Source of the DNA: Sutcliffiella sp. FSL R7-0096
GTDB lineage: Bacteria; Bacillota; Bacilli; Bacillales; Bacillaceae_I
DNA: 64,000 bases
Reading direction: 5' to 3'
Assembly (NCBI RefSeq): GCF_038595065.1
Contig: NZ_CP152003.1
Coordinates: 2,212,001-2,276,000, forward strand
Each line of letters starts with the position of its first letter. Position 1 is the stretch's first letter. This document shows positions 1 to 64,000 of this stretch, one piece after another. The notes under the pieces are model-generated. The model did no database searches. It was not told where the DNA came from and saw only the letters and a program-made list of their open reading frames with translations. A program made the position numbers and the translations under genes.

Positions 1-2227
1 CACTTATTTCGAGGACGAAACTTTTGGATTGGCATATGCCGACCTTTCCACAGGTGAATTACATACGACGATCATCTCCGGTCCTCTGCAGCAGCTGGTG
101 AATGAAGTGTATTCCATTGGTGCAAAGGAAATTGTTGTTTCGGAGCAATTCCCCGTAGATGTATTACAAATGATCAAGGAAAGAATGATTGTCACGTGCT
201 CCCATGAGGAAGCGGTGGACATTCCGCCCGAATTTCATCTTATAGTAGACAACATAGAACAAGAAAAGCTGTTAATCACAGTAGGCAGGCTGTTGCACTA
301 TCTGAAAAGAACCCAGAAACGCAGTCTGGACCATCTTCAGCCCGCTAGATTCTTTGAGTTGGACCAATCGATGAAAATAGATCTTTTCTCCAAAAGGAAT
401 CTGGAGTTGACGGAAACCATCCGTTCCAAAGGAAAAAAAGGTTCTTTGCTCTGGCTGTTGGACCAGACTGTTACCGCCATGGGAGGCAGGTTGTTAAAGC
501 AATGGGTGGACAGGCCTTTGATTAATCCGGCAAAAATCGAGCAGCGTCATCAAATGGTGGAAACACTCATACAGGAGTATTTTACAAGACAAGAGATAAG
601 GGACTTGTTGAAAGAAGTATATGATCTTGAGAGATTAGCAGGAAGAGTCGCATTTGGTAACGTGAATGCACGGGACCTAGTACAATTACGTAAATCACTT
701 TCCCAGATTCCTCATTTGAAAACACTTGTGGAAAAACTGCCAATGGACTCTGCCGGCATTTTAGACAATATGGATGAGTGCAGGGAGTTGACGACGCTTC
801 TGCATGAAAGTCTTATCGAACAGCCATCTATATCGGTTAAAGAGGGCAACATGATGAAGGACGGGTATCATGAAGAGCTTGATAAATACAGGGATGCCAG
901 ACGGAATGGGAAGACCTGGATAGCGGAGCTGGAGAAAAGGGAGCGGGACTTGACGGGGATTCGCTCTTTAAAAATAGGATATAACCGAATTTTTGGTTAT
1001 TATATTGAAATAACAAAAGTGAATATCGCTTCTCTGCCGGAAGGCCGGTATGAAAGAAAACAAACGCTTGCCAATGCAGAGCGTTATATAACAGAAGAGT
1101 TAAAAGAAAAAGAAACTCTGATCTTAGAGGCAGAAGAAAAGATTGTCGCTTTGGAATACGAGTTGTTCCTTCAACTACGCGAAGAAGTAAAGGCTTTTAT
1201 CCCGAGGTTGCAGAAACTTGCGAAAGCAGTCAGTGAAATGGATGTATTGCAATGTTTTGCCACGATCAGTGAGGAAAGGTTCTACACGAGGCCTACTTTC
1301 AATGAGGAAAGAAAGGTGTATATCACGGAGGGACGCCACCCTGTCGTGGAAAAAGTGATGGACGCCAATGAGTATGTACCAAATGATACGTGGATGGATA
1401 AGGAAAGTGAAATGTTACTTATCACAGGTCCAAACATGTCCGGTAAAAGTACGTATATGCGCCAAGTGGCTTTAACGGCTATTCTTGCTCAGATAGGCTG
1501 CTTTGTTCCGGCAAAGGAGGCATCATTGCCGATTTTTGATCAGATATTTACGAGAATAGGTGCTGCAGATGATTTGATCTCTGGTCAAAGTACATTTATG
1601 GTCGAAATGCTAGAAGCGAGAAATGCCATTGTGTATGCAACGCAGAACAGCCTGATTCTTTTTGATGAAATAGGACGAGGTACCTCCACTTATGATGGGA
1701 TGGCACTCGCACAGGCCCTTATAGAATATATTCATGATAAAATCGGGGCAAAAACGCTATTTTCTACGCATTATCATGAGCTGACCTCTTTAGATAGGGA
1801 ACTAGACAAGTTAAGGAACATTCATGTCAGCGTCGTAGAACAAAATGGAAAAGTGGTATTCTTGCATAAGATGAAAGAAGGCCCAGCTGATAAGAGTTAC
1901 GGAATTCATGTAGCAGAATTAGCTGAACTGCCGAAAGAGCTGATTCTTAGAGCGCAATGTATTTTGGAAAAGCTGGAAAGTCAACCTAAGGTGGAACTAA
2001 AGGAAGTTGCTTCTGCACAAGAGGCTGTAGAAATAAAAGAACAAGATCCTCTGGCCCAGCTTTCCTTCTTTGACCTAGATAATGGGGAAAAGCAGACCGA
2101 AAGAAAATCCAAGGGAGAGAAACTAGCCCTTGAGAAGCTTAAAAAGATGGAATTATTGGATACGACGCCACTGGATGCACTGAACAAATTATATGAAATT
2201 CAAAAACTGTTGAAATCGAAATCGTAG
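1..2227 (+). CDS. mutS: DNA mismatch repair ATPase MutS (5' end off the window)
   Basis: MutS recognises mismatches after replication and recruits MutL. The reading frame is open from base 2 with no start inside the window; 741 codons are visible, against about 860 in Bacillus MutS, so roughly 120 N-terminal residues (the mismatch-contacting domain I) lie to the left. The ABC-type ATPase is intact: Walker [10 protein letters not shown] near 1427-1453, Walker [11 protein letters not shown] near 1660-1690 and the following STHYHEL switch. A TTG at base 29 would give a long frame but is only an internal Leu. The gene ends 17 bp before mutL, as in the usual mutSL operon. Identity is certain; the true start is not visible. 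Confidence 0.98.
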
Positions 2228-2244
2228 AGGAAGGAGGAAATAGA

Positions 2245-4149
2245 ATGGGGAAAATTGTCCAATTAGATGAAAGTTTGGCCAATAAAATAGCAGCTGGTGA
2301 AGTAGTAGAACGACCTGCTTCGGTTGTAAAAGAGCTGGTGGAAAACGCAATAGATGCCAATTCCACCATTATCGAAATTGAGTTAGAAGAAGCAGGACTA
2401 ACAAAAATCCGCGTCTTGGATAATGGCGATGGAATTGAACAGGACGATTGCCTGACAGCCTTTCAACGCCATGCAACAAGTAAAATAAAGAATGAAAATG
2501 ACCTATTCCGCATCAGAACACTAGGATTCAGGGGAGAAGCGCTGCCGAGTATCGCTTCTGTTTCTCTGTTTGATATCACAACAAGTACAGGGGAAGGTCC
2601 AGGCACGCACCTGAGCTTCAAGGGTGGAGTGCTCGAAAAGCATGAGCTTTCCAGCAGCAGAAAAGGAACAGACATTGTGGTCCAGCATCTCTTTTTCAAT
2701 ACTCCTGCACGTCTAAAGTATATGAAAACCATCCATACCGAACTTGGCAACATTTCTGATATGGTAAACCGGCTTGCTTTAGCGCATCCTTCTATTTCCT
2801 TCCGCCTTAGCCATAATGGGAAAAGAATGTTGGCCACAAACGGTAGTGGAGATAGTTTGCATGTGCTTGCTGCAATTTATGGGATGAACATTGCCAAGAA
2901 AATGGTGCCGATCCGTTTTGAATCATTGGACTTTGAAGTGAAGGGATATATCGCGTTGCCAGAAGTGACAAGAGCTTCCAAGAACTACATTTCCACAATT
3001 ATAAATGGTCGGTATGTCAAGAACTTTACTGTGGTCAGGGCAATCCAGGAAGGGTATCACACACTTCTTCCTATTGGAAGATATCCTATTGTTTATCTGG
3101 AAGTGGATATGGACCCGCTTTTAGTCGATGTCAATGTCCACCCAGCCAAGCTCGAAGTCAGGCTCAGCAAGGAAGATGAACTATACCGACTTATTGCAGA
3201 TGGCGTCAAGGGAGAATTTCAGCATAAGCAATTGATACCATCCAATGTGCCGAGAAAACAGGACATCTACACAACGGAAGTGAAGCCTACCCAGGAAACA
3301 TTCAATTTGGAGCAGAGTCGTCCAACTGATATAACTTTCCCTGTCAGAGAGGAAAAACCCACTCTTTTCGATCAAGAAAGGGAAAACGAAGAAAATGCAT
3401 CAGTGCTGAATGACCCTTCTACTCCGTTAAAGATCTTTACAGAAAAAGAGACATTCTTACCCACTGCATCTGATGTTCCCGCAGAAAATGAAGAAGGGGA
3501 AGTTAAACCTTCTTTACATGAGGAAGTGGAAGATCACATAAGGGAGAATACCTCAAAGATAGAGCCGAGGATTCCTGCTCTCTATCCAATTGGTCAGATG
3601 CACGGGACCTATATTGTGGCACAGAATGAGAATGGCTTGTATTTAATTGACCAGCATGCCGCACAAGAACGGATCAATTATGAATACTTTTATCAAAAAC
3701 TCGGAAGGGAAGAGAGAACTCTGCAGGAGCTTCTCGTTCCTTTAACCATTGAATGTTCCTTGGAAGAGTATCTTTTCTTGGAAGAAAATACGAAAGTTTT
3801 CGAGGAAGTAGGCATATGGCTTGAGCCGTTTGGTCATCAGACTTTCATTGTAAAAGCACATCCGGTTTGGTTTCCTAAAGGCGAAGAGAGGGAAACCATT
3901 GATGAAATGATTAACCTTGTTAAAGACAAAAGAAGAATAAACCTTGCTGATCTGAGAGAAGAAGCAGCCATTATGATGAGCTGTAAAGCTGCCATCAAGG
4001 CGAATCACCATTTGAGGCAAGATGAGATTTCAGCCTTATTAAATACGTTGAGAGAGGCGGAAAATCCTTTTACTTGCCCACATGGCAGACCGATCCTCAT
4101 TCATTTTTCGTCTTATGAGTTGGAAAAGATGTTTAAACGGGTAATGTAA
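2245..4149 (+). CDS. mutL: DNA mismatch repair endonuclease MutL
   Basis: MutL links MutS to strand removal and, in Bacillus, nicks the nascent strand. The 634-residue protein has an N-terminal GHKL ATPase (ENAIDAN about 33-39, DNGDGI about 59-64, FRGEAL about 95-100), a charged low-conservation linker (about 335-440) and a C-terminal endonuclease domain. The nuclease motif DQHAAQE starts near residue 469, and the metal-site motif CPHGRP lies near 611, so nuclease activity is expected. The ATG has a strong aaggagg Shine-Dalgarno 8 bp upstream and lies 17 bp after mutS, so the two are co-transcribed. Confidence 0.98.
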
Positions 4150-4242
4150 AAAACAAAAAAGTTTTTTATCAACAAGGTTGAGCCCATAAGTAAATGGGTA
4201 TAATGATATCTTGTGATAAAGATTAATTGAGAGAGTGAGTGA

Positions 4243-5196
4243 GTGTTGGGAGAGAAACAAAAAATTATCGTGATCATCGGACCGACAGCAGTCGGGAAGA
4301 CCAAAACGAGCGTGGAATTGGCCAAGGCGTTAAACGGAGAAATCATCAGCGGGGATTCCATGCAGATATACAAGGGTATGGATATTGGTACCGCCAAGGT
4401 GAGTAAGGAGGAAATGCAAGGAATTCCTCATTACTTGATTGATATCAAGGAACCAACCGATGCCTATTCCGTTGCTGAATTCCAACAAGATGTCCGTAAC
4501 CGAATCGACGAGATTGCCTTAAGGGGGCATATTCCCATTATTGTTGGTGGGACGGGTCTTTATATCCAGTCTGTTTTATTTGACTACCAATTTTCCGAAA
4601 GTGGCAAGGACGAAGAAGTTCGAAGAGATTTAGAGAAAAGATGTGAAGAGGTAGGTTTCGAAAAGCTTCATGCCGAGCTCGCGGAAATCGATCCGAAAAG
4701 TGCTGCGAATATCCATCCTAATAATGTGCGACGGGTCATTCGTGCGTTGGAAATCTTTCATACAACAGGGAAAACTATGTCTGAGTATCAAGAAACACAG
4801 CAGCCTGAGCCATTATATGATGTGGCACTTATTGGACTTACGATGGAACGGGAAGAATTGTACGATCGAATCAATCTCAGAGTGGACATGATGGTAGAGG
4901 AAGGCTTGTTTGAAGAAGTACAAGATCTTTATGACAAGGGTATCCATGATTGTCAGTCCATCCAAGCTATCGGGTATAAGGAATTGTATGCATTCTTTGA
5001 TGGGAGAGTTTCAAAAGAACAGGCAATAGAAGATTTGAAACAGAATTCAAGAAGATATGCCAAACGTCAGCTCACATGGTTCCGAAACAAAATGGATGTT
5101 ACATGGTTTGATATGACGTATGGAGATTTTGAACAAAAGTTATCACAAATTTTTACGTTTATTGCAGGAAAGCTTCAACTTGAAGCGAATAAGTAA
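4243..5196 (+). CDS. miaA: tRNA dimethylallyltransferase MiaA
   Basis: MiaA transfers a dimethylallyl group to adenosine 37 of tRNAs reading UNN codons (i6A37). The 317-residue frame carries the P-loop GPTAVGKT at residues 13-20, followed by the family signatures GDSMQIYKGMDIGTAK and GGTGLYIQ. The call starts at GTG 4243; TTG 4246 is an equally possible start because the upstream region offers only gagtgag as a ribosome site. It lies 93 bp after mutL and 30 bp before hfq. The mutL-miaA-hfq order is common in Bacillaceae outside B. subtilis, where other genes intervene. Confidence 0.96.
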   Translation: MLGEKQKIIVIIGPTAVGKTKTSVELAKALNGEIISGDSMQIYKGMDIGTAKVSKEEMQGIPHYLIDIKEPTDAYSVAEFQQDVRNRIDEIALRGHIPIIVGGTGLYIQSVLFDYQFSESGKDEEVRRDLEKRCEEVGFEKLHAELAEIDPKSAANIHPNNVRRVIRALEIFHTTGKTMSEYQETQQPEPLYDVALIGLTMEREELYDRINLRVDMMVEEGLFEEVQDLYDKGIHDCQSIQAIGYKELYAFFDGRVSKEQAIEDLKQNSRRYAKRQLTWFRNKMDVTWFDMTYGDFEQKLSQIFTFIAGKLQLEANK

Positions 5197-5226
5197 GGAA
5201 GATAGAGATAAGAGGAGGACGAAAAA

Positions 5227-5454
5227 ATGAAGCAATCGATTAATATCCAAGATCAAGTTCTAAATCAATTAAGAAAAGATGGAACAAGTGTAACGGTATT
5301 CTTGCTGAATGGGTTTCAACTTCGCGGATTAATTAAAGGGTTTGATAATTTCACTGTGCTTCTGGAAACGGAAGGGAAGCAACAGTTGATTTATAAACAC
5401 GCCATCTCTACTTTTTCTCCATCTAAGAATGTACAAATTGAAACAGAAGCATAA
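5227..5454 (+). CDS. hfq: RNA chaperone Hfq
   Basis: Hfq forms a hexameric Sm-like ring that binds small RNAs and mRNAs. The 75-residue protein has the Sm1 strand region with [14 protein letters not shown] and the Sm2 signature YKHAIST near the C-terminus. It lacks the long acidic tail of enterobacterial Hfq, as is usual in Bacillus. The ATG follows gaggagg by 8 bp. It is the last gene of the mutS-to-hfq run and is closed by a strong terminator starting at the base after its stop codon. Confidence 0.97.
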
Positions 5455-5482
5455 AACCAGCCTAAGGCTGGTTTTTTATTTT
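5455..5482 (+). terminator. Rho-independent terminator after hfq
   Basis: AACCAGCC and GGCTGGTT pair around a TAA loop and are followed by a T-rich tract. It abuts the hfq stop codon and ends the miaA-hfq transcript. Confidence 0.9.
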
Positions 5483-5504
5483 TACCGTTTTTCCATTTAA
5501 ATCA

Positions 5505-5685
5505 GGCTCTATTTCCAAGAGTTTGTTGCTATATACTAGTAAAAAGTCGGCAATTGGACTTTTTGCAGCGTACATACTCTAAAAATGCATTAGAAAAATT
5601 ATTAATGCAAGGAAAAGAGCACGACAAAAGGAATAGAACGGTTGGTTTAAAAGTACGTAAAAGCACAAAGTTTACGAAAATGGCC
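5505..5685 (+). mobile_element. MITE-like element, copy A
   Basis: This is a 181-bp non-coding element that recurs five times in the window. Its ends are an imperfect inverted repeat of the family terminus GGCTCTTTTCGTAAAG (here ggctctatttccaaga and tttacgaaaatggcc). It holds the family core ggaaaagagcacgac near 5611-5625 and an internal hairpin with a perfect 8-bp stem (AAAAAGTC 5541-5548, GACTTTTT 5557-5564). The flanking octamers TTAAATCA and TAAAATAA agree at 6 of 8 positions, consistent with an old, decayed target duplication. The remaining bases up to spoVK (5686-5943) show no gene and no convincing promoter. Confidence 0.8.
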
Positions 5686-5943
5686 TAAAATAAACATATA
5701 GCTCCTCTATTTACATATATTTAGTAAATAAATGGAGAAATTCTCTCCATTTGTTTTTGTTCCAAAATAATGGTCAGGAAAAGGAATTATTTCTCGGGAA
5801 AGCGCATAATATGACAGGTTTGTCAATAGTTTGTTGAAAATATAAGAAACTTGTAAAAGAAAATCGAATAAAGGAAATGGAAGTGTTAAAAAAAAGAGAG
5901 TGTGTCTTTATTACATCGAGATATGTCGGATTTTGGTACGGAA

Positions 5944-6894
5944 ATGAGGTGGACGCTCTTGGATCAATCCATGACAAATCAAAACGGGAAAATAAATATT
6001 GTATTGAATGGACAGAAAAAACCTTTGAAAGTGACTCATGTACAAACACAGGTAGAGCCTTATACTCCCGCTAATCATACTATTCTACAAGAAATAGAAA
6101 GAGAGCTTGGGGAGCTAGTCGGCCTTCAGGAAATGAAAAAAGTGGTCAAGGAAATCTATGCGTGGATCTATGTGAATAAAAAAAGGGAAGAAGCTGGACT
6201 GAAAATAGAAAAACAAGTGCTTCACATGATGTTTAAAGGAAATCCCGGTACAGGAAAAACGACAGTTGCAAGATTGATTGGTAAGTTGTTCTGTGACATG
6301 AATGTGCTTTCAAAGGGACATCTGATAGAAGCGGAGCGGGCGGATTTGGTTGGGGAATATATAGGGCATACCGCTCAAAAGACGAGAGACCTAGTAAAGA
6401 AAGCGCTTGGAGGGATCTTATTTGTGGATGAAGCCTATTCATTGGCGCGAGGAGGGGAGAAGGATTTCGGCAAGGAGGCCATTGATACACTTGTAAAGCA
6501 TATGGAGGATAAGCAGCACGACTTCATCCTTATACTTGCAGGCTATCAACGGGAAATGGAGGAATTCCTGAGAACCAACCCAGGGTTAATATCACGATTT
6601 CCCATTATTGTCGATTTCCCCGATTATACTGTGGATGAGTTAATGGAAATCTGTCAACGGATGCTTAAAGATCGTGAATATCTCCTAAGCAAAGAGGCGG
6701 AATGGAAATTGAGGGAGCATCTGAATCAAATGAAAAGTGTGTTGATGCCATCCGCTTTCAGTAATGGCAGATATATTAGGAATATGCTTGAAAAGTCCAT
6801 CAGAACGCAGGCGATGCGGCTGTTAATGCATGACAGATTTGATAGAAGTGAATTGATGACAATTGAAGCAAGAGATCTTTTATTAAAGTGGTAA
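5944..6894 (+). CDS. spoVK: Stage V sporulation protein K, AAA+ ATPase
   Basis: SpoVK is a mother-cell AAA+ ATPase of the CbbX-like group needed for spore maturation. Its exact substrate is not known. Walker A GNPGTGKTT lies at residues 99-107 and Walker B LFVDEAYS around 160-167, followed by the family stretch GGEKDFGKEAID. The frame stays open back to GTG 5902; ATG 5944 was chosen because it gives an N-terminus of similar length to B. subtilis SpoVK, but no start has a good ribosome site and 5902, 5923 and 5971 remain possible. It stands alone between an element copy and a bidirectional terminator. In B. subtilis it directly precedes hflX (ynbA); here a carotenoid cassette intervenes. Confidence 0.93.
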   Translation: MRWTLLDQSMTNQNGKINIVLNGQKKPLKVTHVQTQVEPYTPANHTILQEIERELGELVGLQEMKKVVKEIYAWIYVNKKREEAGLKIEKQVLHMMFKGNPGTGKTTVARLIGKLFCDMNVLSKGHLIEAERADLVGEYIGHTAQKTRDLVKKALGGILFVDEAYSLARGGEKDFGKEAIDTLVKHMEDKQHDFILILAGYQREMEEFLRTNPGLISRFPIIVDFPDYTVDELMEICQRMLKDREYLLSKEAEWKLREHLNQMKSVLMPSAFSNGRYIRNMLEKSIRTQAMRLLMHDRFDRSELMTIEARDLLLKW

Positions 6895-6898
6895 TAAT

Positions 6899-6928
6899 AG
6901 AAATAGCAGCCCGGTGGCTGCTATTTTC
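6899..6928. terminator. Bidirectional terminator between spoVK and crtP-like gene
   Basis: AAATAGCAGCC pairs with GGCTGCTATTT around a short loop, with A- and T-rich flanks on both sides. It serves the convergent spoVK (plus) and desaturase (minus) genes. Confidence 0.85.
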
Positions 6929-6931
6929 TGG

Positions 6932-8437
6932 TTATCCAATATTTTTTCCTATTTGTTCCAAATCCTCCTTGATGGCATCTGCGGTCAGTTGCCCAGACAG
7001 GGTCACCATCGGAACACCACCGCCGGGGTGAGTGGATCCACCAGTGAAATATAGATTGCTCAAAACTTTGCTGCGGCACGGAATCTTGAAGCCGCCATTC
7101 TTTTTCCGGTCTGTAACCACTCCATAAATGGATCCACCGTTAGCTCCATATAAATTTTGTAAATCATTTGGAGTAAAGGAGTATTCGAATTCTATGGAAT
7201 CCTTTAACCCGCCAAGTCCCATTCTTTCCAACTTGGTAAGGACTTTTTCGCGGTAAATATCTTTATATTCCTCCCATGTTTCCCCTTCCTTCAGAGGAGG
7301 AACATGTGTTAGAACGAACAAATTCTCTTTGCCCTCAGGTGCTTGGGTAGAGTCCGATTTAGAGGAAACCCCTAAATAGATCGTTGGATCCTTTGCAGGC
7401 AGTCCTTTGTTGAATATGGTCTCAAACTCCACTGCAGGATCTTTGGAAAAGAAAAAGTTATGATGTGCCAACTGTTCATATTGTCTTTTCACTCCTAGTA
7501 AGAGGACCAGGCCAGAGACCGTGGGAGAATATTTTACCAGATCGTTTGCTGCCCGCTCAGCCATAGGAACACCTTTCAAGAGAGTTTTATACGCCGGAAT
7601 CGCTTCAAGGTTGGAGACGACGAAATCGGCAAGGATTTCCTCCCCATCTTCCAACAGCACCCCTGTAGCTTTGCGACCGTCAGTAAGAATTTTCCCGACC
7701 GATGCATTCAGTTTATAATCTACCTTCAGTTCGTCAAGGAGCTTCTGCATCGCTTCGGCAATTTTATACATTCCGCCCTTCACATAGTAAATACCAAGCC
7801 CTAGCTGTACATGCGTGAGTTGGGAAAGTACGGCAGGTGCGTGGTAGGGGGATGAGCCGATGTACATGATCATAAAATTGAAAAGCTGCTGTAAATGCTT
7901 GTCCTCAAAGTATTTCTTTGTGATCTGATCCATGGATTTCATTGGATCCATGCCGATAAGTTCCTTAAGATTATGCAATGCACGCAGTTCTGCTAAACCG
8001 GATAGGCTCTTTTTATAAAAACTCTTCAAGCTGTATTCATACATCCTGCTGCAATAGTTCAGGTATTCAAAAAATCCGTTTGCATCTTTTGTAGAGTGCT
8101 CCCTGATCTGCTCAAGCATTTTAGGGAGGTCGCTTGTCACATCGATCGTCGTACCATCTTCAAAAAATGTTTTCCACTGAGGTTCGATTCTCTCGATCTT
8201 GATGTAATCATGAAGGTTGCGATTTGCGCTCGCAAATAATTGCTCCAACACCCATGGCATCGTCAAGATGGACGGACCGGTATCGAAGGAATAGCCTTTC
8301 CCGGAACGAATATTCATTTTGCCTCCTAGCCGCTCGCCCTTTTCAATCACTTTTACTTCATTTCCGTCTGCGGAAAGACGGATCGCGGCAGATAGGCCAC
8401 CAAGGCCGCCGCCTATTACTACTACTTTCTTTTTCAT
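6932..8437 (-). CDS. CrtP-like C30 carotenoid desaturase/oxygenase
   Basis: This 501-residue FAD-dependent CrtI-family enzyme starts with the dinucleotide-binding motif GGGLGGL (9-15) and ends with the family flavin signature GGSTHPGGGVPMV. By memory its sequence follows Staphylococcus CrtP (4,4'-diaponeurosporene oxidase, also called CrtNb) more closely than CrtN: GPSILTMPW, YIGSSPYHAPAVLS, AHHNFFFS and IYGVVTDRKKNGGFK all have direct CrtP counterparts. The likely reaction is oxidation of a terminal methyl of a C30 carotenoid to aldehyde or acid. The ATG follows aaggagg by 7 bp. It is divergent from the crtQ-like gene, which fits a shared pathway. A pure desaturase role cannot be excluded. 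Confidence 0.85.
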   Translation of the reverse strand: MKKKVVVIGGGLGGLSAAIRLSADGNEVKVIEKGERLGGKMNIRSGKGYSFDTGPSILTMPWVLEQLFASANRNLHDYIKIERIEPQWKTFFEDGTTIDVTSDLPKMLEQIREHSTKDANGFFEYLNYCSRMYEYSLKSFYKKSLSGLAELRALHNLKELIGMDPMKSMDQITKKYFEDKHLQQLFNFMIMYIGSSPYHAPAVLSQLTHVQLGLGIYYVKGGMYKIAEAMQKLLDELKVDYKLNASVGKILTDGRKATGVLLEDGEEILADFVVSNLEAIPAYKTLLKGVPMAERAANDLVKYSPTVSGLVLLLGVKRQYEQLAHHNFFFSKDPAVEFETIFNKGLPAKDPTIYLGVSSKSDSTQAPEGKENLFVLTHVPPLKEGETWEEYKDIYREKVLTKLERMGLGGLKDSIEFEYSFTPNDLQNLYGANGGSIYGVVTDRKKNGGFKIPCRSKVLSNLYFTGGSTHPGGGVPMVTLSGQLTADAIKEDLEQIGKNIG

Positions 8438-8465
8438 TTTTTTCCTCCTTATGAAAACCTGGCAG

Positions 8466-8490
8466 TTTGACTAGACTGTCTAATATTAGT
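8466..8490. promoter_or_regulatory. Overlapping palindromes in the divergent crt intergenic region
   Basis: TAGACTGTCTA (8472-8482) and CTAATATTAG (8480-8489) are perfect palindromes that overlap by three bases, near the crtP-like start in a 136-bp divergent gap. A TTGACT hexamer overlaps at 8467-8472. The arrangement resembles a TetR-type operator over a promoter, but no regulator gene is nearby, so this is inference. Confidence 0.35.
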
Positions 8491-8573
8491 TTTCATGAAT
8501 GGTTTTTAATTTTTTATTTTGCCCTTTTTTTCCATTTTCATAACTATACTGATTATTTATTGGAGGACTTAAC

Positions 8574-9647
8574 ATGGTATGGTTCACAACGTTGATGACA
8601 CTGTTACTGGGAAGAATCCTGTTTTTTCACATTCCTACTTTCCGCGTACATAATGGACAGTTAGAACATTTAAAGAAAGTGACCGTCATTATTCCCGCTA
8701 GAAATGAAGGGGGGAATCTCCCGGCACTTTTACAGTCCTTACAGCCGTATCGTAAAAAAGTAAAAGAAATTCTTGTAGTGGATGATCATTCGACAGATAA
8801 CACTACGGAAGTGGCGAGGTACTTTGGTGCGAGAGTGATAAAATTAAAAGAACTCCCGGTAGGATGGTTTGGTAAATCATTTGGTTGTTGGAATGGTGCA
8901 TTACAGGCTAAAGGTGACATTCTTCTTTTTCTGGATGCTGACACGGTGATCAAGGAAAATGGTTTAGAAAATATGCTGGCTGTCTACAAGGGCATGGGGG
9001 AGGTTATCTCTGTTCAGCCGTTCCACATTATAAAAGAAAGGTATGAAAGTTTATCTTCCTTTTTTCATCTAGTGATTATGGGATCTCTCGGTGCTTTTCA
9101 TCTTTTACAAAAGTGGACTTCTGTAAAAGGTGCTTTCGGGCAATGTATGCTCATTCACCGGCAGGATTATTTTAAATACGGTGGACATGAGGCGATACAA
9201 GGGGAGTTGATGGAAAACATGGCGTTTGGTTTCATCGTTCAGAATCACGGAGGGAAAGTACGTTGCTTCAGTGGTTTAGGTGCAGTACAGATGAGGATGT
9301 ACCCGGAAGGAATGGGGGATTTGTGGAGAGGTTGGAGTAAGAGCTTTGCAACCGGGGCCTCAAGAACAAGTATTATGTATTTGCTTTTAGTTTCTTTATG
9401 GCTAGGGGGATTAATGACATTTCTGACAAGTTATCAATCCATTCCGATAGAGCTATATATAGGGGTTTACATACTAATAGCGTTACATATTAAGAGAACT
9501 TTGTCGACGGTTGGTATGTTTGGGTGGGGAACGGCTTTACTTTTTCCTTTTCACCTACTGTTCTTTATTATGCTGTTTGCTTACTCTTGTTTTCAGACCT
9601 TTTTCAAAAGAAACGTTTCTTGGAAGGGGAGGAAAATCGATTTATAG
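8574..9647 (+). CDS. CrtQ-like glycosyltransferase (family 2), carotenoid cassette
   Basis: This is a 357-residue membrane-associated GT2 enzyme. It has an N-terminal hydrophobic anchor, then the catalytic fold with IIPARNEGG, VVDDHSTDNT (D70, D71) and LDADT (DxD at 121-123), and C-terminal hydrophobic segments (about 265-340). Staphylococcal CrtQ, which glucosylates 4,4'-diaponeurosporenoate, shares the SVQPFHI, AFGQ and RMYPEG-type positions and the final VSWKGR. The ATG has a tggagg site 6 bp upstream. It is followed 15 bp later by the acyltransferase gene, which supports a staphyloxanthin-like glycosyl-acyl end product. The sugar acceptor is inferred, not shown. Confidence 0.82.
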   Translation: MVWFTTLMTLLLGRILFFHIPTFRVHNGQLEHLKKVTVIIPARNEGGNLPALLQSLQPYRKKVKEILVVDDHSTDNTTEVARYFGARVIKLKELPVGWFGKSFGCWNGALQAKGDILLFLDADTVIKENGLENMLAVYKGMGEVISVQPFHIIKERYESLSSFFHLVIMGSLGAFHLLQKWTSVKGAFGQCMLIHRQDYFKYGGHEAIQGELMENMAFGFIVQNHGGKVRCFSGLGAVQMRMYPEGMGDLWRGWSKSFATGASRTSIMYLLLVSLWLGGLMTFLTSYQSIPIELYIGVYILIALHIKRTLSTVGMFGWGTALLFPFHLLFFIMLFAYSCFQTFFKRNVSWKGRKIDL

Positions 9648-9662
9648 GAGCGTGACGGTGGG

Positions 9663-10193
9663 ATGTTGATGGAACTGGGACCACTCACAGGAACCATAGT
9701 GAACATTGTGGCATGGCTCTTTATTCAGCTTGGGATAGCCTACCTTGCTCTAAAAATACCAAAAGAATGGATATCCAATGAGAATGCATGGTTTCGAGAA
9801 AAAAGATGGGAAAGTGCCGTATACGCCCTAATTAAAATAAAAAAGTGGAAAGATCGACTTCCAGAGGCTGGCGACATTTTTAAGAGCGGTTTTTCGAAAA
9901 AGAGGTTAGAAAGCATGAACAGAGACTATCTCCGCCTGTTTGTAGTGGAAACAAGAAGGGGGGAACTGACACATATCCTGGTGATGCTTCCTGGAGTGCT
10001 GTTCTTTCTATGGAATCCCCTTTATGTAGGTTGGATAATGGTATGTTATGGAATTCTAGTTAACTTGCCGTTCGCTTTGTTGCAACGATATAACAGACAT
10101 CGTTTATTAAATATAATCAACAAACAAAAACAGGAGGCTGTTACCCCTCCTGTGGATCGTTCGCTTGCTGTAATAAAAACAACAGATATTTAA
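9663..10193 (+). CDS. CrtO-like glycosyl-carotenoid acyltransferase
   Basis: The 176-residue protein matches the compact CrtO family that acylates glycosyl-4,4'-diaponeurosporenoate in the last step of staphyloxanthin synthesis. It shows an N-terminal membrane segment, a KWKDRLPE stretch where CrtO has KWKHKILD, then ETRRGELTH, a second hydrophobic pair, and the C-terminal LLQRYNRHRL (CrtO has VQRYNRPRL). It begins 15 bp after the crtQ-like stop, probably translated from ATG 9663 with ggtggg or the more distant ggag. Its last four bases overlap the convergent TRIC-family gene. Confidence 0.85.
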   Translation: MLMELGPLTGTIVNIVAWLFIQLGIAYLALKIPKEWISNENAWFREKRWESAVYALIKIKKWKDRLPEAGDIFKSGFSKKRLESMNRDYLRLFVVETRRGELTHILVMLPGVLFFLWNPLYVGWIMVCYGILVNLPFALLQRYNRHRLLNIINKQKQEAVTPPVDRSLAVIKTTDI

Positions 10194-10798
10194 GCTTGAG
10201 TTTGCAAGCTTCTATTAGGCAATTTCCATTTATAGGTGTACGATAATACGCGTAAAGTGACAATTCCTATAAATAAGATATAAAGGTGGATTGGAGAACT
10301 TGCGATACCAAATGCGATGATGAGGCCTGCTAGGATGGCCCATGCTGCATAAATTTCTGCTCTCAATACAAGCGGTTTCCTGCCTGCAAGCAAGTCGCGG
10401 ATAATACCACCACCACTTCCTGTCAGAACTGCAGCGACTACTACCGCACTGATTGGGTGGTTCATGCTGGTTGCGTATAATGCCCCTTGGATGGCAAATG
10501 CGGCAAGTCCGATGGCATCAAAAAAGTTGCCCCACTTCCGCCAATGCTTTAGTAGGTTGTTTGGAAAAAGGAAGACTGCTGTCATGGCGACGAGGGCTAC
10601 CTGAAAGAGCATCCCTTGTTCCCACAGTGCAGAGATAGGAACCCCTATCAAAAGATTTCGCACCGCTCCTCCACCAAAAGCTGTCACTATCCCTAATATA
10701 TAAACACCGAGTATGTCATACTCTTCTTCCATGGCGACTATCGCCCCGCTTATTGCGAATGCGATGGTCCCAATAATGCTGAAAACTTCCCAAGTCAT
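10190..10798 (-). CDS. TRIC-type cation channel family protein (YvgT-like)
   Basis: This polytopic membrane protein of 202 residues contains two repeats, each with the glycine-rich bent helix typical of the family: GGGAVRNLL in the first half and GSGGGIIRDLL in the second. Bacterial members form trimeric cation (K+-permeable) channels. The ATG at 10798 was chosen because B. subtilis YvgT begins MTWE at the same place and ggag lies about 9 bp upstream. The frame extends to ATG 10828, which also has a good aggaagg site, so ten extra residues are possible. It is a single gene, convergent with the crtO-like gene. Confidence 0.88.
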   Translation of the reverse strand: MTWEVFSIIGTIAFAISGAIVAMEEEYDILGVYILGIVTAFGGGAVRNLLIGVPISALWEQGMLFQVALVAMTAVFLFPNNLLKHWRKWGNFFDAIGLAAFAIQGALYATSMNHPISAVVVAAVLTGSGGGIIRDLLAGRKPLVLRAEIYAAWAILAGLIIAFGIASSPIHLYILFIGIVTLRVLSYTYKWKLPNRSLQTQA

Positions 10799-10973
10799 GC
10801 GATCACACTCCGTTACTAGGTCAAACATTAAAAGCCTTCCTGATTTTATATAGAAATCAGTAGGAATGCAATAGTTTTAAAGGATTTAATAGAGAAAAAA
10901 CGTATATTTTGATATGATTATAAGAACTTGTTCAACTTTACATTCATTTTCTATAGAAAAAGGGGTTACGCAT

Positions 10974-12242
10974 TTGAACGAAACACTGAACAAAGACAAA
11001 GAACGGGTCATTCTGGTAGGTTGCCAACTGCCAAAAGATGATGACCAAACATTTTTTTATTCGATGGATGAACTGTCATCCCTCACGAAAACAGCCAATG
11101 GGGAAGTTATTGTCTCACTTACCCAAAAGAGGGAAAGGGTTCACCCCGCTACATATATAGGTAAAGGGAAGATAGAAGAACTTATCCAGCTTGAGGAAGA
11201 GTTGGAACCTGAGATTATTATATTCAATGGGGAATTGGCACCGAGTCAAAACAGAAACCTTTCCAAAGTGCTGAATGCCAGAATCATAGATCGCACTCAG
11301 TTGATTTTAGACATTTTCGCCCAGCGTGCTAAATCAAAAGAAGGTAAACTCCAAGTGGAACTTGCTCAGCTTCAATACCTACTGCCACGTCTTGGTGGGA
11401 AGGGTGTGGAATTGTCCAGGCTAGGAGGGGGAATTGGAACAAGAGGACCGGGTGAAACGAAATTAGAGTCGGATCGGAGACATATCAATAGAAGAATTGT
11501 GGATATCAAGACACAATTATCCTCCATCGTCAGTCACCGTGAACGATACCGTGAGCGTAGAAAGCGTAACCAAGCTTTTCAACTTTCACTGGTGGGATAT
11601 ACAAATGCGGGTAAATCCACCATTTTCAACCGTTTGACTGAAGCTGGGACTTTTGAGGAAAACCTCTTGTTCGCCACACTTGATCCCACAACAAGAAAAA
11701 TCATGCTGCCCTCAGGCTTTCACGCCCTTTTAACAGATACAGTAGGATTCATTCAGGACCTACCGACCTCCCTTGTTGCGGCGTTCCGCTCTACACTCGA
11801 GGAGGTAACAGAGGCGGACTTGATTTTGCACGTGGTAGACAGTTCAAGTCCGGATCATGTTAATCATGAGAAGACAGTGGATAAATTGCTGAAGGAGCTT
11901 GGAGTAGAAGGAGTTCCGGTATTAACAATCTATAATAAAAGGGATCAAACGACCGAGGGGTTTACACCAGCATATAATGAAGAGATGTTGCATATAAGCG
12001 CCCTCGAAAAGGAAGACATAAAAAGGTTGACTGACAAAATTGAATCATTAATAAAAGTGCAAATGGATCCCTATCATATTAATGTCCCTTCATCAGAAGG
12101 AAAATTGATTGCACAATTGAAGCAAGAAACAGTCTTGACAAAATTGGACTTCACAGAAGAGGAAGAAAGTTATACGGTGGAAGGCTATTATTTTAATAAC
12201 TCAAAATTGGCTTCCGTGATTCAACAAAGAATGAAGAAATAG
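10974..12242 (+). CDS. hflX: Ribosome-associated GTPase HflX
   Basis: HflX binds the 50S subunit and splits stalled or heat-damaged ribosomes. The 422-residue protein has the N-terminal HflX domain with the glycine-rich GGGIGTRGPGE segment and then a G domain: G1 GYTNAGKST (208-216), G3 DTVGF, G4 NKRD. The frame opens at 10914, but TTG 10974 was chosen because aaagggg lies 8 bp before it and the protein then starts MNE as in B. subtilis YnbA. An extended -10 (TGATATGAT, about 10909-10917) lies just upstream. It is followed 12 bp later by ynbB. Confidence 0.94.
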   Translation: MNETLNKDKERVILVGCQLPKDDDQTFFYSMDELSSLTKTANGEVIVSLTQKRERVHPATYIGKGKIEELIQLEEELEPEIIIFNGELAPSQNRNLSKVLNARIIDRTQLILDIFAQRAKSKEGKLQVELAQLQYLLPRLGGKGVELSRLGGGIGTRGPGETKLESDRRHINRRIVDIKTQLSSIVSHRERYRERRKRNQAFQLSLVGYTNAGKSTIFNRLTEAGTFEENLLFATLDPTTRKIMLPSGFHALLTDTVGFIQDLPTSLVAAFRSTLEEVTEADLILHVVDSSSPDHVNHEKTVDKLLKELGVEGVPVLTIYNKRDQTTEGFTPAYNEEMLHISALEKEDIKRLTDKIESLIKVQMDPYHINVPSSEGKLIAQLKQETVLTKLDFTEEEESYTVEGYYFNNSKLASVIQQRMKK

Positions 12243-12254
12243 AGGAGAATACAA

Positions 12255-13523
12255 ATGTTTCATTTATTACAGCATGGGGAAGTCATTGAACCGATTGTAC
12301 GTAAGATTGAAGAGACGCTCCAAGAAAGCTTTCATCAGGTAGATGCAAATGTAGAAACGAACCAATTCCGCGTATTAAAAAGCTTTCAGGGAAATCGGGT
12401 AAGTGATTCTCATTTCATTCCATCAACCGGTTACGGATATGATGATATAGGACGAGATACATTAGAGAAAATCTATGCAGAAGTATTCGGCGGGGAAGCG
12501 GGGCTTGTGCGACCTCAAATAATTTCCGGAACTCATGCGATCTCCATTGCTCTGTTTGGAGTGTTGCGTCCGGGAGACGAATTGCTTTATATAACAGGAA
12601 AGCCATACGACACCCTTGAAGAAATCGTAGGAATCAGGGGCAGTGGTGTTGGGTCTCTAAAAGAGTACAACATAGGCTACAAGACCATCGATTTAAAAAA
12701 TAATCGTGGAATAGATTGGGAGAGCGTCAGTAACGCCATCACTCCTTCTACAAAAATGATTGGCATACAACGTTCAAAGGGCTATGCCACTCGTCCTTCC
12801 TTCACAGTGGAAGAAATAAAGGAAATGATCCGCTTTGTAAAGGAAATCAAGCCAGATGTGGTAGTGTTTGTAGACAACTGTTACGGGGAATTTGTAGAGC
12901 TTTTGGAACCTTGTCATGTTGGAGCCGATTTGATGGCAGGATCACTGATAAAAAACCCTGGTGGAGGAATCGCCAAAACAGGTGGGTATATCGTTGGGAA
13001 AAAAGAACTGGTGGAAGCCTGTTCCTACCGGATGACTTCCCCTGGAATCGGTGCAGAAGCCGGTGCGAGCCTATATAGCCTACAGGAAATGTATCAAGGC
13101 TTCTTCCTTGCTCCCCATGTTGTGGGACAGGCGTTGAAAGGTGCAATGTTCACTGCCGCCTTGTTGGAGGAGCTTGGAATGAATACTTCCCCGAGTTGGG
13201 ATGCGCACCGCACTGACTTGATCCAATCTGTACAGTTTGATGATAAAGAGAAGATGATTGCCTTCTGTCAGGCGATTCAATATGCTTCCCCTGTCAATTC
13301 TCACGTTACGCCATATGCCAACTACATGCCTGGATATGAAGATGATGTCATCATGGCTGCGGGAACATTTATCCAAGGTGCTAGTATTGAACTGACTGCT
13401 GATGGTCCAATAAGGGCGCCTTATGTTGCGTATGTCCAGGGTGGACTTACATATTCACATGTTAAGATTGCGGTTTGTAGTGCTGTGGATCATTTGATTA
13501 GTAAGGGATTATTAGATAAATAA
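12255..13523 (+). CDS. ynbB: Methionine gamma-lyase-like PLP enzyme YnbB
   Basis: This is a fold-type I PLP protein of 422 residues, in the group annotated as methionine gamma-lyase family or aluminium-resistance protein. Its real substrate is not established. The likely Schiff-base lysine is K233 in SLIKNPGGG, with FVDNCYGEF (the PLP-ring Asp) upstream of it and the motif SGTHAI near residue 92. The ATG follows gaggag by 7 bp. It is the second gene of the conserved hflX-ynbB pair that precedes glnRA in Bacillus, and it ends at a clear terminator. Confidence 0.92.
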   Translation: MFHLLQHGEVIEPIVRKIEETLQESFHQVDANVETNQFRVLKSFQGNRVSDSHFIPSTGYGYDDIGRDTLEKIYAEVFGGEAGLVRPQIISGTHAISIALFGVLRPGDELLYITGKPYDTLEEIVGIRGSGVGSLKEYNIGYKTIDLKNNRGIDWESVSNAITPSTKMIGIQRSKGYATRPSFTVEEIKEMIRFVKEIKPDVVVFVDNCYGEFVELLEPCHVGADLMAGSLIKNPGGGIAKTGGYIVGKKELVEACSYRMTSPGIGAEAGASLYSLQEMYQGFFLAPHVVGQALKGAMFTAALLEELGMNTSPSWDAHRTDLIQSVQFDDKEKMIAFCQAIQYASPVNSHVTPYANYMPGYEDDVIMAAGTFIQGASIELTADGPIRAPYVAYVQGGLTYSHVKIAVCSAVDHLISKGLLDK

Positions 13524-13538
13524 AAAAAATTTGTTATG

Positions 13539-13564
13539 AGCCTTGGGGATCCCGGGCTTTTTTT
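13539..13564 (+). terminator. Terminator after ynbB
   Basis: AGCC-TT-GGG pairs with CCC-G-GGCT around a short loop and is followed by seven T. It ends the hflX-ynbB transcript. Confidence 0.85.
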
Positions 13565-13611
13565 ATGACAAGTGAGGGTTGAAGAGACAATTTTGAGCGG
13601 AATATTGGGTT

Positions 13612-13970
13612 GAGGGGTGCAGCATTAGTGGGATGAGAACAATCTTGGGTGTGATTCTTGGTTGAGATTGTCATTATGAGGAGGATGATGACAATCTCGA
13701 ATGTGATACTGGGTTGAGATTGTCATTATGGGTTGTACGAGAACAATCTCGAGTATAATTCTTGGTTGAGGTTGTCATTATGAGGGGGATGAGGACAATC
13801 TCGAATGTGATACTGGGATGAGATTGTCATTATGGGTTGTATGAGAACAATCTCGAGTATGATTCTGGGATGAGATAGTCATTATGAGGGGGATGAGGAC
13901 AATCACGAAGGTGATACTGGATTGAGATTGTCATCACGGGTTGTATGAGAGCAAGCTTGAGTAAGAACTA
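13612..13970. repeat. 52-bp tandem hairpin array with 104-bp higher order
   Basis: Units begin at 13612 (degenerate), 13664, 13716, 13768, 13820, 13872 and 13924, each exactly 52 bp apart; a very worn unit may precede at 13560. Every unit contains GAGATTGTC (or a variant) followed after about 17 bases by ACAATCTC, so each can form a hairpin. Odd and even units differ consistently (ATTATGAGG plus GATACTGGG versus ATTATGGGTTGTA plus TATAATTCT or TATGATTCT), which gives a 104-bp repeat. There are no unique spacers and no cas genes. It fills the gap between ynbB and glnR and codes for nothing obvious. Confidence 0.9.
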
Positions 13971-14101
13971 ATAAACGGTATGTTTTTAAATGTGCGGAAC
14001 AGGTTATAGATAAAAGGGACATTAATAATCTTCATACATACTTGTCGCAAGCCGCATTTCACACCTTTATTCCTTAGAATTATAGTCTTATTTAAAAATG
14101 A

Positions 14102-14152
14102 TGTCAGAAAACCTAACATAATCTTGACAGATTATCTAACATCGCATAAAAT
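14102..14152 (+). promoter_or_regulatory. glnRA promoter with two GlnR operator sites
   Basis: The GlnR/TnrA consensus TGTNA-N7-TNACA is matched perfectly at 14102-14118 (TGTCA and TAACA) and with one mismatch at 14125-14141 (TGACA and TAACA). The second site overlaps the -35 TTGACA at 14124-14129, which sits 17 bp before the -10 TAAAAT at 14147-14152. Dimeric GlnR, helped by feedback-inhibited glutamine synthetase, would block this promoter in nitrogen excess, as in B. subtilis. Confidence 0.88.
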
Positions 14153-14192
14153 AAGAGTAACTTCATAGGAAATGATGAAAGGAGGATTTGTA

Positions 14193-14594
14193 GTGAGTGA
14201 CAATATCAGACGTTCAATGCCGTTATTTCCAATAGGAATTGTCATGCAACTAACGGAATTGTCAGCTCGACAAATCCGTTATTATGAAGAAAATGAGCTT
14301 GTGTTTCCAGCACGTTCAGATGGAAACCGCCGACTATTTTCCTTCAATGATGTAGATACCTTATTAGAGATCAAAAACCTCATTGAACAGAAGGTCAATA
14401 TCGCGGGGATCAAACAGTTAATGGCAGTCAAGCAACAACAGATAGCTCCTTCGCAGGAAGTGACAAAAGAGGCTGCAAAACCAGAGTTATCAGATGACCA
14501 GCTACGCAAACTGTTACGTGCGGAAATGATGCAAGCCGGAAGATATAATCGAACGAGTCTTCGTCAAGGAGACATGTCCCGATTTTTCCATTAA
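14193..14594 (+). CDS. glnR: Glutamine synthetase repressor GlnR
   Basis: GlnR is a MerR-family regulator of nitrogen metabolism that represses glnRA when glutamine is plentiful. The 133-residue protein has the winged-helix DNA-binding domain ([20 protein letters not shown] and a following NRRLFSFND wing) and the C-terminal tail ending GDMSRFFH through which glutamine synthetase controls it. The frame runs back to 14172, but GTG 14193 gives the familiar N-terminus (M)SDNIRRSMP and has aaaggagg 7 bp upstream. It lies 69 bp before glnA in one operon. Confidence 0.95.
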
Positions 14595-14663
14595 TTATTT
14601 TGAGTTTTTTGGTAAGTTTTTATTAAAACTATAATAGTAAAAATTTCGAGGAGGAACTTATTT

Positions 14664-15998
14664 ATGGCTAAGTACACACACGAGGATATTAAACGTATTG
14701 TGCAAGAGGAAAATGTAAAATATATCCGTCTTCAATTTACGGATATTCTGGGAACGATCAAAAATGTGGAGATTCCAGTAAGTCAATTAGAAAAAGCATT
14801 AGATAATAAAATGATGTTTGATGGATCTTCCATTGAAGGTTTCGTACGTATCGAAGAGTCCGATATGAACCTTTACCCAGACCTTGACACTTTCGTTGTA
14901 TTCCCTTGGACTTCTGAAAAAGGTAAAGTTGCTCGCTTCATCTGTGACATTTACAATCCAGATGGAACTCCATTTGAAGGAGATCCTCGTGCTAACCTAA
15001 AGCGTATGCTAAAAGAAATGGAAGACCTAGGATTCTCTGATTTCAATGTTGGTCCTGAGCCAGAGTTCTTCCTATTCAAGTTAGATGCAAAAGGCGAACC
15101 TACATTAGAACTAAATGATAAAGGTGGTTATTTTGACTTAGCTCCAACGGACCTTGGTGAAAATTGCCGTCGTGATATCGTTCTTGAACTAGAAGAAATG
15201 GGTTTTGAAATTGAAGCGTCCCACCATGAGGTAGCTCCAGGGCAACATGAAATTGATTTCAAATATGCAAATGCCATTACAGCTTGTGATGATATTCAAA
15301 CGTTCAAGCTTGTTGTAAAAACGATTGCTCGTAAGCACGGTTTACATGCGACATTCATGCCTAAACCATTATTCGGTGTGAACGGTTCAGGTATGCACTG
15401 TAACCTTTCCTTATTCCAAAATGGCGAAAATGCGTTTTACGATCAAAATGGCGACTTGGAATTGAGTGAAAACGCTAGACACTTCATCGCAGGTATCATC
15501 AAGCATGCAACAGCGTTTACAGCGGTAACAAACCCTACTGTTAACTCTTATAAGCGTCTTGTACCTGGATACGAAGCACCTTGTTATGTTGCATGGTCCG
15601 CCCGTAACCGTAGCCCATTGATCCGTATTCCGGCATCCCGGGGAATCTCCACTCGTGTAGAGGTTCGTAGTGTAGACCCTGCAGCTAACCCTTACCTTGC
15701 AATGGCTGTATTACTGCAAGCTGGACTTGACGGCATCAAAAATAAATTGGAAGCACCAAAGCCGATCGACCGCAACATCTATGTTATGAACAAAGAAGAG
15801 CGTGTGGCTGCTGGTATCGCAGACCTTCCTGCAACACTTGCTGCTGCACTTGAAGAATTAAAATCAAATGAAGTTATCCAAGCTGCTCTAGGTGAGCATT
15901 TACTTGAGCACTTCATTGAAGCAAAAGAAATCGAGTGGGATATGTTCCGCACCCAGGTTCACCCATGGGAAAGAGATCAATATCTAACTCAATATTAA
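14664..15998 (+). CDS. glnA: Glutamine synthetase, type I
   Basis: GlnA makes glutamine from glutamate, ammonia and ATP. The 444 residues match the GSI-alpha form of Bacillus, which is controlled by feedback inhibition rather than adenylylation. Visible signatures are FDGSSIEGF near 52-60, PEPEFFLF, the ATP-site NGSGMHCN, and NRSPLIRIP with the catalytic SRGISTR region. The ATG follows gaggagg. In Bacillus the same protein, when glutamine-bound, activates GlnR and sequesters TnrA. Its codon use is strongly biased, as expected for a highly expressed gene. Confidence 0.98.
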
Positions 15999-16004
15999 TA
16001 AGCG

Positions 16005-16039
16005 AAACCCCTTGATACGATTGGTATTGAGGGGTTTTT
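16005..16039 (+). terminator. Terminator after glnA
   Basis: AAACCCCTTGATAC pairs with GTATTGAGGGGTTT (one mismatch) and is followed by T residues, seven bases after the glnA stop codon. Confidence 0.9.
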
Positions 16040-16340
16040 AAATTAATTGGGTTTATTAGCTGAAATCGAATTTTTATGGGCGCACCCATGAAATACCCAT
16101 AAAATAAGTTACCGTCATTTCTACATAATATAAGGTTGAGATCGTGGCGGTGATAAGATTCTTCTAGGGCGAGTTTTATTCTGATTTTGAAAATTACGAT
16201 GAAATACTTAGTTATTTACAATGCTTTTCCTTATGGTGATAGTTTTTTTAGAAGTGAATGTCTTAGGATTTCCAAATAAATCCTCGCAAAGTACAGCTGA
16301 GCTGAGAATCAAGTGTTTTATTAATATGAATCAAACCTTC
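16040..16340. other. Non-coding stretch before the prophage scraps
   Basis: No gene is visible here. A nine-base inverted pair, TTTTATGGG and CCCATAAAA, lies near 16071-16104, but has no T-tract or other sign of function. All reading frames are short and broken. Confidence 0.5.
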
Positions 16341-16433
16341 TTATAAGTCGATGTCATTCCAAGTAAGAGCAGCTACTTCTCCTTTTCTCATTCCTGTTTC
16401 TAATAGCATTTTGAAGAAGAACCAGTATGTGTA
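16341..16433 (-). pseudogene. Tyrosine integrase scrap
   Basis: About 31 codons on the minus strand end with LETGMRKGEVAALTWNDIDL, the box I arginine region (R of MRKGE) of phage-type tyrosine recombinases. The frame then stops at once, and the catalytic HxxR and tyrosine regions are absent. The upstream part of the open frame to 16589 does not look like integrase. This is a remnant, probably of the decayed prophage whose endolysin tail and holin lie nearby. Confidence 0.6.
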
Positions 16434-16575
16434 CCCATATTTGGAATAACCTCGATAGTAACAATACAATTGTTGTTGGTATTGTGCTGTTAGTTGCTGG
16501 TGTGCCGAACACTGTGAACAATACCTCAAATTCAGCAAAAGGAAATTTAAAAACATAGGATTGTTGATTCCTTGA

Positions 16576-16701
16576 GTTCTATTAATCAATCAAGATTCCT
16601 CTAATGCGAAACGGGAGAAGATGGCCAAGCAACATGGAATCAGAAATTACAAGGGTACTGCAGCACAGAACCCGAAATTGCTGAGTAGTTTGAAAAAATA
16701 A
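16576..16701 (+). pseudogene. C-terminal scrap of a phage/Bacillus endolysin
   Basis: After a stop at 16573-16575, the plus frame reads DSSNAKREKMAKQHGIRNYK then GTAAQNPKLLSSLKK and a stop. As I recall them, peptidoglycan amidases of Bacillus phages end with the same pattern (NREKLA..YGI.NY.GTA.QN..LL..LK), part of the wall-binding tail. No catalytic domain precedes it, so the gene is broken. A hairpin (ATAAGCC...GGCTTAT, about 16704-16733) follows, without a T-tract. Confidence 0.5.
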
Positions 16702-16829
16702 GGATAAGCCCTTCTTTAACTAGAAAGGCTTATGTCGACGTATATATTCTTGAAATTTTTAGGTAATCATTACGCTATTTGTAATACCTTTTCTATCAAG
16801 TAGTTGACAACACCATTTTGATATTCTAG

Positions 16830-17519
16830 TTAAAAGAGTGTAGTACCTGGACCTGACGGAAGTGTAAAAGTTGGTGGAGTAGTTGGTGTTTGACAACGAT
16901 TAGGGTTCACGTCACACGTGTTACCGTTTTGATCTACAATAATAGGTCTGGTAACTGTAGCGGTAGTGCGTAATATAATTTTAAATAAAATTCCTTCAAT
17001 TAGGGTAATTCCTGCAGCGTCGAGAACCGGTACTCCCGGTTGGACAAATATCCCCTCTACTTCTAGTGGGGTTTCTTGCAACACATCCTGAGGACAAGCT
17101 CCAGGACAATCTGTGTGTGCTTGGAAAGGTAAACTTGTATTAAGAATAATAGGTGCAATACCTAATACAGAAATGGTAATTGTTGCAGGAACAAGCCCAA
17201 TGTTAACCACCTTATCTTGAATAATTCTGGCATTTTGGGTTATTTCACTCAAATTTGGAACGACATTAATAGAAACAATATCATCGAGAACTCCTAATCC
17301 AGCAAATGCTGTTATTGGAAGCGTTATTTCTGCAACCTTTTGTACCATTTTTGAACATACAACGGAATTAACCAACGTACAGGTGCTATTTACTGGCGCC
17401 ATACTTGTATGGTTAGTAAAGTTGCAAGAACAAGCTGAATCTTTAGATCCACAGCTTTTACATTTTTTTGTATGTTCACAATTTGAAGACTTCTTCTTAT
17501 ATTCATAATAAAATGACAT
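16830..17519 (-). CDS. Cys-rich secreted-like or spore-surface protein, family not recognised
   Basis: The 229-residue protein has a Lys/Cys-rich head (Cys pairs within residues 14-32), a beta-rich hydrophobic middle with two similar stretches (VVNIGLVPATITISV and LEVEGIFVQPGVPVL), a CPGAC motif, and a Pro/Thr-rich tail with two more Cys. There is no signal peptide or membrane helix. The pattern loosely recalls SPOCS/DUF3794 domains of spore-coat proteins, but I cannot confirm this. Start ATG 17519 has aagggtgg about 6 bp upstream. It stands alone between prophage scraps. A spore-surface role is inference from composition. Confidence 0.6.
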   Translation of the reverse strand: MSFYYEYKKKSSNCEHTKKCKSCGSKDSACSCNFTNHTSMAPVNSTCTLVNSVVCSKMVQKVAEITLPITAFAGLGVLDDIVSINVVPNLSEITQNARIIQDKVVNIGLVPATITISVLGIAPIILNTSLPFQAHTDCPGACPQDVLQETPLEVEGIFVQPGVPVLDAAGITLIEGILFKIILRTTATVTRPIIVDQNGNTCDVNPNRCQTPTTPPTFTLPSGPGTTLF

Positions 17520-17697
17520 TAAATTTCCACCCTTTCAATTAGCTATTATTAAACATGCAGTAAACCTGCTGCTTAATAATAGTGTATTACCTAATGGGAT
17601 TTTGGTACATGGATAAAAACCCATTTTATGTATATGGATAAGCATATAGTGAATTTGTAGGATTTTTAATTAAAAAATCTCAGAGAAAATGTGCAAC

Positions 17698-17745
17698 AAA
17701 AAAAGCCTGAAAGTCGTTAAGGCAATATACGACTTCAGGTTAAGT
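17698..17745 (-). terminator. Minus-strand terminator without an obvious gene
   Basis: Read on the minus strand, CCTGAAGTCGT pairs with ACGACTTTCAGG around an 11-base loop and is followed by seven T. It lies about 180 bp upstream of the 229-residue gene, so it probably ended a transcript from a gene since lost from 17.75-18.15 kb. Confidence 0.65.
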
Positions 17746-18156
17746 CTTTTAATATTGTGAGGGGGCATTTTGTTGTCATATTAGAATATGTAAATGTAGA
17801 AATAAAGTGAAAGTGAATAGCATTTAGATTATAAGTAGTAAGGTTGGAGTTTTTACTACTGGTGGTGCATATTCAAAGTGGTATTGACATCCATGTAATC
17901 AAATTAATAAAACGCTTAAAATTGGAAAGTCCACACTGTTGGTAAAAGATTCAATTGTCTTAATTCTCTTCTAATGTATCAGCAAACGGTATTAATTATA
18001 TAACCTAATTGTACAACAAACTATATTATCGATTTTACCCATATTTGTTTAATTGGTCGATCAAGCTTTTTCTCCAAAACTAAGCTGAAGGAACTAAATC
18101 AAAATTTAATCGGGAGTACAAAATGTAGTCGGCAGATTAAAATAATAAAATTCTCT
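17746..18156. other. Gene-free AT-rich stretch
   Basis: No frame of convincing length or family resemblance is seen on either strand. The stretch lies between a minus-strand terminator and a dispersed repeat, consistent with decayed prophage DNA. Confidence 0.5.
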
Positions 18157-18338
18157 AGTTGATCGCAGTGGAAGGATCGAAGACTCCTCGAAAATGCTTA
18201 CGCATTTTCTTCGTGTGATGAATTGCTGTCGAAGTCTTCATTGTCATGCGGGAGGAAAGGACATGGAAGACCTCCCAGTAGCCCGAGGAGGCTACCGGAC
18301 TGCCCGCGGAAACGAAGCTCCTGCAACAAAGATCAACT
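18157..18338. repeat. Bacillaceae-type GC-rich dispersed repeat
   Basis: A GC-rich block of about 182 bp is bounded by AGTTGATC and GATCAACT in inverted orientation. It contains the phrases CGAAGACTCCT, GAGGAGGCTACCGGACTGCC and CGCGGAAACGAAGCTCCTG, which I recognise as a dispersed repeat common in Bacillus-group genomes (GTTGAT...GACTCCTGCGGG...CCGCCCGCGGAAAGCGAAG...ATCAAC). It stands out sharply from the AT-rich flanks. A degenerate relative lies between proB and proA. Confidence 0.7.
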
Positions 18339-18383
18339 CTTCCAACAGATAGCCTAACTAGTTTATAGTTTGTCAACAGTGTG

Positions 18384-18415
18384 AACCTTTGCACATACTC
18401 GTGTAAAGGTTTTTT
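18384..18415 (+). terminator. Rho-independent terminator
   Basis: AACCTTTGCAC pairs with GTGTAAAGGTT around a six-base loop, followed by a T-tract. It lies just right of the dispersed repeat and before the next gene; the gene it once served is not visible. Confidence 0.75.
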
Positions 18416-18496
18416 ATGTTTTGTGATTTTTGTTCTGTCATAATATCCCTTTTAATCAAATATGCTTTAGTAGTAAGTGTACAAAGGAGTGGCTAT

Positions 18497-18898
18497 ATGG
18501 CAAAAGTGAATCATCCTACCGTAACTGCTGAAATGATAGAAAAGTATTATGAGTGCAATAAACAGAAGAAAGAAATAGAGAAAGAGATGGAAGAGCTGAA
18601 GGAACGATTTCATCTTTATTTTGACAAGAGCTTTGGAGCGGATGAAAAAGCTGAAGTGATTATGGGAGGGTACAAGCTGCAAAGACAGGTCAGGGTATCA
18701 GAAAGGTATTCGGATGAAACGGTCCTTAAGCTTGAAGCTCTGAGCATGAATGAATTAATAAAGACTGTCAAAAAGCCTGACGATGCAAAAATCAAAGCCG
18801 CCATAAAGCTGAACCTTCTAAAAGAAGAGGATATAAAAGGCTGTTTGGTTTCCACATCATCATTGGCTATATCAGTAAAGCCACTTACGCCAAAATAA
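18497..18898 (+). CDS. Phage-like coiled-coil protein of unknown function
   Basis: The 133-residue soluble protein is not recognised. Residues about 12-45 are a charged heptad-like helix (NKQKKEIEKEMEELKERF), followed by a mixed alpha/beta region ending in a Ser-rich tail. The open frame reaches back to 18416, but ATG 18497 was chosen because aaaggag lies 8 bp upstream. It sits 19 bp before a holin gene and is probably co-transcribed with it, so it is likely a surviving prophage gene. Confidence 0.6.
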   Translation: MAKVNHPTVTAEMIEKYYECNKQKKEIEKEMEELKERFHLYFDKSFGADEKAEVIMGGYKLQRQVRVSERYSDETVLKLEALSMNELIKTVKKPDDAKIKAAIKLNLLKEEDIKGCLVSTSSLAISVKPLTPK

Positions 18899-18917
18899 TT
18901 GAGAGGGGGATTGTACT

Positions 18918-19151
18918 ATGACAGAACAAAGACAAATCAGACCGGTTTCTAAAGGTGCATGGTTCCGAATAGTGTTTCTGGCATTTGCTCTTCTTAACCA
19001 ATTGTTGGTCGTTTACGGGAAATCACCGTTACCTTTTACGGAAGCGCAGTTGGAGCAATTATTTAGTATAATCTGGACTTCTGTGGCGGCGGTTATTGCA
19101 TGGTGGAAGGACAATGACTGGACAGAAAAAGCTAGAAGTAGGGTGAAGTAA
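18918..19151 (+). CDS. Phage holin, SPP1-like
   Basis: The 77-residue protein has two hydrophobic helices (about 12-32 and 43-60), the second ending in the motif AWWKDNDWTEKAR, typical of SPP1/BhlB-type holins. Such proteins form the membrane lesion that releases endolysin. The ATG follows gaggggg. The only endolysin trace in the window is the broken scrap at 16.6 kb, so a working lysis cassette is not present. A terminator follows directly. Confidence 0.85.
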   Translation: MTEQRQIRPVSKGAWFRIVFLAFALLNQLLVVYGKSPLPFTEAQLEQLFSIIWTSVAAVIAWWKDNDWTEKARSRVK

Positions 19152-19163
19152 TGTATATGTGGG

Positions 19164-19190
19164 ACCGAGGTGACATCACCTTGGTTTTTG
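19164..19190 (+). terminator. Terminator after the holin gene
   Basis: ACCGAGGTG pairs with CACCTTGGT (one mismatch) around a four-base loop, followed by five T. Confidence 0.8.
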
Positions 19191-19234
19191 TTATTTAATT
19201 TGAAAGTCAAAATGCCTAAATGGAGGTGAATAGA

Positions 19235-20179
19235 ATGAAGATATTACTTTTTGCAGATCCCGGAATTGACGACTCATTAGCAATTATCTATGCATTGCTT
19301 CATCCTGAAATAGATCTGATGGGAATTGTGACAGGGTATGGAAATGTCTCAGTGTTCGATGCAACAAGGAACGCTGCCTATCTATTGGAACTGGCAGGAA
19401 GGTCTGATATTCCGGTAATTAGGGGAGCTTCCCAACCCCTAAGTGGGATTCATACAACCTTTTACCCCGAGATTCACGGACCTCAGGGGCTGGGACCAAT
19501 AATACCGCCAGAGGATTTTCAAGCTGATGTTAGTCCATTTGAGCTCATGTTTGAAATTATAGAGAGGAATATAGAAGACATTGTAATTGTGGATGTGGGG
19601 AGACAAACCACCCTTGCTTTCGCCTACAACCTCCGACCTGAACTTATGGAGCAGGTAAAGGAGGTGTACCTCATGGGGGGAGCATTCATGGTTCCCGGAA
19701 ATGTGACAGATGTTGCGGAGGCGAACTTTTGGGGTGATCCCATTGCCACTTCGGCTATCTTGAACAAGGCGAAAAAGGTATACATTACCCCACTCAATGT
19801 AACAAATAGGGCCATAGTGACAAGGGATATTGCGACATTCATTTTTAATCATACGAGCAGCCCCTACAAATATTTGATTCCAGCCGTCACTAATTATTAT
19901 GCTGCATTCTACGACCAGGTGCTGCCAGGTATAGATGGTTCGCCAGTGCATGATGCATTCACTCTTTACTATCTAATAAACAGGGATAAAACATATACAA
20001 TCAAGAGAGATGTAAGGGTTGCGATTGTGGACGGAAGCAGAGGGCAAAGTATAGCAGATTTAAGGATGGTCTATAAAGAGCCTGAACTTGAACATTATAT
20101 AGTGATGGATTTTGATTATAACCATTTTATTGCTGACTTTATAAGGGTTAACTTGGCAGACGGGAGCCAACTTTCTTAA
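19235..20179 (+). CDS. Inosine/uridine-preferring nucleoside hydrolase family protein
   Basis: Nucleoside hydrolases cleave the N-glycosidic bond of ribonucleosides using a Ca2+-bound water. The 314-residue protein begins with FADPGIDDSLA. The three Asp of DPGIDD correspond to metal and ribose ligands, but the first Asp of the usual DxDPGxDD box is Phe here. The C-terminal ligand motif PVHDAF is present. ATG 19235 has tggaggtg 7 bp upstream, so it is preferred over the more upstream in-frame start at 19220. It is a single gene after the prophage remnant. The missing outer Asp may alter substrate range. Confidence 0.88.
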   Translation: MKILLFADPGIDDSLAIIYALLHPEIDLMGIVTGYGNVSVFDATRNAAYLLELAGRSDIPVIRGASQPLSGIHTTFYPEIHGPQGLGPIIPPEDFQADVSPFELMFEIIERNIEDIVIVDVGRQTTLAFAYNLRPELMEQVKEVYLMGGAFMVPGNVTDVAEANFWGDPIATSAILNKAKKVYITPLNVTNRAIVTRDIATFIFNHTSSPYKYLIPAVTNYYAAFYDQVLPGIDGSPVHDAFTLYYLINRDKTYTIKRDVRVAIVDGSRGQSIADLRMVYKEPELEHYIVMDFDYNHFIADFIRVNLADGSQLS

Positions 20180-20258
20180 TTTCATAGATTGTCACCTGAA
20201 TAAATTACTGTGAAATGATTATTATAAGGACATAGTATTTCGATGGGGTGACAATACA

Positions 20259-20858
20259 ATGGATTTAAATTGGATTTGGAAAGCTATTTTGATAACAATC
20301 ATTGGCACATTCTTATTAAGGATTGCAGGTAGAAAATCCATATCCCAAATGACTTTGGCCCAAGTGGTAATTATGATTGGTATAGGTTCCTTGTTAATTC
20401 AACCTTTAGCAGGAAGGAGTATTTGGGTGACATTCGGGGTGGGGATCACACTTGTGGTAACACTTGTGTTGATGGAGTTCTTGCAACTAAAATCAGACAT
20501 TTTTGAGAAGTTGATTACTGGTAAGGCGAAAATACTGATAGAAAATGGAAACCTAAATGAAAAAACTTTGAAAAAATTAAGGTTTACCATTGATCAATTG
20601 GAGATGAAACTTAGACAAAATAGTATTTCTAGTATAAGTGATGTAAAGTGGGCCACACTCGAACCGAACGGACAAATAGGGTTTGAATTAACAGAACAAG
20701 CAAAGCCGATAACAAAGAAGGATTGGAATCTCCTCTATCAGGAAATCCAGCTCTTAAAAATAATGATTGACCCCACAATCAAACCAAGTCGAATAAATAA
20801 TGAGAAAGAGGGAAATTTATTTACCGAAGTGAAAAATGGAAAACATGAACTTAAATAA
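20259..20858 (+). CDS. DUF421 (YetF/YcaP-type) membrane protein
   Basis: The 199-residue protein has three N-terminal hydrophobic helices within about residues 1-75, including LRIAGRKSISQMTLAQVV, the hallmark of the DUF421 family. A cytosolic alpha/beta domain follows (LITGKAKILIENGNLNEKTLKKL, in two parts), ending in a hydrophilic tail. Several Bacillus paralogues are spore or stress associated, but the biochemical role is unknown. The ATG has a ggggtg ribosome site. It is convergent with lexA across a shared terminator. Confidence 0.88.
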   Translation: MDLNWIWKAILITIIGTFLLRIAGRKSISQMTLAQVVIMIGIGSLLIQPLAGRSIWVTFGVGITLVVTLVLMEFLQLKSDIFEKLITGKAKILIENGNLNEKTLKKLRFTIDQLEMKLRQNSISSISDVKWATLEPNGQIGFELTEQAKPITKKDWNLLYQEIQLLKIMIDPTIKPSRINNEKEGNLFTEVKNGKHELK

Positions 20859-20916
20859 CGTCCAAGCGAAACACTTGATTAACCAAATAAAATTTTCTTA
20901 AGGAAATATTAATAAG

Positions 20917-20943
20917 AAAAAAAGCCGATGGTCGGCTTTTTTT
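20917..20943. terminator. Bidirectional terminator between DUF421 gene and lexA
   Basis: AGCCGA and TCGGCT pair around TGG, with an A-tract on the left and a T-tract on the right, so it can end both convergent transcripts. The T-tract overlaps the lexA stop codon. Confidence 0.85.
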
Positions 20944-21553
20944 AATGGATATTACGGTACACACCAATCACTTTACCAAGAATACTCACATTGCGAACAA
21001 TGATTGGTTCTAATGTGGAGTTTTCAGGTTGTAATCGGATATAATCTTTTTCTTTAAAGAAACGTTTAACGGTAGCTTCATCCTCTTCGGTCATTGCCAC
21101 TACGATGTCCCCATTGTTAGCGGACTGTTGTTGGCGAACAATAACGTAGTCCCCATCAAGGATCCCTGCTTCTATCATACTGTCTCCCATAACCTCAAGC
21201 ATGAAAACCTGCTCGTCAGGTGCAACATAGCGGTCAGGAAGTGGGAAGTAGTCTTCCACATTCTCAATGGCTGTAATCGGTTGTCCGGCAGTTACTTTAC
21301 CGATGATTGGTACATTGACTGCAGAAATCTTCGGTACAAGTTCATCTTCCATAATTTCAATGGCTCTTGGTTTCGTTGGGTCCCGGCGAATGAGCCCTTT
21401 GCTTTCAAGTCGTGCAAGATGACCGTGAACAGTGGAACTGGAAGCAAGTCCAACCGCTTCACCAATCTCACGGACGGATGGTGGATATCCCTTTGCTTGG
21501 ACTTCTTTTTTTATGTAATCCAATATGTCCTGTTGCCTTTTTGATAGTTTCAT
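20942..21553 (-). CDS. lexA: SOS repressor LexA
   Basis: LexA represses the SOS regulon and self-cleaves when RecA filaments form. The 203-residue protein has the N-terminal winged helix ([21 protein letters not shown]), the Ala-Gly cleavage site in VTAGQP, the catalytic Ser in GDSMIE and the catalytic Lys in ATVKRF. ATG 21553 was chosen over 21571 because it gives the family start MKLSKRQQ and has gaggtg upstream. Two LexA-box-like sites lie 58-96 bp upstream, in the region shared with divergent yneB. Confidence 0.97.
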
Positions 21554-21610
21554 ATTCCGCACCTCTATCATTTATATTGTTATCAGTATAGCATCTTTTC
21601 ATCAAAAATA

Positions 21611-21649
21611 CAAACATAAGTTCGAATTATTGACAAGAATATACGTTCG
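21611..21649. promoter_or_regulatory. Two LexA-box-like sites in the lexA/yneB divergent region
   Basis: CAAACATAAGTTCG (21611-21624) differs from the CGAAC-N4-GTTCG core at one position. AGAATATACGTTCG (21636-21649) keeps one perfect GTTCG half and a poor left half. They lie between lexA and the element copy that precedes yneB, where Bacillus LexA autoregulates and controls yneA-yneB-ynzC. Confidence 0.75.
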
Positions 21650-21665
21650 CTTGATAATTATAGTA

Positions 21666-22557
<892 letters not shown>

Positions 22558-22602
22558 TAAGATAAAAGCATATCTTCACAAGGAAGAAAGAAGGAGTTTT
22601 CT

Positions 22603-22833
22603 ATGCTATCAAAAGAAAAAATCGCAAGAATTAACGCACTCTCCAAAAAGGCCAAAAGCGAAGGTCTTACGAAGGAAGAAACAGCAGAACAACAAAAGCT
22701 TCGTCAGGAATATATCAAGACGTTCCGTGCTTCCATGGAAAATACTCTCCAGGGGGTAACGGTTGTGGATCCGGAAGGAAATGATGTCACGCCTGAAAAA
22801 TTGAAAGAAACAAAAAAGAATTTAAAGCATTAA
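22603..22833 (+). CDS. ynzC: DUF896 protein YnzC
   Basis: The 76-residue DUF896 protein is mostly helical: an N-terminal helix-turn-helix hairpin ([20 protein letters not shown]) and a second helix with [15 protein letters not shown]. subtilis YnzC is part of the SOS operon with yneA and yneB; its function is unknown. The ATG follows aaggag 6 bp downstream and lies 45 bp after yneB. Confidence 0.93.
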
Positions 22834-22924
22834 ACGCTTTTTTTCAGAACATTGGAACATACTATCTATGATAAAATAGAATTTTTCCAATAAAAATAAG
22901 TATAAAAGAGAAAGGGTGGAAAAG

Positions 22925-24931
22925 ATGACACAACAAATAGATCAACTTTCCATTAACACAATTCGTACACTATCTATCGATGCAATTGAAAAAGCAAATT
23001 CCGGCCATCCAGGTATGCCTATGGGCGCTGCGCCAATGGGATACTCTTTATGGACAAAGTTCATGAATCACAATCCAAAGAATCCAAATTGGTTCAATAG
23101 AGACCGTTTTGTACTATCTGCGGGTCATGGTTCCATGCTGCTTTATAGCCTTTTGCATCTAGGCGGATACGATGTATCCATGGAGGACTTGAAAGAATTC
23201 CGTCAGTGGGGAAGCAAAACTCCCGGTCATCCTGAAGTTGGACATACTCCTGGGGTAGACGCCACAACTGGTCCTCTTGGACAAGGTATTGCAATGGGTG
23301 TTGGCATGGCAATGGCAGAGCGCCACCTTGCAGCTACATATAACAAAGAAGGCATGGAATTGGTAAATCACTTTACATATAGCATTTGTGGAGATGGTGA
23401 TTTAATGGAGGGTGTTTCCGGAGAAGCAGCTTCCCTGGCATCCCATCTCAAATTGGGCCGATTCATTGTCCTTTATGATTCCAATGATATTTCACTTGAT
23501 GGTGATTTAGATCGTTCCTTCTCTGAAAGCATTGAAATGCGTTTTAAAGGATATGGCTGGCAGTATATCCGCGTGGAGGATGGAAACAACTTAGAGGAAA
23601 TCTCAGCGGCAGTGGAAGAAGCACAGAGTGATCTGTCTCGCCCAACAATGATCGAAGTGAAAACAACTATCGGTTATGGTTCACCAAATCGTTCAGGTAA
23701 ATCTGATGTTCATGGTGCTCCACTTGGATCAGATGAGTTGAAATTGACGAAAGAAGCATACAAATGGACTTTCGAGAACGACTTCCATGTTCCAGAAGAA
23801 GTATATACACATTTCCGTGAAACAGTAGCTGAAAAAGGTGCTAAAGCGGAAGCGGAATGGAATGAGCTGTTTGATGCGTATAAAGCTAAGTATCCTGAGC
23901 TTGGAAAACAACTAGACGCAGCGATGAAAGGTGAGCTTCCTGAAGGTTGGGATTCTGAAATTCCAGTTTATGAAGAAGGAAAAAGCCTGGCTTCCCGCGC
24001 ATCTTCTGGAGAAGTTCTAAATGCCATTGCAAAACAAGTACCTTACTTCTTTGGTGGATCGGCTGACTTGGCTGGATCAAATAAAACAAATATTAAAAAT
24101 GAAGCAGATTTTACTGCTGAAGATTACAGTGGCCGCAATATCTGGTTTGGTGTACGTGAATTTGGAATGGGTGCAGCCATGAACGGTATGGCGCTACACG
24201 GTGGTTTGAAAGTGTATGGAGGTACATTCTTTGTATTCTCTGATTATCTGCGTCCTGCTATTCGATTGGCAGCTCTTCAACAACTGCCTGTCACATATGT
24301 GTTCACACATGACTCCATTGCTGTTGGAGAAGATGGACCTACCCATGAGCCAATCGAACAGCTTCCATCATTACGTGCAATGCCTAACCTAAGTGTCATT
24401 CGTCCTGCAGATGGAAACGAGACGGCAGCTGCATGGAAAGTTGCACTGGAATCCGAGAAAACACCGACGGCTCTTGTGTTGACTCGTCAAAACCTTCCAA
24501 CGATCAAAGGAACGGATGAGACAGCTCTAGAAGGCGTACGTAAAGGTGCATATGTCATCTCCAAAGCTGGGAAAGACATAGCGGATGCCCTTATCCTTGC
24601 AACTGGATCCGAGGTTGGTCTTGCTATTGAAGCGCAAAAAGCATTACAGCAAGATGGCATTCATGTTTCTGTTGTCAGCATGCCGTCATGGGATCGCTTT
24701 GAGCAGCAATCTCAAGAATACAAAAACTCTGTATTACCTAAAGACGTAAAAAAACGTCTGGGTATTGAAATGGCAACTCCACTTGGGTGGGAACGCTATA
24801 CTGGAGACGAAGGGGATATCCTAGCTATCAACGGATTTGGAGCTTCAGCACCTGGTGAGCGCATTATGAAAGAATACGGATTTACTACTGAAAATGTAGT
24901 TGCTAGAGTGAAAGCACTACTTGATAAATAA
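22925..24931 (+). CDS. tkt: Transketolase
   Basis: Transketolase moves two-carbon units between sugar phosphates in the non-oxidative pentose phosphate pathway, using thiamine diphosphate. The 668-residue protein has [10 protein letters not shown] near the N-terminus, the cofactor motif GDGDLMEG followed by SND, and the catalytic Glu in [10 protein letters not shown]. The frame opens at GTG 22916, but ATG 22925 is preferred because aaagggtgg precedes it at the right distance. Its place between ynzC and sirA matches B. subtilis. A strong terminator follows. Confidence 0.98.
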
Positions 24932-24953
24932 TGGTTGTGTAAAATAGAAAGAG

Positions 24954-24988
24954 AGCAATGCCTCATCACGGCATTGCTTTCTTTTTTT
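24954..24988 (+). terminator. Terminator after tkt
   Basis: AGCAATGCC pairs with GGCATTGCT around a seven-base loop, followed by a T-rich tract. Confidence 0.9.
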
Positions 24989-25099
24989 GCATTTCGACAA
25001 CATCCGCTAAAAATAGCCCCTTGCCAACTACACTATAAGACAAAACTCTTCCTTAAGATTCACTATAATAAAAAGAAAGAAGTGATAGGAGGGTTTCGT

Positions 25100-25531
25100 T
25101 TGCGTCAATACATGATCTATTTAATAGAGGAAGAAGTAGCCAAGCATTATTCCGGTAATGAATTAAAGCTTTTTCAACTCTTTCAACAATACGAACAAGA
25201 GGAACCACTTCATTCTATAATCAAACAACAAGTGGATTATGTCACCATCCCAATTCCCACCTTCCCGCTTCAACAGTCTTTGGAACATGCACTCAAAAAC
25301 AGCGCTGGCTACAAACGAGTGGCCTATCAGCATCAAATAGAAAAAGTTGACTCAACTGCAAAGCTTTCCATCTTTGAAAAGTATTTAAAGCTCTCCTCCA
25401 CAGGTTCTTTTGAAGCAGAAGCCATTTTCTTTGAAATCATCAGGAAACAGGCACCATACTTCCTTGCAATTGACACCAGCTCCAATCGTTATGGTTGGTT
25501 GCAACCAATCAAACAAAGAAAATTTGTTTGA
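25100..25531 (+). CDS. sirA: Sporulation inhibitor of replication SirA
   Basis: SirA binds domain I of DnaA and stops new rounds of replication in sporulating cells. The 143-residue protein aligns with B. subtilis YneE/SirA in YLIEEEVAKHY at the start, the EAEAIFFEI segment, and FLAIDTSSNRYGWLQPIKQR at the end. The long frame reaches back into the tkt terminator; TTG 25100 was chosen because ataggaggg lies 6-7 bp upstream and the family begins there. Expression in B. subtilis depends on Spo0A; no clear 0A box was identified here. Confidence 0.87.
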   Translation: MRQYMIYLIEEEVAKHYSGNELKLFQLFQQYEQEEPLHSIIKQQVDYVTIPIPTFPLQQSLEHALKNSAGYKRVAYQHQIEKVDSTAKLSIFEKYLKLSSTGSFEAEAIFFEIIRKQAPYFLAIDTSSNRYGWLQPIKQRKFV

Positions 25532-25622
25532 TTGGTGGAGAAATCTATCGGAAAATGTTGTATAATAGGTTCTAGTTTAGTACACTACATTGGTAGACCT
25601 AGTTTTGAGGAGGAAATTTTTG

Positions 25623-25841
25623 ATGGCAACATGGATTTGGATTCTTTTTGTAGTTCTAGCACTAATTGCTGGGGTTGCACTAGGATTTTTCATCGCTCGT
25701 AAGTACATGATGACTTACTTAAAGAAAAATCCACCAATTAATGAGCAAATGCTTCGCGTGATGATGATGCAAATGGGAATGAAACCATCCCAAAAGAAAA
25801 TTAATCAAATGATGTCTGCGATGAATAAGCAAATGAAATAA
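25623..25841 (+). CDS. yneF: UPF0154 membrane protein YneF
   Basis: The 72-residue protein has one N-terminal transmembrane helix (about 4-26) ending [11 protein letters not shown], followed by a Met-rich hydrophilic domain with [20 protein letters not shown], the UPF0154 signature. Its function is unknown. ATG 25623 follows gaggagg by 9 bp; the upstream in-frame start at 25590 has no ribosome site. It sits between sirA and a terminator, as in other Bacillus. Confidence 0.92.
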
Positions 25842-25847
25842 ATGAGA

Positions 25848-25879
25848 AGGCACTCCAGTGATGTGGGTGCTTTTTCTTT
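25848..25879 (+). terminator. Terminator after yneF
   Basis: GGCACTCCA pairs imperfectly with TGGGTGCT around a short loop and is followed by a T-rich tract. Confidence 0.7.
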
Positions 25880-25970
25880 TGGTTCGGGGGATGTGATGTG
25901 GTATCTGTGTGCAACGGATGCAGCGCGGAATGAGGAAGAAAAGAGGAAACGCGTGAGTAGGGGTTGTATG

Positions 25971-26074
25971 TCCCGAAACTGAAGACAATAAGCGAATTCG
26001 GTCGTCATAGTCCTCGAATGCATCCCGAAACCGAAGTCGTCAAAGAAATCCAGTAGTCATAGAATCGAAGCTGA
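25971..26074. repeat. Two-unit 52-bp direct repeat
   Basis: TCCCGAAACTGAAG at 25971 recurs as TCCCGAAACCGAAG at 26023, exactly 52 bp later. The units also share GTCATAG and TCGAA at matching offsets, with a diverged middle. The period equals that of the array at 13.6 kb, but the sequence is only vaguely similar. The flanks (25880-25970 and 26075-26189) hold no recognisable gene. Confidence 0.6.
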
Positions 26075-26197
26075 TCCATATCAATAACCCTTAACTATCC
26101 CTACAAAAATAAATCCCTATAAAAAAAGTATCTTCCTAAATATTTGAATATTTGCTAAACTGTTATAGTTGAAGACTGCAGTACATACATTTGAAAA

Positions 26198-26363
26198 GGC
26201 TATTTTCGTAAACTTTGGTGTTGGATGTACTTATCAACCAACCGTAATATTTCTTACCCGCATGCTCTTTCCCGGCTGTAAAGAATTAACTACATGCCTG
26301 GTTTAGAGTATATAATTGCCGCCTTTTTACTGAGAAATAACAACAATCATTGAGAAAAGAGCT
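26198..26363 (-). mobile_element. MITE-like element, copy C, with perfect 8-bp target duplication
   Basis: This 166-bp copy, shorter than the others, has ends ggctattttcgtaaac and gagaaaagagct and the core gcatgctctttccc near 26259-26272. It is flanked by TTTGAAAA at 26190-26197 and again at 26364-26371, an exact 8-bp direct repeat that fixes the element ends and marks transposition. It ends 39 bp before the bmrC-like start codon, so it must lie in or form part of that gene's promoter and leader. Confidence 0.88.
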
Positions 26364-26402
26364 TTTGAAAAAGAATGAGAGAGAAAAATCGGGGGAAAGA
26401 CC

Positions 26403-28151
26403 ATGAGTATTTTTAAAGACCTTTGGTGGTTTTTTAAACAGGAGCGCAAGTCATATTTACCAGGAGTGCTTCTACTTGCAATAGTCGCATTTCTTGAGCT
26501 TATTCCACCCAGAATAGTGGGAATGACGGTTGACCATATTGTGGATGGGACGCTAACCAGAGAGACCATTGTAACATTGATGTTGGTACTCCTTGGTACT
26601 GCCATTATCGTCTATATTTTACGCTATATGTGGAGGATCTTGATTTTTGGTCCGGCAGTGAGGCTAGCCAGATTACTCCGCAATAATTTGTATGAGCATT
26701 TTACGAAAATGTCCGCAAGTTTCTATCAGCGTCGACGTGTTGGTGACTTGATGGCTCATTCCACCAATGACCTTCAAGCGATCCAACAGACTGCGGGTGC
26801 AGGAGTTTTAACACTTGTTGATTCATTAATGACGGGTGGATTCGTTTTAATCGCCATGGCAGCTACAATAAGCTGGAAGCTGACGTTGATATGCCTCATT
26901 CCACTTCCTTTCATGGCTCTGGCAACAAATTACTACGGGTCTTTGTTGCACAAAACGTTTCATAAAGCCCAGGCTGCCTTTTCATCGTTAAATGATAAGG
27001 TACAGGAAAGTGTGAATGGAATTAAAGTGGTAAAAACTTTCGGGCAAGCAAAAGAGGAAATTGAAGAATTTGAAAAACAAGCAGAAGATGTAGTGAAAAA
27101 GAATGTGACGGTAGCTAAAATAGATTCTCTATTTGACCCTACTATCGGGTTGATCATCGGTATTTCCTTCTTTCTTGCCATCGCTTTTGGTTCGAGATAT
27201 GTCATGATGGGGGAAATGACAATCGGGGAATTGATTGCATTCACTACCTATCTTGGCCTCTTGATCTGGCCGATGCTTGCATTTGGCTGGCTTTTCAATA
27301 TCGTGGAACGAGGTAGGGCCTCTTATGATCGTGTCTCCGCCCTAATGCGAGAAGAAGTGGATATCATGAATGCTAACGACGCAAGTGAAACAGTCCCTAC
27401 TGGAGATATTCAATATAATGTTCAAGCCTTTACCTATCCTACAAAAGAGGAAGCCCTTCTTGAAGATATTCATTTTCATTTAAAACAAGGAGAAACATTA
27501 GGGATTGTTGGAAAGACTGGTAGCGGTAAAACCACACTGCTGAAAATGCTGATCAGGGAGTATGATGGTATCCAAGGTAATATCTTTGTTGGCTCCAATC
27601 CTATAACTAAATATTCCTTGGAAGCGTTAAGAAAAGCAATTGGTTATGTGCCACAAGATCATTTCCTGTTCTCAGCCACAATCGCAGATAACATCGCTTT
27701 TGCGGTACCGGAAGCATCGTTTGAAGAGATTATTCAGGCAGCCAAATTGGCAAATATTCATGAGGATATCATCCAATTCACAGACGGTTATCAGACGATG
27801 GTGGGGGAGCGCGGTGTTTCCTTATCTGGTGGACAAAAGCAACGTTTGTCCATAGCCAGGGCACTGCTGATGGATCCGGAGATTTTAATTCTCGATGATT
27901 CTTTATCTGCAGTGGATGCCAAAACGGAGGAGAGCATCCTGCATGCTTTAAAGGAAAATCGACAGGGCAAGACAACGATTATTACCTCTCATCGTTTAAG
28001 TGCCATTCAACATGCACAAACAATCATCGTATTAGAAAATGGCCATATTGTGCAGAAGGGTGCGCATGGACAACTAATGGAAGAAGAAGGATGGTACAGG
28101 GAAATGTATCATCGACAAGCATTAGAGTCCCTTGTGGAGCATGGGGGTTAG
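26403..28151 (+). CDS. Heterodimeric ABC exporter subunit, BmrC/YheI-like
   Basis: This 582-residue half-transporter has six membrane helices (about 15-290) and one nucleotide-binding domain: Walker A GKTGSGKT (370-377), signature LSGGQ (474-478), Walker B ILILDDS. The catalytic Glu after Walker B is Asp (D499), as in BmrC of the B. subtilis multidrug exporter BmrCD, so its own Walker site should be the degenerate one. It is paired with the next gene three bases later. Substrates are probably drugs or lipids, by analogy. The start follows gggggaaag. Confidence 0.9.
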   Translation: MSIFKDLWWFFKQERKSYLPGVLLLAIVAFLELIPPRIVGMTVDHIVDGTLTRETIVTLMLVLLGTAIIVYILRYMWRILIFGPAVRLARLLRNNLYEHFTKMSASFYQRRRVGDLMAHSTNDLQAIQQTAGAGVLTLVDSLMTGGFVLIAMAATISWKLTLICLIPLPFMALATNYYGSLLHKTFHKAQAAFSSLNDKVQESVNGIKVVKTFGQAKEEIEEFEKQAEDVVKKNVTVAKIDSLFDPTIGLIIGISFFLAIAFGSRYVMMGEMTIGELIAFTTYLGLLIWPMLAFGWLFNIVERGRASYDRVSALMREEVDIMNANDASETVPTGDIQYNVQAFTYPTKEEALLEDIHFHLKQGETLGIVGKTGSGKTTLLKMLIREYDGIQGNIFVGSNPITKYSLEALRKAIGYVPQDHFLFSATIADNIAFAVPEASFEEIIQAAKLANIHEDIIQFTDGYQTMVGERGVSLSGGQKQRLSIARALLMDPEILILDDSLSAVDAKTEESILHALKENRQGKTTIITSHRLSAIQHAQTIIVLENGHIVQKGAHGQLMEEEGWYREMYHRQALESLVEHGG

Positions 28152-28154
28152 AAG

Positions 28155-29954
28155 ATGAACAATCAGACAATAACGGCAAAAGAACAAAGGCAGGTCCTTA
28201 AGAGACTTTTAGGATATGCCAAACCACATACCAAACAATTTATTTTTGCATTCAGTTTACTCGTCCTCGCCACCATTGGGGAAATAGTAGGTCCCTTGAT
28301 CATCAAGGTGTTCATTGATGATTATTTAACACCTCAAGTGATGGAAAATGGCCCGATTGTTACACTTGCATCTTTATATATTGGAATTTTAATTGCAAAA
28401 GTGATCATAACTTATTTTCAACTTTTGAAATTCCAAGAAATATCATTGAAAATTATACAAGAACTCAGGATAGACATTTTCGCAAAGGTACAGACTCTCG
28501 GGTTGAAATTTTTTGATAAAACTCCTGGAGGAAGTATTGTTTCAAGGGTTACCAATGATACCGAAGCGATCAAGGATATGTTTGTGAGTGTCATTTCAAC
28601 ATTTGTTCAAAATGGCGTGTTTCTAATCGGAATATTTATTGCTATGTTCTTGTTGAATGTACAATTGGCCATTTTCTGTTTGCTAATCATCCCCATCATT
28701 TTCGCAATCATGGCAACTTACCGCCATTTCAGTTCCAGGTTTTATGCGGATATGCGAGAAAGACTCAGTCAACTTAACGCCAAGCTGAATGAATCTTTGC
28801 AAGGGATGGCTATCATTCAAGTATTCCGACAAGAAAGAAGGCTTCGGAAGGAGTTCGCGGATATCAATGAGGCACACTATCAGGCTGGTGTGAAGAATAT
28901 CAAGCTTGACGGGCTTCTGTTGCGTCCGGCCATCGATTTTGTTTATGTATTATCTTTAATATTAGTGTTGAGTTATTTTGGTATTTCCTCTATAGGGAAT
29001 GTCATCGAAATTGGAGTACTCTATGCGTTCGTTAATTACTTAGGTAGATTCTTTGAGCCAGTGAATCAAATGATGATGAGGCTTTCCATGTACCAACAGG
29101 CCATCGTTTCCGCATCAAGGGTATTTCATCTTCTGGATGAAAAAGAGCTTGCCCCAACAGCAGAAAAATCGCTAAGTTCTCCGGCTATCACAGCTGGTGA
29201 GATAGAATTTAAGAATGTGACTTTCTCATACGATGGCAAGCGTGATGTATTAAAAGATATATCTTTCACAGCGAAGCCTGGGGAAACAGTAGCGTTGGTT
29301 GGTCACACCGGTAGCGGGAAGAGTTCCATTATCAACCTTTTAATGAGATTCTACCAAATAGAAAAAGGAGAAGTCCTTATTGATGGATTTCCACTAAAGT
29401 ACTTTGATGATCAGGAGCTTCGTAAAAAGATGGGGCTTGTTCTGCAGGATCCATTTCTTTTTTATGGTACAATCAGCCATAACATCCGGCTTCATGATCC
29501 CACCATTTCAAATGATGAAATTATAGCAGCGGCAGAATTCGTGCAGGCAGACTCGTTTATTGAAAACCTGCCAGAACAATATGAACAGCTGGTAGTGGAA
29601 AGAGGGGCAACTTTCTCAAGTGGTCAAAGGCAGTTGGTTGCTTTTGCAAGGACCATTGCAACCAAACCTAAGATTCTAGTATTAGATGAGGCCACCGCAA
29701 ACATAGATACAGAAACAGAAGAAGCAATCCAGACGGCACTTGAGAAAATGAGGAAAGGGCGAACGACGATAGCGATTGCTCATCGACTTTCTACCATACA
29801 AGATGCCGATCAAATTCTGGTCCTTCACCAAGGAGAGATTGTGGAGAGAGGAACACATCAGGAATTATTGAATCAAGAAGGTTTATACTACAAGATGTTT
29901 CTTCTCCAAAACGGCCATCCTGATAAAGTGGAGGATGCGGTCATTCACCCTTGA
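28155..29954 (+). CDS. Heterodimeric ABC exporter subunit, BmrD/YheH-like
   Basis: The partner half-transporter has 599 residues: six helices (about 25-310), Walker A GHTGSGKS (383-390), Walker B LVLDEAT with a proper catalytic Glu (E512), and a non-canonical signature FSSGQ (487-491) instead of LSGGQ. In a heterodimer, this poor signature pairs with the Asp-type Walker B of the first subunit, leaving one competent and one degenerate ATP site. It lacks the roughly 70-residue insertion that makes B. subtilis YheH longer. A terminator follows at once. Confidence 0.9.
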   Translation: MNNQTITAKEQRQVLKRLLGYAKPHTKQFIFAFSLLVLATIGEIVGPLIIKVFIDDYLTPQVMENGPIVTLASLYIGILIAKVIITYFQLLKFQEISLKIIQELRIDIFAKVQTLGLKFFDKTPGGSIVSRVTNDTEAIKDMFVSVISTFVQNGVFLIGIFIAMFLLNVQLAIFCLLIIPIIFAIMATYRHFSSRFYADMRERLSQLNAKLNESLQGMAIIQVFRQERRLRKEFADINEAHYQAGVKNIKLDGLLLRPAIDFVYVLSLILVLSYFGISSIGNVIEIGVLYAFVNYLGRFFEPVNQMMMRLSMYQQAIVSASRVFHLLDEKELAPTAEKSLSSPAITAGEIEFKNVTFSYDGKRDVLKDISFTAKPGETVALVGHTGSGKSSIINLLMRFYQIEKGEVLIDGFPLKYFDDQELRKKMGLVLQDPFLFYGTISHNIRLHDPTISNDEIIAAAEFVQADSFIENLPEQYEQLVVERGATFSSGQRQLVAFARTIATKPKILVLDEATANIDTETEEAIQTALEKMRKGRTTIAIAHRLSTIQDADQILVLHQGEIVERGTHQELLNQEGLYYKMFLLQNGHPDKVEDAVIHP

Positions 29955-29963
29955 AAAGAGTCA

Positions 29964-29995
29964 ACACGGCCTATTTTTAGGCCGTGTATTTTTTA
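29964..29995 (+). terminator. Terminator after the ABC exporter pair
   Basis: ACACGGCCTA pairs with TAGGCCGTGT around a short T loop and is followed by a T-rich tract. Confidence 0.92.
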
Positions 29996-30007
29996 TGGTA
30001 TAAACTC

Positions 30008-30041
30008 AAAAACAACCCCCTCCTCACCATGAGAAGGGGGT
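30008..30041 (-). terminator. Minus-strand terminator for the Spo0E-like gene
   Basis: On the minus strand ACCCCCTTCTC pairs with GAGGAGGGGGT and is followed by TGTTTTTG. It lies 38 bp downstream of the small Spo0E-like gene. Confidence 0.75.
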
Positions 30042-30079
30042 CAGTAAACCAAGCTATAAGCTCACTTTATTCCTATGTA

Positions 30080-30241
30080 TTATTTGGGGACAATTATATG
30101 GTTATACTTGTTTAGAAGCGTGTCCAATTCCTGGCTGAGCTTTAGCGTTTTAGAAGAAGACATTCCGTATTTTGCCACAATGTCAATGAGTTCCGTTCGC
30201 TTTTTTTCAATTAGATTTAATAGTTCTTGTTTAGTAGCCAA
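30080..30241 (-). CDS. Spo0E-family aspartyl-phosphate phosphatase (53 residues)
   Basis: The frame reads ATKQELLNLIEKKRTEL at the start and has KLSQELDTLLNKY near the end. This is the two-helix hairpin and SQELD active-site signature of Spo0E-like phosphatases (Spo0E, YisI, YnzD), which dephosphorylate Spo0A-P and delay sporulation. The start is taken as TTG 30241, with aaggaagg about 10 bp upstream. Its own terminator follows. The protein is too short for most gene finders. The family call is strong; the target in this organism is inferred. Confidence 0.85.
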   Translation of the reverse strand: MATKQELLNLIEKKRTELIDIVAKYGMSSSKTLKLSQELDTLLNKYNHIIVPK

Positions 30242-30468
30242 AGTTGAGTATCCTTCCTTCTTCCAATTCGTAACATCATTATACTAGAATTTAGGAGGCA
30301 ATACAAAGGAAAATTTCAAGTTAATGGGACTTTAATAATTGTCAAACTAGTGAAAAATAACTAGGCAATACTGTCACGGTTTCGTCATAGATTATTATAA
30401 AGCGGGGGTATGTTTTCGAACGTTTTCTGTTACTATATTAATTATAATTGAATAGGAGTAGTGATACT

Positions 30469-31179
30469 ATGTCTGCAGATGTTACGCTTTTTTTGGCGTT
30501 TGGGGCGGGTTTTTTATCGTTCATCTCCCCTTGTACGCTACCAATTTACCCTGCTTTTCTCTCCTATATAACAGGTGTGTCGGTAGGAGAATTGAAAGAC
30601 GAAAAGGGTATGTTGCGTAGCAGGAGTATTTTACATACAGTGTTCTTCTTATTGGGCTTTTCCATCATCTTTATCTGGTTAGGATTCAGTGCATCATTCT
30701 TGGGGCAATTCTTTGTCCAGTACAATGATTTAATCCGCCAGATTGGAGCCATCCTGATCATCTTTTTTGGACTTGTCATACTTGGGGTATTTCAGCCTAA
30801 ATTCCTGATGACAGATAAAAAGCTCTCCTTTAAGAATAGACCTACCGGGTACATTGGTACAGTATTGATAGGTATGGCTTTTGCCGCAGGATGGACACCT
30901 TGTACAGGTCCGATTCTTGTGTCTGTCATGGCTTTGGCAGCAGCAAATCCAGGATCCGGTGTATTATACATGACTGCTTATGTATTGGGATTTGCAATTC
31001 CGTTCTTCATCCTCTCTTTCTTTATTGGAAAATTGTCCTGGATCAGGCGCAATCATGTCTTAATCATGAAAGTCGGAGGATATACCATGATTTTCATGGG
31101 TATTCTGTTATTCTTTGATTGGTTGACCAAAATAATAGTGTGGCTGACGGCAATTACCGGAGGATTTACAGGATTTTAA
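30469..31179 (+). CDS. ccdA: Thiol-disulfide transmembrane shuttle CcdA
   Basis: CcdA passes reducing power across the membrane for cytochrome c maturation and spore thiol chemistry. The 236-residue protein has six hydrophobic helices and the two redox cysteines expected of the DsbD-like family: C22 in ISPCTLP and C145 in WTPCTGP. ATG 30469 has aggag 10 bp upstream; the frame extends 21 bp further but without a better site. Next come yneI and ccdC, the same order as B. subtilis. Confidence 0.95.
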
Positions 31180-31284
31180 ATTGTGTGATATTTTAGTTGA
31201 TTCTTATGTCTGAAAAGAGTAAAGTTAAAATTGGGAATAAAGGAAATTTAAAACTTTTTTATAGGACATAAGGAGGACTCTGCG

Positions 31285-31644
31285 GTGGCTAACGTTTTAG
31301 TAGTGGATGATGCAAAGTTTATGAGGCTAACAATTGGAAACATTTTAACTAAATCTAACCACACTGTTATCGGTGAAGCAGAGAATGGAAGAGATGCAGT
31401 TTCACTCTATCGGGATCATCAGCCTGATCTCGTTACAATGGATATTACCATGCCTGAAATGAACGGAATTGAAGCTGTTCGTGAAATAGTGAAGGATTTT
31501 CCGAAAGCGAAAATTATCATGTGCTCAGCAATGGGGCAGCAGCGCTTGATTGTGGAAGCGATTGAAGCAGGTGCAAAAGATTTCATCGTAAAGCCCTTTG
31601 ATGAAAGCAGGGTTTTGGAAGCAGTTAAAAGAGTCATGGGATAA
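31285..31644 (+). CDS. yneI: CheY-like stand-alone response regulator YneI
   Basis: This 119-residue receiver domain has no output domain. The acidic pocket D8-D9, the phosphoacceptor D53 in TMDITMPEMNG, the switch Ser in MCSAMG and the conserved K103 in VKPFDE are all present, so it should be phosphorylatable. The cognate kinase is unknown. It lies between ccdA and ccdC, as in B. subtilis. The GTG start follows aaggagg by 7-8 bp. A terminator follows. Confidence 0.92.
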   Translation: MANVLVVDDAKFMRLTIGNILTKSNHTVIGEAENGRDAVSLYRDHQPDLVTMDITMPEMNGIEAVREIVKDFPKAKIIMCSAMGQQRLIVEAIEAGAKDFIVKPFDESRVLEAVKRVMG

Positions 31645-31650
31645 CACAAT

Positions 31651-31691
31651 GAACTATCTTCTCCTTATTTGGGAGGGGGTAGTTTATTTTT
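31651..31691 (+). terminator. Terminator after yneI
   Basis: AACTATC and CTCC pair with GGGAG and GGTAGTT around TTATTT, with small mismatches, followed by a T-rich tract. Confidence 0.75.
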
Positions 31692-31792
31692 ATAAGGGGG
31701 AAGTTGTAAAAGCCAAGATATGACTTTTAAAATTTCTCTTTTTCGGTATAATAGTAAGAGGTTAAAAGTTGTGAAAACAGAGGATGATTAAA

Positions 31793-32278
31793 GTGAATAC
31801 AGTACTATCTACGATTTTCGCAGTATGTATGGCCCTTCTTGTATTGTTTATCAGGATGAAGGCTGCGAAAAAACCTTCTTCAGTGAAAAAAATTGTATTG
31901 CCTCCCATTTTCATGAGTACAGGTGCACTGATGTTCCTATTTCCTGAATTCCGAGTTTCCCCGCTACAAGTCTTGGAAGCTTTGACAGTTGGAGCGATCT
32001 TTTCGATATTTCTAATTAAAACCTCCAAATTTGAGATGAAAGATAATGACATATACTTAAAGCGTTCGAAGGCATTCGTTTTTATTTTACTTGGACTATT
32101 GGCTATAAGGGTTGTTTTGAAGCTTGTTCTGAGCACTCAAATTGATATCGGAGAGTTGACCGGGATGTTTTGGTTGCTTGCTTTCGGCATGATTGTTCCA
32201 TGGAGAGTTGCAATGTATATCAAATACAAGAAGATAGAGAGTGGAGCCATTCCTCCAACGATAAAAACCTCGGTATAA
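31793..32278 (+). CDS. ccdC: CcdC-family membrane protein (YneJ)
   Basis: The 161-residue integral membrane protein has four hydrophobic segments, the family stretch KKIVLPPIFMSTGALMF and the later KRSKAFVFILLG. In B. subtilis ccdC lies in the ccdA locus but is not essential for cytochrome c synthesis; its role is unclear. GTG 31793 was chosen because gagg lies 9 bp before it; ATG 31784 in the same frame would add three residues but lacks a spaced ribosome site. A TATAAT hexamer at 31747-31752 may be its -10. Confidence 0.88.
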   Translation: MNTVLSTIFAVCMALLVLFIRMKAAKKPSSVKKIVLPPIFMSTGALMFLFPEFRVSPLQVLEALTVGAIFSIFLIKTSKFEMKDNDIYLKRSKAFVFILLGLLAIRVVLKLVLSTQIDIGELTGMFWLLAFGMIVPWRVAMYIKYKKIESGAIPPTIKTSV

Positions 32279-32294
32279 CAAACCGAGGTTTTTT
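32263..32294. terminator. Bidirectional terminator overlapping the ccdC stop
   Basis: ACCTCGGT pairs with ACCGAGGT around ATAACAA, with A- and T-tracts on either side. It includes the ccdC stop codon and serves both ccdC and convergent yneK. Confidence 0.9.
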
Positions 32295-32296
32295 CC

Positions 32297-32722
32297 TTAG
32301 AATAAATGCTGATATGGTGCGCGATCAATATTGAGGTGTTCCAGTTTTTTTATAAGAAACTTATGGTCTCGTTTCGGCGTGGCGAGGATATAGCCGCGAA
32401 TAACATGTTCTCTCGTTATTTCGTTTGCTTTTTCCCTATATGCTATTTCGCCAATTTTTCCTGCTATCTTCTGTCTAGCGATATCACGAAACAGTTCCGG
32501 TACAGGTGAGACGAGCTCCTCTAACAGGAGTTTAAGATCTTCCGGCCACATATGACGGGTTTCTTTCAGATAGAAATCCTGCCAGTCCAATTCCGATTTC
32601 CCATCTTCTTTTGGAAGCCGTTTAAGGAATTTGCGAAACATAAAAAATCCACCGATGGCCAATAATCCGACCATTGTGACAACCCAAAATAAAATTAACC
32701 ATAAAAACCATCCGGTTAACAT
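32297..32722 (-). CDS. yneK: DUF2621 membrane-anchored protein YneK
   Basis: The 141-residue protein has a single N-terminal transmembrane helix (about 5-28) and a cytosolic DUF2621 domain with LKRLPKEDGKSELDWQDFY, in two parts, and a C-terminal HKFLIKKLEHL segment. The function is unknown; the gene occurs next to ccdC in Bacillus. The ATG follows ggaggg by about 9 bp. It is convergent with ccdC across a shared terminator. Confidence 0.9.
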   Translation of the reverse strand: MLTGWFLWLILFWVVTMVGLLAIGGFFMFRKFLKRLPKEDGKSELDWQDFYLKETRHMWPEDLKLLLEELVSPVPELFRDIARQKIAGKIGEIAYREKANEITREHVIRGYILATPKRDHKFLIKKLEHLNIDRAPYQHLF

Positions 32723-32852
32723 GTTCTTATCCCTCCGAACTCGTTAACATTCTTGTATTATTATAACCGAAACTATTATAATTGCACTAGTAAATGAAAA
32801 ATCAGAGAGATTTTCATATAAAAAATGACAAAGTTTTGACGGAGGTGCGACG

Positions 32853-33644
32853 ATGAAAAAGATTGGTGCCGTTATTGGCAGCATGGGAAAAACCGAGGTA
32901 CTCTCCCAAAGAGTCTGCCCTAAATGTAATAGAGAAGTAAAGCGCGTCCGCATGCAAATTATTGGCGGAGAAAATAAAGGGCAATGGCAAGAATATGAAA
33001 ATGAATGTGATTGCCGACTGGCGGCTGAAACCATGCAAGCAGAGAAACGCAGAAAGCATAAATACTTTGAGCAATTCTGCATTATTCCGAGAGAACTTGC
33101 AGATGCCACTTTGGAAAACTTCAAGGTGGAGTATTCCAGCCAAGGGGAAGCTTTGGCAAGTACAATTGACTTTTTCGACCAGTTTAGCGGAAGAGAAAAC
33201 CTGTATTATTTTGGCCGGACAGGAAGAGGGAAAACACATTTGGCAGTAGGGTTGTATAAATACTTCAAGGAAAATAATATTACAGCGATGTTTTTTGATG
33301 TACCTAAGCTAATGGATACAATTGTTGCCTCTTGGGACAGTGATTCAGGGTATTCAGAAAGCAGGTTCATGAAGGCCATTGCCGAGGTGGATGTACTTAT
33401 CCTGGATGATCTTGGAGTGGAGAGGGTGAGCGAGTGGGTGGATCAGACCATCTATTCGATTTTGAATCAGCGACAAGGCAAGAGTATTGTTTTTACCTCC
33501 AATATTCATCCTGGAGATCTGACTAAGCGTTATGGTGAAAGAATTGCTGACAGAATAAAAAATAAGATGAGTCAAAATCAGTTGATATCGATCGTAACAC
33601 CTGAAAGTTATCGCACCAAGGATTTGACTATGTTTAAAGACTAG
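32853..33644 (+). CDS. DnaC/IstB-type AAA+ ATPase (helicase-loader-like)
   Basis: The 263-residue protein has an N-terminal zinc-ribbon-like part (C22PKC25 and a later CDC) and an AAA+ core with Walker A GRTGRGKT (121-128), Walker B VLILDDLGVE and a sensor TSNIHPGDL. The layout matches phage and chromosomal DnaC/DnaI-type helicase loaders. Here there is no replicative partner or phage module beside it, so its target is unknown. The ATG follows ggaggtg, and the gene is monocistronic with its own strong terminator. Confidence 0.85.
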   Translation: MKKIGAVIGSMGKTEVLSQRVCPKCNREVKRVRMQIIGGENKGQWQEYENECDCRLAAETMQAEKRRKHKYFEQFCIIPRELADATLENFKVEYSSQGEALASTIDFFDQFSGRENLYYFGRTGRGKTHLAVGLYKYFKENNITAMFFDVPKLMDTIVASWDSDSGYSESRFMKAIAEVDVLILDDLGVERVSEWVDQTIYSILNQRQGKSIVFTSNIHPGDLTKRYGERIADRIKNKMSQNQLISIVTPESYRTKDLTMFKD

Positions 33645-33678
33645 GCTAGTATGCTGTTCACTAGAAAGACTAAATACG

Positions 33679-33717
33679 AACGCTCCTAAAATGAAATACA
33701 TTTTAGGGGCGTTTTTT
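33679..33717 (+). terminator. Terminator after the DnaC-like gene
   Basis: AACGCTCCTAAAATG pairs with CATTTTAGGGGCGTT (one mismatch), followed by six T. Confidence 0.92.
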
Positions 33718-33795
33718 ATTAATTGGCTATTTTTGTTAGTGATATAATGGTAGAATAATTCTAAATAGATAGAAAATAATAGGGGGTTATTGATA

Positions 33796-34731
33796 TTGAA
33801 GCAGGTACAGCAGTTAAAAAAGGAAATGGCTAATGTAATCATTGGAAAAGACGATGTAGTGGAGTTACTATTCATTTCTTTACTAAACAAAGGGCACGTG
33901 TTGCTAGAAAGTGTTCCAGGAACAGGGAAAACTATGCTCGCAAAAAGTTTTGCTAAGACGATGGACGCAAGTTATAAACGGATTCAATTCACTCCCGATG
34001 TGCTACCAAGTGATGTAACTGGGATCCAGTTTTTCAACCCAAAGGAACAGAACTTTGAATTGAGACCAGGTCCAATCATGACCAATATCCTCTTAGCGGA
34101 TGAAATCAATCGTGCCACTCCTAGAACGCAATCGAGTTTACTTGAAGTGATGGAGGAGCGGCAGGTTACCATTGACGGGGAAACATTACCGATACCCGGT
34201 CCATTTATGGTACTTGCTACTCAGAATCCGATTGAATCTCAGCAAGGAACTTTCCCATTACCAGAAGCGCAAATGGATCGATTCTTTATTCAGATTGACC
34301 TGGGCTACCCATCCATGGAGGAAGAGAAAGAGATCATGAACAAATACCGTTTGGATGAGCCAATCAAACAGATGACTTCTTTCTTTTCCAAAGAAGAAAT
34401 CCTGGAACTACAGGAACATGTCAAGCAAGTGAAGGTTTCGTCTGTTGTGGAGGACTACATACTTGAAATAGTACATATGAGCAGAAACCATGAAGAAATA
34501 GAACTCGGTGTCAGCCCACGTGGGACGTTGGCATTGATGCGGGCGGCACAGGGGGCAGCCTTTGTCCAAGGAAGAGAGTATGTTACACCTGAAGATGTCA
34601 AGAAAATGGCCCCTTTTATACTTAGCCATCGACTGGTTCTTACCATGGAAGGGTCGCTCAAAAAGACCAATAAAGAAATTGTTAAAGAAGTGCTGGCAAG
34701 GGTTGTTGTGCCTGTGGAGGCGACAATCTAG
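33796..34731 (+). CDS. MoxR-family AAA+ ATPase
   Basis: The 311-residue MoxR ATPase has Walker A PGTGKT (G42-K45 region), Walker B LLADEINRATPRTQSSLL and sensor ATQNP. MoxR proteins usually act with a VWA or DUF58 partner as chaperones for metal insertion or complex assembly. This one is followed two bases later by a DUF58 gene and then a DUF4129-type gene. TTG 33796 was chosen because aggggg lies 9 bp upstream; TTG 33790 would be too close. An extended -10 TATAAT lies at 33743-33748. Confidence 0.92.
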   Translation: MKQVQQLKKEMANVIIGKDDVVELLFISLLNKGHVLLESVPGTGKTMLAKSFAKTMDASYKRIQFTPDVLPSDVTGIQFFNPKEQNFELRPGPIMTNILLADEINRATPRTQSSLLEVMEERQVTIDGETLPIPGPFMVLATQNPIESQQGTFPLPEAQMDRFFIQIDLGYPSMEEEKEIMNKYRLDEPIKQMTSFFSKEEILELQEHVKQVKVSSVVEDYILEIVHMSRNHEEIELGVSPRGTLALMRAAQGAAFVQGREYVTPEDVKKMAPFILSHRLVLTMEGSLKKTNKEIVKEVLARVVVPVEATI

Positions 34732-34733
34732 GA

Positions 34734-35906
34734 ATGAAAAGGTGGAACCAACAAGTTGATAATCTGACCCATCACATTTACTTTCGTACTGTGGCATTTC
34801 TTATCATTGCCATCGGTTTACTTACTGGACACCCTATCCTTTTCTTTATGGGAACGATGTATTTTATTTATTTCGTTGTTTCGTATTATTACTTGGATAA
34901 GGTGGGGGGAAAGCTTCTTTTTACAATAGTAGAAGAGAAGATTAAGCTTTTTCCGGGAGAATCAGGAACAATCAGACTTAAAATTGCACAACCATCTAGG
35001 CTACCAATATTTTTAGGGAAGATACTCTTGGTAGCTGATAATAATATTGATTTTCAGAATGGGGACCGTAGAACAAGGATAAGCCAAATTAAAATACCAT
35101 TCTCCCTGCTGGGGAGGAGTGAAGTGGTAGTGGAGGTTCCCTTTATTGCGAAAGAACGAGGTGTTGCTAGACTTCACCAAATTGAACTTCAAATTTCTCA
35201 TTTTCTTGATATTGGAAAGGTGTATCTTCAAAAGAGTGATGTGACAAAATTCGAGGCTCTTGTTTACTCGGAACAATTGAAAGTATCGGGGCTGGAAAGA
35301 ATTGTACCTAGAAACCAAGGATCCTACCCTACAAGATCTTCCCTCTTTGAGGATGCAAGTGCAATTATTGGTACACGCGACTATGCAAATGGAGATGCAT
35401 TCAACCGAATACATTGGAAAGCATCTGCCAGGGTTTCCAGTCTCCAAACTAAAGTACATGAAAAAACATCACAGTTCTCCTGGTTAATCGTGTTTGATAT
35501 TCGTTCAGGGAATCTGGAAGAACGGATAAAGGGTATTACCAACTTAGTTCATCATGCTACAAAACACCATATTCCTTTCTCATTGCTTGTTAATATAAAA
35601 AAAGTCGGGACACCAAGTTATTATGAACTTCCTTATGGGGAAGGAAAGAGGCATCTCCAATCAGCATTAACCATCTTAGCTAGGTTGCAGGGGAACAGTG
35701 TATCGATTGGGATGCCGACATTTGAAAGAATAACCTATCAACACGCTGCAAACTCACCATATGTGATTTTATGTGGGGAAGAGGAGCGTATGAAAGGATG
35801 GCGAATGCCTCCTGCTACCAATGTTTATTGGCTAGATGTCACGGAATCTCATAGCTCATTGAGATTATGGCATTCGGTGATTGGAAAGGAGGCAGCAAAT
35901 GGCTAA
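34734..35906 (+). CDS. DUF58 domain protein
   Basis: The 390-residue protein has two N-terminal membrane helices (about 15-55) and a cytosolic part with the DUF58 signature (about 205-240: R-D-Y, GD, R-I-H-W, S-A-R), a VWA-like fold. DUF58 proteins are partners of MoxR ATPases; what the pair assembles is not known. It starts two bases after the moxR stop and overlaps the next gene by eight bases, so the three are translationally linked. Confidence 0.9.
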   Translation: MKRWNQQVDNLTHHIYFRTVAFLIIAIGLLTGHPILFFMGTMYFIYFVVSYYYLDKVGGKLLFTIVEEKIKLFPGESGTIRLKIAQPSRLPIFLGKILLVADNNIDFQNGDRRTRISQIKIPFSLLGRSEVVVEVPFIAKERGVARLHQIELQISHFLDIGKVYLQKSDVTKFEALVYSEQLKVSGLERIVPRNQGSYPTRSSLFEDASAIIGTRDYANGDAFNRIHWKASARVSSLQTKVHEKTSQFSWLIVFDIRSGNLEERIKGITNLVHHATKHHIPFSLLVNIKKVGTPSYYELPYGEGKRHLQSALTILARLQGNSVSIGMPTFERITYQHAANSPYVILCGEEERMKGWRMPPATNVYWLDVTESHSSLRLWHSVIGKEAANG

Positions 35907-37107
35907 AATTTGGAGAAACAGCATTCATCTATTGATTGAACTAAATATATTCTATTTCTTTATTGTTCTGATGTATTTGGATTCTGGTACACTTCCTTCT
36001 TTAATTGGGGTGTTATTACCATACGGAGTTGCTCTTGCCATCTATATCTTGCTAGCGGAGAAATTACCTAGCACATACGTGGGAATTATGTTAATCGCAC
36101 CTGTGTTAGCTGTTTTCCCATATTTAGCATTTTACAGTTTTGGCCTTTCAATTATAATCGGTTTTTTTATCAGCTTTCGTGCTTTTATGTATTTTATAGA
36201 GGAAAGAGCCATATCAACTTTTACGCTATTGATCATCTCGTTTCTTTGGATGCCATTCATCTATAGTGGAGGGGTATTGGTCGACTATCCTCATGGTTTA
36301 GTATTAATGGGGCTATTCGGAGGACAATTATTTCTAGTTATTCTCCTATATAGTGGAAATGTGGTTATGAATCTTAAAGGTAATAGTTATATGCAGAAAA
36401 GGGTAATCGGAGCATCTGTAACTCTTTTTTCCGGCATTCTCCTTGTCTCAGCTCTATTTGCCACAGTAGGAAAGACTGTGATTTATTTTGTGTTCTCATG
36501 GGTTGGGCATGGAGTAAGTTTCGCATTCGATTTGTTGGCAAGGCCCTTCTTCTTTCTTTTAGGGCTTCATGATTGGCAACGTAAAGGTCTAGGTCAGAAT
36601 GATGAAGGAATAGTTGAAATGGGAGAGAAAAATGAAGAGGAATTGGGCGAATTGGTAAAACAATCGGATAGCATTTTTAATAATCCGGTAGTTATTGCCG
36701 TTGGGGTAATCCTCTTCCTTTCCATTCTTTACTTAATGCTTAACAAACAAAAAGTCACAAAAAAACAACGTGAACTTCCAACAGAACAGCAGTTTACTTC
36801 CACCATGACAAAGATGGGTAGAGAGTTTTTCAGCGGCAGAAGAAAACAAAAGCCACCCGAAGATGAAGTAAGGAAGCTTATGTTTGATTTGGAGCAATTG
36901 GCATTAAAAAAGAATCGTGGCCGTCTTCCGAATGAAACATTGGAGGAATGGTTAAACCGGGAGACCACATTTAAGGAAAGCTTCATGGAGTTGTATGCCA
37001 AGGTACGATATGGTGAAATGAAACTCACACCTTCTGAAGTAGAAACCTGCAGGTCCATGGCGGAGGAAATCCGAAAAGTGATGAAGCAATGGAAAAAAGC
37101 GAGTTAA
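35899..37107 (+). CDS. Multi-pass membrane protein with DUF4129-like tail
   Basis: The 402-residue protein has about eight hydrophobic helices in its first 215 residues, a further helix around 270-285, and a C-terminal cytosolic domain (about 320-395) with VRKLMFDLEQLALKK then GRLPNETLEEWL. This resembles DUF4129 tails found on transglutaminase-type partners of MoxR-DUF58. In many Bacillus the third gene also carries a transglutaminase domain; none is visible here. ATG 35899 follows aaaggagg by 6-7 bp. Its role in a membrane or wall assembly system is inference. Confidence 0.8.
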   Translation: MAKIWRNSIHLLIELNIFYFFIVLMYLDSGTLPSLIGVLLPYGVALAIYILLAEKLPSTYVGIMLIAPVLAVFPYLAFYSFGLSIIIGFFISFRAFMYFIEERAISTFTLLIISFLWMPFIYSGGVLVDYPHGLVLMGLFGGQLFLVILLYSGNVVMNLKGNSYMQKRVIGASVTLFSGILLVSALFATVGKTVIYFVFSWVGHGVSFAFDLLARPFFFLLGLHDWQRKGLGQNDEGIVEMGEKNEEELGELVKQSDSIFNNPVVIAVGVILFLSILYLMLNKQKVTKKQRELPTEQQFTSTMTKMGREFFSGRRKQKPPEDEVRKLMFDLEQLALKKNRGRLPNETLEEWLNRETTFKESFMELYAKVRYGEMKLTPSEVETCRSMAEEIRKVMKQWKKAS

Positions 37108-37121
37108 ATATCATTTACTGA

Positions 37122-37152
37122 AGTGTATCCATTACTGGGTACACTGTTTTTT
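37122..37152 (+). terminator. Terminator after the moxR operon
   Basis: AGTGTATCC pairs with GGGTACACT (one G-T pair) around ATTACT, followed by six T. Confidence 0.88.
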
Positions 37153-37409
37153 GTGGGAAAACCCATTGGAGTGAATGGATTCCTTTACCTTTCCATAATT
37201 ATCCTCCATCAAATTCGGCCGTATTTCTTCATAATCAGCGATTATCCCGCTTCTGCTGGAATTAAACGTAGGTCAATATTATTGGTAGCGTTTACACTCA
37301 CTATCTGGCTTTCATACGGACTAATTGCCCCAACACCCTTGATATACATTCTCTACATGTTACGATTATAAACGTTGTTATAAACGAACGGACAGACGGG
37401 GGCGATTAG
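37153..37409. other. Region upstream of proI
   Basis: An 82-codon hydrophobic frame (37123-37371, plus) ends SYGLIAPTPLIYILYMLRL, but it starts inside the terminator with no ribosome site. It may be a decayed membrane gene. No T-box leader or clear promoter for the proline operon is seen. Confidence 0.4.
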
Positions 37410-38252
37410 ATGTTGAACGAAAAAGTGATTGGATTTATCGGAGCAGGATCGATGGCAGAAGCGATGATTTCAGGCATCGTTGCAAGTGAAATTATCCCTG
37501 CAAAAAACGTGGTAGTAAGTAATAGATCAAACATTGACAGATTAATGGAACTTGAGGATAAATACGGTGTTCGTGGTGTTATGAAGCAAGACCTTAATAT
37601 AAACGAACTAGACATTATTGTACTTGCCATGAAGCCGAAAGATATAGAAATTGCATTAGCTTCATTAAAAGATCAACTAAATTCTTCACAATTATTGCTT
37701 TCTGTATTAGCTGGTGTATCTACTAGCTATATGGAAGAGGGGTTAAACCCAGGTCAGCCTGTTATTCGCGTCATGCCGAACACATCAAGCATGATTGGTG
37801 AATCGGCAACAGCCATATCAGCAGGGAAGCATGTCGCGATGAATCATATAGTAGATACTAAAGTCATCCTAGAAACAATTGGCAAAGTATACACCATTGA
37901 AGAAGAGCAAATGGACGTTTTCACAGGAGTAGCCGGAAGTGGTCCAGCATATTTCTATTATTTAATGGAACATATGGAGAAAACAGCGAAAGAGGCAGGG
38001 TTAGATGAAGAGGTAACACGTGATGTCGTTGCTCAAACCATTCTCGGTGCTGCGAAGATGATGCAGACAAATAATGAAGAACCTGCTTCGTTAAGAAAGA
38101 AAGTGACTTCTCCAAACGGTACCACGGCAGCAGGACTAGAAGCTTTAAGTGACAATGGTGGTGGAAAAGCCATTTCAGCTGCGATCAAAGGTGCGGCAGA
38201 ACGTTCGAAAGAGATCAGTGCAGAAAAGGAAAAAGAACTAGTACTACAGTAA
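37410..38252 (+). CDS. proI: Pyrroline-5-carboxylate reductase
   Basis: The enzyme reduces pyrroline-5-carboxylate to proline with NAD(P)H, the last step of synthesis. The 280-residue protein has the Rossmann motif GFIGAGSMAEAM (8-19) and the C-terminal family signature from about residue 236 (TSPNGTTAAGLEAL). The symbol proI is used because in Bacillus the anabolic isozyme is so named; proC would be equally acceptable. The first gene of proI-proB-proA, it starts after a modest ggggg site. Confidence 0.94.
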   Translation: MLNEKVIGFIGAGSMAEAMISGIVASEIIPAKNVVVSNRSNIDRLMELEDKYGVRGVMKQDLNINELDIIVLAMKPKDIEIALASLKDQLNSSQLLLSVLAGVSTSYMEEGLNPGQPVIRVMPNTSSMIGESATAISAGKHVAMNHIVDTKVILETIGKVYTIEEEQMDVFTGVAGSGPAYFYYLMEHMEKTAKEAGLDEEVTRDVVAQTILGAAKMMQTNNEEPASLRKKVTSPNGTTAAGLEALSDNGGGKAISAAIKGAAERSKEISAEKEKELVLQ

Positions 38253-38286
38253 GTTTTAAAACTATGTTTATAACAGGAGTGATTGA

Positions 38287-39405
38287 ATGACCCCCGATAA
38301 TAAGACAAAACGGGTAGTAATAAAAATTGGAAGCAGCTCATTGACAAGTTCTCACGGTGAAATCAGTAGAAGAAAACTAGAAAGGCTTGTTGATGAAGTG
38401 GCTCAACTGAAAGACCAAGGCTATGAAGTTTTATTGGTATCTTCAGGAGCAGTGGCAGCTGGATATAGAAAGCTAGGCTGTCTGAATAGACCAACAAGTT
38501 TACCGGAAAAACAAGCAGCAGCGTCCATTGGACAAGGCTTGTTGATGGAGGCATATAGCGAACTGCTCTTATCAAACGGTTACGTTGCCTCTCAAATCCT
38601 GATTACAAGAGAAGACTTTTCAGATGAAAATCGCTACAATAACGCGCGCAACACCGCGAATGTTCTTTTAGAGCGTGGTATTGTACCGATCGTCAATGAA
38701 AATGACACCGTCACGGTAAACAGATTAAAATTTGGTGATAATGATACACTTTCCGCTAAGGTAGCAGGACTTGTGGATGCAGATATGTTGTTAATTTTAT
38801 CTGATATCGACGGATTGTATGATGCAGATCCGCGCAAGGATCCGGATGCCACTCTATTACGCAAAGTGGAAGAAATCACGCCTGAAATTGAAGCTGCAGC
38901 CGGAGACTCAGGTAGCTCTGTCGGTACCGGCGGAATGAAGTCCAAAATTGATGCCGTTAAGATTGCCATGGCATCTGGTATCCCTGCGTTCTTAGGTAAA
39001 GCGGGAGTACCAAACATTTTACTACAAGCAGTGGAAAAAGAAGCAACCGGAACGTATTTTGAGTCAAAGGATTCTACAGTAAACTTGAACCACAAAAAGC
39101 AATGGATCGCTTTCAACTCAGGTCCAGAGGGAGAAGTAGTACTAGCAGAAGGTGCGGACATTTCCATGCTGGGCAAAAAGAGATTGTTACCGTCTAGCAT
39201 CAGTAAAGTGAAAGGGTACTTTCAAGAAGGATCCGTCGTGAGAATTCTGGACTTTGAAGGAAACAGAATTGGACTTGGAGTGGTAAACTACTCCTCCGAA
39301 CAACTAAGAGAGTATGATCAAACCCAAGATAAATATGAAGAAGAAGTTGTGAAAAATGATGACTTAGTATGTCACTTAGAAGCATCCATACCGGTTGGGA
39401 TATAA
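38287..39405 (+). CDS. proB: Glutamate 5-kinase with PUA domain
   Basis: ProB phosphorylates glutamate to open proline synthesis and is the usual point of feedback control. The 372-residue protein has the amino-acid kinase domain (KIGSSSLTS near the start, SSGAVAAG, GTGGMKSK) and a C-terminal PUA domain (about 285-365). The ATG follows aggag by 8 bp, 34 bp after proI. It is separated from proA by 124 bp that contain a degenerate GC-rich repeat. Confidence 0.96.
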   Translation: MTPDNKTKRVVIKIGSSSLTSSHGEISRRKLERLVDEVAQLKDQGYEVLLVSSGAVAAGYRKLGCLNRPTSLPEKQAAASIGQGLLMEAYSELLLSNGYVASQILITREDFSDENRYNNARNTANVLLERGIVPIVNENDTVTVNRLKFGDNDTLSAKVAGLVDADMLLILSDIDGLYDADPRKDPDATLLRKVEEITPEIEAAAGDSGSSVGTGGMKSKIDAVKIAMASGIPAFLGKAGVPNILLQAVEKEATGTYFESKDSTVNLNHKKQWIAFNSGPEGEVVLAEGADISMLGKKRLLPSSISKVKGYFQEGSVVRILDFEGNRIGLGVVNYSSEQLREYDQTQDKYEEEVVKNDDLVCHLEASIPVGI

Positions 39406-39408
39406 AAC

Positions 39409-39490
39409 GTGCGTAGACTCCGACGGGAGATAGCGTTTAGCGGAGACCCCGCAAGCGCCCCGTGGCAAGAGAAGCCAAGTGCGGAAATCA
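39409..39490. repeat. Degenerate GC-rich dispersed repeat inside the proline operon
   Basis: Phrases such as GCGTAGACTCCGACGGGA, GGAGACCCCGCAAGCG and GTGCGGAAATCACC match a worn copy of the Bacillaceae repeat family also seen at 18.2 kb. It lies between the proB stop and the proA ribosome site and is much richer in GC than its flanks. Confidence 0.6.
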
Positions 39491-39529
39491 CCAGCAGATT
39501 GAACGTATAAAAAAACTAGGAGGAATTTG

Positions 39530-40789
39530 ATGTCTTTATTAGTAGAGACAAATGTAGAAACACAAGCAAAAGAAGCGAAGAAAGCGACAAAGGTTGTCAG
39601 TCTTTTATCAACAGAAGAAAAGAACAGTATTCTTAAGCATATCGCTAACACCCTAGAAAGCAATGTATCACATATTCTTGAAGCCAATAATAAGGATTTG
39701 GACAAAGGACGCGAAAAAGGCTATACAGAAGCATATATGGACCGTCTGGCACTATCTGAAGACCGAATCGCAGATTTTGCAAATGGCCTAAGAGAAGTAG
39801 CAGAACTTGAGGATCCTGTTGGAGACATCCTTTCAGATTGGACATTGGAAAATGGCCTTCAAGTGGAAAAAGTCCGCGTACCACTTGGAGTGATCGGCAT
39901 GATCTATGAAGCACGTCCGAATGTGACAGTTGATGCGACTGGACTAGCATTGAAATCTGGTAATGCGATTGTATTAAAAGGCGGTTCTTCTGCCATCAAC
40001 TCCAACCAGGCGATTGTAGATGTTATTCATAAAGCGTTAAAGACAACATCTATTCCAGAACAAGCTGTGCAATTTATCGCAAGTACAGATCGTAAAGCAA
40101 CGCAAGAGCTGTTTACGATGAAGGAGCATATCGATGTATTGATTCCACGTGGAGGAGCATCTTTGATTAATGCAGTCGTAGAAAATGCCACAGTACCAGT
40201 CCTCGAGACAGGGGTTGGGAATTGCCACCTTTATATTGATAAAGATGCAGATGTCGAGAAAGCATTATCCATTGTCGTCAATGCCAAAACGGACCGTCCG
40301 GCGGTTTGTAATGCAGCAGAGACCTTGATTGTGCATGAGGCTTGGTTCACCGCCAACCAAGATGCGTTAGTCAATATGTTTGAGGAAAGTGGCATTGCGG
40401 TTCATGGAGATGACAAAGTTCTTGAAATGATCCCAGGAGCTGTAAAAGCAGGTCTTGAAGATTGGACGAATGAATATTTAAGCTTGGATATTGCAGTAAA
40501 AGTGGTAGCTGACCTAGATGAGGCTATCGACCATATTGATGAGTATGGAACGAAACATTCAGAAGCCATCGTTACGGAAAACAAAGAAACTGCGAGTAAA
40601 TTTTTGAAACTTGTAGATGCAGCTGCTGTTTATCATAATGCATCCACACGTTTCACAGATGGTGGAGCTTTAGGGTTCGGTGCAGAGATTGGGATATCCA
40701 CTCAAAAACTTCATGCTCGTGGTCCTATGGGGTTACCTGCATTAACAACGGTTAAATTTCAAATGACTGGTAACGGTCAGATTAGATGA
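39530..40789 (+). CDS. proA: Gamma-glutamyl phosphate reductase
   Basis: ProA reduces gamma-glutamyl phosphate to glutamate semialdehyde, the second proline step. The 419-residue protein carries VPLGVIGMIYEARPNVT and the catalytic-Cys region TDRPAVCNAAETL of the aldehyde dehydrogenase fold. ATG 39530 was chosen over TTG 39527 because aggagg lies 6 bp before it. It completes the proI-proB-proA set and ends at a terminator. Confidence 0.97.
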   Translation: MSLLVETNVETQAKEAKKATKVVSLLSTEEKNSILKHIANTLESNVSHILEANNKDLDKGREKGYTEAYMDRLALSEDRIADFANGLREVAELEDPVGDILSDWTLENGLQVEKVRVPLGVIGMIYEARPNVTVDATGLALKSGNAIVLKGGSSAINSNQAIVDVIHKALKTTSIPEQAVQFIASTDRKATQELFTMKEHIDVLIPRGGASLINAVVENATVPVLETGVGNCHLYIDKDADVEKALSIVVNAKTDRPAVCNAAETLIVHEAWFTANQDALVNMFEESGIAVHGDDKVLEMIPGAVKAGLEDWTNEYLSLDIAVKVVADLDEAIDHIDEYGTKHSEAIVTENKETASKFLKLVDAAAVYHNASTRFTDGGALGFGAEIGISTQKLHARGPMGLPALTTVKFQMTGNGQIR

Positions 40790-40799
40790 TCCTTTAATA

Positions 40800-40834
40800 G
40801 GGCTTACCTCAAATACGGGGTAAGTCCTTTTTTA
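40800..40834 (+). terminator. Terminator after proA
   Basis: GGGCTTACC pairs with GGTAAGTCC (one mismatch) and is followed by seven T. Confidence 0.88.
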
Positions 40835-40911
40835 TTTTACTACTGAAAAAGAGGGAAGATATGCTAATTGATAGAATTAATGCATATACAGATAGAAAAG
40901 GGGTTCATGTT

Positions 40912-41403
40912 ATGGAAAACACAGTAGGAAAAATTCTTCAAATTCTGGGATTTATCGTGGTTGGCGTAGGTGTATTGCTTGCAATAATTTTTGCATCAGA
41001 AACAGGTAGTATAGGTATGGCCATATCAGCTTTGTTTACTTCTTTTGTAGGCGGAATGGTTTTGATCGGGATTGCTGAAATTATCCGTTTGCTTGAAAGA
41101 GTGGTCCAAAAGGTTAATCCATTTCCAACAGTGGCCCAATCTATTAAGTCAGGAGTAGAGGTCACCAATCAACCAGTAGTGTTAACGGAAGAAAACAAAG
41201 AAGAAATAAAAGCATTTCTTCAAAATAATGACATCCAATACGAACGAATTATATCGACCCCTAGAGAGGATTTCTTCATCGTCGTCTTAAAGTACGAAGC
41301 CATGTTAATAGAGCTTGGTGGATTTCAGCCAAAGTTGATCAGTAAAGAAAAATGGCCTGGTGATTTGAAGAAATGGTACGAATCCAAGGAAAACAATAGG
41401 TGA
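40912..41403 (+). CDS. Two-helix membrane protein, function unknown
   Basis: The 163-residue protein has two N-terminal membrane helices (about 8-28 and 35-58) and a soluble C-terminal domain with KEEIKAFLQNNDIQYERI and GGFQPKLISKEKWPGDLKKW. I do not recognise the family. ATG 40912 was chosen because aaagggg lies about 8 bp upstream; the frame extends back to 40861. It stands alone between two terminators. Confidence 0.75.
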   Translation: MENTVGKILQILGFIVVGVGVLLAIIFASETGSIGMAISALFTSFVGGMVLIGIAEIIRLLERVVQKVNPFPTVAQSIKSGVEVTNQPVVLTEENKEEIKAFLQNNDIQYERIISTPREDFFIVVLKYEAMLIELGGFQPKLISKEKWPGDLKKWYESKENNR

Positions 41404-41416
41404 AGAACATCAATTA

Positions 41417-41446
41417 AGACCGTGAACCATAACTAACGGTCTTTTT
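41417..41446 (+). terminator. Terminator after the two-helix membrane protein gene
   Basis: AGACCGT pairs with ACGGTCT around a 12-base loop, followed by five T. Confidence 0.8.
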
Positions 41447-41578
41447 CATTTATAATCGTAAACTCTTTTATCTCTCAACTGTATTTTCGAATAAATAGAT
41501 GTCAACTAATCTATCAGCCCTATCAAAGTAAAAATAATAGAATATAATGAATTAGTTTTAAAGAAAGGGGGGAAACAG

Positions 41579-41938
41579 ATGGCACAAAAAACATTTAATA
41601 ACCGCAGTGCAGCCACTTTACAAATGGCTCTCCTTGTGCGTCAAGGAAGCAATCCAGCTAATTTTGCAGGAGAAGTAGTATTCACACTAGCTCCAGGACA
41701 GTCAAGAACCATTTTCTACGGAAGTGATGAAGATCCATTCCTGAATGGGATTGTGATGTCGACTAATTTCAATGGAGATATTTACAGTAAAACTCAAATC
41801 GTCACAGTAAGAGGAACTCAGTTTGATAATCTATTGAACTTTAATAGCATTATCGACATTTTACCAATCTCTACAGACTATGTAATGTTTGGTCGTAATC
41901 CTGAAATGATTATGCAAGATAGAAACATGACCCCATAG
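41579..41938 (+). CDS. Small beta-rich protein, family not recognised
   Basis: The 119-residue protein is free of Cys and Trp, has no signal peptide or membrane helix, and is rich in Asn, Phe and hydroxylated residues, with alternating strands (GEVVFTLAPGQSRTIFYG, NGDIYSKTQIVTVRG). A compact beta-sandwich is likely. The ATG follows a strong gggggg site. Composition and isolation would suit a sporulation-phase or surface protein, but nothing here proves it. Confidence 0.65.
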   Translation: MAQKTFNNRSAATLQMALLVRQGSNPANFAGEVVFTLAPGQSRTIFYGSDEDPFLNGIVMSTNFNGDIYSKTQIVTVRGTQFDNLLNFNSIIDILPISTDYVMFGRNPEMIMQDRNMTP

Positions 41939-41992
41939 AAAAAATGAATGGTAGGACTTGTTCCTATCATTCATTAATTCAATAATTGTGTG

Positions 41993-42352
41993 CTAGTCAA
42001 TTATATTACTGTATATCAGGACTCCCTCCATTGCCTGTATGAAGTCTTCTTTTGCCTTGTCACGCCATTTTTGCTCAGAAGGGTAAAACATTTCTCGATA
42101 ACGCGATTCTAAAATTTCCACTGAGGTATCATTATTACTCCCTTTCTGTATCAGCTGATTCTCCATTATCGTCCTCTTTACTGAATCGATGGAAGACCAC
42201 AAGCCAGTCCCCATAGTTCCGAATTCGAAAGTAGTGGAATACAATTTTTTAACAGGGGCTATTTCGTCCTTGAGCATTGTGAAGTACTCAGGAACGTCAC
42301 CATTAGTTACATAGAATTCATCAGAGTCAGGGGTGAAGACAAGCGGATAGTT
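41993..42352 (-). pseudogene. C-terminal remnant of a DUF2817/M14-like peptidase
   Basis: About 120 codons read from NYPLVFTPDSDEF to a TAG stop, with TTFEFGTMGTG and MFYPSEQKWRDKAKEDF, resembling the C-terminal part of DUF2817 (M14-related) proteins. The N-terminal zinc-binding half is missing. Homology stops abruptly near 42352, where an omega-RNA-like leader begins on the plus strand, so the gene was probably cut by insertion of the IscB element. The first in-frame ATG (42277) is internal. Confidence 0.6.
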
Positions 42353-42354
42353 AA

Positions 42355-42468
42355 ATGTTGGTTAAGAACGGTCAACCACAAGTCATGCTTGTTATTCTAG
42401 CATGTTGCCAACACCTAAAAACATTGGCGAAGGGTACTCAAACTCCACTGATTAGGAGGGAATACAAA
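42355..42468 (+). ncRNA. Omega-RNA (HEARO)-like leader of the iscB fragment
   Basis: The 114 bases before the iscB start form several local hairpins: GGTT/AACC (about 42359-42376), CATGCT/AGCATG (about 42382-42402), GCCAA/TTGGC (about 42406-42428) and CTCC/GGAG next to the start. Known IscB proteins use an RNA encoded immediately upstream of the gene, first described as the HEARO motif. Position and structure fit that class, but the covariance model was not run. The leader is probably inactive because its nuclease gene is broken. Confidence 0.6.
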
Positions 42469-42600
42469 ATGTTTGTATTCGTCTTTAATAAACACGGCGA
42501 AGCGCTAATGCCGTGCAAACCAAAAAAAGCACGACTTCTTTTGAAAGAAGAGACAGCAAAAATCATACTTAAACACAAAAAAACCAATTACTACCCCTAA
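42469..42600 (+). pseudogene. iscB: N-terminal fragment of IscB (RRXRR domain start)
   Basis: The first 32 codons, MFVFVFNKHGEALMPCKPKK followed by ARLLLKEETAKI, are the standard start of IscB-type RuvC/HNH nucleases (RRXRR/PLMP domain). After the ATC codon at 42562-42564 the similarity stops, and eleven unrelated codons lead to a stop. A good aggaggg site precedes the ATG. The missing continuation (VNYQPFRIQLLYG) is found at 50822, also behind an ATC codon, in the same orientation. Confidence 0.85.
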
Positions 42601-42717
42601 AATTGCCGCAATGATATAGCTGACATTTTAATAATTTTTCATTACATGTGACATAATAGGCGGTCCCGCTGCCACACCGATAAATCATGATGAACTGTAA
42701 GCTTCTTTATTTAATTA

Positions 42718-42851
42718 TTATTCATATATCATTTTTCTCGTCATTCCGCCATCCACTGTCAGGTTCTCTCCTGTAACAAAATCGTTCTCGCTGTCTGTAA
42801 GATACAAGCATGCCTTCGCTATGTCCGATGGCTTGCCCACTCTTTTGGAAA
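42718..42851 (-). pseudogene. C-terminal remnant of a short-chain dehydrogenase
   Basis: Some 44 codons read SKRVGKPSDIAKACLYLT then GENLTVDGGMTRKMIYE and stop. This is the classic SDR C-terminus (RxGxPxDIA... GxxxxVDGG). Upstream, similarity ends exactly at the edge of MITE copy D. The catalytic YxxxK and the Rossmann part are absent, also beyond the element. The gap 42601-42717 shows only a short minus-strand hydrophobic stretch. Confidence 0.75.
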
Positions 42852-43035
42852 TGCTATTTTCGCATATTTTGTTGCTTTTTCGGAATGTGTAATTTTCCGT
42901 ACTAAACGTTGCTGTCGTGCTCTTTTCCTGCATTTAAAAGGGGAACTGCATTCTATTTTCAGAGCAGAAAGGAGGTGAAAAGTCCAAATGCCGACTTTTT
43001 ACTAGCTTTTAGCTGCAATCTTTACGAAAAGAGCC
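42852..43035 (-). mobile_element. MITE-like element, copy D, without target duplication
   Basis: This 184-bp copy has ends tgctattttcgcata and tttacgaaaagagcc, the core gtcgtgctcttttcc near 42914-42928, and the internal stem AAAAGTC/GACTTTT (42978-42984 and 42993-42999). Its flanks TTTGGAAA and TTAAAGTT do not match, and the left flank is a truncated SDR gene whose other half is not on the right. This suggests recombination or deletion at the element. The 180 bp from here to pucB hold nothing recognisable. Confidence 0.8.
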
Positions 43036-43215
43036 TTAAAGTTTAACAGAAGCTGCAGCTCGAAAGGTTTGCAGAGAAAAACGGGGCTTACAGTTCATAA
43101 TCTTGTCTAGATAGTTTGAAGACACTTAAATGTTTTGCTGTTAGCTAATTGTTTTTTTTAGGCGAGCCTGCCGACATTTTTGATTCAGCACCATTTATTT
43201 TCTAATATACACATG

Positions 43216-43809
43216 CTATTGAAAATACCTATATTGGGTGGGCGTGTCGATATCTTGAAAACTTTTTCCTTCATTAAATTCAACCGTCAACCCTTTACTA
43301 TTATTTTTTAGGATACTGCGTGCACCTTCGTCTCCATTTAATTGATATAGTGCAGGAAAAAGTGTGGAATTAAATAGAACAGGGGGACATAGTACTCCAT
43401 TAGAAGATGAAGCAACGTAATTGGGCTTTTCTTTTTTGTATAGAGAAATAATATGGTCTATTATCTCTCTCGTAACAAACGGCTGATCTGCAAGTATTAT
43501 CATGACTGCCTCGGCCTGCATTTTCTGTGCAGTTTTTAATCCACATTTTAATGATTCAGCCTGACCCTGTGCTGATTCTTTACACCTTGTATGTATCCAA
43601 TTTTTTTTAAAATGTTCAAGAAAAAAGTAGGAGGGCAGCCATGAGAGAGAGTCATGTTCATTTGTAACAACAACAATACTATCTAAACTTGATGAAATAG
43701 CAGTTTCTAAAGCAATACTTCCAAGTGGTCTATCACCCAAAGGAAGAGAAAGTTTTGGACACCCCATTCTTTTGCTCTGACCTGCTGCTAGGTATATTCC
43801 GAAAATCAT
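43216..43809 (-). CDS. MocA-type molybdopterin cytidylyltransferase (PucB-like)
   Basis: The 197-residue nucleotidyltransferase has the N-terminal signature LAAGQSKRMGCPKL (8-21) and a LADQPFV metal site. MocA/PucB proteins attach CMP to molybdopterin for xanthine-dehydrogenase-type enzymes, and B. subtilis PucB is the closest analogue I know. It overlaps the end of the XdhC-like gene by 77 bp in another frame; the start is fixed because the signature begins seven residues after it and agagg precedes it. It ends a four-gene minus-strand operon. Confidence 0.85.
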   Translation of the reverse strand: MIFGIYLAAGQSKRMGCPKLSLPLGDRPLGSIALETAISSSLDSIVVVTNEHDSLSWLPSYFFLEHFKKNWIHTRCKESAQGQAESLKCGLKTAQKMQAEAVMIILADQPFVTREIIDHIISLYKKEKPNYVASSSNGVLCPPVLFNSTLFPALYQLNGDEGARSILKNNSKGLTVEFNEGKSFQDIDTPTQYRYFQ

Positions 43810-44821
43810 TGTGATTCCTCTTTCTAAGAGTTTTGATTAAGTCCGCAAGAATGCTAATAGCTATTTCCTCAGGTCCTTCAGCACCAATTGGGAGGCCTAC
43901 AGGGGAGTGGAGGAAATCAGGGATATCCTGCCCCTCTAAAAGGCGCAATGTTCGTTTTCTTGGACCCAGCACACCTAAATATTGTATTTTTTTCGTTATA
44001 GCTGTTTGAAGAATCTCTTGATCTTTTTGAAAATTGTGCGTCATAATAATAACGAAATCGTCTGGAGAAAAAGAAAAATCTCTTAAAAATGTACTTGGAA
44101 ATTCTAAACTTATTTCATCAGCATCTGGGAAATAAGTTCTGCTGCAGAATGCTGGGCGCCAATCGTTAATAATGGTATGAAATCCATTTTTCGCTGCTAA
44201 GTTAACAAGCGGCCTTACATCTTGTGTTGCCCCAAATATAATAAGACGCGGTTTCGGGTTAAATACTTGGAAAAAATATCTGTCTTTCATATTCTCTATA
44301 TAACCAGTTTCTTTTTTATGTTCAGAAAATAAGTTCTTTAGCTGAGGGAGGATTTCTCCATTCCATTCCCCAAAGCAGTCCTCTTTTTGTGTAAGGAAAA
44401 TATAGTCTAAAACCGTCCCATAGTTTGATAACCTTTTTACATGAAGTATAGGCATTCTTTGGTTTAAGTAGTTTTGAACCCTATTAAGATGTTTTTCGAG
44501 CTGAGCATCTACTTTCTCCAAGAGGACGGAGATAGTTCCATTACATCCGCTGCCCGTTCCCCAGATCAAGTCGTTCTTTGATTTCATATCGTATACAATG
44601 GTGCGGGAGGAATTTGTATTTAGTACGTCAGCGGCATTTGCTGCTAAATCATTTTCAAAACAACCTCCGCTTAAAAGCCCTGTCTGGGTGCCATCCTCCA
44701 TCATCATCATCATAGCTCCTTCCTTTCGATAAGAGGAGCCCTCGACATTTATTATAGTAGATAACACTTTTCTTTGTGCGGAATCCTGAAGTGAATTCAA
44801 TATATGGAAAAAGTCATTCAT
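43733..44821 (-). CDS. XdhC/PucA-type molybdenum hydroxylase maturation factor
   Basis: The XdhC family protects and sulfurates the molybdenum cofactor and hands it to xanthine dehydrogenase. The 362-residue protein has the N-terminal XdhC/CoxI part (RKEGAMMMM, GLLSGGCFEND, GTGSGCNG) and a C-terminal Rossmann domain (RLIIFGATQDVRPLVNLA, GVLGPRKRT, PVGLPIGAEGPEEIA). ATG 44821 is preferred over 44830 because gggag then sits 9 bp upstream. The last 28 or so residues (after KTLRKRN) are unusual and lie within the overlap with the MocA-like gene. Confidence 0.88.
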   Translation of the reverse strand: MNDFFHILNSLQDSAQRKVLSTIINVEGSSYRKEGAMMMMMEDGTQTGLLSGGCFENDLAANAADVLNTNSSRTIVYDMKSKNDLIWGTGSGCNGTISVLLEKVDAQLEKHLNRVQNYLNQRMPILHVKRLSNYGTVLDYIFLTQKEDCFGEWNGEILPQLKNLFSEHKKETGYIENMKDRYFFQVFNPKPRLIIFGATQDVRPLVNLAAKNGFHTIINDWRPAFCSRTYFPDADEISLEFPSTFLRDFSFSPDDFVIIMTHNFQKDQEILQTAITKKIQYLGVLGPRKRTLRLLEGQDIPDFLHSPVGLPIGAEGPEEIAISILADLIKTLRKRNHNDFRNIPSSRSEQKNGVSKTFSSFG

Positions 44822-44857
44822 TTTTTTCATCTCCCATGGACACTAGTCAGTTTGAAA

Positions 44858-45061
44858 TTAATTTTTTTTAATAACTACGTGATCTCCATTTGGGAGCTGA
44901 AGAATATTTGCTAAAAATGCCTCAGCAATAGAAGTGGAAATCGATTCCAATTCTTTTTCATCTTTTGCTAACAAAGAGAGAGGCGAACCGCCTAAGTACC
45001 GGTTTTTATCAATAGATATATATGCCAGTATTCCTTCTGATTGTCCTTCATCTTTTCCCAT
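44858..45061 (-). CDS. Small partner protein of YIEGIA (capping-complex-subunit type)
   Basis: The 67-residue protein (GILAYISIDKNRYLGGSP near the start, FLANILQLPNGDHVVIKK at the end) is of the kind found directly after YIEGIA genes in spore formers, where databases call it a capping complex subunit for YIEGIA. Its biochemical role is unknown. It starts 4 bp after the YIEGIA stop with an aggagg site, so the two are coupled. The xdhC-like gene follows 36 bp later. Confidence 0.75.
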   Translation of the reverse strand: MGKDEGQSEGILAYISIDKNRYLGGSPLSLLAKDEKELESISTSIAEAFLANILQLPNGDHVVIKKN

Positions 45062-45065
45062 TAAT

Positions 45066-45983
45066 TTATCCTCCTGTTTTTTTATTCAATAAGCTGGGAT
45101 TTTTTTTCACCGTCTCTAATAAAGGAGTAAGTAAAATGGTTTCTTTAAGAAGATCAAAGTTATTGATAATAGGGACTATTGCTATAATGATTTTTCCATC
45201 TGTCGGGTTTTGAACACTATAGATCTTCTTCTGGCCGAGTCTTCGTGCAGATTCAAATAATATAGCCTGACGTTGTCCGCCATTTAAAAGAGGAATTTGA
45301 AAGTGATCATGATTGGGATGAATAATGGCAGCAAGACCTTCCTCGGCAAACCACTTTTTCGCTTCCCCTTTTCCCATTAAATTGGAGACAAACATACCAT
45401 CTACGTATAATTCAGAACCCTTTATTTCAATTTTCCCCTCCGTTACTTTGGCTATATCTCTCACTTTTTTCCGTGCGGTTAAATACTTTAATAAATAGAA
45501 TAAGATAAGCCCAATTAAAGAACCACTTACGACTTCGATCCAGGCAGAAACATCGAAAAGCTCTTGTAATAGTTGAATCGTGAGAGCAGCAGCAAAGGAA
45601 ACGAGTAATGAGATATAGTTGCGCGCTTCAAATATTTTGGATATTCCGTCTATGTATGCATCACCTCGTTTTGCAAATTCCTCTCCTTCAAGATCCAAAA
45701 GACTTTCTCTTTCTACCTTTCGAACATCACGAAATTGTTGTATTGCTAAGCCAAGAAACGTAACTGCAGTAAAATTCTTTGTCATTAATGCTGGAATGAT
45801 AAACGCACCAAATGCAGCAGCAAGTCCTCCTGTAACAATATGTATTAAATAGCCGTTTGGATAATTAGGGTACTGTCTGTAATCTAAAATTATGTACAAA
45901 ATTCGTGCTAAAGTTCCTATTGCAGTCGCTGTTATAATAAGGACTAACATTTCAGGGGTTATGACGTCGTTGTTATTTGGCAT
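45066..45983 (-). CDS. YIEGIA-family membrane protein
   Basis: The 305-residue protein has about four membrane helices in its first 175 residues and a soluble C-terminal half. The namesake motif appears as DAYIDGISKIFEARNY near residues 108-123. The family is conserved in spore-forming Firmicutes; its function is not established. It heads a minus-strand operon that continues through its small partner into the xdhC- and mocA-like genes, and it is divergent from the molybdenum hydroxylase large subunit, an unusual setting. Confidence 0.82.
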   Translation of the reverse strand: MPNNNDVITPEMLVLIITATAIGTLARILYIILDYRQYPNYPNGYLIHIVTGGLAAAFGAFIIPALMTKNFTAVTFLGLAIQQFRDVRKVERESLLDLEGEEFAKRGDAYIDGISKIFEARNYISLLVSFAAALTIQLLQELFDVSAWIEVVSGSLIGLILFYLLKYLTARKKVRDIAKVTEGKIEIKGSELYVDGMFVSNLMGKGEAKKWFAEEGLAAIIHPNHDHFQIPLLNGGQRQAILFESARRLGQKKIYSVQNPTDGKIIIAIVPIINNFDLLKETILLTPLLETVKKNPSLLNKKTGG

Positions 45984-46190
45984 TATCGAAGAACTCCTTA
46001 CAAAGCAATTTGATAATAGGGTTTGTCGGATGAGAATTTTTATACGAAATTTAATTTTTTTCCATGTAAGGTATATTTTCCTTATTTTAACGAATGAAGC
46101 AAGTCACTAAAAACAATACTAAATTAATAATTAATCTTTTCTTAGGAACACTAAGATTTAGCAATATGTTAATAAAGGTGGCATTAATTG

Positions 46191-48512
46191 ATGAGTTCGA
46201 GTATTGGAAAAAGCATTTATCGTAAAGAAGCACTGGAAAAGGTTACCGGAGCAGCAAAATATACAGATGATTATTCAACTACAGGGATGTTACATATTAA
46301 GCTAGTAGTTAGTTCGTATGCCCATGCTAAAATTAAATATATCGATACAACTAAGGCGCAAAAAGCACCCGGCGTTCGAGCGATACTTATTGGACAGCCG
46401 TTTCCACTGGCTGGAGAAGAAATTAGAGATCGGCCTCCTATTGCTTTTGAAAAAGTTCGGTATCATGGGGAACCAGTAGCTGCTGTCATAGCTGATAGTC
46501 CCGTTCAAGCCAAAAAAGCAGCGGAATTAATTGAAGTTTCGTATGAACCTCTGCCAGCTGTGAATTCTCCTAAGGAAGCGCTCCTTCCGGGTGCCACGTT
46601 AATCCATGAAAATCTGACAGGTTACCAAAGAATCCAACATGTCTATCCAGAGCCGAATACTAACATTGCAGACCGTACAAAAATACGAAAAGGGAATATA
46701 TCACAAGGATGGAAAGAGAGCAGTGTAAGTGTAGAGGCGAGCTTTTCCTTTTCTCCTTCTGACCATATTGCTATGGAAACAAGATGTGTCATAGCGGAGA
46801 TTCGACCAGATGGATGTGTGTTGATTTCTACTTCATCTCAAGCCCCCTTTAGGGTAAAAAAACTGATTAGCGAGTATTTTAATTTAGATATAGGTAAAGT
46901 TATTGTGACTACTCCTCTGGTTGGGGGAGGGTATGGCGGAAAAGTTGCAGTCCAACTGGAACTTATTGCATATATGGCAACACTAGCGGTAGGCGGCAGA
47001 CCAGTCAAACTTGTCAATACACGGGAAGAAGACATGATTACATCACCGATACATATTGGCCTTGATGCGAGTATTAAGCTTGGTTCGACTGAGGATGGGA
47101 AAATAACCGCTGCAGAAATATTGTATATGTTTGATTGTGGGGCATATTCCGATAAAGGAACTACGATTAGCCGGGCTGCAGCTGTAACTTGTACTGGACC
47201 CTATCATATTGAAAATATTTGGTGTGATTCCCTTTGTGTTTATACAAATCATCCTTACGCAACAGCTTACAGAGGTTTTAGTCATTCTGAGCTATTATTT
47301 GTTTTTGAGCGAGCTATGGATATGCTTGCTCAAAAACTTGGAATAGACCCTTTAGAGTTAAGAATGAAAAATGCAATTATGCCCGGTCATACAACGGCAA
47401 CACAAATATATCTTAATCAAAGTACGATTGGAAATTTACCTAATTGCATCGAACGCTTAAAACAACTGATGAACTGGAAAGAAGGACAAATTACCCAAGT
47501 AAGCAAGCGGAAAATCAGAGTAAAAGGAGTCAGCTGTATATGGAAGACATCGACCATTGATACTGGAGCAAGCTCAGGTGTATTGTTGACATTTAATGAA
47601 GATGGAAGTGTGAATATAATTTCAGGTGTTGTTGAAATAGGGACGGGCACAAAAACGGTATTAGCTCAGTTATTATCGGAAAAACTTAAACTGGACATTA
47701 ATAAAATTCATGTAAAGATGGAAGTTGATACACAAACAACACCAGAGCATTGGAAAACGGTTGCTAGCCGCAGTACCTTAATGGCAGGAAGAGCGTTATT
47801 GAATGCTGCAGATGACGTAATTAAGCAATTAAAAGATGTCTCCTCAAGAGTGCTTATGTGTTCTCCTGAAGATTTAGAAGTAGGAAACGAAATGGTCTAT
47901 GTCCGTGATGAGCCGGATATATTTATTCATGTCAAAGATGTTTGCTATGGATATAAATATCCAAGCGGGTATTCTATTGGAGGGCAGATAATTGGAAAAG
48001 GTCAATATACGTTAAGACATTTAACTCATATCAATCCTGAAACTGGTGCTGGAAAACCTGGACCAGAATATTCAGTAGGTGCACAAGGAGTAGAGGTAGA
48101 GTTTGATACAAGAGATTATACATATAAAGTGTTGAAAGCATACTCTGTCATCGATGTAGGGAAAGTACTAAATACTAAAGCAGCACATAGTCAAGTGATG
48201 GGTGCTATGAGCATGGGTTTAAATTTTGGCAGCAGTGAAACGTTCGTATTTAGTAAAGAGGGTAAAGTTCTTAATCCCCGGCTACGTACATATTTACCGT
48301 TTCGATATGGTGATCATCCGGAATATATCGTTCATTTTCTAGAAACACCTCATATCGATGGTCCTTTTGGAGCAAGAGGTTTAGGGGAACAAGGATTAAT
48401 TGGCATGCCCGCAGCACTTGCTAACAGTCTATCGACTGCAGCTGGAGTAAATCTAAATAAACTGCCGCTTACTCCCGAATTAATCTGGAAGGAAAAGAAG
48501 ATGGTGGATTAA
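46191..48512 (+). CDS. Molybdenum hydroxylase large (molybdopterin-binding) subunit
   Basis: The 773-residue subunit belongs to the xanthine dehydrogenase/aldehyde oxidase family, which hydroxylates carbons using water. It has the N-terminal a/b hammerhead (RKEALEKVTGAAKYTDDY), the loop GGGYGGK, YRGFSHSE, and the catalytic Glu E733 in GARGLGEQGL. With FAD and 2Fe-2S subunits behind it and XdhC/MocA genes divergent, xanthine dehydrogenase is the likeliest identity, though nicotinate- or aldehyde-type substrates are possible. ATG 46191 is used rather than TTG 46188. Confidence 0.9.
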   Translation: MSSSIGKSIYRKEALEKVTGAAKYTDDYSTTGMLHIKLVVSSYAHAKIKYIDTTKAQKAPGVRAILIGQPFPLAGEEIRDRPPIAFEKVRYHGEPVAAVIADSPVQAKKAAELIEVSYEPLPAVNSPKEALLPGATLIHENLTGYQRIQHVYPEPNTNIADRTKIRKGNISQGWKESSVSVEASFSFSPSDHIAMETRCVIAEIRPDGCVLISTSSQAPFRVKKLISEYFNLDIGKVIVTTPLVGGGYGGKVAVQLELIAYMATLAVGGRPVKLVNTREEDMITSPIHIGLDASIKLGSTEDGKITAAEILYMFDCGAYSDKGTTISRAAAVTCTGPYHIENIWCDSLCVYTNHPYATAYRGFSHSELLFVFERAMDMLAQKLGIDPLELRMKNAIMPGHTTATQIYLNQSTIGNLPNCIERLKQLMNWKEGQITQVSKRKIRVKGVSCIWKTSTIDTGASSGVLLTFNEDGSVNIISGVVEIGTGTKTVLAQLLSEKLKLDINKIHVKMEVDTQTTPEHWKTVASRSTLMAGRALLNAADDVIKQLKDVSSRVLMCSPEDLEVGNEMVYVRDEPDIFIHVKDVCYGYKYPSGYSIGGQIIGKGQYTLRHLTHINPETGAGKPGPEYSVGAQGVEVEFDTRDYTYKVLKAYSVIDVGKVLNTKAAHSQVMGAMSMGLNFGSSETFVFSKEGKVLNPRLRTYLPFRYGDHPEYIVHFLETPHIDGPFGARGLGEQGLIGMPAALANSLSTAAGVNLNKLPLTPELIWKEKKMVD

Positions 48513-49361
48513 ATGATCTCGTATGATTTTGAATATTACAAACCAACATCTATTGAAGAAGCGACTCAATTATTTCAATCATTGGATGAGCAAGGAAAAG
48601 AACCCATTTATTTTTCAGGTGGTACAGAAGTGATCACACTTGGAAGAGATAATAAAATTACTACTGGTGCTGTCATTGACATTAAGGCGATTCCAGAGTG
48701 CCTTGTAATAAAAAAGGAAAAAAATAAGCTTATTTTAGGAGCTGCACAAACATTAACGAAAATTCGCGAATTGCAATTATTTCCTTTATTAAGCAAGGCA
48801 ATTATTGAAATTGCAGATCATACTGCCCGAAATAAAATTACATTGGGCGGAAATATATGTGGAAACATTATTTACAGAGAAACGGTGTTACCGCTTTTAC
48901 TAACCAATAGTAAAGTAGTGATAGCGAGTCATACAGGCTTAAAACGGCTGCCGATAAATGGAATATTTAATCAGACACTTAAATTAGAAAAAGGAGAATT
49001 ACTAATTCAAGTAATTACAGAGCAAAGTGAAATTGATTTGCCCTTTCGTATAGTAAAAAAACGAAGACAATGGGATGTTGGATATCCGCTGTTAACAATT
49101 GCTGCTCTAAAAAAGAAGGAACAAATAAAATTGGCATTTAGCGGATTATGTTCATTCCCTTTTCGAGAAAAGAAAATAGAAGAAAGTATAAACAATCTTC
49201 ATTTATCCAAGGAAGCAAGAATAGAAGATGCAATAAAACATGTACCAATACCTATATTAGATGATGTCCACGGATCTGCTGAATACCGATTGTTTGTTTT
49301 AAAAAATTCTTTAAGTGACTTATTGGATGCATTGGAAGGAGAAAAAAATGACCAAAGCTGA
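48513..49361 (+). CDS. Molybdenum hydroxylase FAD-binding subunit
   Basis: The 282-residue CoxM/XdhB-type subunit passes electrons from the 2Fe-2S centres to the acceptor. FAD motifs are FSGGTEVITLGRD (about 34-46) and KITLGGNICGNI (about 108-119). It starts at the base after the large-subunit stop and overlaps the 2Fe-2S gene by 14 bp, so subunits are made in a coupled way in the order large, FAD, 2Fe-2S. This differs from B. subtilis pucC-pucD-pucE, where the FAD gene comes first. Confidence 0.9.
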   Translation: MISYDFEYYKPTSIEEATQLFQSLDEQGKEPIYFSGGTEVITLGRDNKITTGAVIDIKAIPECLVIKKEKNKLILGAAQTLTKIRELQLFPLLSKAIIEIADHTARNKITLGGNICGNIIYRETVLPLLLTNSKVVIASHTGLKRLPINGIFNQTLKLEKGELLIQVITEQSEIDLPFRIVKKRRQWDVGYPLLTIAALKKKEQIKLAFSGLCSFPFREKKIEESINNLHLSKEARIEDAIKHVPIPILDDVHGSAEYRLFVLKNSLSDLLDALEGEKNDQS

Positions 49362-49806
49362 AATATCGCTGACTATAAATGGCGAGGAGCGTACGGTGTA
49401 TGTGCGATATGCGGATACATTATTGTCTGTTCTTCGGGAGAAGCTTGATTTAACAGGAGCAAAACCAGGTTGTTTAAACGGTGATTGTGGTGCTTGTACG
49501 ATTGATGTAGAAGGAGAATCGATGAAGTCATGTTTAATGCTTGCTGTAGAAGCAGTTAATAAAAAAGTAACAACCGTGGAAGGACTTCAAAACACTCCGA
49601 TTCAATTACAGTTTGTTGAAAAATTCGCTTTTCAGTGTGGATATTGCACACCAGGATTCATTATGAATTGTCACACATTAATTCAAAAGCATCCGAACGC
49701 AGATAATCTGGTTATTAAGGATTATTTAGAATCGAATATTTGCCGTTGTACAGGATATAAAGAAATTGAAGAAGCAATTAAGTCCGTATTATCTAATTCC
49801 CCCTAA
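49348..49806 (+). CDS. Molybdenum hydroxylase 2Fe-2S subunit
   Basis: The 152-residue CoxS/XdhC-type small subunit has a plant-type ferredoxin domain with CLNGDCGAC (from C42) plus the fourth Cys near residue 62, and a helical domain with CGYCTPGF and CRCTGY for the second cluster. Together these carry electrons from the molybdenum site to FAD. ATG 49348 was chosen because aaggag precedes it; the frame extends to 49315 inside the FAD gene. No clear terminator follows. Confidence 0.93.
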   Translation: MTKAEISLTINGEERTVYVRYADTLLSVLREKLDLTGAKPGCLNGDCGACTIDVEGESMKSCLMLAVEAVNKKVTTVEGLQNTPIQLQFVEKFAFQCGYCTPGFIMNCHTLIQKHPNADNLVIKDYLESNICRCTGYKEIEEAIKSVLSNSP

Positions 49807-49923
49807 ATGCTGAATGGTGCATCGATGTTCTAGTTAGTAAAAATTAATAAATTGTATATATGTAAGCGATCGTTGACATACTAAAAAGTATTTTCAAAAA
49901 CGTTTTTTTAGGAGGAATTACCT

Positions 49924-50199
49924 ATGCAGCAAAACCAACAAGCACAGCAAGCAGCTCAACAAGCACAGCAAGCCATCAAACAGGCACAACAGTCTATTCA
50001 ACAAGCGACACAACAAGCTAATCCTCAAGCTATTCAACAAGCTCAACAGCAGCTGCAGCAAGCTACTCAACAATTGCAACAAGCTCAAAGTAGTGCTCAA
50101 CCAGCACAACAGCATCAATTCCAGCAGGTTCAACAGCAACTAACGCAGGCTACCCAACTACTGCAACAAGCCCAACAACTACAGAATCAACAACAATAG
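49924..50199 (+). CDS. Glutamine/alanine-rich low-complexity protein
   Basis: The 91-residue protein is about half Gln, with Ala and little else: short repeats of QQAQQA, QQATQQ and QQLQQA, no Cys, no Trp, and only two Lys. It could form a long amphipathic or coiled-coil helix. The ATG has a textbook aggagg site and a terminator follows, so it is likely to be expressed. Small Gln-rich proteins of this kind in Bacillus are often spore components, but this one lacks the SASP signatures I know, and the role is open. Confidence 0.7.
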   Translation: MQQNQQAQQAAQQAQQAIKQAQQSIQQATQQANPQAIQQAQQQLQQATQQLQQAQSSAQPAQQHQFQQVQQQLTQATQLLQQAQQLQNQQQ

Positions 50200-50213
50200 A
50201 TTTCATCTAAATC

Positions 50214-50261
50214 AAAGGGGTGATATCATAGCATATTAAACGGTGGTGTCACCCTTTTTTA
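50214..50261 (+). terminator. Terminator after the Gln-rich gene
   Basis: AAAGGG-TGA pairs with TCA-CCCTTT with internal bulges around a long loop, followed by six T. Confidence 0.75.
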
Positions 50262-50419
50262 ATTTTTGAAGCAAAAAAGAGAGTTGGATCCTGTAAAAAA
50301 GAATGTATAGCCAACAATAGAGTTTATGATTAATATTCGATTTTTCTTCCTTCTATCGTGAAGATCTGCCTGGATATCTTTTAAGAACGATTAACTTATA
50401 AATAATTCGACGGAAAAGC

Positions 50420-50463
50420 AAAACCTCCTGCCGGTGTCTGACCCCGGCAGGAGGTTTTTTTCT
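50420..50463. terminator. Strong perfect hairpin terminator
   Basis: AAAACCTCCTGCCGG pairs perfectly with CCGGCAGGAGGTTTT, followed by T. It stands 160 bp after the previous terminator and before the broken M50 gene, so the gene it served may be lost. The rest of 50262-50540 shows no gene. Confidence 0.85.
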
Positions 50464-50540
50464 TATTTCACCTGGAAACTAAAAAAAGGATAATTTCCTG
50501 TATAATGAAATTAACTTTAAAAAAAGAAGGTTGTTTTAAG

Positions 50541-50821
50541 ATGCTGGATATACTTTTGTTTATTTTCTTGATTGTCCCCCTTGTGCACTTTATTCATGAA
50601 AGCGGGCATGTTTTTATGGCTAGAATCTATGGTGTGAAAGGAACCATGTGATTGGGGCTGGTCCTAAACTAGGGGATCTAACTATTTTGGGTGCGGGTAT
50701 CCGCTTAAATATGGTTCCATTTTTAGGTGCTCATTCCACCAGTAGTGATGCCGGTCAGCTTACCTATGACAAAATCGCCTGGATATCATCAGGAGGACCC
50801 ATCTTTAACATTTTATCCATC
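50541..50821 (+). pseudogene. Frameshifted, truncated M50 site-2-protease-like gene
   Basis: From ATG 50541 the frame reads MLDILLFIFLIVPLVHFIHE then SGHVFMARIYGVKGTM and a stop at 50649. The zinc motif is HESGH with a membrane helix around it. A second frame continues at once with IGAGPKLGDLTILG and GGPIFNILS, typical M50 features. So a one- or two-base indel near 50645 breaks the gene. It is then cut at about 50821, where an IscB fragment begins. The C-terminal half is missing. Confidence 0.75.
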
Positions 50822-51535
50822 GTAAACTATCAACCATTTAGAATTCAGCTTCTATACGGAAGCTATGAATACAAACAAGAAGTAAAAATCGGAGTCGATT
50901 TAGGGGCAAAACACATTGGAATCGCCATTCAAAGCCAAAATCAGGTGTTAGCCAAAGGTGAAATCGAATTACGAGATGATATAAAAGCAAACTTAGAATC
51001 TCGTAAAACCTATCGAAAAAGTAGATGCAATCGAAAGACTCGATACCGAAAAGCTCGGTTTCTAAATCGTACTTCTTCTAAGAAAGAAGGATGGTTGCCT
51101 CCTTCTATTCGAAACAAAATCGATCATACTTTTCGCTGGATCGTTCGCTTTTCGAGTCTATTACCAAACCCCAAACTAATAATTGAAGTAGGTAAATTCA
51201 ATGTTCAAAAAATGATCAATCCTGCTATACAGGGTATAGAATATCAACAAGGTGATTTATTCAGCTATCATGACGTTCGCTATTTTGTATTTACGAGAGA
51301 TAACTACACCTGTCAAGTGTGTAAAAAGAAAGGGAAAATCCTGAACACACACCACATTGTTTATCGTAGTCACGGTGGAACAGATAGAGCTAATAACTTA
51401 ATTTCTGCTTGTACCGATTGTCATACACATGAAAATCATATTTTTACGGACCAACAGGCTATTGAAGTTTGGAAGCAACTTTCTAGTGAATACTTTGAGA
51501 AGTTCTTAACAAATGAGTTGTCATTTCAAGAATAA
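50819..51535 (+). pseudogene. iscB: Main fragment of IscB nuclease, both ends missing
   Basis: The frame picks up IscB at IVNYQPFRIQLLYG and shows RuvC-I Asp in IGVDLGAKH (Asp codon 50897-50899), the Arg-rich bridge helix (RKTYRKSRCNRKTRYRKARF), RuvC-II Glu in LIIEVGKF, and an HNH domain with two zinc Cys pairs (CQVC, CTDC) and LNTHHIVYRSHGG. RuvC-III and the C-terminal target-interaction part are absent; the last 25 or so residues are not IscB-like. The upstream M50 remnant is in frame, so a 295-codon chimeric frame (50648-51535) exists. Confidence 0.85.
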
Positions 51536-51547
51536 AAAAGAGCCCGA

Positions 51548-52024
51548 ATGATTGAGCTTTTTAAAAAGGTTGAAATTAAACTAACAAATGAAGAGGCAGA
51601 TGATAAGTTTGAGAGTTATTTGTCTTAATATAAGAAAAATTGGAAGGCTTATGCAGATGTAATAGAGGTTTTAGACAAATTAAAAGAGCAGGGTTATCCA
51701 TTAGGTATTATTAGTAACGGGGACTAACAACAACAAGTAAAAAAACTACAACGTATGGGAGTAGATAAATACTTCAACTTCATTATTACCTCAAGCGAAG
51801 TAGGTATATCAAAACCAGACAAATCGATTTTTATAGAAGCTTCTAAACGTGCAAACAGCCTTATTGAAAACTGCTACTATGTAGGAGATAGATTAGATAC
51901 TGATGCGTTAGGTAGCAAAATGTCTGGAATGATAGGTATATGGTTAAATCGAGTAGATAAACAACAACATCCAGAAATAATTGTGATTAGTTCTTTCCAA
52001 GAATTATTAAAGTTATTTAGATAA
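51548..52024 (+). pseudogene. HAD hydrolase pseudogene with two in-frame stops
   Basis: One frame reads a HAD-IA hydrolase lacking its N-terminal DxDGT: KAYADVIEVLDKLKEQGY, GIISNGD, then KPDKSIFIEASKRA, YYVGDRLDTDALGSK and a normal stop at 52022-52024. TAA codons interrupt it at 51626-51628 and 51725-51727 (the latter where a Tyr is usual after NGD). No frameshift is needed to read through, so decay is recent. It sits 12 bp after the IscB fragment. Confidence 0.8.
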
Positions 52025-52566
52025 ATTAATATTTAATCACGATCTTACGATCGGGCGCGATTGTTGAACAACACAGACAGAAAATGATCAAACTTTATTT
52101 CAAAGCTACAACTGGTACAATAAAGCAAAAATGTACTGGGGGGGTCAGTCACAAATAATATTTTAAAAAGTTAATTTAGAAATGAGTGGATGGATAGCTT
52201 GATACTCTTAGGATTAACTTGGTAGTTAATCAAACGTTTGTTTAATTTCTGCTATTTTGGGATAGTAACCTAAAGGAGAAGAGAAAGGAAGAAACAGAAT
52301 TTTTCGGGAGACAATTAAAAAGCATATACTATAGAATAAAAGGCGATTCAGTTCACAAGATTTTTTTCCATATGGTGTATGGAGAAATTAGTCCCTGCGG
52401 ATGAGTGAATTTTGGCTTGAGATGTAAGAATCCACACCACAGTAACTCCAATATCTTGAACCCGATCCTGATTATTGCTATATTTGCTTTAAACACTACT
52501 TTTTGTTAAACCAACAAAGAAAGTATAAGGTGATATAACTGAGTTTTCAGTGAAGAGGTGGAAAGA
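52025..52566. other. Intergenic leader before the molybdenum cofactor operon, with a 20-bp palindrome
   Basis: No gene is visible. At 52226-52245 TTAATCAAACGTTTGTTTAA is a palindrome apart from one base pair, 321 bp before moeB, and could be an operator. A purine-rich tract follows (52275-52295). I looked for a molybdenum-cofactor riboswitch and saw no match to its conserved core. Confidence 0.4.
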
Positions 52567-53592
52567 ATGCTAAAGGATCGTTATTCAAGACAAGAATTAT
52601 TTCGTCCGATTGGAAAAGAAGGACAGCAGTCTATAAAACGGAAGCATGTCTTGTTAATCGGTGCTGGAGCGCTTGGGGCTGGAAATGCAGAAGCTCTTGT
52701 TCGGGCAGGAATTGGCAAACTTACCATAGTTGATCGGGACTATGTAGAGGCAAGCAACCTTCAAAGGCAACAGCTTTATAGTGAAGACGATGCAAGAAGA
52801 CGTCTACCAAAAGCGATTGCAGCTAAAAACAGATTAGAAAAATTGAATTCATCTGTAAAAATAAACGCGGAAATCATTGATGCATCTCATGTTGAATTAC
52901 TCGCTTTAGCTGCATCAGCAGACTTGATAATCGATGCAACAGATAATTCTGAGACCCGTTTTGTAATTAATGATGTGGCACATAAATTATCAATTCCGTG
53001 GATTTACGGGGCATGCGTTGGGAGCTACGGTATGACTTTTACGGTGGTGCCTGGAGTTACTCCTTGCTTTAATTGTTTGTGGAGTAATGTGCCAATGACT
53101 GCTGGGCAAACATGTGATACTGCTGGGATTATCAGTTCTTCTGTCAATATGGTTGTATCCTATCAAACCGCGGAAGGTCTTAAAATTTTAGTAGAGGATT
53201 TCAAAGCACTAAGTGGCAGACTTGTCACTTTTGATCTTTGGGAAAATACCCATTCTGCTATAAAGGTAGACAAAATAAAAAAGGATGACTGTCCTACATG
53301 TGGAAAAGCACCAGTTTATCCATACTTATCAAGGGCAAACATGATGAAGGCAGCTGTGTTATGCGGCCGTGACACTGTTCAAATTCGCCCTCCAAGCAAA
53401 AAGCGTGTAAATCTTGATGATCTACATACCATTTTTTCAGGCCAGGGATTGCCCGTTCAATACAATCCTTATTTACTTAGTGTAACATTTAATCCGCACC
53501 GAATGGTCGTTTTTCAAGACGGTCGCGTGTTGATTCACGGCACAAATAATATAGCGGAAGCAAAAAAAACGTACCACCGCGTTTTTAGCTAG
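52567..53592 (+). CDS. moeB: Molybdopterin-synthase adenylyltransferase MoeB
   Basis: MoeB adenylates the C-terminal Gly-Gly of MoaD so that it can be sulfurated. The 341-residue ThiF/E1-like protein has GAGALGAG (about 31-38), the Arg-bearing SNLQRQQL, DATDN, and zinc Cys pairs CFNC and CPTCGK. The C-terminal 90 residues match the length of B. subtilis MoeB, without a rhodanese domain. ATG 52567 is preferred over GTG 52558 because gaggtgg then has normal spacing. It is followed 11 bp later by modA. Confidence 0.92.
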   Translation: MLKDRYSRQELFRPIGKEGQQSIKRKHVLLIGAGALGAGNAEALVRAGIGKLTIVDRDYVEASNLQRQQLYSEDDARRRLPKAIAAKNRLEKLNSSVKINAEIIDASHVELLALAASADLIIDATDNSETRFVINDVAHKLSIPWIYGACVGSYGMTFTVVPGVTPCFNCLWSNVPMTAGQTCDTAGIISSSVNMVVSYQTAEGLKILVEDFKALSGRLVTFDLWENTHSAIKVDKIKKDDCPTCGKAPVYPYLSRANMMKAAVLCGRDTVQIRPPSKKRVNLDDLHTIFSGQGLPVQYNPYLLSVTFNPHRMVVFQDGRVLIHGTNNIAEAKKTYHRVFS

Positions 53593-53603
53593 ATGGGATA
53601 TAT

Positions 53604-54377
53604 ATGAATAGTAAATGGAAGATCGGAATATTCATTCTATTGCATTTATTATGTGGTTGTGTTCCGAAACAAGAAGCGGTAACGATTTCTGCCGCAGCTA
53701 GTTTAAAAGATAGTTTAGAAGAAATTAGGGAAATGTTTGAAGAGAAGTTTCCGGGTCCGAAGATTGTTTTCAATTATGGAGGATCTGGCATGCTGAGTAG
53801 ACAGATAGAGCAAGGGGCACCGGTAGATGCCTTTTTGTCGGCTTCAAGTGAGCACATGAAAGCATTGGTTGAAAAAGAACTGGTGTGGGAGAGGGACAAC
53901 CAAGATACCCCATTGATCTTAAATACTCTCGTAATAGTTTCGCATAAAGAGGGGTTTCATAAAAACGTAAATGATGTACTTAATAATAAAGGTCGAATCG
54001 CTATCGCAACCCCTGAAACAACACCTGCAGGTAAGTATACAAAAGAAGCACTCCAAAAATCAGGACTGTGGGATGTGGTGCAAAACAGACTAGTTTATGG
54101 AAAAGATGTTCGACATGTGCTTACGCTTGTTGAACAACAAAGCGTGGTTGCAGGATTTGTGTATGGTTCCGATGCTATATCCTCCCAAAGCGTCGAAGTA
54201 ATTGGACAAGTCGATACATCGCTTCATACACCTATTGAGTATTTTGCGGCGGTAGTAAGAGAAAGCGAAAAACAAGAGCGAGCAAGCCAATTTGTCGATT
54301 TTTTATTTTTACCTAAAAGCCAAGAAGTGTTCGCCCGGCATGGGTTCTTACTTTCAGATAGTAGAAATGACAATTAA
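53604..54377 (+). CDS. modA: Molybdate-binding lipoprotein ModA
   Basis: ModA captures molybdate outside the cell for the ModBC importer. The 257-residue protein has a lipoprotein signal peptide ending LLCGC (lipid-modified Cys about 19), then ISAAASLKDSLEEI, GGSGMLSRQIEQGAPVD and TPAGKYTKEAL, the ligand-binding motifs of the family. It lies 12 bp after moeB and 12 bp before modB. Confidence 0.92.
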   Translation: MNSKWKIGIFILLHLLCGCVPKQEAVTISAAASLKDSLEEIREMFEEKFPGPKIVFNYGGSGMLSRQIEQGAPVDAFLSASSEHMKALVEKELVWERDNQDTPLILNTLVIVSHKEGFHKNVNDVLNNKGRIAIATPETTPAGKYTKEALQKSGLWDVVQNRLVYGKDVRHVLTLVEQQSVVAGFVYGSDAISSQSVEVIGQVDTSLHTPIEYFAAVVRESEKQERASQFVDFLFLPKSQEVFARHGFLLSDSRNDN

Positions 54378-54389
54378 GAGGGTGACGCA

Positions 54390-55058
54390 ATGAATCAAGT
54401 TTTTTGGTTTCCAATCCAATTATCATTGTGGGTGTCTTTTATTGCAGCCGCGGTAGTGTTGGTTTTAGGAATTATACTCGGCAGATTATTTGTAACAAAA
54501 AAATTTAGAGGCAAGCTTTTTTGGGAGACGATTTTTATTTTACCTCTCGTTTTGCCTCCTTCAGTGATTGGATTTTTCCTTATTATAATTTTTGGACTGA
54601 ATAGTGTCGTTGGCAGAACGATTGAAAAGATTGTAGGGAGTTCGGTTATGTTCACCCCAATGGCAGCCGTTTTAGCCGCCATTGTTGTGGCTTTCCCCCT
54701 TATGTTTCAATCGGCGAAAGTAGGTTTTTCGTCGATTGATCGAGATATTGAAGGGGCGGCGAAAATCGATGGAGCATCAGAAAGCATGATGATGCTTTTT
54801 ATTATGATTCCGCTCGCTAGTCGAGCGCTCCTTACTGGAGGAATATTAAGCTTTACACGGGCACTCGGTGAATTTGGTGCGACGCTAATGTTTGCGGGGA
54901 ATATTCCAGGTAAAACCCAGACTATTCCAACCGCAATCTATGTAGCAATCGAATCCGGGGAAACGAAACTTGCTTTTACTTATGTTTTTTTTAGTGTGGC
55001 GATTGCATTTGGACTACTAAGCATCACAAATGGAATAACAAAACGAGGAGAAATATAG
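54390..55058 (+). CDS. modB: Molybdate ABC permease ModB
   Basis: The 222-residue permease has five to six membrane helices and the cytoplasmic EAA-type loop EGAAKIDGASESMMM that docks the ATPase. The family segment RALGEFGATLMFAGNIPG is present. No modC ATPase gene follows; the next gene is moaC on the other strand. The importer must therefore borrow an ATPase or have modC elsewhere. The ATG follows gagggtg. Confidence 0.92.
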   Translation: MNQVFWFPIQLSLWVSFIAAAVVLVLGIILGRLFVTKKFRGKLFWETIFILPLVLPPSVIGFFLIIIFGLNSVVGRTIEKIVGSSVMFTPMAAVLAAIVVAFPLMFQSAKVGFSSIDRDIEGAAKIDGASESMMMLFIMIPLASRALLTGGILSFTRALGEFGATLMFAGNIPGKTQTIPTAIYVAIESGETKLAFTYVFFSVAIAFGLLSITNGITKRGEI

Positions 55059-55062
55059 TTTA

Positions 55063-55548
55063 TTATTTTTCTCGATTGAAATCTCCATTTTTACCGCCGG
55101 ATTTCTCTTTTAAAAACGTAGGGCCAATGATCATTCCTTTATCAACCGCTTTACACATATCATAAATCGTTAATGCACAGACAGATGCTGCTGTTAAAGC
55201 TTCCATTTCCACACCTGTACTGCCTTTTGTTTTGACGGTTGCATAAATGGAGAGATGATATTCCTGATCAATCTTTTTCCAATCAAACGTCAAATCAATC
55301 CCACTTATCGGAATCGGATGACACATAGGGATGATTGTTGATGTTTGTTTGGCTGCCATAATACCAGCAACTTGAGCAACAGCTAACACGTCTCCTTTTT
55401 TCATAGTCTGTTCTGTAATACTTAAGTAAATCTCTTCATTTACTATAATGCTAGATTGTGCAGTTGCTGAGCGGTTGCTCACTTCTTTTTGTGTGATATC
55501 AACCATTTTGGCTCTTCCTTGATCATTAAAATGTGTGAATTTTGACAT
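55063..55548 (-). CDS. moaC: Cyclic pyranopterin monophosphate synthase MoaC
   Basis: MoaC converts the MoaA product to cyclic pyranopterin monophosphate. The 161-residue protein has [20 protein letters not shown] and [11 protein letters not shown], the active-site segments of the family, and the Lys-Asp of [12 protein letters not shown] 55548 was chosen because it gives MSKFTHFN and has aaagaggtg upstream. It is convergent with modB (4-bp gap) and divergent from moeA. Confidence 0.95.
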
Positions 55549-55648
55549 AGCAAGCACCTCTTTGTCATGTTGTATAATACCAATTGAAGCTATTGTAACA
55601 TGTTATCATAATCTAAAGAATCTATTTAGAAAGGAGCTACATTTCAAC

Positions 55649-56917
55649 ATGGTTGATAAAAGAAAGCCAATTCCTGTGAGAGATGCTGTATCCAAAGTTG
55701 TCGAACTTGCTAAAACTGGATCCACAGAACGAATCAATATAAATGATGCGCATGGGCGGATACTAGGTGAAGATATTATAGCTGTGCATCCTGTTCCTCC
55801 TTTTGACCGTTCACCTTATGATGGATTCGCTATACGAGCAATTGATTCAAGAGGGGCAAGTCTGGACAATCCACAAACCTTCACTGTAATTGAAACAATT
55901 GGAGCAGGTTCAGTTGCTTTAAAGCAAGTAAATGAATTTGAGGCTGTGCGGATCATGACAGGAGCAAAAATCCCTGATCAATGTGATGCAGTAGTCATGC
56001 TAGAATTAGCTTCGGAAAAAACCGAGAACGGCTTAGAAAAAATGACAATTAAGCGATCTTTTAAGTCAGGGGACAATATCTCGTTTAAAGGAGAGGACAC
56101 CGAAGCTGGCACCGTACTGATTCGTAAAGGTCAAAAAATCAATCCAGGCGTGGTTGCTTTATTAGCGACTTTCGGCTATGAAACGGTCGAGGTGGCAAAG
56201 CAGCCAATAATCGGCGTTTTTGCAACCGGTTCGGAACTTTTGGATGTAGGTGAAGAGTTGCAACCAGGCAAAATCCGTAATAGCAATGCATATATGGTGG
56301 CAGCACAAATTGAACGAGCCGGAGCAAAGGTTAAAATGCTTGGAACGTTAGAAGATGATCTTGAAAGCAGCTATCAATCCATAAAACATGCGCTAAAAGA
56401 AGTGGATATGTTAATTACAACAGGCGGGGTTTCAGTAGGGGATTATGATTTTTTACCAGCTATCTATGAAAAGCTTGATGCACAAGTATTATTTAATAAA
56501 GTGGCTATGCGTCCTGGCAGTGTCACAACGGTGGCGCATATAGATAGAAAGTTTTTGTTTGGGTTGTCAGGCAATCCTTCTGCATGCTATGTAGGATTTG
56601 AACTTTTTGTACGTCCAGTAGTTAATATTCAGCTATATGTCGATAAGCCACATCTACTCCCAGTTCAAGCAAGATTGTCGGAAGACTTTCCAAAACCGAA
56701 TCCGTTTACTCGCTTCGTAAGGAGTAAGTTGAGCTTTGAGGGTGAATCGCTAACTGTTGCGCCAAGTGGATTTAATAAATCGAGCGCAGTGACATCACTT
56801 GCTGCAACAGATTGCATGATCGTGCTACCTGGAGGAACACGAGGCTTTCAAAAAGGGGACTTAGTAAAAGTGGTTCTGCTAGAGTCAACCGAGGGAAGTG
56901 AATGGCCTTGGGAGTGA
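55649..56917 (+). CDS. moeA: Molybdopterin molybdenumtransferase MoeA
   Basis: MoeA inserts molybdenum into adenylylated molybdopterin. The 422-residue protein has PPFDRSPYDGFAIR near the N-terminus, MTGAKIPDQCDAVV, TTGGVSVGDYDFL and GLSGNPSACYVGFE, all family signatures. The frame opens far upstream at 55535 inside moaC; ATG 55649 was chosen as the family start, with aaaggag 12 bp before it. Its last 16 bases overlap mobB. Confidence 0.95.
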   Translation: MVDKRKPIPVRDAVSKVVELAKTGSTERININDAHGRILGEDIIAVHPVPPFDRSPYDGFAIRAIDSRGASLDNPQTFTVIETIGAGSVALKQVNEFEAVRIMTGAKIPDQCDAVVMLELASEKTENGLEKMTIKRSFKSGDNISFKGEDTEAGTVLIRKGQKINPGVVALLATFGYETVEVAKQPIIGVFATGSELLDVGEELQPGKIRNSNAYMVAAQIERAGAKVKMLGTLEDDLESSYQSIKHALKEVDMLITTGGVSVGDYDFLPAIYEKLDAQVLFNKVAMRPGSVTTVAHIDRKFLFGLSGNPSACYVGFELFVRPVVNIQLYVDKPHLLPVQARLSEDFPKPNPFTRFVRSKLSFEGESLTVAPSGFNKSSAVTSLAATDCMIVLPGGTRGFQKGDLVKVVLLESTEGSEWPWE

Positions 56918-57420
56918 CACCTCCAATTTTACAGGTTGTTGGATTTAAAAACAGCGGAAAAACGACGGTCGTTTCCAACATGATTCAGTTCGCAAGTGAA
57001 AATGGATTTAAACTGGGTTCGATCAAGCATCATGGTCATGGAGGGCCTCCTGATCTACCAGATGAATGGAAGGATAGTGATCGACATCTTCGCGCAGGTG
57101 CTTTAGTAAGTGTAGTGGAAGGAGAAGGCAAACTCCATCTCGTAGCCCAAAAAGCAGTCTGGCAGCTTGAGGAAATATTGTTCCTTTATCAAGCGATGAA
57201 TGTTGATGGCATTTTAGTAGAAGGTTATAAGAAAGCACATTATCCAAAAATCGTCATGTTGCACCAAAAAGAAGATTTGGTGTTGCTTGAAGAATTGGAA
57301 GATGTTGTAGGAGTAATTCACGATTACTCCATTCCAAAAATCGACCTGCCTTCTACGTCATTTTTATTTACAGAAAAAGAGCTTTACTGCCACTGGTTTT
57401 TGGATTATTTAAGGAGGTGA
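56902..57420 (+). CDS. mobB: Molybdopterin-guanine dinucleotide biosynthesis adaptor MobB
   Basis: MobB is a GTP-binding helper for MobA in making the guanine dinucleotide form of the cofactor. The 172-residue protein has the P-loop GFKNSGKTT (14-22), the IKHHGHGG loop and VEGYK. It overlaps moeA by 16 bp and its stop overlaps the ribosome site of moaE, so it sits inside a tightly packed operon. Its presence points to a dinucleotide cofactor for formate dehydrogenase or nitrate reductase type enzymes. Confidence 0.93.
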   Translation: MALGVTPPILQVVGFKNSGKTTVVSNMIQFASENGFKLGSIKHHGHGGPPDLPDEWKDSDRHLRAGALVSVVEGEGKLHLVAQKAVWQLEEILFLYQAMNVDGILVEGYKKAHYPKIVMLHQKEDLVLLEELEDVVGVIHDYSIPKIDLPSTSFLFTEKELYCHWFLDYLRR

Positions 57421-57425
57421 TACGA

Positions 57426-57884
57426 ATGTTTGTGATTACAGAAAAACCTATTTCTATTGAAGAAGTAACAAATAAAGTTGTTCGTCGGGATGCAGGTGCG
57501 ATCGTCAATTTTATTGGGACAGTTCGTGAATTTACGAAAGGCCGACGAACCATTTCATTGCATTATGAAGCATATCCTTCGATGGCGCAAAAGCAGTTGC
57601 AAAGAATTGGGAATGAAATTGAGGAAAGATGGCCGGATGCAAAGGTAGCCATTTCTCATCGTACTGGTAATCTCAACATTTCAGATATAGCAGTCGTAAT
57701 AGCAGTTTCGACTCCTCATCGAAAAGATGCTTATGAGGCAAATGAATATGCCATTGAACGGATTAAGCAAATCGTACCTATTTGGAAAAAAGAAAAGTGG
57801 GAAGATGGGGAAGAGTGGATTGGTGATCAACTTGAAAAAACTGCTTATCCAAAAGGTCAACCTGAAGAGGTGAAAGAGCAATGA
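57426..57884 (+). CDS. moaE: Molybdopterin synthase catalytic subunit MoaE
   Basis: MoaE with MoaD adds the two dithiolene sulfurs to cyclic pyranopterin. The 152-residue protein has GAIVNFIGTVRE, LHYEAYPSMA, VAISHRTGNLNISD and the catalytic Lys region WKKEKW near 119-124. ATG 57426 was chosen over GTG 57417 because aaggaggtg lies at normal spacing. It overlaps moaD by four bases (ATGA). Confidence 0.95.
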   Translation: MFVITEKPISIEEVTNKVVRRDAGAIVNFIGTVREFTKGRRTISLHYEAYPSMAQKQLQRIGNEIEERWPDAKVAISHRTGNLNISDIAVVIAVSTPHRKDAYEANEYAIERIKQIVPIWKKEKWEDGEEWIGDQLEKTAYPKGQPEEVKEQ

Positions 57885-58111
57885 TAAAAATACAGTTTTT
57901 TGCACACTTACGTGAAAAAGTTGGTCAAGATCAGCTGATGTTAGATTTCAAAAAAATAAGTGTAAAAGATTTACTGGAGGTGTTGGCAAATTCGTATCAG
58001 CTACAAACAGACACGTTCATGGTAGCGGTAAACGAAGAATATGCAGATATTGAAGACGTGATACTAGAAGGTGATACCGTTGCCCTTATTCCTCCTGTAA
58101 GTGGTGGGTAA
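57881..58111 (+). CDS. moaD: Molybdopterin synthase sulfur carrier MoaD
   Basis: MoaD is a ubiquitin-like sulfur carrier. The 76-residue protein ends in the obligatory PPVSGG; the last Gly is adenylated by MoeB and converted to thiocarboxylate. It begins FFAHLREKVG-type and is coupled to moaE by an ATGA overlap. Confidence 0.95.
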   Translation: MIKIQFFAHLREKVGQDQLMLDFKKISVKDLLEVLANSYQLQTDTFMVAVNEEYADIEDVILEGDTVALIPPVSGG

Positions 58112-58117
58112 AAGAGA

Positions 58118-58744
58118 TTGAAGAAAATTAATAACGGAAATAAAAATCTTGTTGGCATTATTCTAGCAGGCGGCGAATCAACGAGATTTGGTACCCCAAA
58201 AGCATTTGCAACCTATAAGGATAAGCCTTTTTACCAACATGCAATAGATGCTCTCACTCCATATGTCGATCAAATTGTAATCGTAAGTCATCCTTCGATT
58301 CGTCCACTTTTTGATGATCAGGAAGAATGTAAAGTGATTGAAGATATCGAACCTTATATTGGGAAAGGGCCTTTGTCTGGATTGTATTCGGCGATGCATC
58401 AATTTCATGCCTCTTGGTATTTTGTATTACCGTGTGACATGCCTTGTTTTGATAATATCGCTGCTAAAAAGCTCCTATCTATGATGGACGATCGTTTTGA
58501 CGCGATTGTTCCTCAAATCGCTGGTAGGCTTCATCCCCTGTCAGCGGTGTACCATAGACGGTCTTTCCACCATTTGGAAATGCAATTAGCAACAGGAAAT
58601 TACCGGTTAATTAATTTTATTGAACGATTGTCAGCACCCATTTTAACCGAACTACAACTGGAGTTAGATGAACGATCTTTTCAAAACATAAATGATTGGA
58701 ACGCTTATAAGCGATTAGGTGAAGGGAAGCATATTCGCGAATGA
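58118..58744 (+). CDS. mobA: Molybdenum cofactor guanylyltransferase MobA
   Basis: MobA links GMP to molybdopterin to form the guanine dinucleotide cofactor. The 208-residue nucleotidyltransferase has LAGGESTRFGTPKA (about 16-29) and VLPCDMPCF, the metal site. The start is a TTG at 58118, seven bases after moaD; ggtggg in the moaD end may serve as ribosome site. It differs from the MocA-like protein at 43.2 kb, which should make the cytidine form, so both cofactor types seem to be produced. Confidence 0.9.
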   Translation: MKKINNGNKNLVGIILAGGESTRFGTPKAFATYKDKPFYQHAIDALTPYVDQIVIVSHPSIRPLFDDQEECKVIEDIEPYIGKGPLSGLYSAMHQFHASWYFVLPCDMPCFDNIAAKKLLSMMDDRFDAIVPQIAGRLHPLSAVYHRRSFHHLEMQLATGNYRLINFIERLSAPILTELQLELDERSFQNINDWNAYKRLGEGKHIRE

Positions 58745-58765
58745 AGTTAGAAAGGAGGGACAGAC

Positions 58766-59776
58766 ATGAATCCTATAAAAGACAGTTTAACAAGACCTTT
58801 GCGGGACATTCGAATATCCGTAACAGATCAGTGTAACTTCCGCTGCTCTTACTGCATGCCGGCTGAAATATTTGGTCCTGATTTCGCTTTTCTACCAAAA
58901 GACGAGTATTTATCATTTGATGAAATTTATGAACTGGTTCGCTCCATGGGTGATTTAGGTGTTGAAAAAGTACGCCTAACGGGTGGAGAACCTTTGTTAA
59001 GAAAAGATTTACACGAACTTATCGCAAAGTTATCCCTGATTGACTCCATTAAAGATATTGCCTTGACAACGAACGCCTTGTTGCTTCCGAAATATGCCAA
59101 AAAGCTAAAAGAAGCGGGACTCGACCGTGTCAATGTAAGTATGGACGCTATTGACGAAGAAGTTTTTAAAAAGATGAACGGTCGATCTGTCAGCGTAAAG
59201 CCAGTGTTAAAAGGAATCGCTGCGGCTCAAGAAGCAGGACTTGAAGTGAAAATCAATATGGTGGTGCAAAAAGGCGTCAATGATGACCAAATCGTCCCGA
59301 TGGCTTCTTATTTTAAAAATAAAGGGATTACTTTACGTTTTATTGAGTTTATGGATGTTGGGAGCACAAACGATTGGAAACTCTCATCTGTTGTTACGAA
59401 AAAAGAAATCGTAGAGATACTTGGCAAGCATTTTACAATAGAGCCGCTTGACGAATCATATTTTGGAGAAGTCGCTAGTCGGTACGGCTATGTTGGTACG
59501 AACACAGAGGTTGGAATCATCCCGTCTGTATCTGATTCATTTTGTTCCACATGTACAAGAGCGAGGATATCAGCAGATGGAAAGCTGTATACCTGTTTAT
59601 TTGCGACAGAAGGCTTTGACTTAAAATCCCTTATGCGAAACAATCTTTCGATGGATGAGGTGAGCAACACCATTTCTGCCATCTGGAATAAACGCAGAGA
59701 CCGCTATTCAGATGAACGAACCGAGAAAACAGCAAAAAACAGAAAAAAAATTGAGATGTCGTACATTGGTGGGTAA
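58766..59776 (+). CDS. moaA: GTP 3',8-cyclase MoaA (radical SAM)
   Basis: MoaA starts cofactor synthesis by rearranging GTP with SAM radicals. The 336-residue protein has the first cluster motif C23-C27-C30 (CNFRCSYC), the SAM motif LTGGEPLLR, and the second cluster in [10 protein letters not shown]...YTCLFA. It ends in the Gly-Gly tail needed by the enzyme. The ATG follows aaaggaggg. It lies 21 bp after mobA. Confidence 0.97.
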
Positions 59777-59806
59777 AAGAAATCAAATAAAAGGTGTGGT
59801 CCATAA

Positions 59807-60313
59807 ATGCTTGCAGATCATCGAAAAAAATCCCCTAACAAAATTGCGTGCAAGGTGATAACGGTCAGCGATACAAGAACCAGTGAAACGGATAAGAGTG
59901 GAAAGAAAATAAAAGAACTTCTTACGCATGAAGGGCATGGGTGCGAATTTTATGAAATTGTGCCCGATGAACGTTTATTGATTAACAACGCTATTCAAAA
60001 TGGGTTACAGGACCCAAAAGTGGAAGCAGTCATTGTTAACGGTGGCACGGGTATTTCAAAAAGAGATGTAACGATTGAAGTCGTTCAAGCATTACTCGAA
60101 AAAGAGCTGGTCGGTTTCGGCGAGATTTTTCGTTATTTAAGCTACACGGAAGATATCGGATCTGCAGCAATTTTATCTCGTGCCACTGCCGGAACTGCTA
60201 TGGGAACTGTCGTCTTTGCCCTACCAGGTTCGACAGGTGCAGTCAAATTAGCCATGGAAAGACTTATTCTCCCGGAGATTGGTCATATTATTATGGAGCT
60301 TAATAAACATTGA
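59807..60313 (+). CDS. moaB: MoaB/MogA-type molybdopterin adenylyltransferase
   Basis: The 168-residue protein of the MoaB/Mog family adenylates molybdopterin before molybdenum insertion. Visible motifs are TVSDTRTSETDKSG, NGGTGISKRDVT and ALPGSTGAVKLAME. It is the last gene of the moeA-mobB-moaE-moaD-mobA-moaA-moaB run; element copy E follows 51 bp later. Confidence 0.95.
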   Translation: MLADHRKKSPNKIACKVITVSDTRTSETDKSGKKIKELLTHEGHGCEFYEIVPDERLLINNAIQNGLQDPKVEAVIVNGGTGISKRDVTIEVVQALLEKELVGFGEIFRYLSYTEDIGSAAILSRATAGTAMGTVVFALPGSTGAVKLAMERLILPEIGHIIMELNKH

Positions 60314-60364
60314 GGTGATGAGAGTTTCGAGTTATTTCTTGCTCGAACTTTCATCATTTATATA

Positions 60365-60547
60365 GGCTCTTTTCGTAAAGATTGTTGTTTGTAACCAAGT
60401 GAAAAATTGGAAATTGGATTTTTTACATTTAAATGCTCCAATTGTAGAAAGAGAATATCATTTTACTTAAGGAAAAGAGCACGATGGCAACTATTATTAC
60501 GTCATATAGATAATTATGAAAAAGAAACAGAGTATGCGAAAACAGCT
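60365..60547 (+). mobile_element. MITE-like element, copy E, with perfect 8-bp target duplication
   Basis: This 183-bp copy in the orientation of copy A has ends ggctcttttcgtaaag and tatgcgaaaacagct and the core ggaaaagagcacga near 60471-60484. TTTATATA occurs at 60357-60364 and again at 60548-60555, an exact 8-bp direct repeat. The element ends 32 bp before the fdhD start codon, and with its flanks fills most of the moaB-fdhD gap. Confidence 0.88.
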
Positions 60548-60579
60548 TTTATATAAGTTAACAGAAAGGACCTCTAATT

Positions 60580-61377
60580 GTGGACAAAAAAAACGTAATT
60601 TCCAGAAAAATTCTACGTGTTGAAAATGGAAAAGCTGGATGGAAAGATGATATTGTCGCGACCGAACAAGCCGTTACGATCAAATTAAACGGGGATGAAT
60701 TTGTCACAATGGTTTGCTCCCCAGAATACATAGAAGATATGGCAATCGGTTACCTGGCATCAGAGGGCATTATTCGAAAGTTTGATGACATTGAAAAGTT
60801 ATGGATCGACCATAAAAATGGATTTGTACATATACAATCTGCAAACATCAATCCCTTATACCAAAGGCTTCAAAACAAACGCTATATCACATCTTGTTGC
60901 GGAACGAGTAGACAAGGTTTCGTGTTTGCCAGTGATGCAATGTCAGCTAAAAAAATGTCTTCACGCAATATTCAACTGACACCACAAGACTGTTTTCGCT
61001 TAATGAATGATATGCAAAATAGCGCTGCTACCTTTAAAGAAACTGGAGGGGTACATAATGCAGCGCTGTGTGACGTAGATGGCATCGTACTAAGTCGAAT
61101 GGACATTGGCCGACATAACGCATTAGATAAAATCTATGGCTACTGTTTAAAAAATAAAATTTCTGTACAAGATAAAATTCTTGTTTTCAGTGGTCGTATG
61201 TCATCCGAGATTTTGCTCAAGGTCTCTAAAATTGGTTGTGAGATTGTTTTGTCTAAATCAGCTCCAACTGAACGTGCACTTGAACTTGCTGAAGAGTTGG
61301 AAATCACGACAGTAGGTTTTATAAGAAATCGATCGTTAAATGTGTATACTTGTCAAGAGAGAATAATTATAGAATAA
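60580..61377 (+). CDS. fdhD: Formate dehydrogenase sulfurtransferase FdhD
   Basis: FdhD passes sulfur from a desulfurase to the molybdenum cofactor of formate dehydrogenase. The 265-residue protein has the Cys-bearing loop TSCCGTS (C106-C107), the family segments GGVHNAALCD and DIGRHNALDKIYG, and the C-terminal SKSAPTERALELA. GTG 60580 follows agaaagga at normal spacing. The gene implies a formate dehydrogenase, which is not in this window, and sits directly behind MITE copy E. Confidence 0.95.
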   Translation: MDKKNVISRKILRVENGKAGWKDDIVATEQAVTIKLNGDEFVTMVCSPEYIEDMAIGYLASEGIIRKFDDIEKLWIDHKNGFVHIQSANINPLYQRLQNKRYITSCCGTSRQGFVFASDAMSAKKMSSRNIQLTPQDCFRLMNDMQNSAATFKETGGVHNAALCDVDGIVLSRMDIGRHNALDKIYGYCLKNKISVQDKILVFSGRMSSEILLKVSKIGCEIVLSKSAPTERALELAEELEITTVGFIRNRSLNVYTCQERIIIE

Positions 61378-61436
61378 AAGAATAAGTGCTAGTTTAAGTA
61401 TACGAGTATATCGTCGATAGAGATGGAAAGAAGTGA

Positions 61437-61476
61437 TAAAGCCCCTCCTGTTCAACAGAAGGGGCTTTATATATTT
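61437..61476. terminator. Bidirectional terminator between fdhD and the 75-residue gene
   Basis: AAAGCCCCTCCTGTT pairs with AACAGAAGGGGCTTT (one mismatch) around a short loop, with A/T-rich flanks. It serves convergent fdhD and the small minus-strand gene. Confidence 0.9.
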
Positions 61477-61478
61477 TT

Positions 61479-61706
61479 TCAGTTAACCAATTTGATTATT
61501 TCATCATTACGATTTTCCTTTTCTTTCTTAGATGAAAGGTCGTATTTTTTTAACAAGTGAAATAACTCGTTTAATTCTAGCTGATCAGGCTTTGTTCCAA
61601 GAAAATCTCGACACTTAGAATATAGATCGGATGGAAGGAATGTCTTTTGTGACTCTAGCTTGTTCCCTACGTCTTCTAAAGAATGATCTAGTTTACACGA
61701 ACTCAT
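61479..61706 (-). CDS. Small helical protein, function unknown
   Basis: The 75-residue protein is charged and helical (LEDVGNKLESQKTFLPSDL, LNELFHLLKKYDLSSKKEK) with two Cys (residues 4 and about 31). It has no membrane helix. I do not recognise it. ATG 61706 was chosen because aaggagg lies 6 bp upstream; the longer frame to 61772 has no ribosome site. Its place beside fdhD suggests a link with formate metabolism, by position only. Confidence 0.7.
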   Translation of the reverse strand: MSSCKLDHSLEDVGNKLESQKTFLPSDLYSKCRDFLGTKPDQLELNELFHLLKKYDLSSKKEKENRNDEIIKLVN

Positions 61707-62124
61707 AAAATACCTCCTTGTCTTAGTTTGGTTACTCAAGTGAAATTTCTTCAATGTATAAAATATAAACACAATCTTTCATTACTGACAAGTCTTTCTA
61801 ACTAAGAAAACAATCCTATATGTTTTTTAGTTTTTATTTAATAAGGTCAATTCCAAATTTTATAAAAACTATTATAAATATATTGAAAAAAACCTCAATA
61901 CAAGTTATTATTTATTTAGTCATAAATCTGTAACATTTAAAATATGAGATAGCGATCCTGTCGTCATTTTTAAGTGTTTAGACACTGTAAGCGATTACTA
62001 TTGGTATGAAAGTAGCGAAACCTGCTTGAGACTAATCGTCGTGCTTTTTTTGGGAAACATTTTTTCCTAAAAGAGAGTAGCGTCGTTTTTTTTTGTTTTT
62101 TTTAGAAAAGAAGGAGTGAAGAAC
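61707..62124. other. AT-rich intergenic region upstream of the MFS gene
   Basis: No gene is visible in this 418-bp gap. AGTAGCG occurs twice (about 62011 and 62084), and GGGAAA-CATTT-TTTCC can form a small hairpin near 62052-62068, so a structured leader for the transporter is possible but not shown. Confidence 0.4.
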
Positions 62125-63381
62125 ATGGGAAAAGTGAAAGGTAAGACAAAGAATCGTTGGCTGATTGCATTAGCAGCGGTTGGTATTCATATTTCAATAG
62201 GTTCCGTTTATGCTTGGAGTGTCTTTACGAACCCAATTAGAGAACAACTCGGATGGGATTTAAGTTCTGTTTCTTTGACATTCAGTATCGCCATTGTTTT
62301 TTTAGGTCTTTCTGCAGCTTTTATGGGTCATTTTGTTGAAAAGCATGGTCCACGGAAATCGGGTATAGTCGCCGCATCATTTTTTGGATTCGGTCTTGTA
62401 GGTGCGGGATTTGCTATTAATTTAGAATCAATTGGACTTTTATACTTTACATATGGGGCTTTAGGAGGAATTGGCCTTGGTATCGGTTACATTACCCCGG
62501 TATCTACCCTCGTTAAATGGTTCCCGGATCGTCGCGGGCTAGCAACAGGGCTTGCTATAATGGGTTTTGGGTTTTCTGCCATGCTTGCAAGTCCAATAAT
62601 GGCTAATTTAATAAGTACGGTTGGAATTGCGAATACGTTTATCACTTTAGGGATTATTTATTTTGTTATTATGATAGCGTCCTCTCTTTATATCGAAAGG
62701 CCACCTGCAGGTTATATGGAAAATGTGCAGAAGGATGGAAAGAAAGCAGCAACAGATCATATTCAATTAACTGCTAATGAAGCAGTTAAAACAAGGAAAT
62801 TTTGGTATTTATGGATTATGCTCTTTATTAATGTCACTTGTGGTATCGCTGTTTTATCTGTTGCATCACCGATGGCACAAGAAATTGCCGGTCTTTCAGC
62901 AGCCGCTGCAGCAACTATGGTTGGTTTGATGGGTGTCTTTAATGGCTTAGGAAGAATTGGTTGGGCTTCTATTTCCGATTATATGGGCAGACCAAATGTC
63001 TACACAGCGTTCTTTATCATTCAAATTGTTTCGTTCTTTGCACTTCCAAATATCACCCATGCAATTATGTTCCAAGTCGTATTATTTTTAATTTTGACAT
63101 GTTATGGTGGTGGTTTTGCTTCGGTTCCGGCTTACATCAGCGACTTGTTTGGCACAAAGCAGCTTGGCGCAATTCACGGGTATATTCTTACTGCTTGGGC
63201 TTTAGCAGGTTTAGCTGGGCCAATTCTTGCAGCATGGATTCGCGAAACAACAGATAGTTATGCAGGTACATTATTTATCTTTGGATTTATGTTTATTGCA
63301 GCACTTATTGTCTCACTTGTGATTAGAATTGATATTAAGCAAGCTAAAGAGAAAAACGATGTAAAAGGCTTAGCGAGTTAA
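62125..63381 (+). CDS. Oxalate/formate antiporter-family (OFA) MFS transporter
   Basis: The 418-residue protein has twelve hydrophobic helices and the OFA features: GSVYAWSVFTNPIREQLGW in the first helix pair, VEKHGPRKSG in the first loop, and WFPDRRGLATGLA. OFA carriers exchange oxalate for formate or move other small organic acids. Its place beside fdhD suggests formate or a related anion. ATG 62125 was chosen because gaaggag lies 8 bp upstream; GTG 62116 overlaps that site. Confidence 0.87.
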   Translation: MGKVKGKTKNRWLIALAAVGIHISIGSVYAWSVFTNPIREQLGWDLSSVSLTFSIAIVFLGLSAAFMGHFVEKHGPRKSGIVAASFFGFGLVGAGFAINLESIGLLYFTYGALGGIGLGIGYITPVSTLVKWFPDRRGLATGLAIMGFGFSAMLASPIMANLISTVGIANTFITLGIIYFVIMIASSLYIERPPAGYMENVQKDGKKAATDHIQLTANEAVKTRKFWYLWIMLFINVTCGIAVLSVASPMAQEIAGLSAAAAATMVGLMGVFNGLGRIGWASISDYMGRPNVYTAFFIIQIVSFFALPNITHAIMFQVVLFLILTCYGGGFASVPAYISDLFGTKQLGAIHGYILTAWALAGLAGPILAAWIRETTDSYAGTLFIFGFMFIAALIVSLVIRIDIKQAKEKNDVKGLAS

Positions 63382-63448
63382 GCAATTTGACATATTGTGT
63401 TACTCGAACTACTCTTTTAGTAAGAAAAGATAAATGAGGGTACAAAAC

Positions 63449-63808
63449 ATGAATAAATACGAGGCGGAATTCAGTAATTTAGTACGTTCTTTCCGAAAAA
63501 AACATATGGGCAAAGGTCCAAGTAAAATTAGTACAACATTTTGCAAAAAGTGGGCAATATGTGAGATGGAAGGAAACCTTTCACCTGTTGAGAAATTCAT
63601 TGCAACCGCAGATGAAGGAAAGCAAATGCTACGGGCAGCAAGAACGGAAATGGTTAAAGACATGTACCGTAAAAACCGACCAGTAGAAATGGAAGAGTTT
63701 TTGGAGTGTAAGTTCCTGGAATTGTTTGTTGATATAGATATTGAAAGAGACTTTGGAATTTCAGTTTTTGTTTTTGACGAAAATATTGAAGAGAAGTTTT
63801 CAAAATGA
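63449..63808 (+). CDS. DUF2294 family protein
   Basis: The 119-residue protein has the DUF2294 features: an N-terminal helix, MGKGPSKI, and a central segment from LSPVEKF to GKQMLRAARTEMVKDMY. Its biochemical role is unknown; in Bacillus such genes often neighbour formate dehydrogenase genes, which would fit this context. ATG 63449 follows gaggg at normal spacing; the frame extends 15 bp further to 63434. Confidence 0.85.
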   Translation: MNKYEAEFSNLVRSFRKKHMGKGPSKISTTFCKKWAICEMEGNLSPVEKFIATADEGKQMLRAARTEMVKDMYRKNRPVEMEEFLECKFLELFVDIDIERDFGISVFVFDENIEEKFSK

Positions 63809-64000
63809 GTTTGTGATGAAAAAGTTGGTGTAATGGCTCCACTTACTGCACTCTTTATGTGGAAATACCCATTGAAGGTGCACCGGATAAGCAAACACTT
63901 CACCATAATTATTGGCTAGGCACTTAGTAGCGATCCTGCAAAAGACCCAACCACCATTATCTTTCTCAAAATCTGAGGACATAGCGGTGGTTTTTTTATG
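63809..64000. other. Right-edge region, possible terminator
   Basis: ACCACC (about 63949) can pair with GGTGGT followed by seven T near 63984-63996, a weak terminator candidate. A 60-codon minus-strand frame (63800-63982) has no ribosome site and overlaps this hairpin, so it is not called as a gene. Confidence 0.4.

Follow-up and report, generated by a model that had tools for sequence, protein, structure and literature searches.

Remnant of an IscB element, probably split by a segment with a molybdenum hydroxylase cassette, at the edge of a ∼26.7-kb block in Sutcliffiella sp. FSL R7-0096

Results

Two iscB pieces separated by 8,257 bp

In the genome of Sutcliffiella sp. FSL R7-0096 (a single contig of 4.91 Mb), the beginning and the middle of an iscB-like reading frame lie 8.3 kb apart on the same strand, which raises the question of whether they are parts of one gene and, if so, what came between them. 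We examined this in a window of 64,000 nt of contig NZ_CP152003.1 (positions 2,212,001–2,276,000), the numbering of which is used throughout and continued beyond its end where required. The features found at and around the two pieces are listed in Table 1. We consider it likely that the locus is what remains of one IscB/omegaRNA element, the iscB gene of which was split by an 8,257-bp segment bearing a molybdenum hydroxylase (XDH-like) cassette, and which has lost its ends as well.

Table 1. Features of the split iscB locus, in window coordinates
Positions	Strand	Feature	Evidence
41996–42357	−	Truncated DUF2817 (M14-like) gene: C-terminal 121 codons, N-terminal two thirds lost	Alignment; PF10994 in L109 frame
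42358–42468	+	3′ stub of omegaRNA (HEARO) leader of iscB; first ∼163 nt gone	Alignment with L051, L052, L120, L061
42469–42564	+	iscB 5′ piece, codons 1–32: N-terminal region with ALMP (cf. PLMP domain)	PF14239 positions 1–31 (E 1e-7); NF040563 positions 1–33 of 314 (E 4.5e-9)
42565–42699	−	MFS transporter gene fragment (two in-frame stops), forming the left end of insert	64 % aa identity over 45 codons to L127 MFS gene
42721–42852	−	SDR gene, C-terminal end	86 % aa identity over 44 codons to L128 SDR; PF13561
42852–43035	+	MITE-like dispersed repeat copy, adjoining SDR fragment	Similar copies at many places in genus
43216–50199		Molybdenum hydroxylase (XDH-like) cassette	Pfam; collinearity with G183, G208
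50361–50821	+	M50 peptidase gene, 5′ part plus upstream region; frameshift near 50645, cut at 50821; right end of insert	Alignment
50819–50821	+	ATC, 3 bp common to M50 and iscB at right junction; repeated at 42562–42564	
50822–51440	+	iscB middle piece, codons 33 to ∼238: RuvC-I, Arg-rich region, RuvC-II, HNH	PF14239 positions 31–174 (E 4.8e-45); PF01844 (E 9.3e-10); NF040563 positions 30–238 of 314 (E 2.6e-79)
51442–52024	+	HAD-hydrolase pseudogene lacking its 5′ end and interrupted by three in-frame TAA stops	G011 DNA match; alignment; HAD families

The first piece translates as MFVFVFNKHGEALMPCKPKKARLLLKEETAKI, 32 residues ending in ETAKI, with ATC (42562–42564) as its last codon. A second ATC at 50819–50821 precedes the other piece, which continues with GTAAACTATCAACC (GTA AAC TAT...; translated VNYQP) and contains no stop codons. 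Searches against Pfam and NF040563, the NCBIfam equivalog for the RNA-guided endonuclease IscB, placed the two in complementary parts of the same models. The RRXRR domain (PF14239) is matched by both pieces, and in its RRXRR-type motif one Arg is replaced by Cys. The HNH domain of the second piece is not followed by a RuvC-III.

The split gene stands at one edge of a block that ends at tRNA-Sec

The split element marks the left-hand limit of a block of ∼26.7 kb. In genome G001, a DUF2817 frame is followed after ∼240 bp by a tRNA-Sec gene (a tRNA by similarity), and 959 bp of this genome are replaced in the source genome by 26,664 bp (42358 to 69021); the tRNA-Sec gene at 69035–69131 (L126 6035–6131) borders the block, and the sequence outside it is collinear with relatives on both flanks. 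Apart from the features of Table 1, the block holds what we take, for the most part from translations, to be molybdenum-cofactor genes and a formate-dehydrogenase-type molybdopterin oxidoreductase. Before tRNA-Sec we found an IS110 transposase and a frame of 171 codons with the catalytic domain of a phage integrase (PF00589, positions 61–169 of 172), which looks truncated.

Genomic islands associated with tRNA genes carry an integrase beside the 3′ end of the tRNA. The block is like them in being absent from this site in relatives, in reaching as far as the 3′ side of tRNA-Sec and in having an integrase domain and an IS110 transposase, whilst it is unlike them in that its left border is a truncated gene and that no direct repeat of the tRNA-Sec end was found in the block or the window, where matches beyond the tRNA itself were short (≤14 bp at 93 %).

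Both the IscB element and the cassette appear to be foreign to the genus. The XDH large subunit had no match at E 0.001 in any of the other 15 genomes of the genus, and the second IscB piece had only short HNH- or HAD-type matches in five of them and none in the remaining ten. At the level of DNA, 397 genomes of the order were searched and 10 gave iscB matches, the source genome included, the best others being G063 (67 %), G146 (70 %, partial) and G346 (71 %, partial); among plasmids, three Ligilactobacillus records matched at 65–67 %. A donor of the iscB was not found in these searches, the nearest relatives being only 65–70 % identical over the second piece. This foreign appearance of both components, as well as the fact that the iscB pieces and the XDH segment all lie within one block, would suit an arrival of the two in the same incoming DNA, with the split arising in that event rather than through a later insertion into a resident iscB. 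Pointing the other way, although not decisively, blastn of the window against 12–20-kb stretches around the XDH cassette in G183, G208, G182 and G220 gave no iscB match. We regard such a joint arrival as possible but somewhat doubtful; it overlaps with the reading of a single interrupted element, and its probability is not to be added to that of the latter.

The pieces meet at codon 32/33

Whether the pieces derive from one gene or two was assessed by comparing 81 loci, 15 of which, outside the source genome, match the first piece (L002 and L053 are apparently one gene, with identical translation, and L059 and L060 belong to one genome). In all 15 the match to the second piece begins at the expected residue 33, with a gap of 0, and in 13 of them the stop-to-stop iscB frame is 428–488 codons long, whilst the frames of L061 and L063 are broken. 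Ranked by identity, these loci fall in a similar order for both pieces (Spearman 0.77, for rows that are not independent), and a search of the single-contig source genome found no second copy of either piece. By our estimate, two independently cut genes of ∼1.3 kb would have ends meeting within 3 bp in ∼0.5 % of cases.

There is, however, a detail at the joint that bears on this comparison. In L052, from Paenibacillus, the DNA across the joint is GCAAAAATCGTAAGCTAT, with ATC GTA as in the rejoined pieces. The triplet that follows the left-hand ATC is ATA, which is likewise codon 33 of the iscB genes in L003 and L054; as such, there may be an overlap of one codon rather than an exact joint. The first piece is also short, and an overlap of this kind, which would mean two slightly different iscB copies, is conceivable. 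Remnants of two different copies, independently truncated and complementary by chance, would also fit with the truncation of every gene directly beside the pieces, given that several breaks evidently did occur. Nevertheless, the ends are complementary to within a codon in each of the 15 related loci, a coincidence as rare as estimated above, both pieces match the same IscB model with correlated identities, and no further iscB piece was found in the genome; we therefore hold two separate copies to be improbable, and the pieces are most likely one iscB gene.

This agrees with the original prediction, which had described one gene in two pieces, and the coordinates, residue count, ETAKI end and ATC codons of which were correct. 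Two findings that it named as contrary evidence, a match of the pieces to different IscB subfamilies and intact copies elsewhere in the genome, were not encountered: both pieces match the same family model and no other copy was found. It also proposed a search for relatives with an intact iscB that lack the 8.3 kb: the two stretches adjoin in 15 of 15 related loci, but a relative with an intact iscB at the same site and without the 8.3 kb was not found.

The insert is bounded by broken genes

The segment between the pieces (42565–50821) is a patchwork. Its central cassette comprises genes for a MobA-like NTP transferase, XdhC, a YIEGIA protein, the XDH-type large, FAD and FeS subunits and a Gln-rich protein of 91 aa. 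The cassette is collinear with G183 over 43270–50179 (65–75 % DNA identity) and with G208 over 44858–50198 (73–75 %); these two were also the best cassette matches in the donor search (∼75 % over the XDH part) and end at ∼50198, before the M50 piece. To the left, the MITE-like repeat has terminal inverted repeats, and at five other copies 8-bp target duplications were seen by eye. To the right, 50361–50644 matches the M50 locus of G012 at 68 % DNA identity, and PF02163 was found in an M50 paralogue elsewhere in the source genome.

At the right junction, examination of 19 loci yielded 12 M50 relatives, 7 of which have ATC as the corresponding codon, and ATC is also present in the iscB of L052; thus, we read this junction preferably as a microhomology of 3 bp between M50 and iscB, although so short a match does little to favour one mechanism over another. 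As ATC is frequent at this codon in M50 too, it need not be a target-site duplication. Insertion as a transposon was rejected, given that no inverted ends were found (the longest exact inverted match between the two 60-bp ends of the insert is 7 bp), and no transposase or recombinase was seen among the insert genes examined. An inversion linking M50 and iscB was also rejected, as the sequence at the left of the insert is a fragment of an MFS gene instead of the remainder of M50. When M50, HAD, SDR, MFS, DUF2817 and IscB queries were searched by tblastn (E up to 5) against the window and the next 8 kb, both complementary halves were found only for iscB; M50, HAD and DUF2817 had no complementary half there, and for MFS and SDR the test is partial, the queries being proteins of relatives or paralogues that in these two cases were incomplete at the N-terminus.

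The insertion of this segment is the simplest account of the split in iscB. Broken genes at both of its ends, together with the lack of long inverted repeats, were counted in favour of illegitimate insertion. Insertions by illegitimate recombination occur in bacteria, and this one is like them in its little or no junction homology and in that no transposon ends were found; it is unlike them in being 8.3 kb long and in having been reconstructed from one genome rather than observed.

The element is broken at both ends

The iscB gene is preceded by a stub of its omegaRNA. In relatives, the HEARO RNA (RF02033) is 230–242 nt long and lies directly before iscB in L051 and L052; in L120 the full model lies ∼1.8 kb before iscB, and for L121 none was reported. 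Homology of the stub begins at L120:7219, within an Rfam HEARO at 7056–7297 of that locus, and the stretch in the window gave no Rfam match for HEARO; what precedes iscB here is a 3′ stub alone, recognized by alignment. On its other side, the DUF2817 remnant is 83 % identical (aa) to residues 243–363 of the 363-codon frame of L109, in which PF10994 was found, and its DNA homology to G001, G014, G010 and G013 ends at 42355–42358. The omegaRNA is thus cut at 42357/42358, where it abuts the DUF2817 remnant of the host; this junction, and that between iscB and the HAD pseudogene, were placed by alignment only. A transposition of HEARO into DUF2817 with 42358 as the natural left end was rejected, as the full omegaRNAs of relatives begin ∼163 nt further upstream.

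At the other end, IscB DNA homology to G063 and G146 stops at 51439–51440, past the HNH, and from 51442 to 52016 the sequence matches the HAD gene of the same-genus genome G011 (G011:C18) at 74 % DNA identity. A query with the RuvC-III/C-terminal part of IscB from G063 had no match in the source genome; as a control, it detected G063 itself and G146 but not G069, the IscB-like proteins of which are only 32–34 % identical to the second piece. The element is accordingly broken in three places: at iscB codon 32/33, in the omegaRNA and after the HNH.

As the yardstick for an IscB we took features mentioned in one published account (PMC9755519): a PLMP domain, an RRXRR region, HNH and RuvC domains and a 5′ HEARO/omegaRNA. 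The locus is like IscB/HEARO (NF040563, RF02033) in its Arg-rich region, RuvC-I, RuvC-II and HNH, and has an ALMP N-terminus, as do several relatives; it is unlike it in the 8,257-bp interruption, the omegaRNA reduced to a 3′ stub and the absence of the RuvC-III/C-terminal part. Because three defining features are lacking, namely RuvC-III with the C-terminal target-recognition part (the NF040563 match stops at 238/314), the omegaRNA and a continuous frame of ∼430 codons, the locus is a remnant of a member of the IscB family and not a working member, and it is unlikely that a guide or nuclease function is still left in it.

The original prediction had expected a normal IscB upon joining the pieces; RuvC-I, RuvC-II and HNH are indeed present, but the RuvC-III/C-terminal part is gone and a HAD pseudogene follows. 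Likewise, the SDR and M50 remnants and the molybdenum hydroxylase cluster that it listed between the pieces are there, together with the MFS fragment and the MITE-like repeat. Its view of 8.3 kb inserted into, or recombined through, one iscB is supported in part, as regards the interrupted gene, but missed the truncation of the omegaRNA, the patchwork make-up of the segment and the larger ∼26.7-kb block.

Discussion

Since no relative with an intact iscB at this site and without the 8.3 kb was found, we infer the order of the breaks, as well as the repair pathway, from breaks and positions that are themselves observed. In the probable course of events, foreign DNA would have been acquired beside tRNA-Sec, and the XDH-bearing segment would have entered an iscB that was either resident or carried along, by illegitimate recombination (end joining, or use of the 3 bp that M50 and iscB share at their junction), either in the course of that acquisition or later. 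Further deletions, in which the element and the neighbouring genes lost their ends, would have left the omegaRNA stub abutting DUF2817 and the HNH end abutting the HAD gene.

Junctions such as these could also be made by misassembly. This is very unlikely to be the case here, as the genome is a single contig with 99.99 % completeness and 0.43 % contamination, the adjoining pieces bear marks of decay (stops, a frameshift) and both flanks of the block are collinear with relatives. Fainter still is the prospect that an RNA-guided break inside iscB, made by its own or another omega nuclease, captured the 8.3-kb metabolic cassette; if true, a dying mobile nuclease would have given a useful pathway the place at which to land. 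Least credible of all is a programmed split gene, in which the 8.3 kb would be excised at the ATC repeats and iscB rebuilt, in the way that sporulation genes are restored by excision of an element: the near-exact complementarity and the 3-bp direct repeat would fit, but no recombinase was seen among the insert genes and no inverted ends were found, the ends of the insert are broken genes, and rejoining would restore neither RuvC-III nor a complete omegaRNA.

Literature searches returned only base editing work for degenerate or truncated IscB and nothing for interrupted IscB or IscB in a genomic island, although this does not prove absence from print. The locus is a clear but fairly ordinary case of genome decay, in which a mobile element has degenerated where an acquired block begins as a patchwork, and it opens no long-standing question. 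What it does provide is an interrupted IscB element mapped almost to the base, which shows how a molybdenum-enzyme cassette came to lie among broken genes, within a block that has tRNA-Sec at its end. It also calls for caution in annotation, as the 295-codon frame at 50648–51535, which scores above the curated cut-off of the IscB model, is in fact a chimera of three broken genes.

A chimeric reading frame and a second, apparently interrupted IscB element

In the region joining the insert to the middle piece of the split iscB, we identified an open frame that runs without interruption through three gene remnants (see table). When compared with the IscB model, this frame scored above the curated cut-off, and an annotation pipeline would therefore probably name the whole chimera IscB. 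A second IscB element, at locus L120 of the relative G063, itself appears to be interrupted between its guide RNA and its gene, as ∼1.8 kb of other sequence (7297 to about 9116) separates the HEARO RNA from the start of iscB.

Features of the region and its surroundings (window numbering)
Feature	Position	Size	Remark
MITE-like repeat, four window copies	5504-5684; 21667-21864; 42852-43035; 60364-60550	∼185 bp	
Block	42358-69021	∼26.7 kb	ends at tRNA-Sec; followed past 64000 in locus L126
Gln-rich gene	49924-50199	91 aa	adjoins the XDH cassette
Terminator-like palindrome	50416-50468		CCTCCTGCCGG...CCGGCAGGAGG
Open frame	50648-51535	295 codons	continuous in frame across M50, IscB and HAD parts

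Repeats and neighbouring genes

The larger block carries genes for the molybdenum cofactor and an oxidoreductase of the formate-dehydrogenase type, together with IS110 and the remnant of an integrase domain. For the Gln-rich gene no match was found in Pfam; in G183 and G208, the genomes with the best cassette matches, it likewise adjoins the XDH cassette, and its DNA has further matches elsewhere (e.g. G183:C1:1347606-1347895). Similar copies of the palindrome exist in many genomes of the genus, and its Rfam match to His_leader (32.1 bits, cut-off 49) is probably a chance one.

The MITE-like repeat, whose copy at 42852 had no match in Rfam, carries GGCTCTTTTCGTA at one end and GAAAAGAGCC at the other. 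Outside the window, at least 17 copies are present in the same genome and at least three in G015 (L178-L197), with many further matches in the genus. Five copies (L182, L185, L189, L192 and L193) are flanked by 8-bp target duplications, as read by eye, and we presume that an ISL3-type element may be the source of the repeat.
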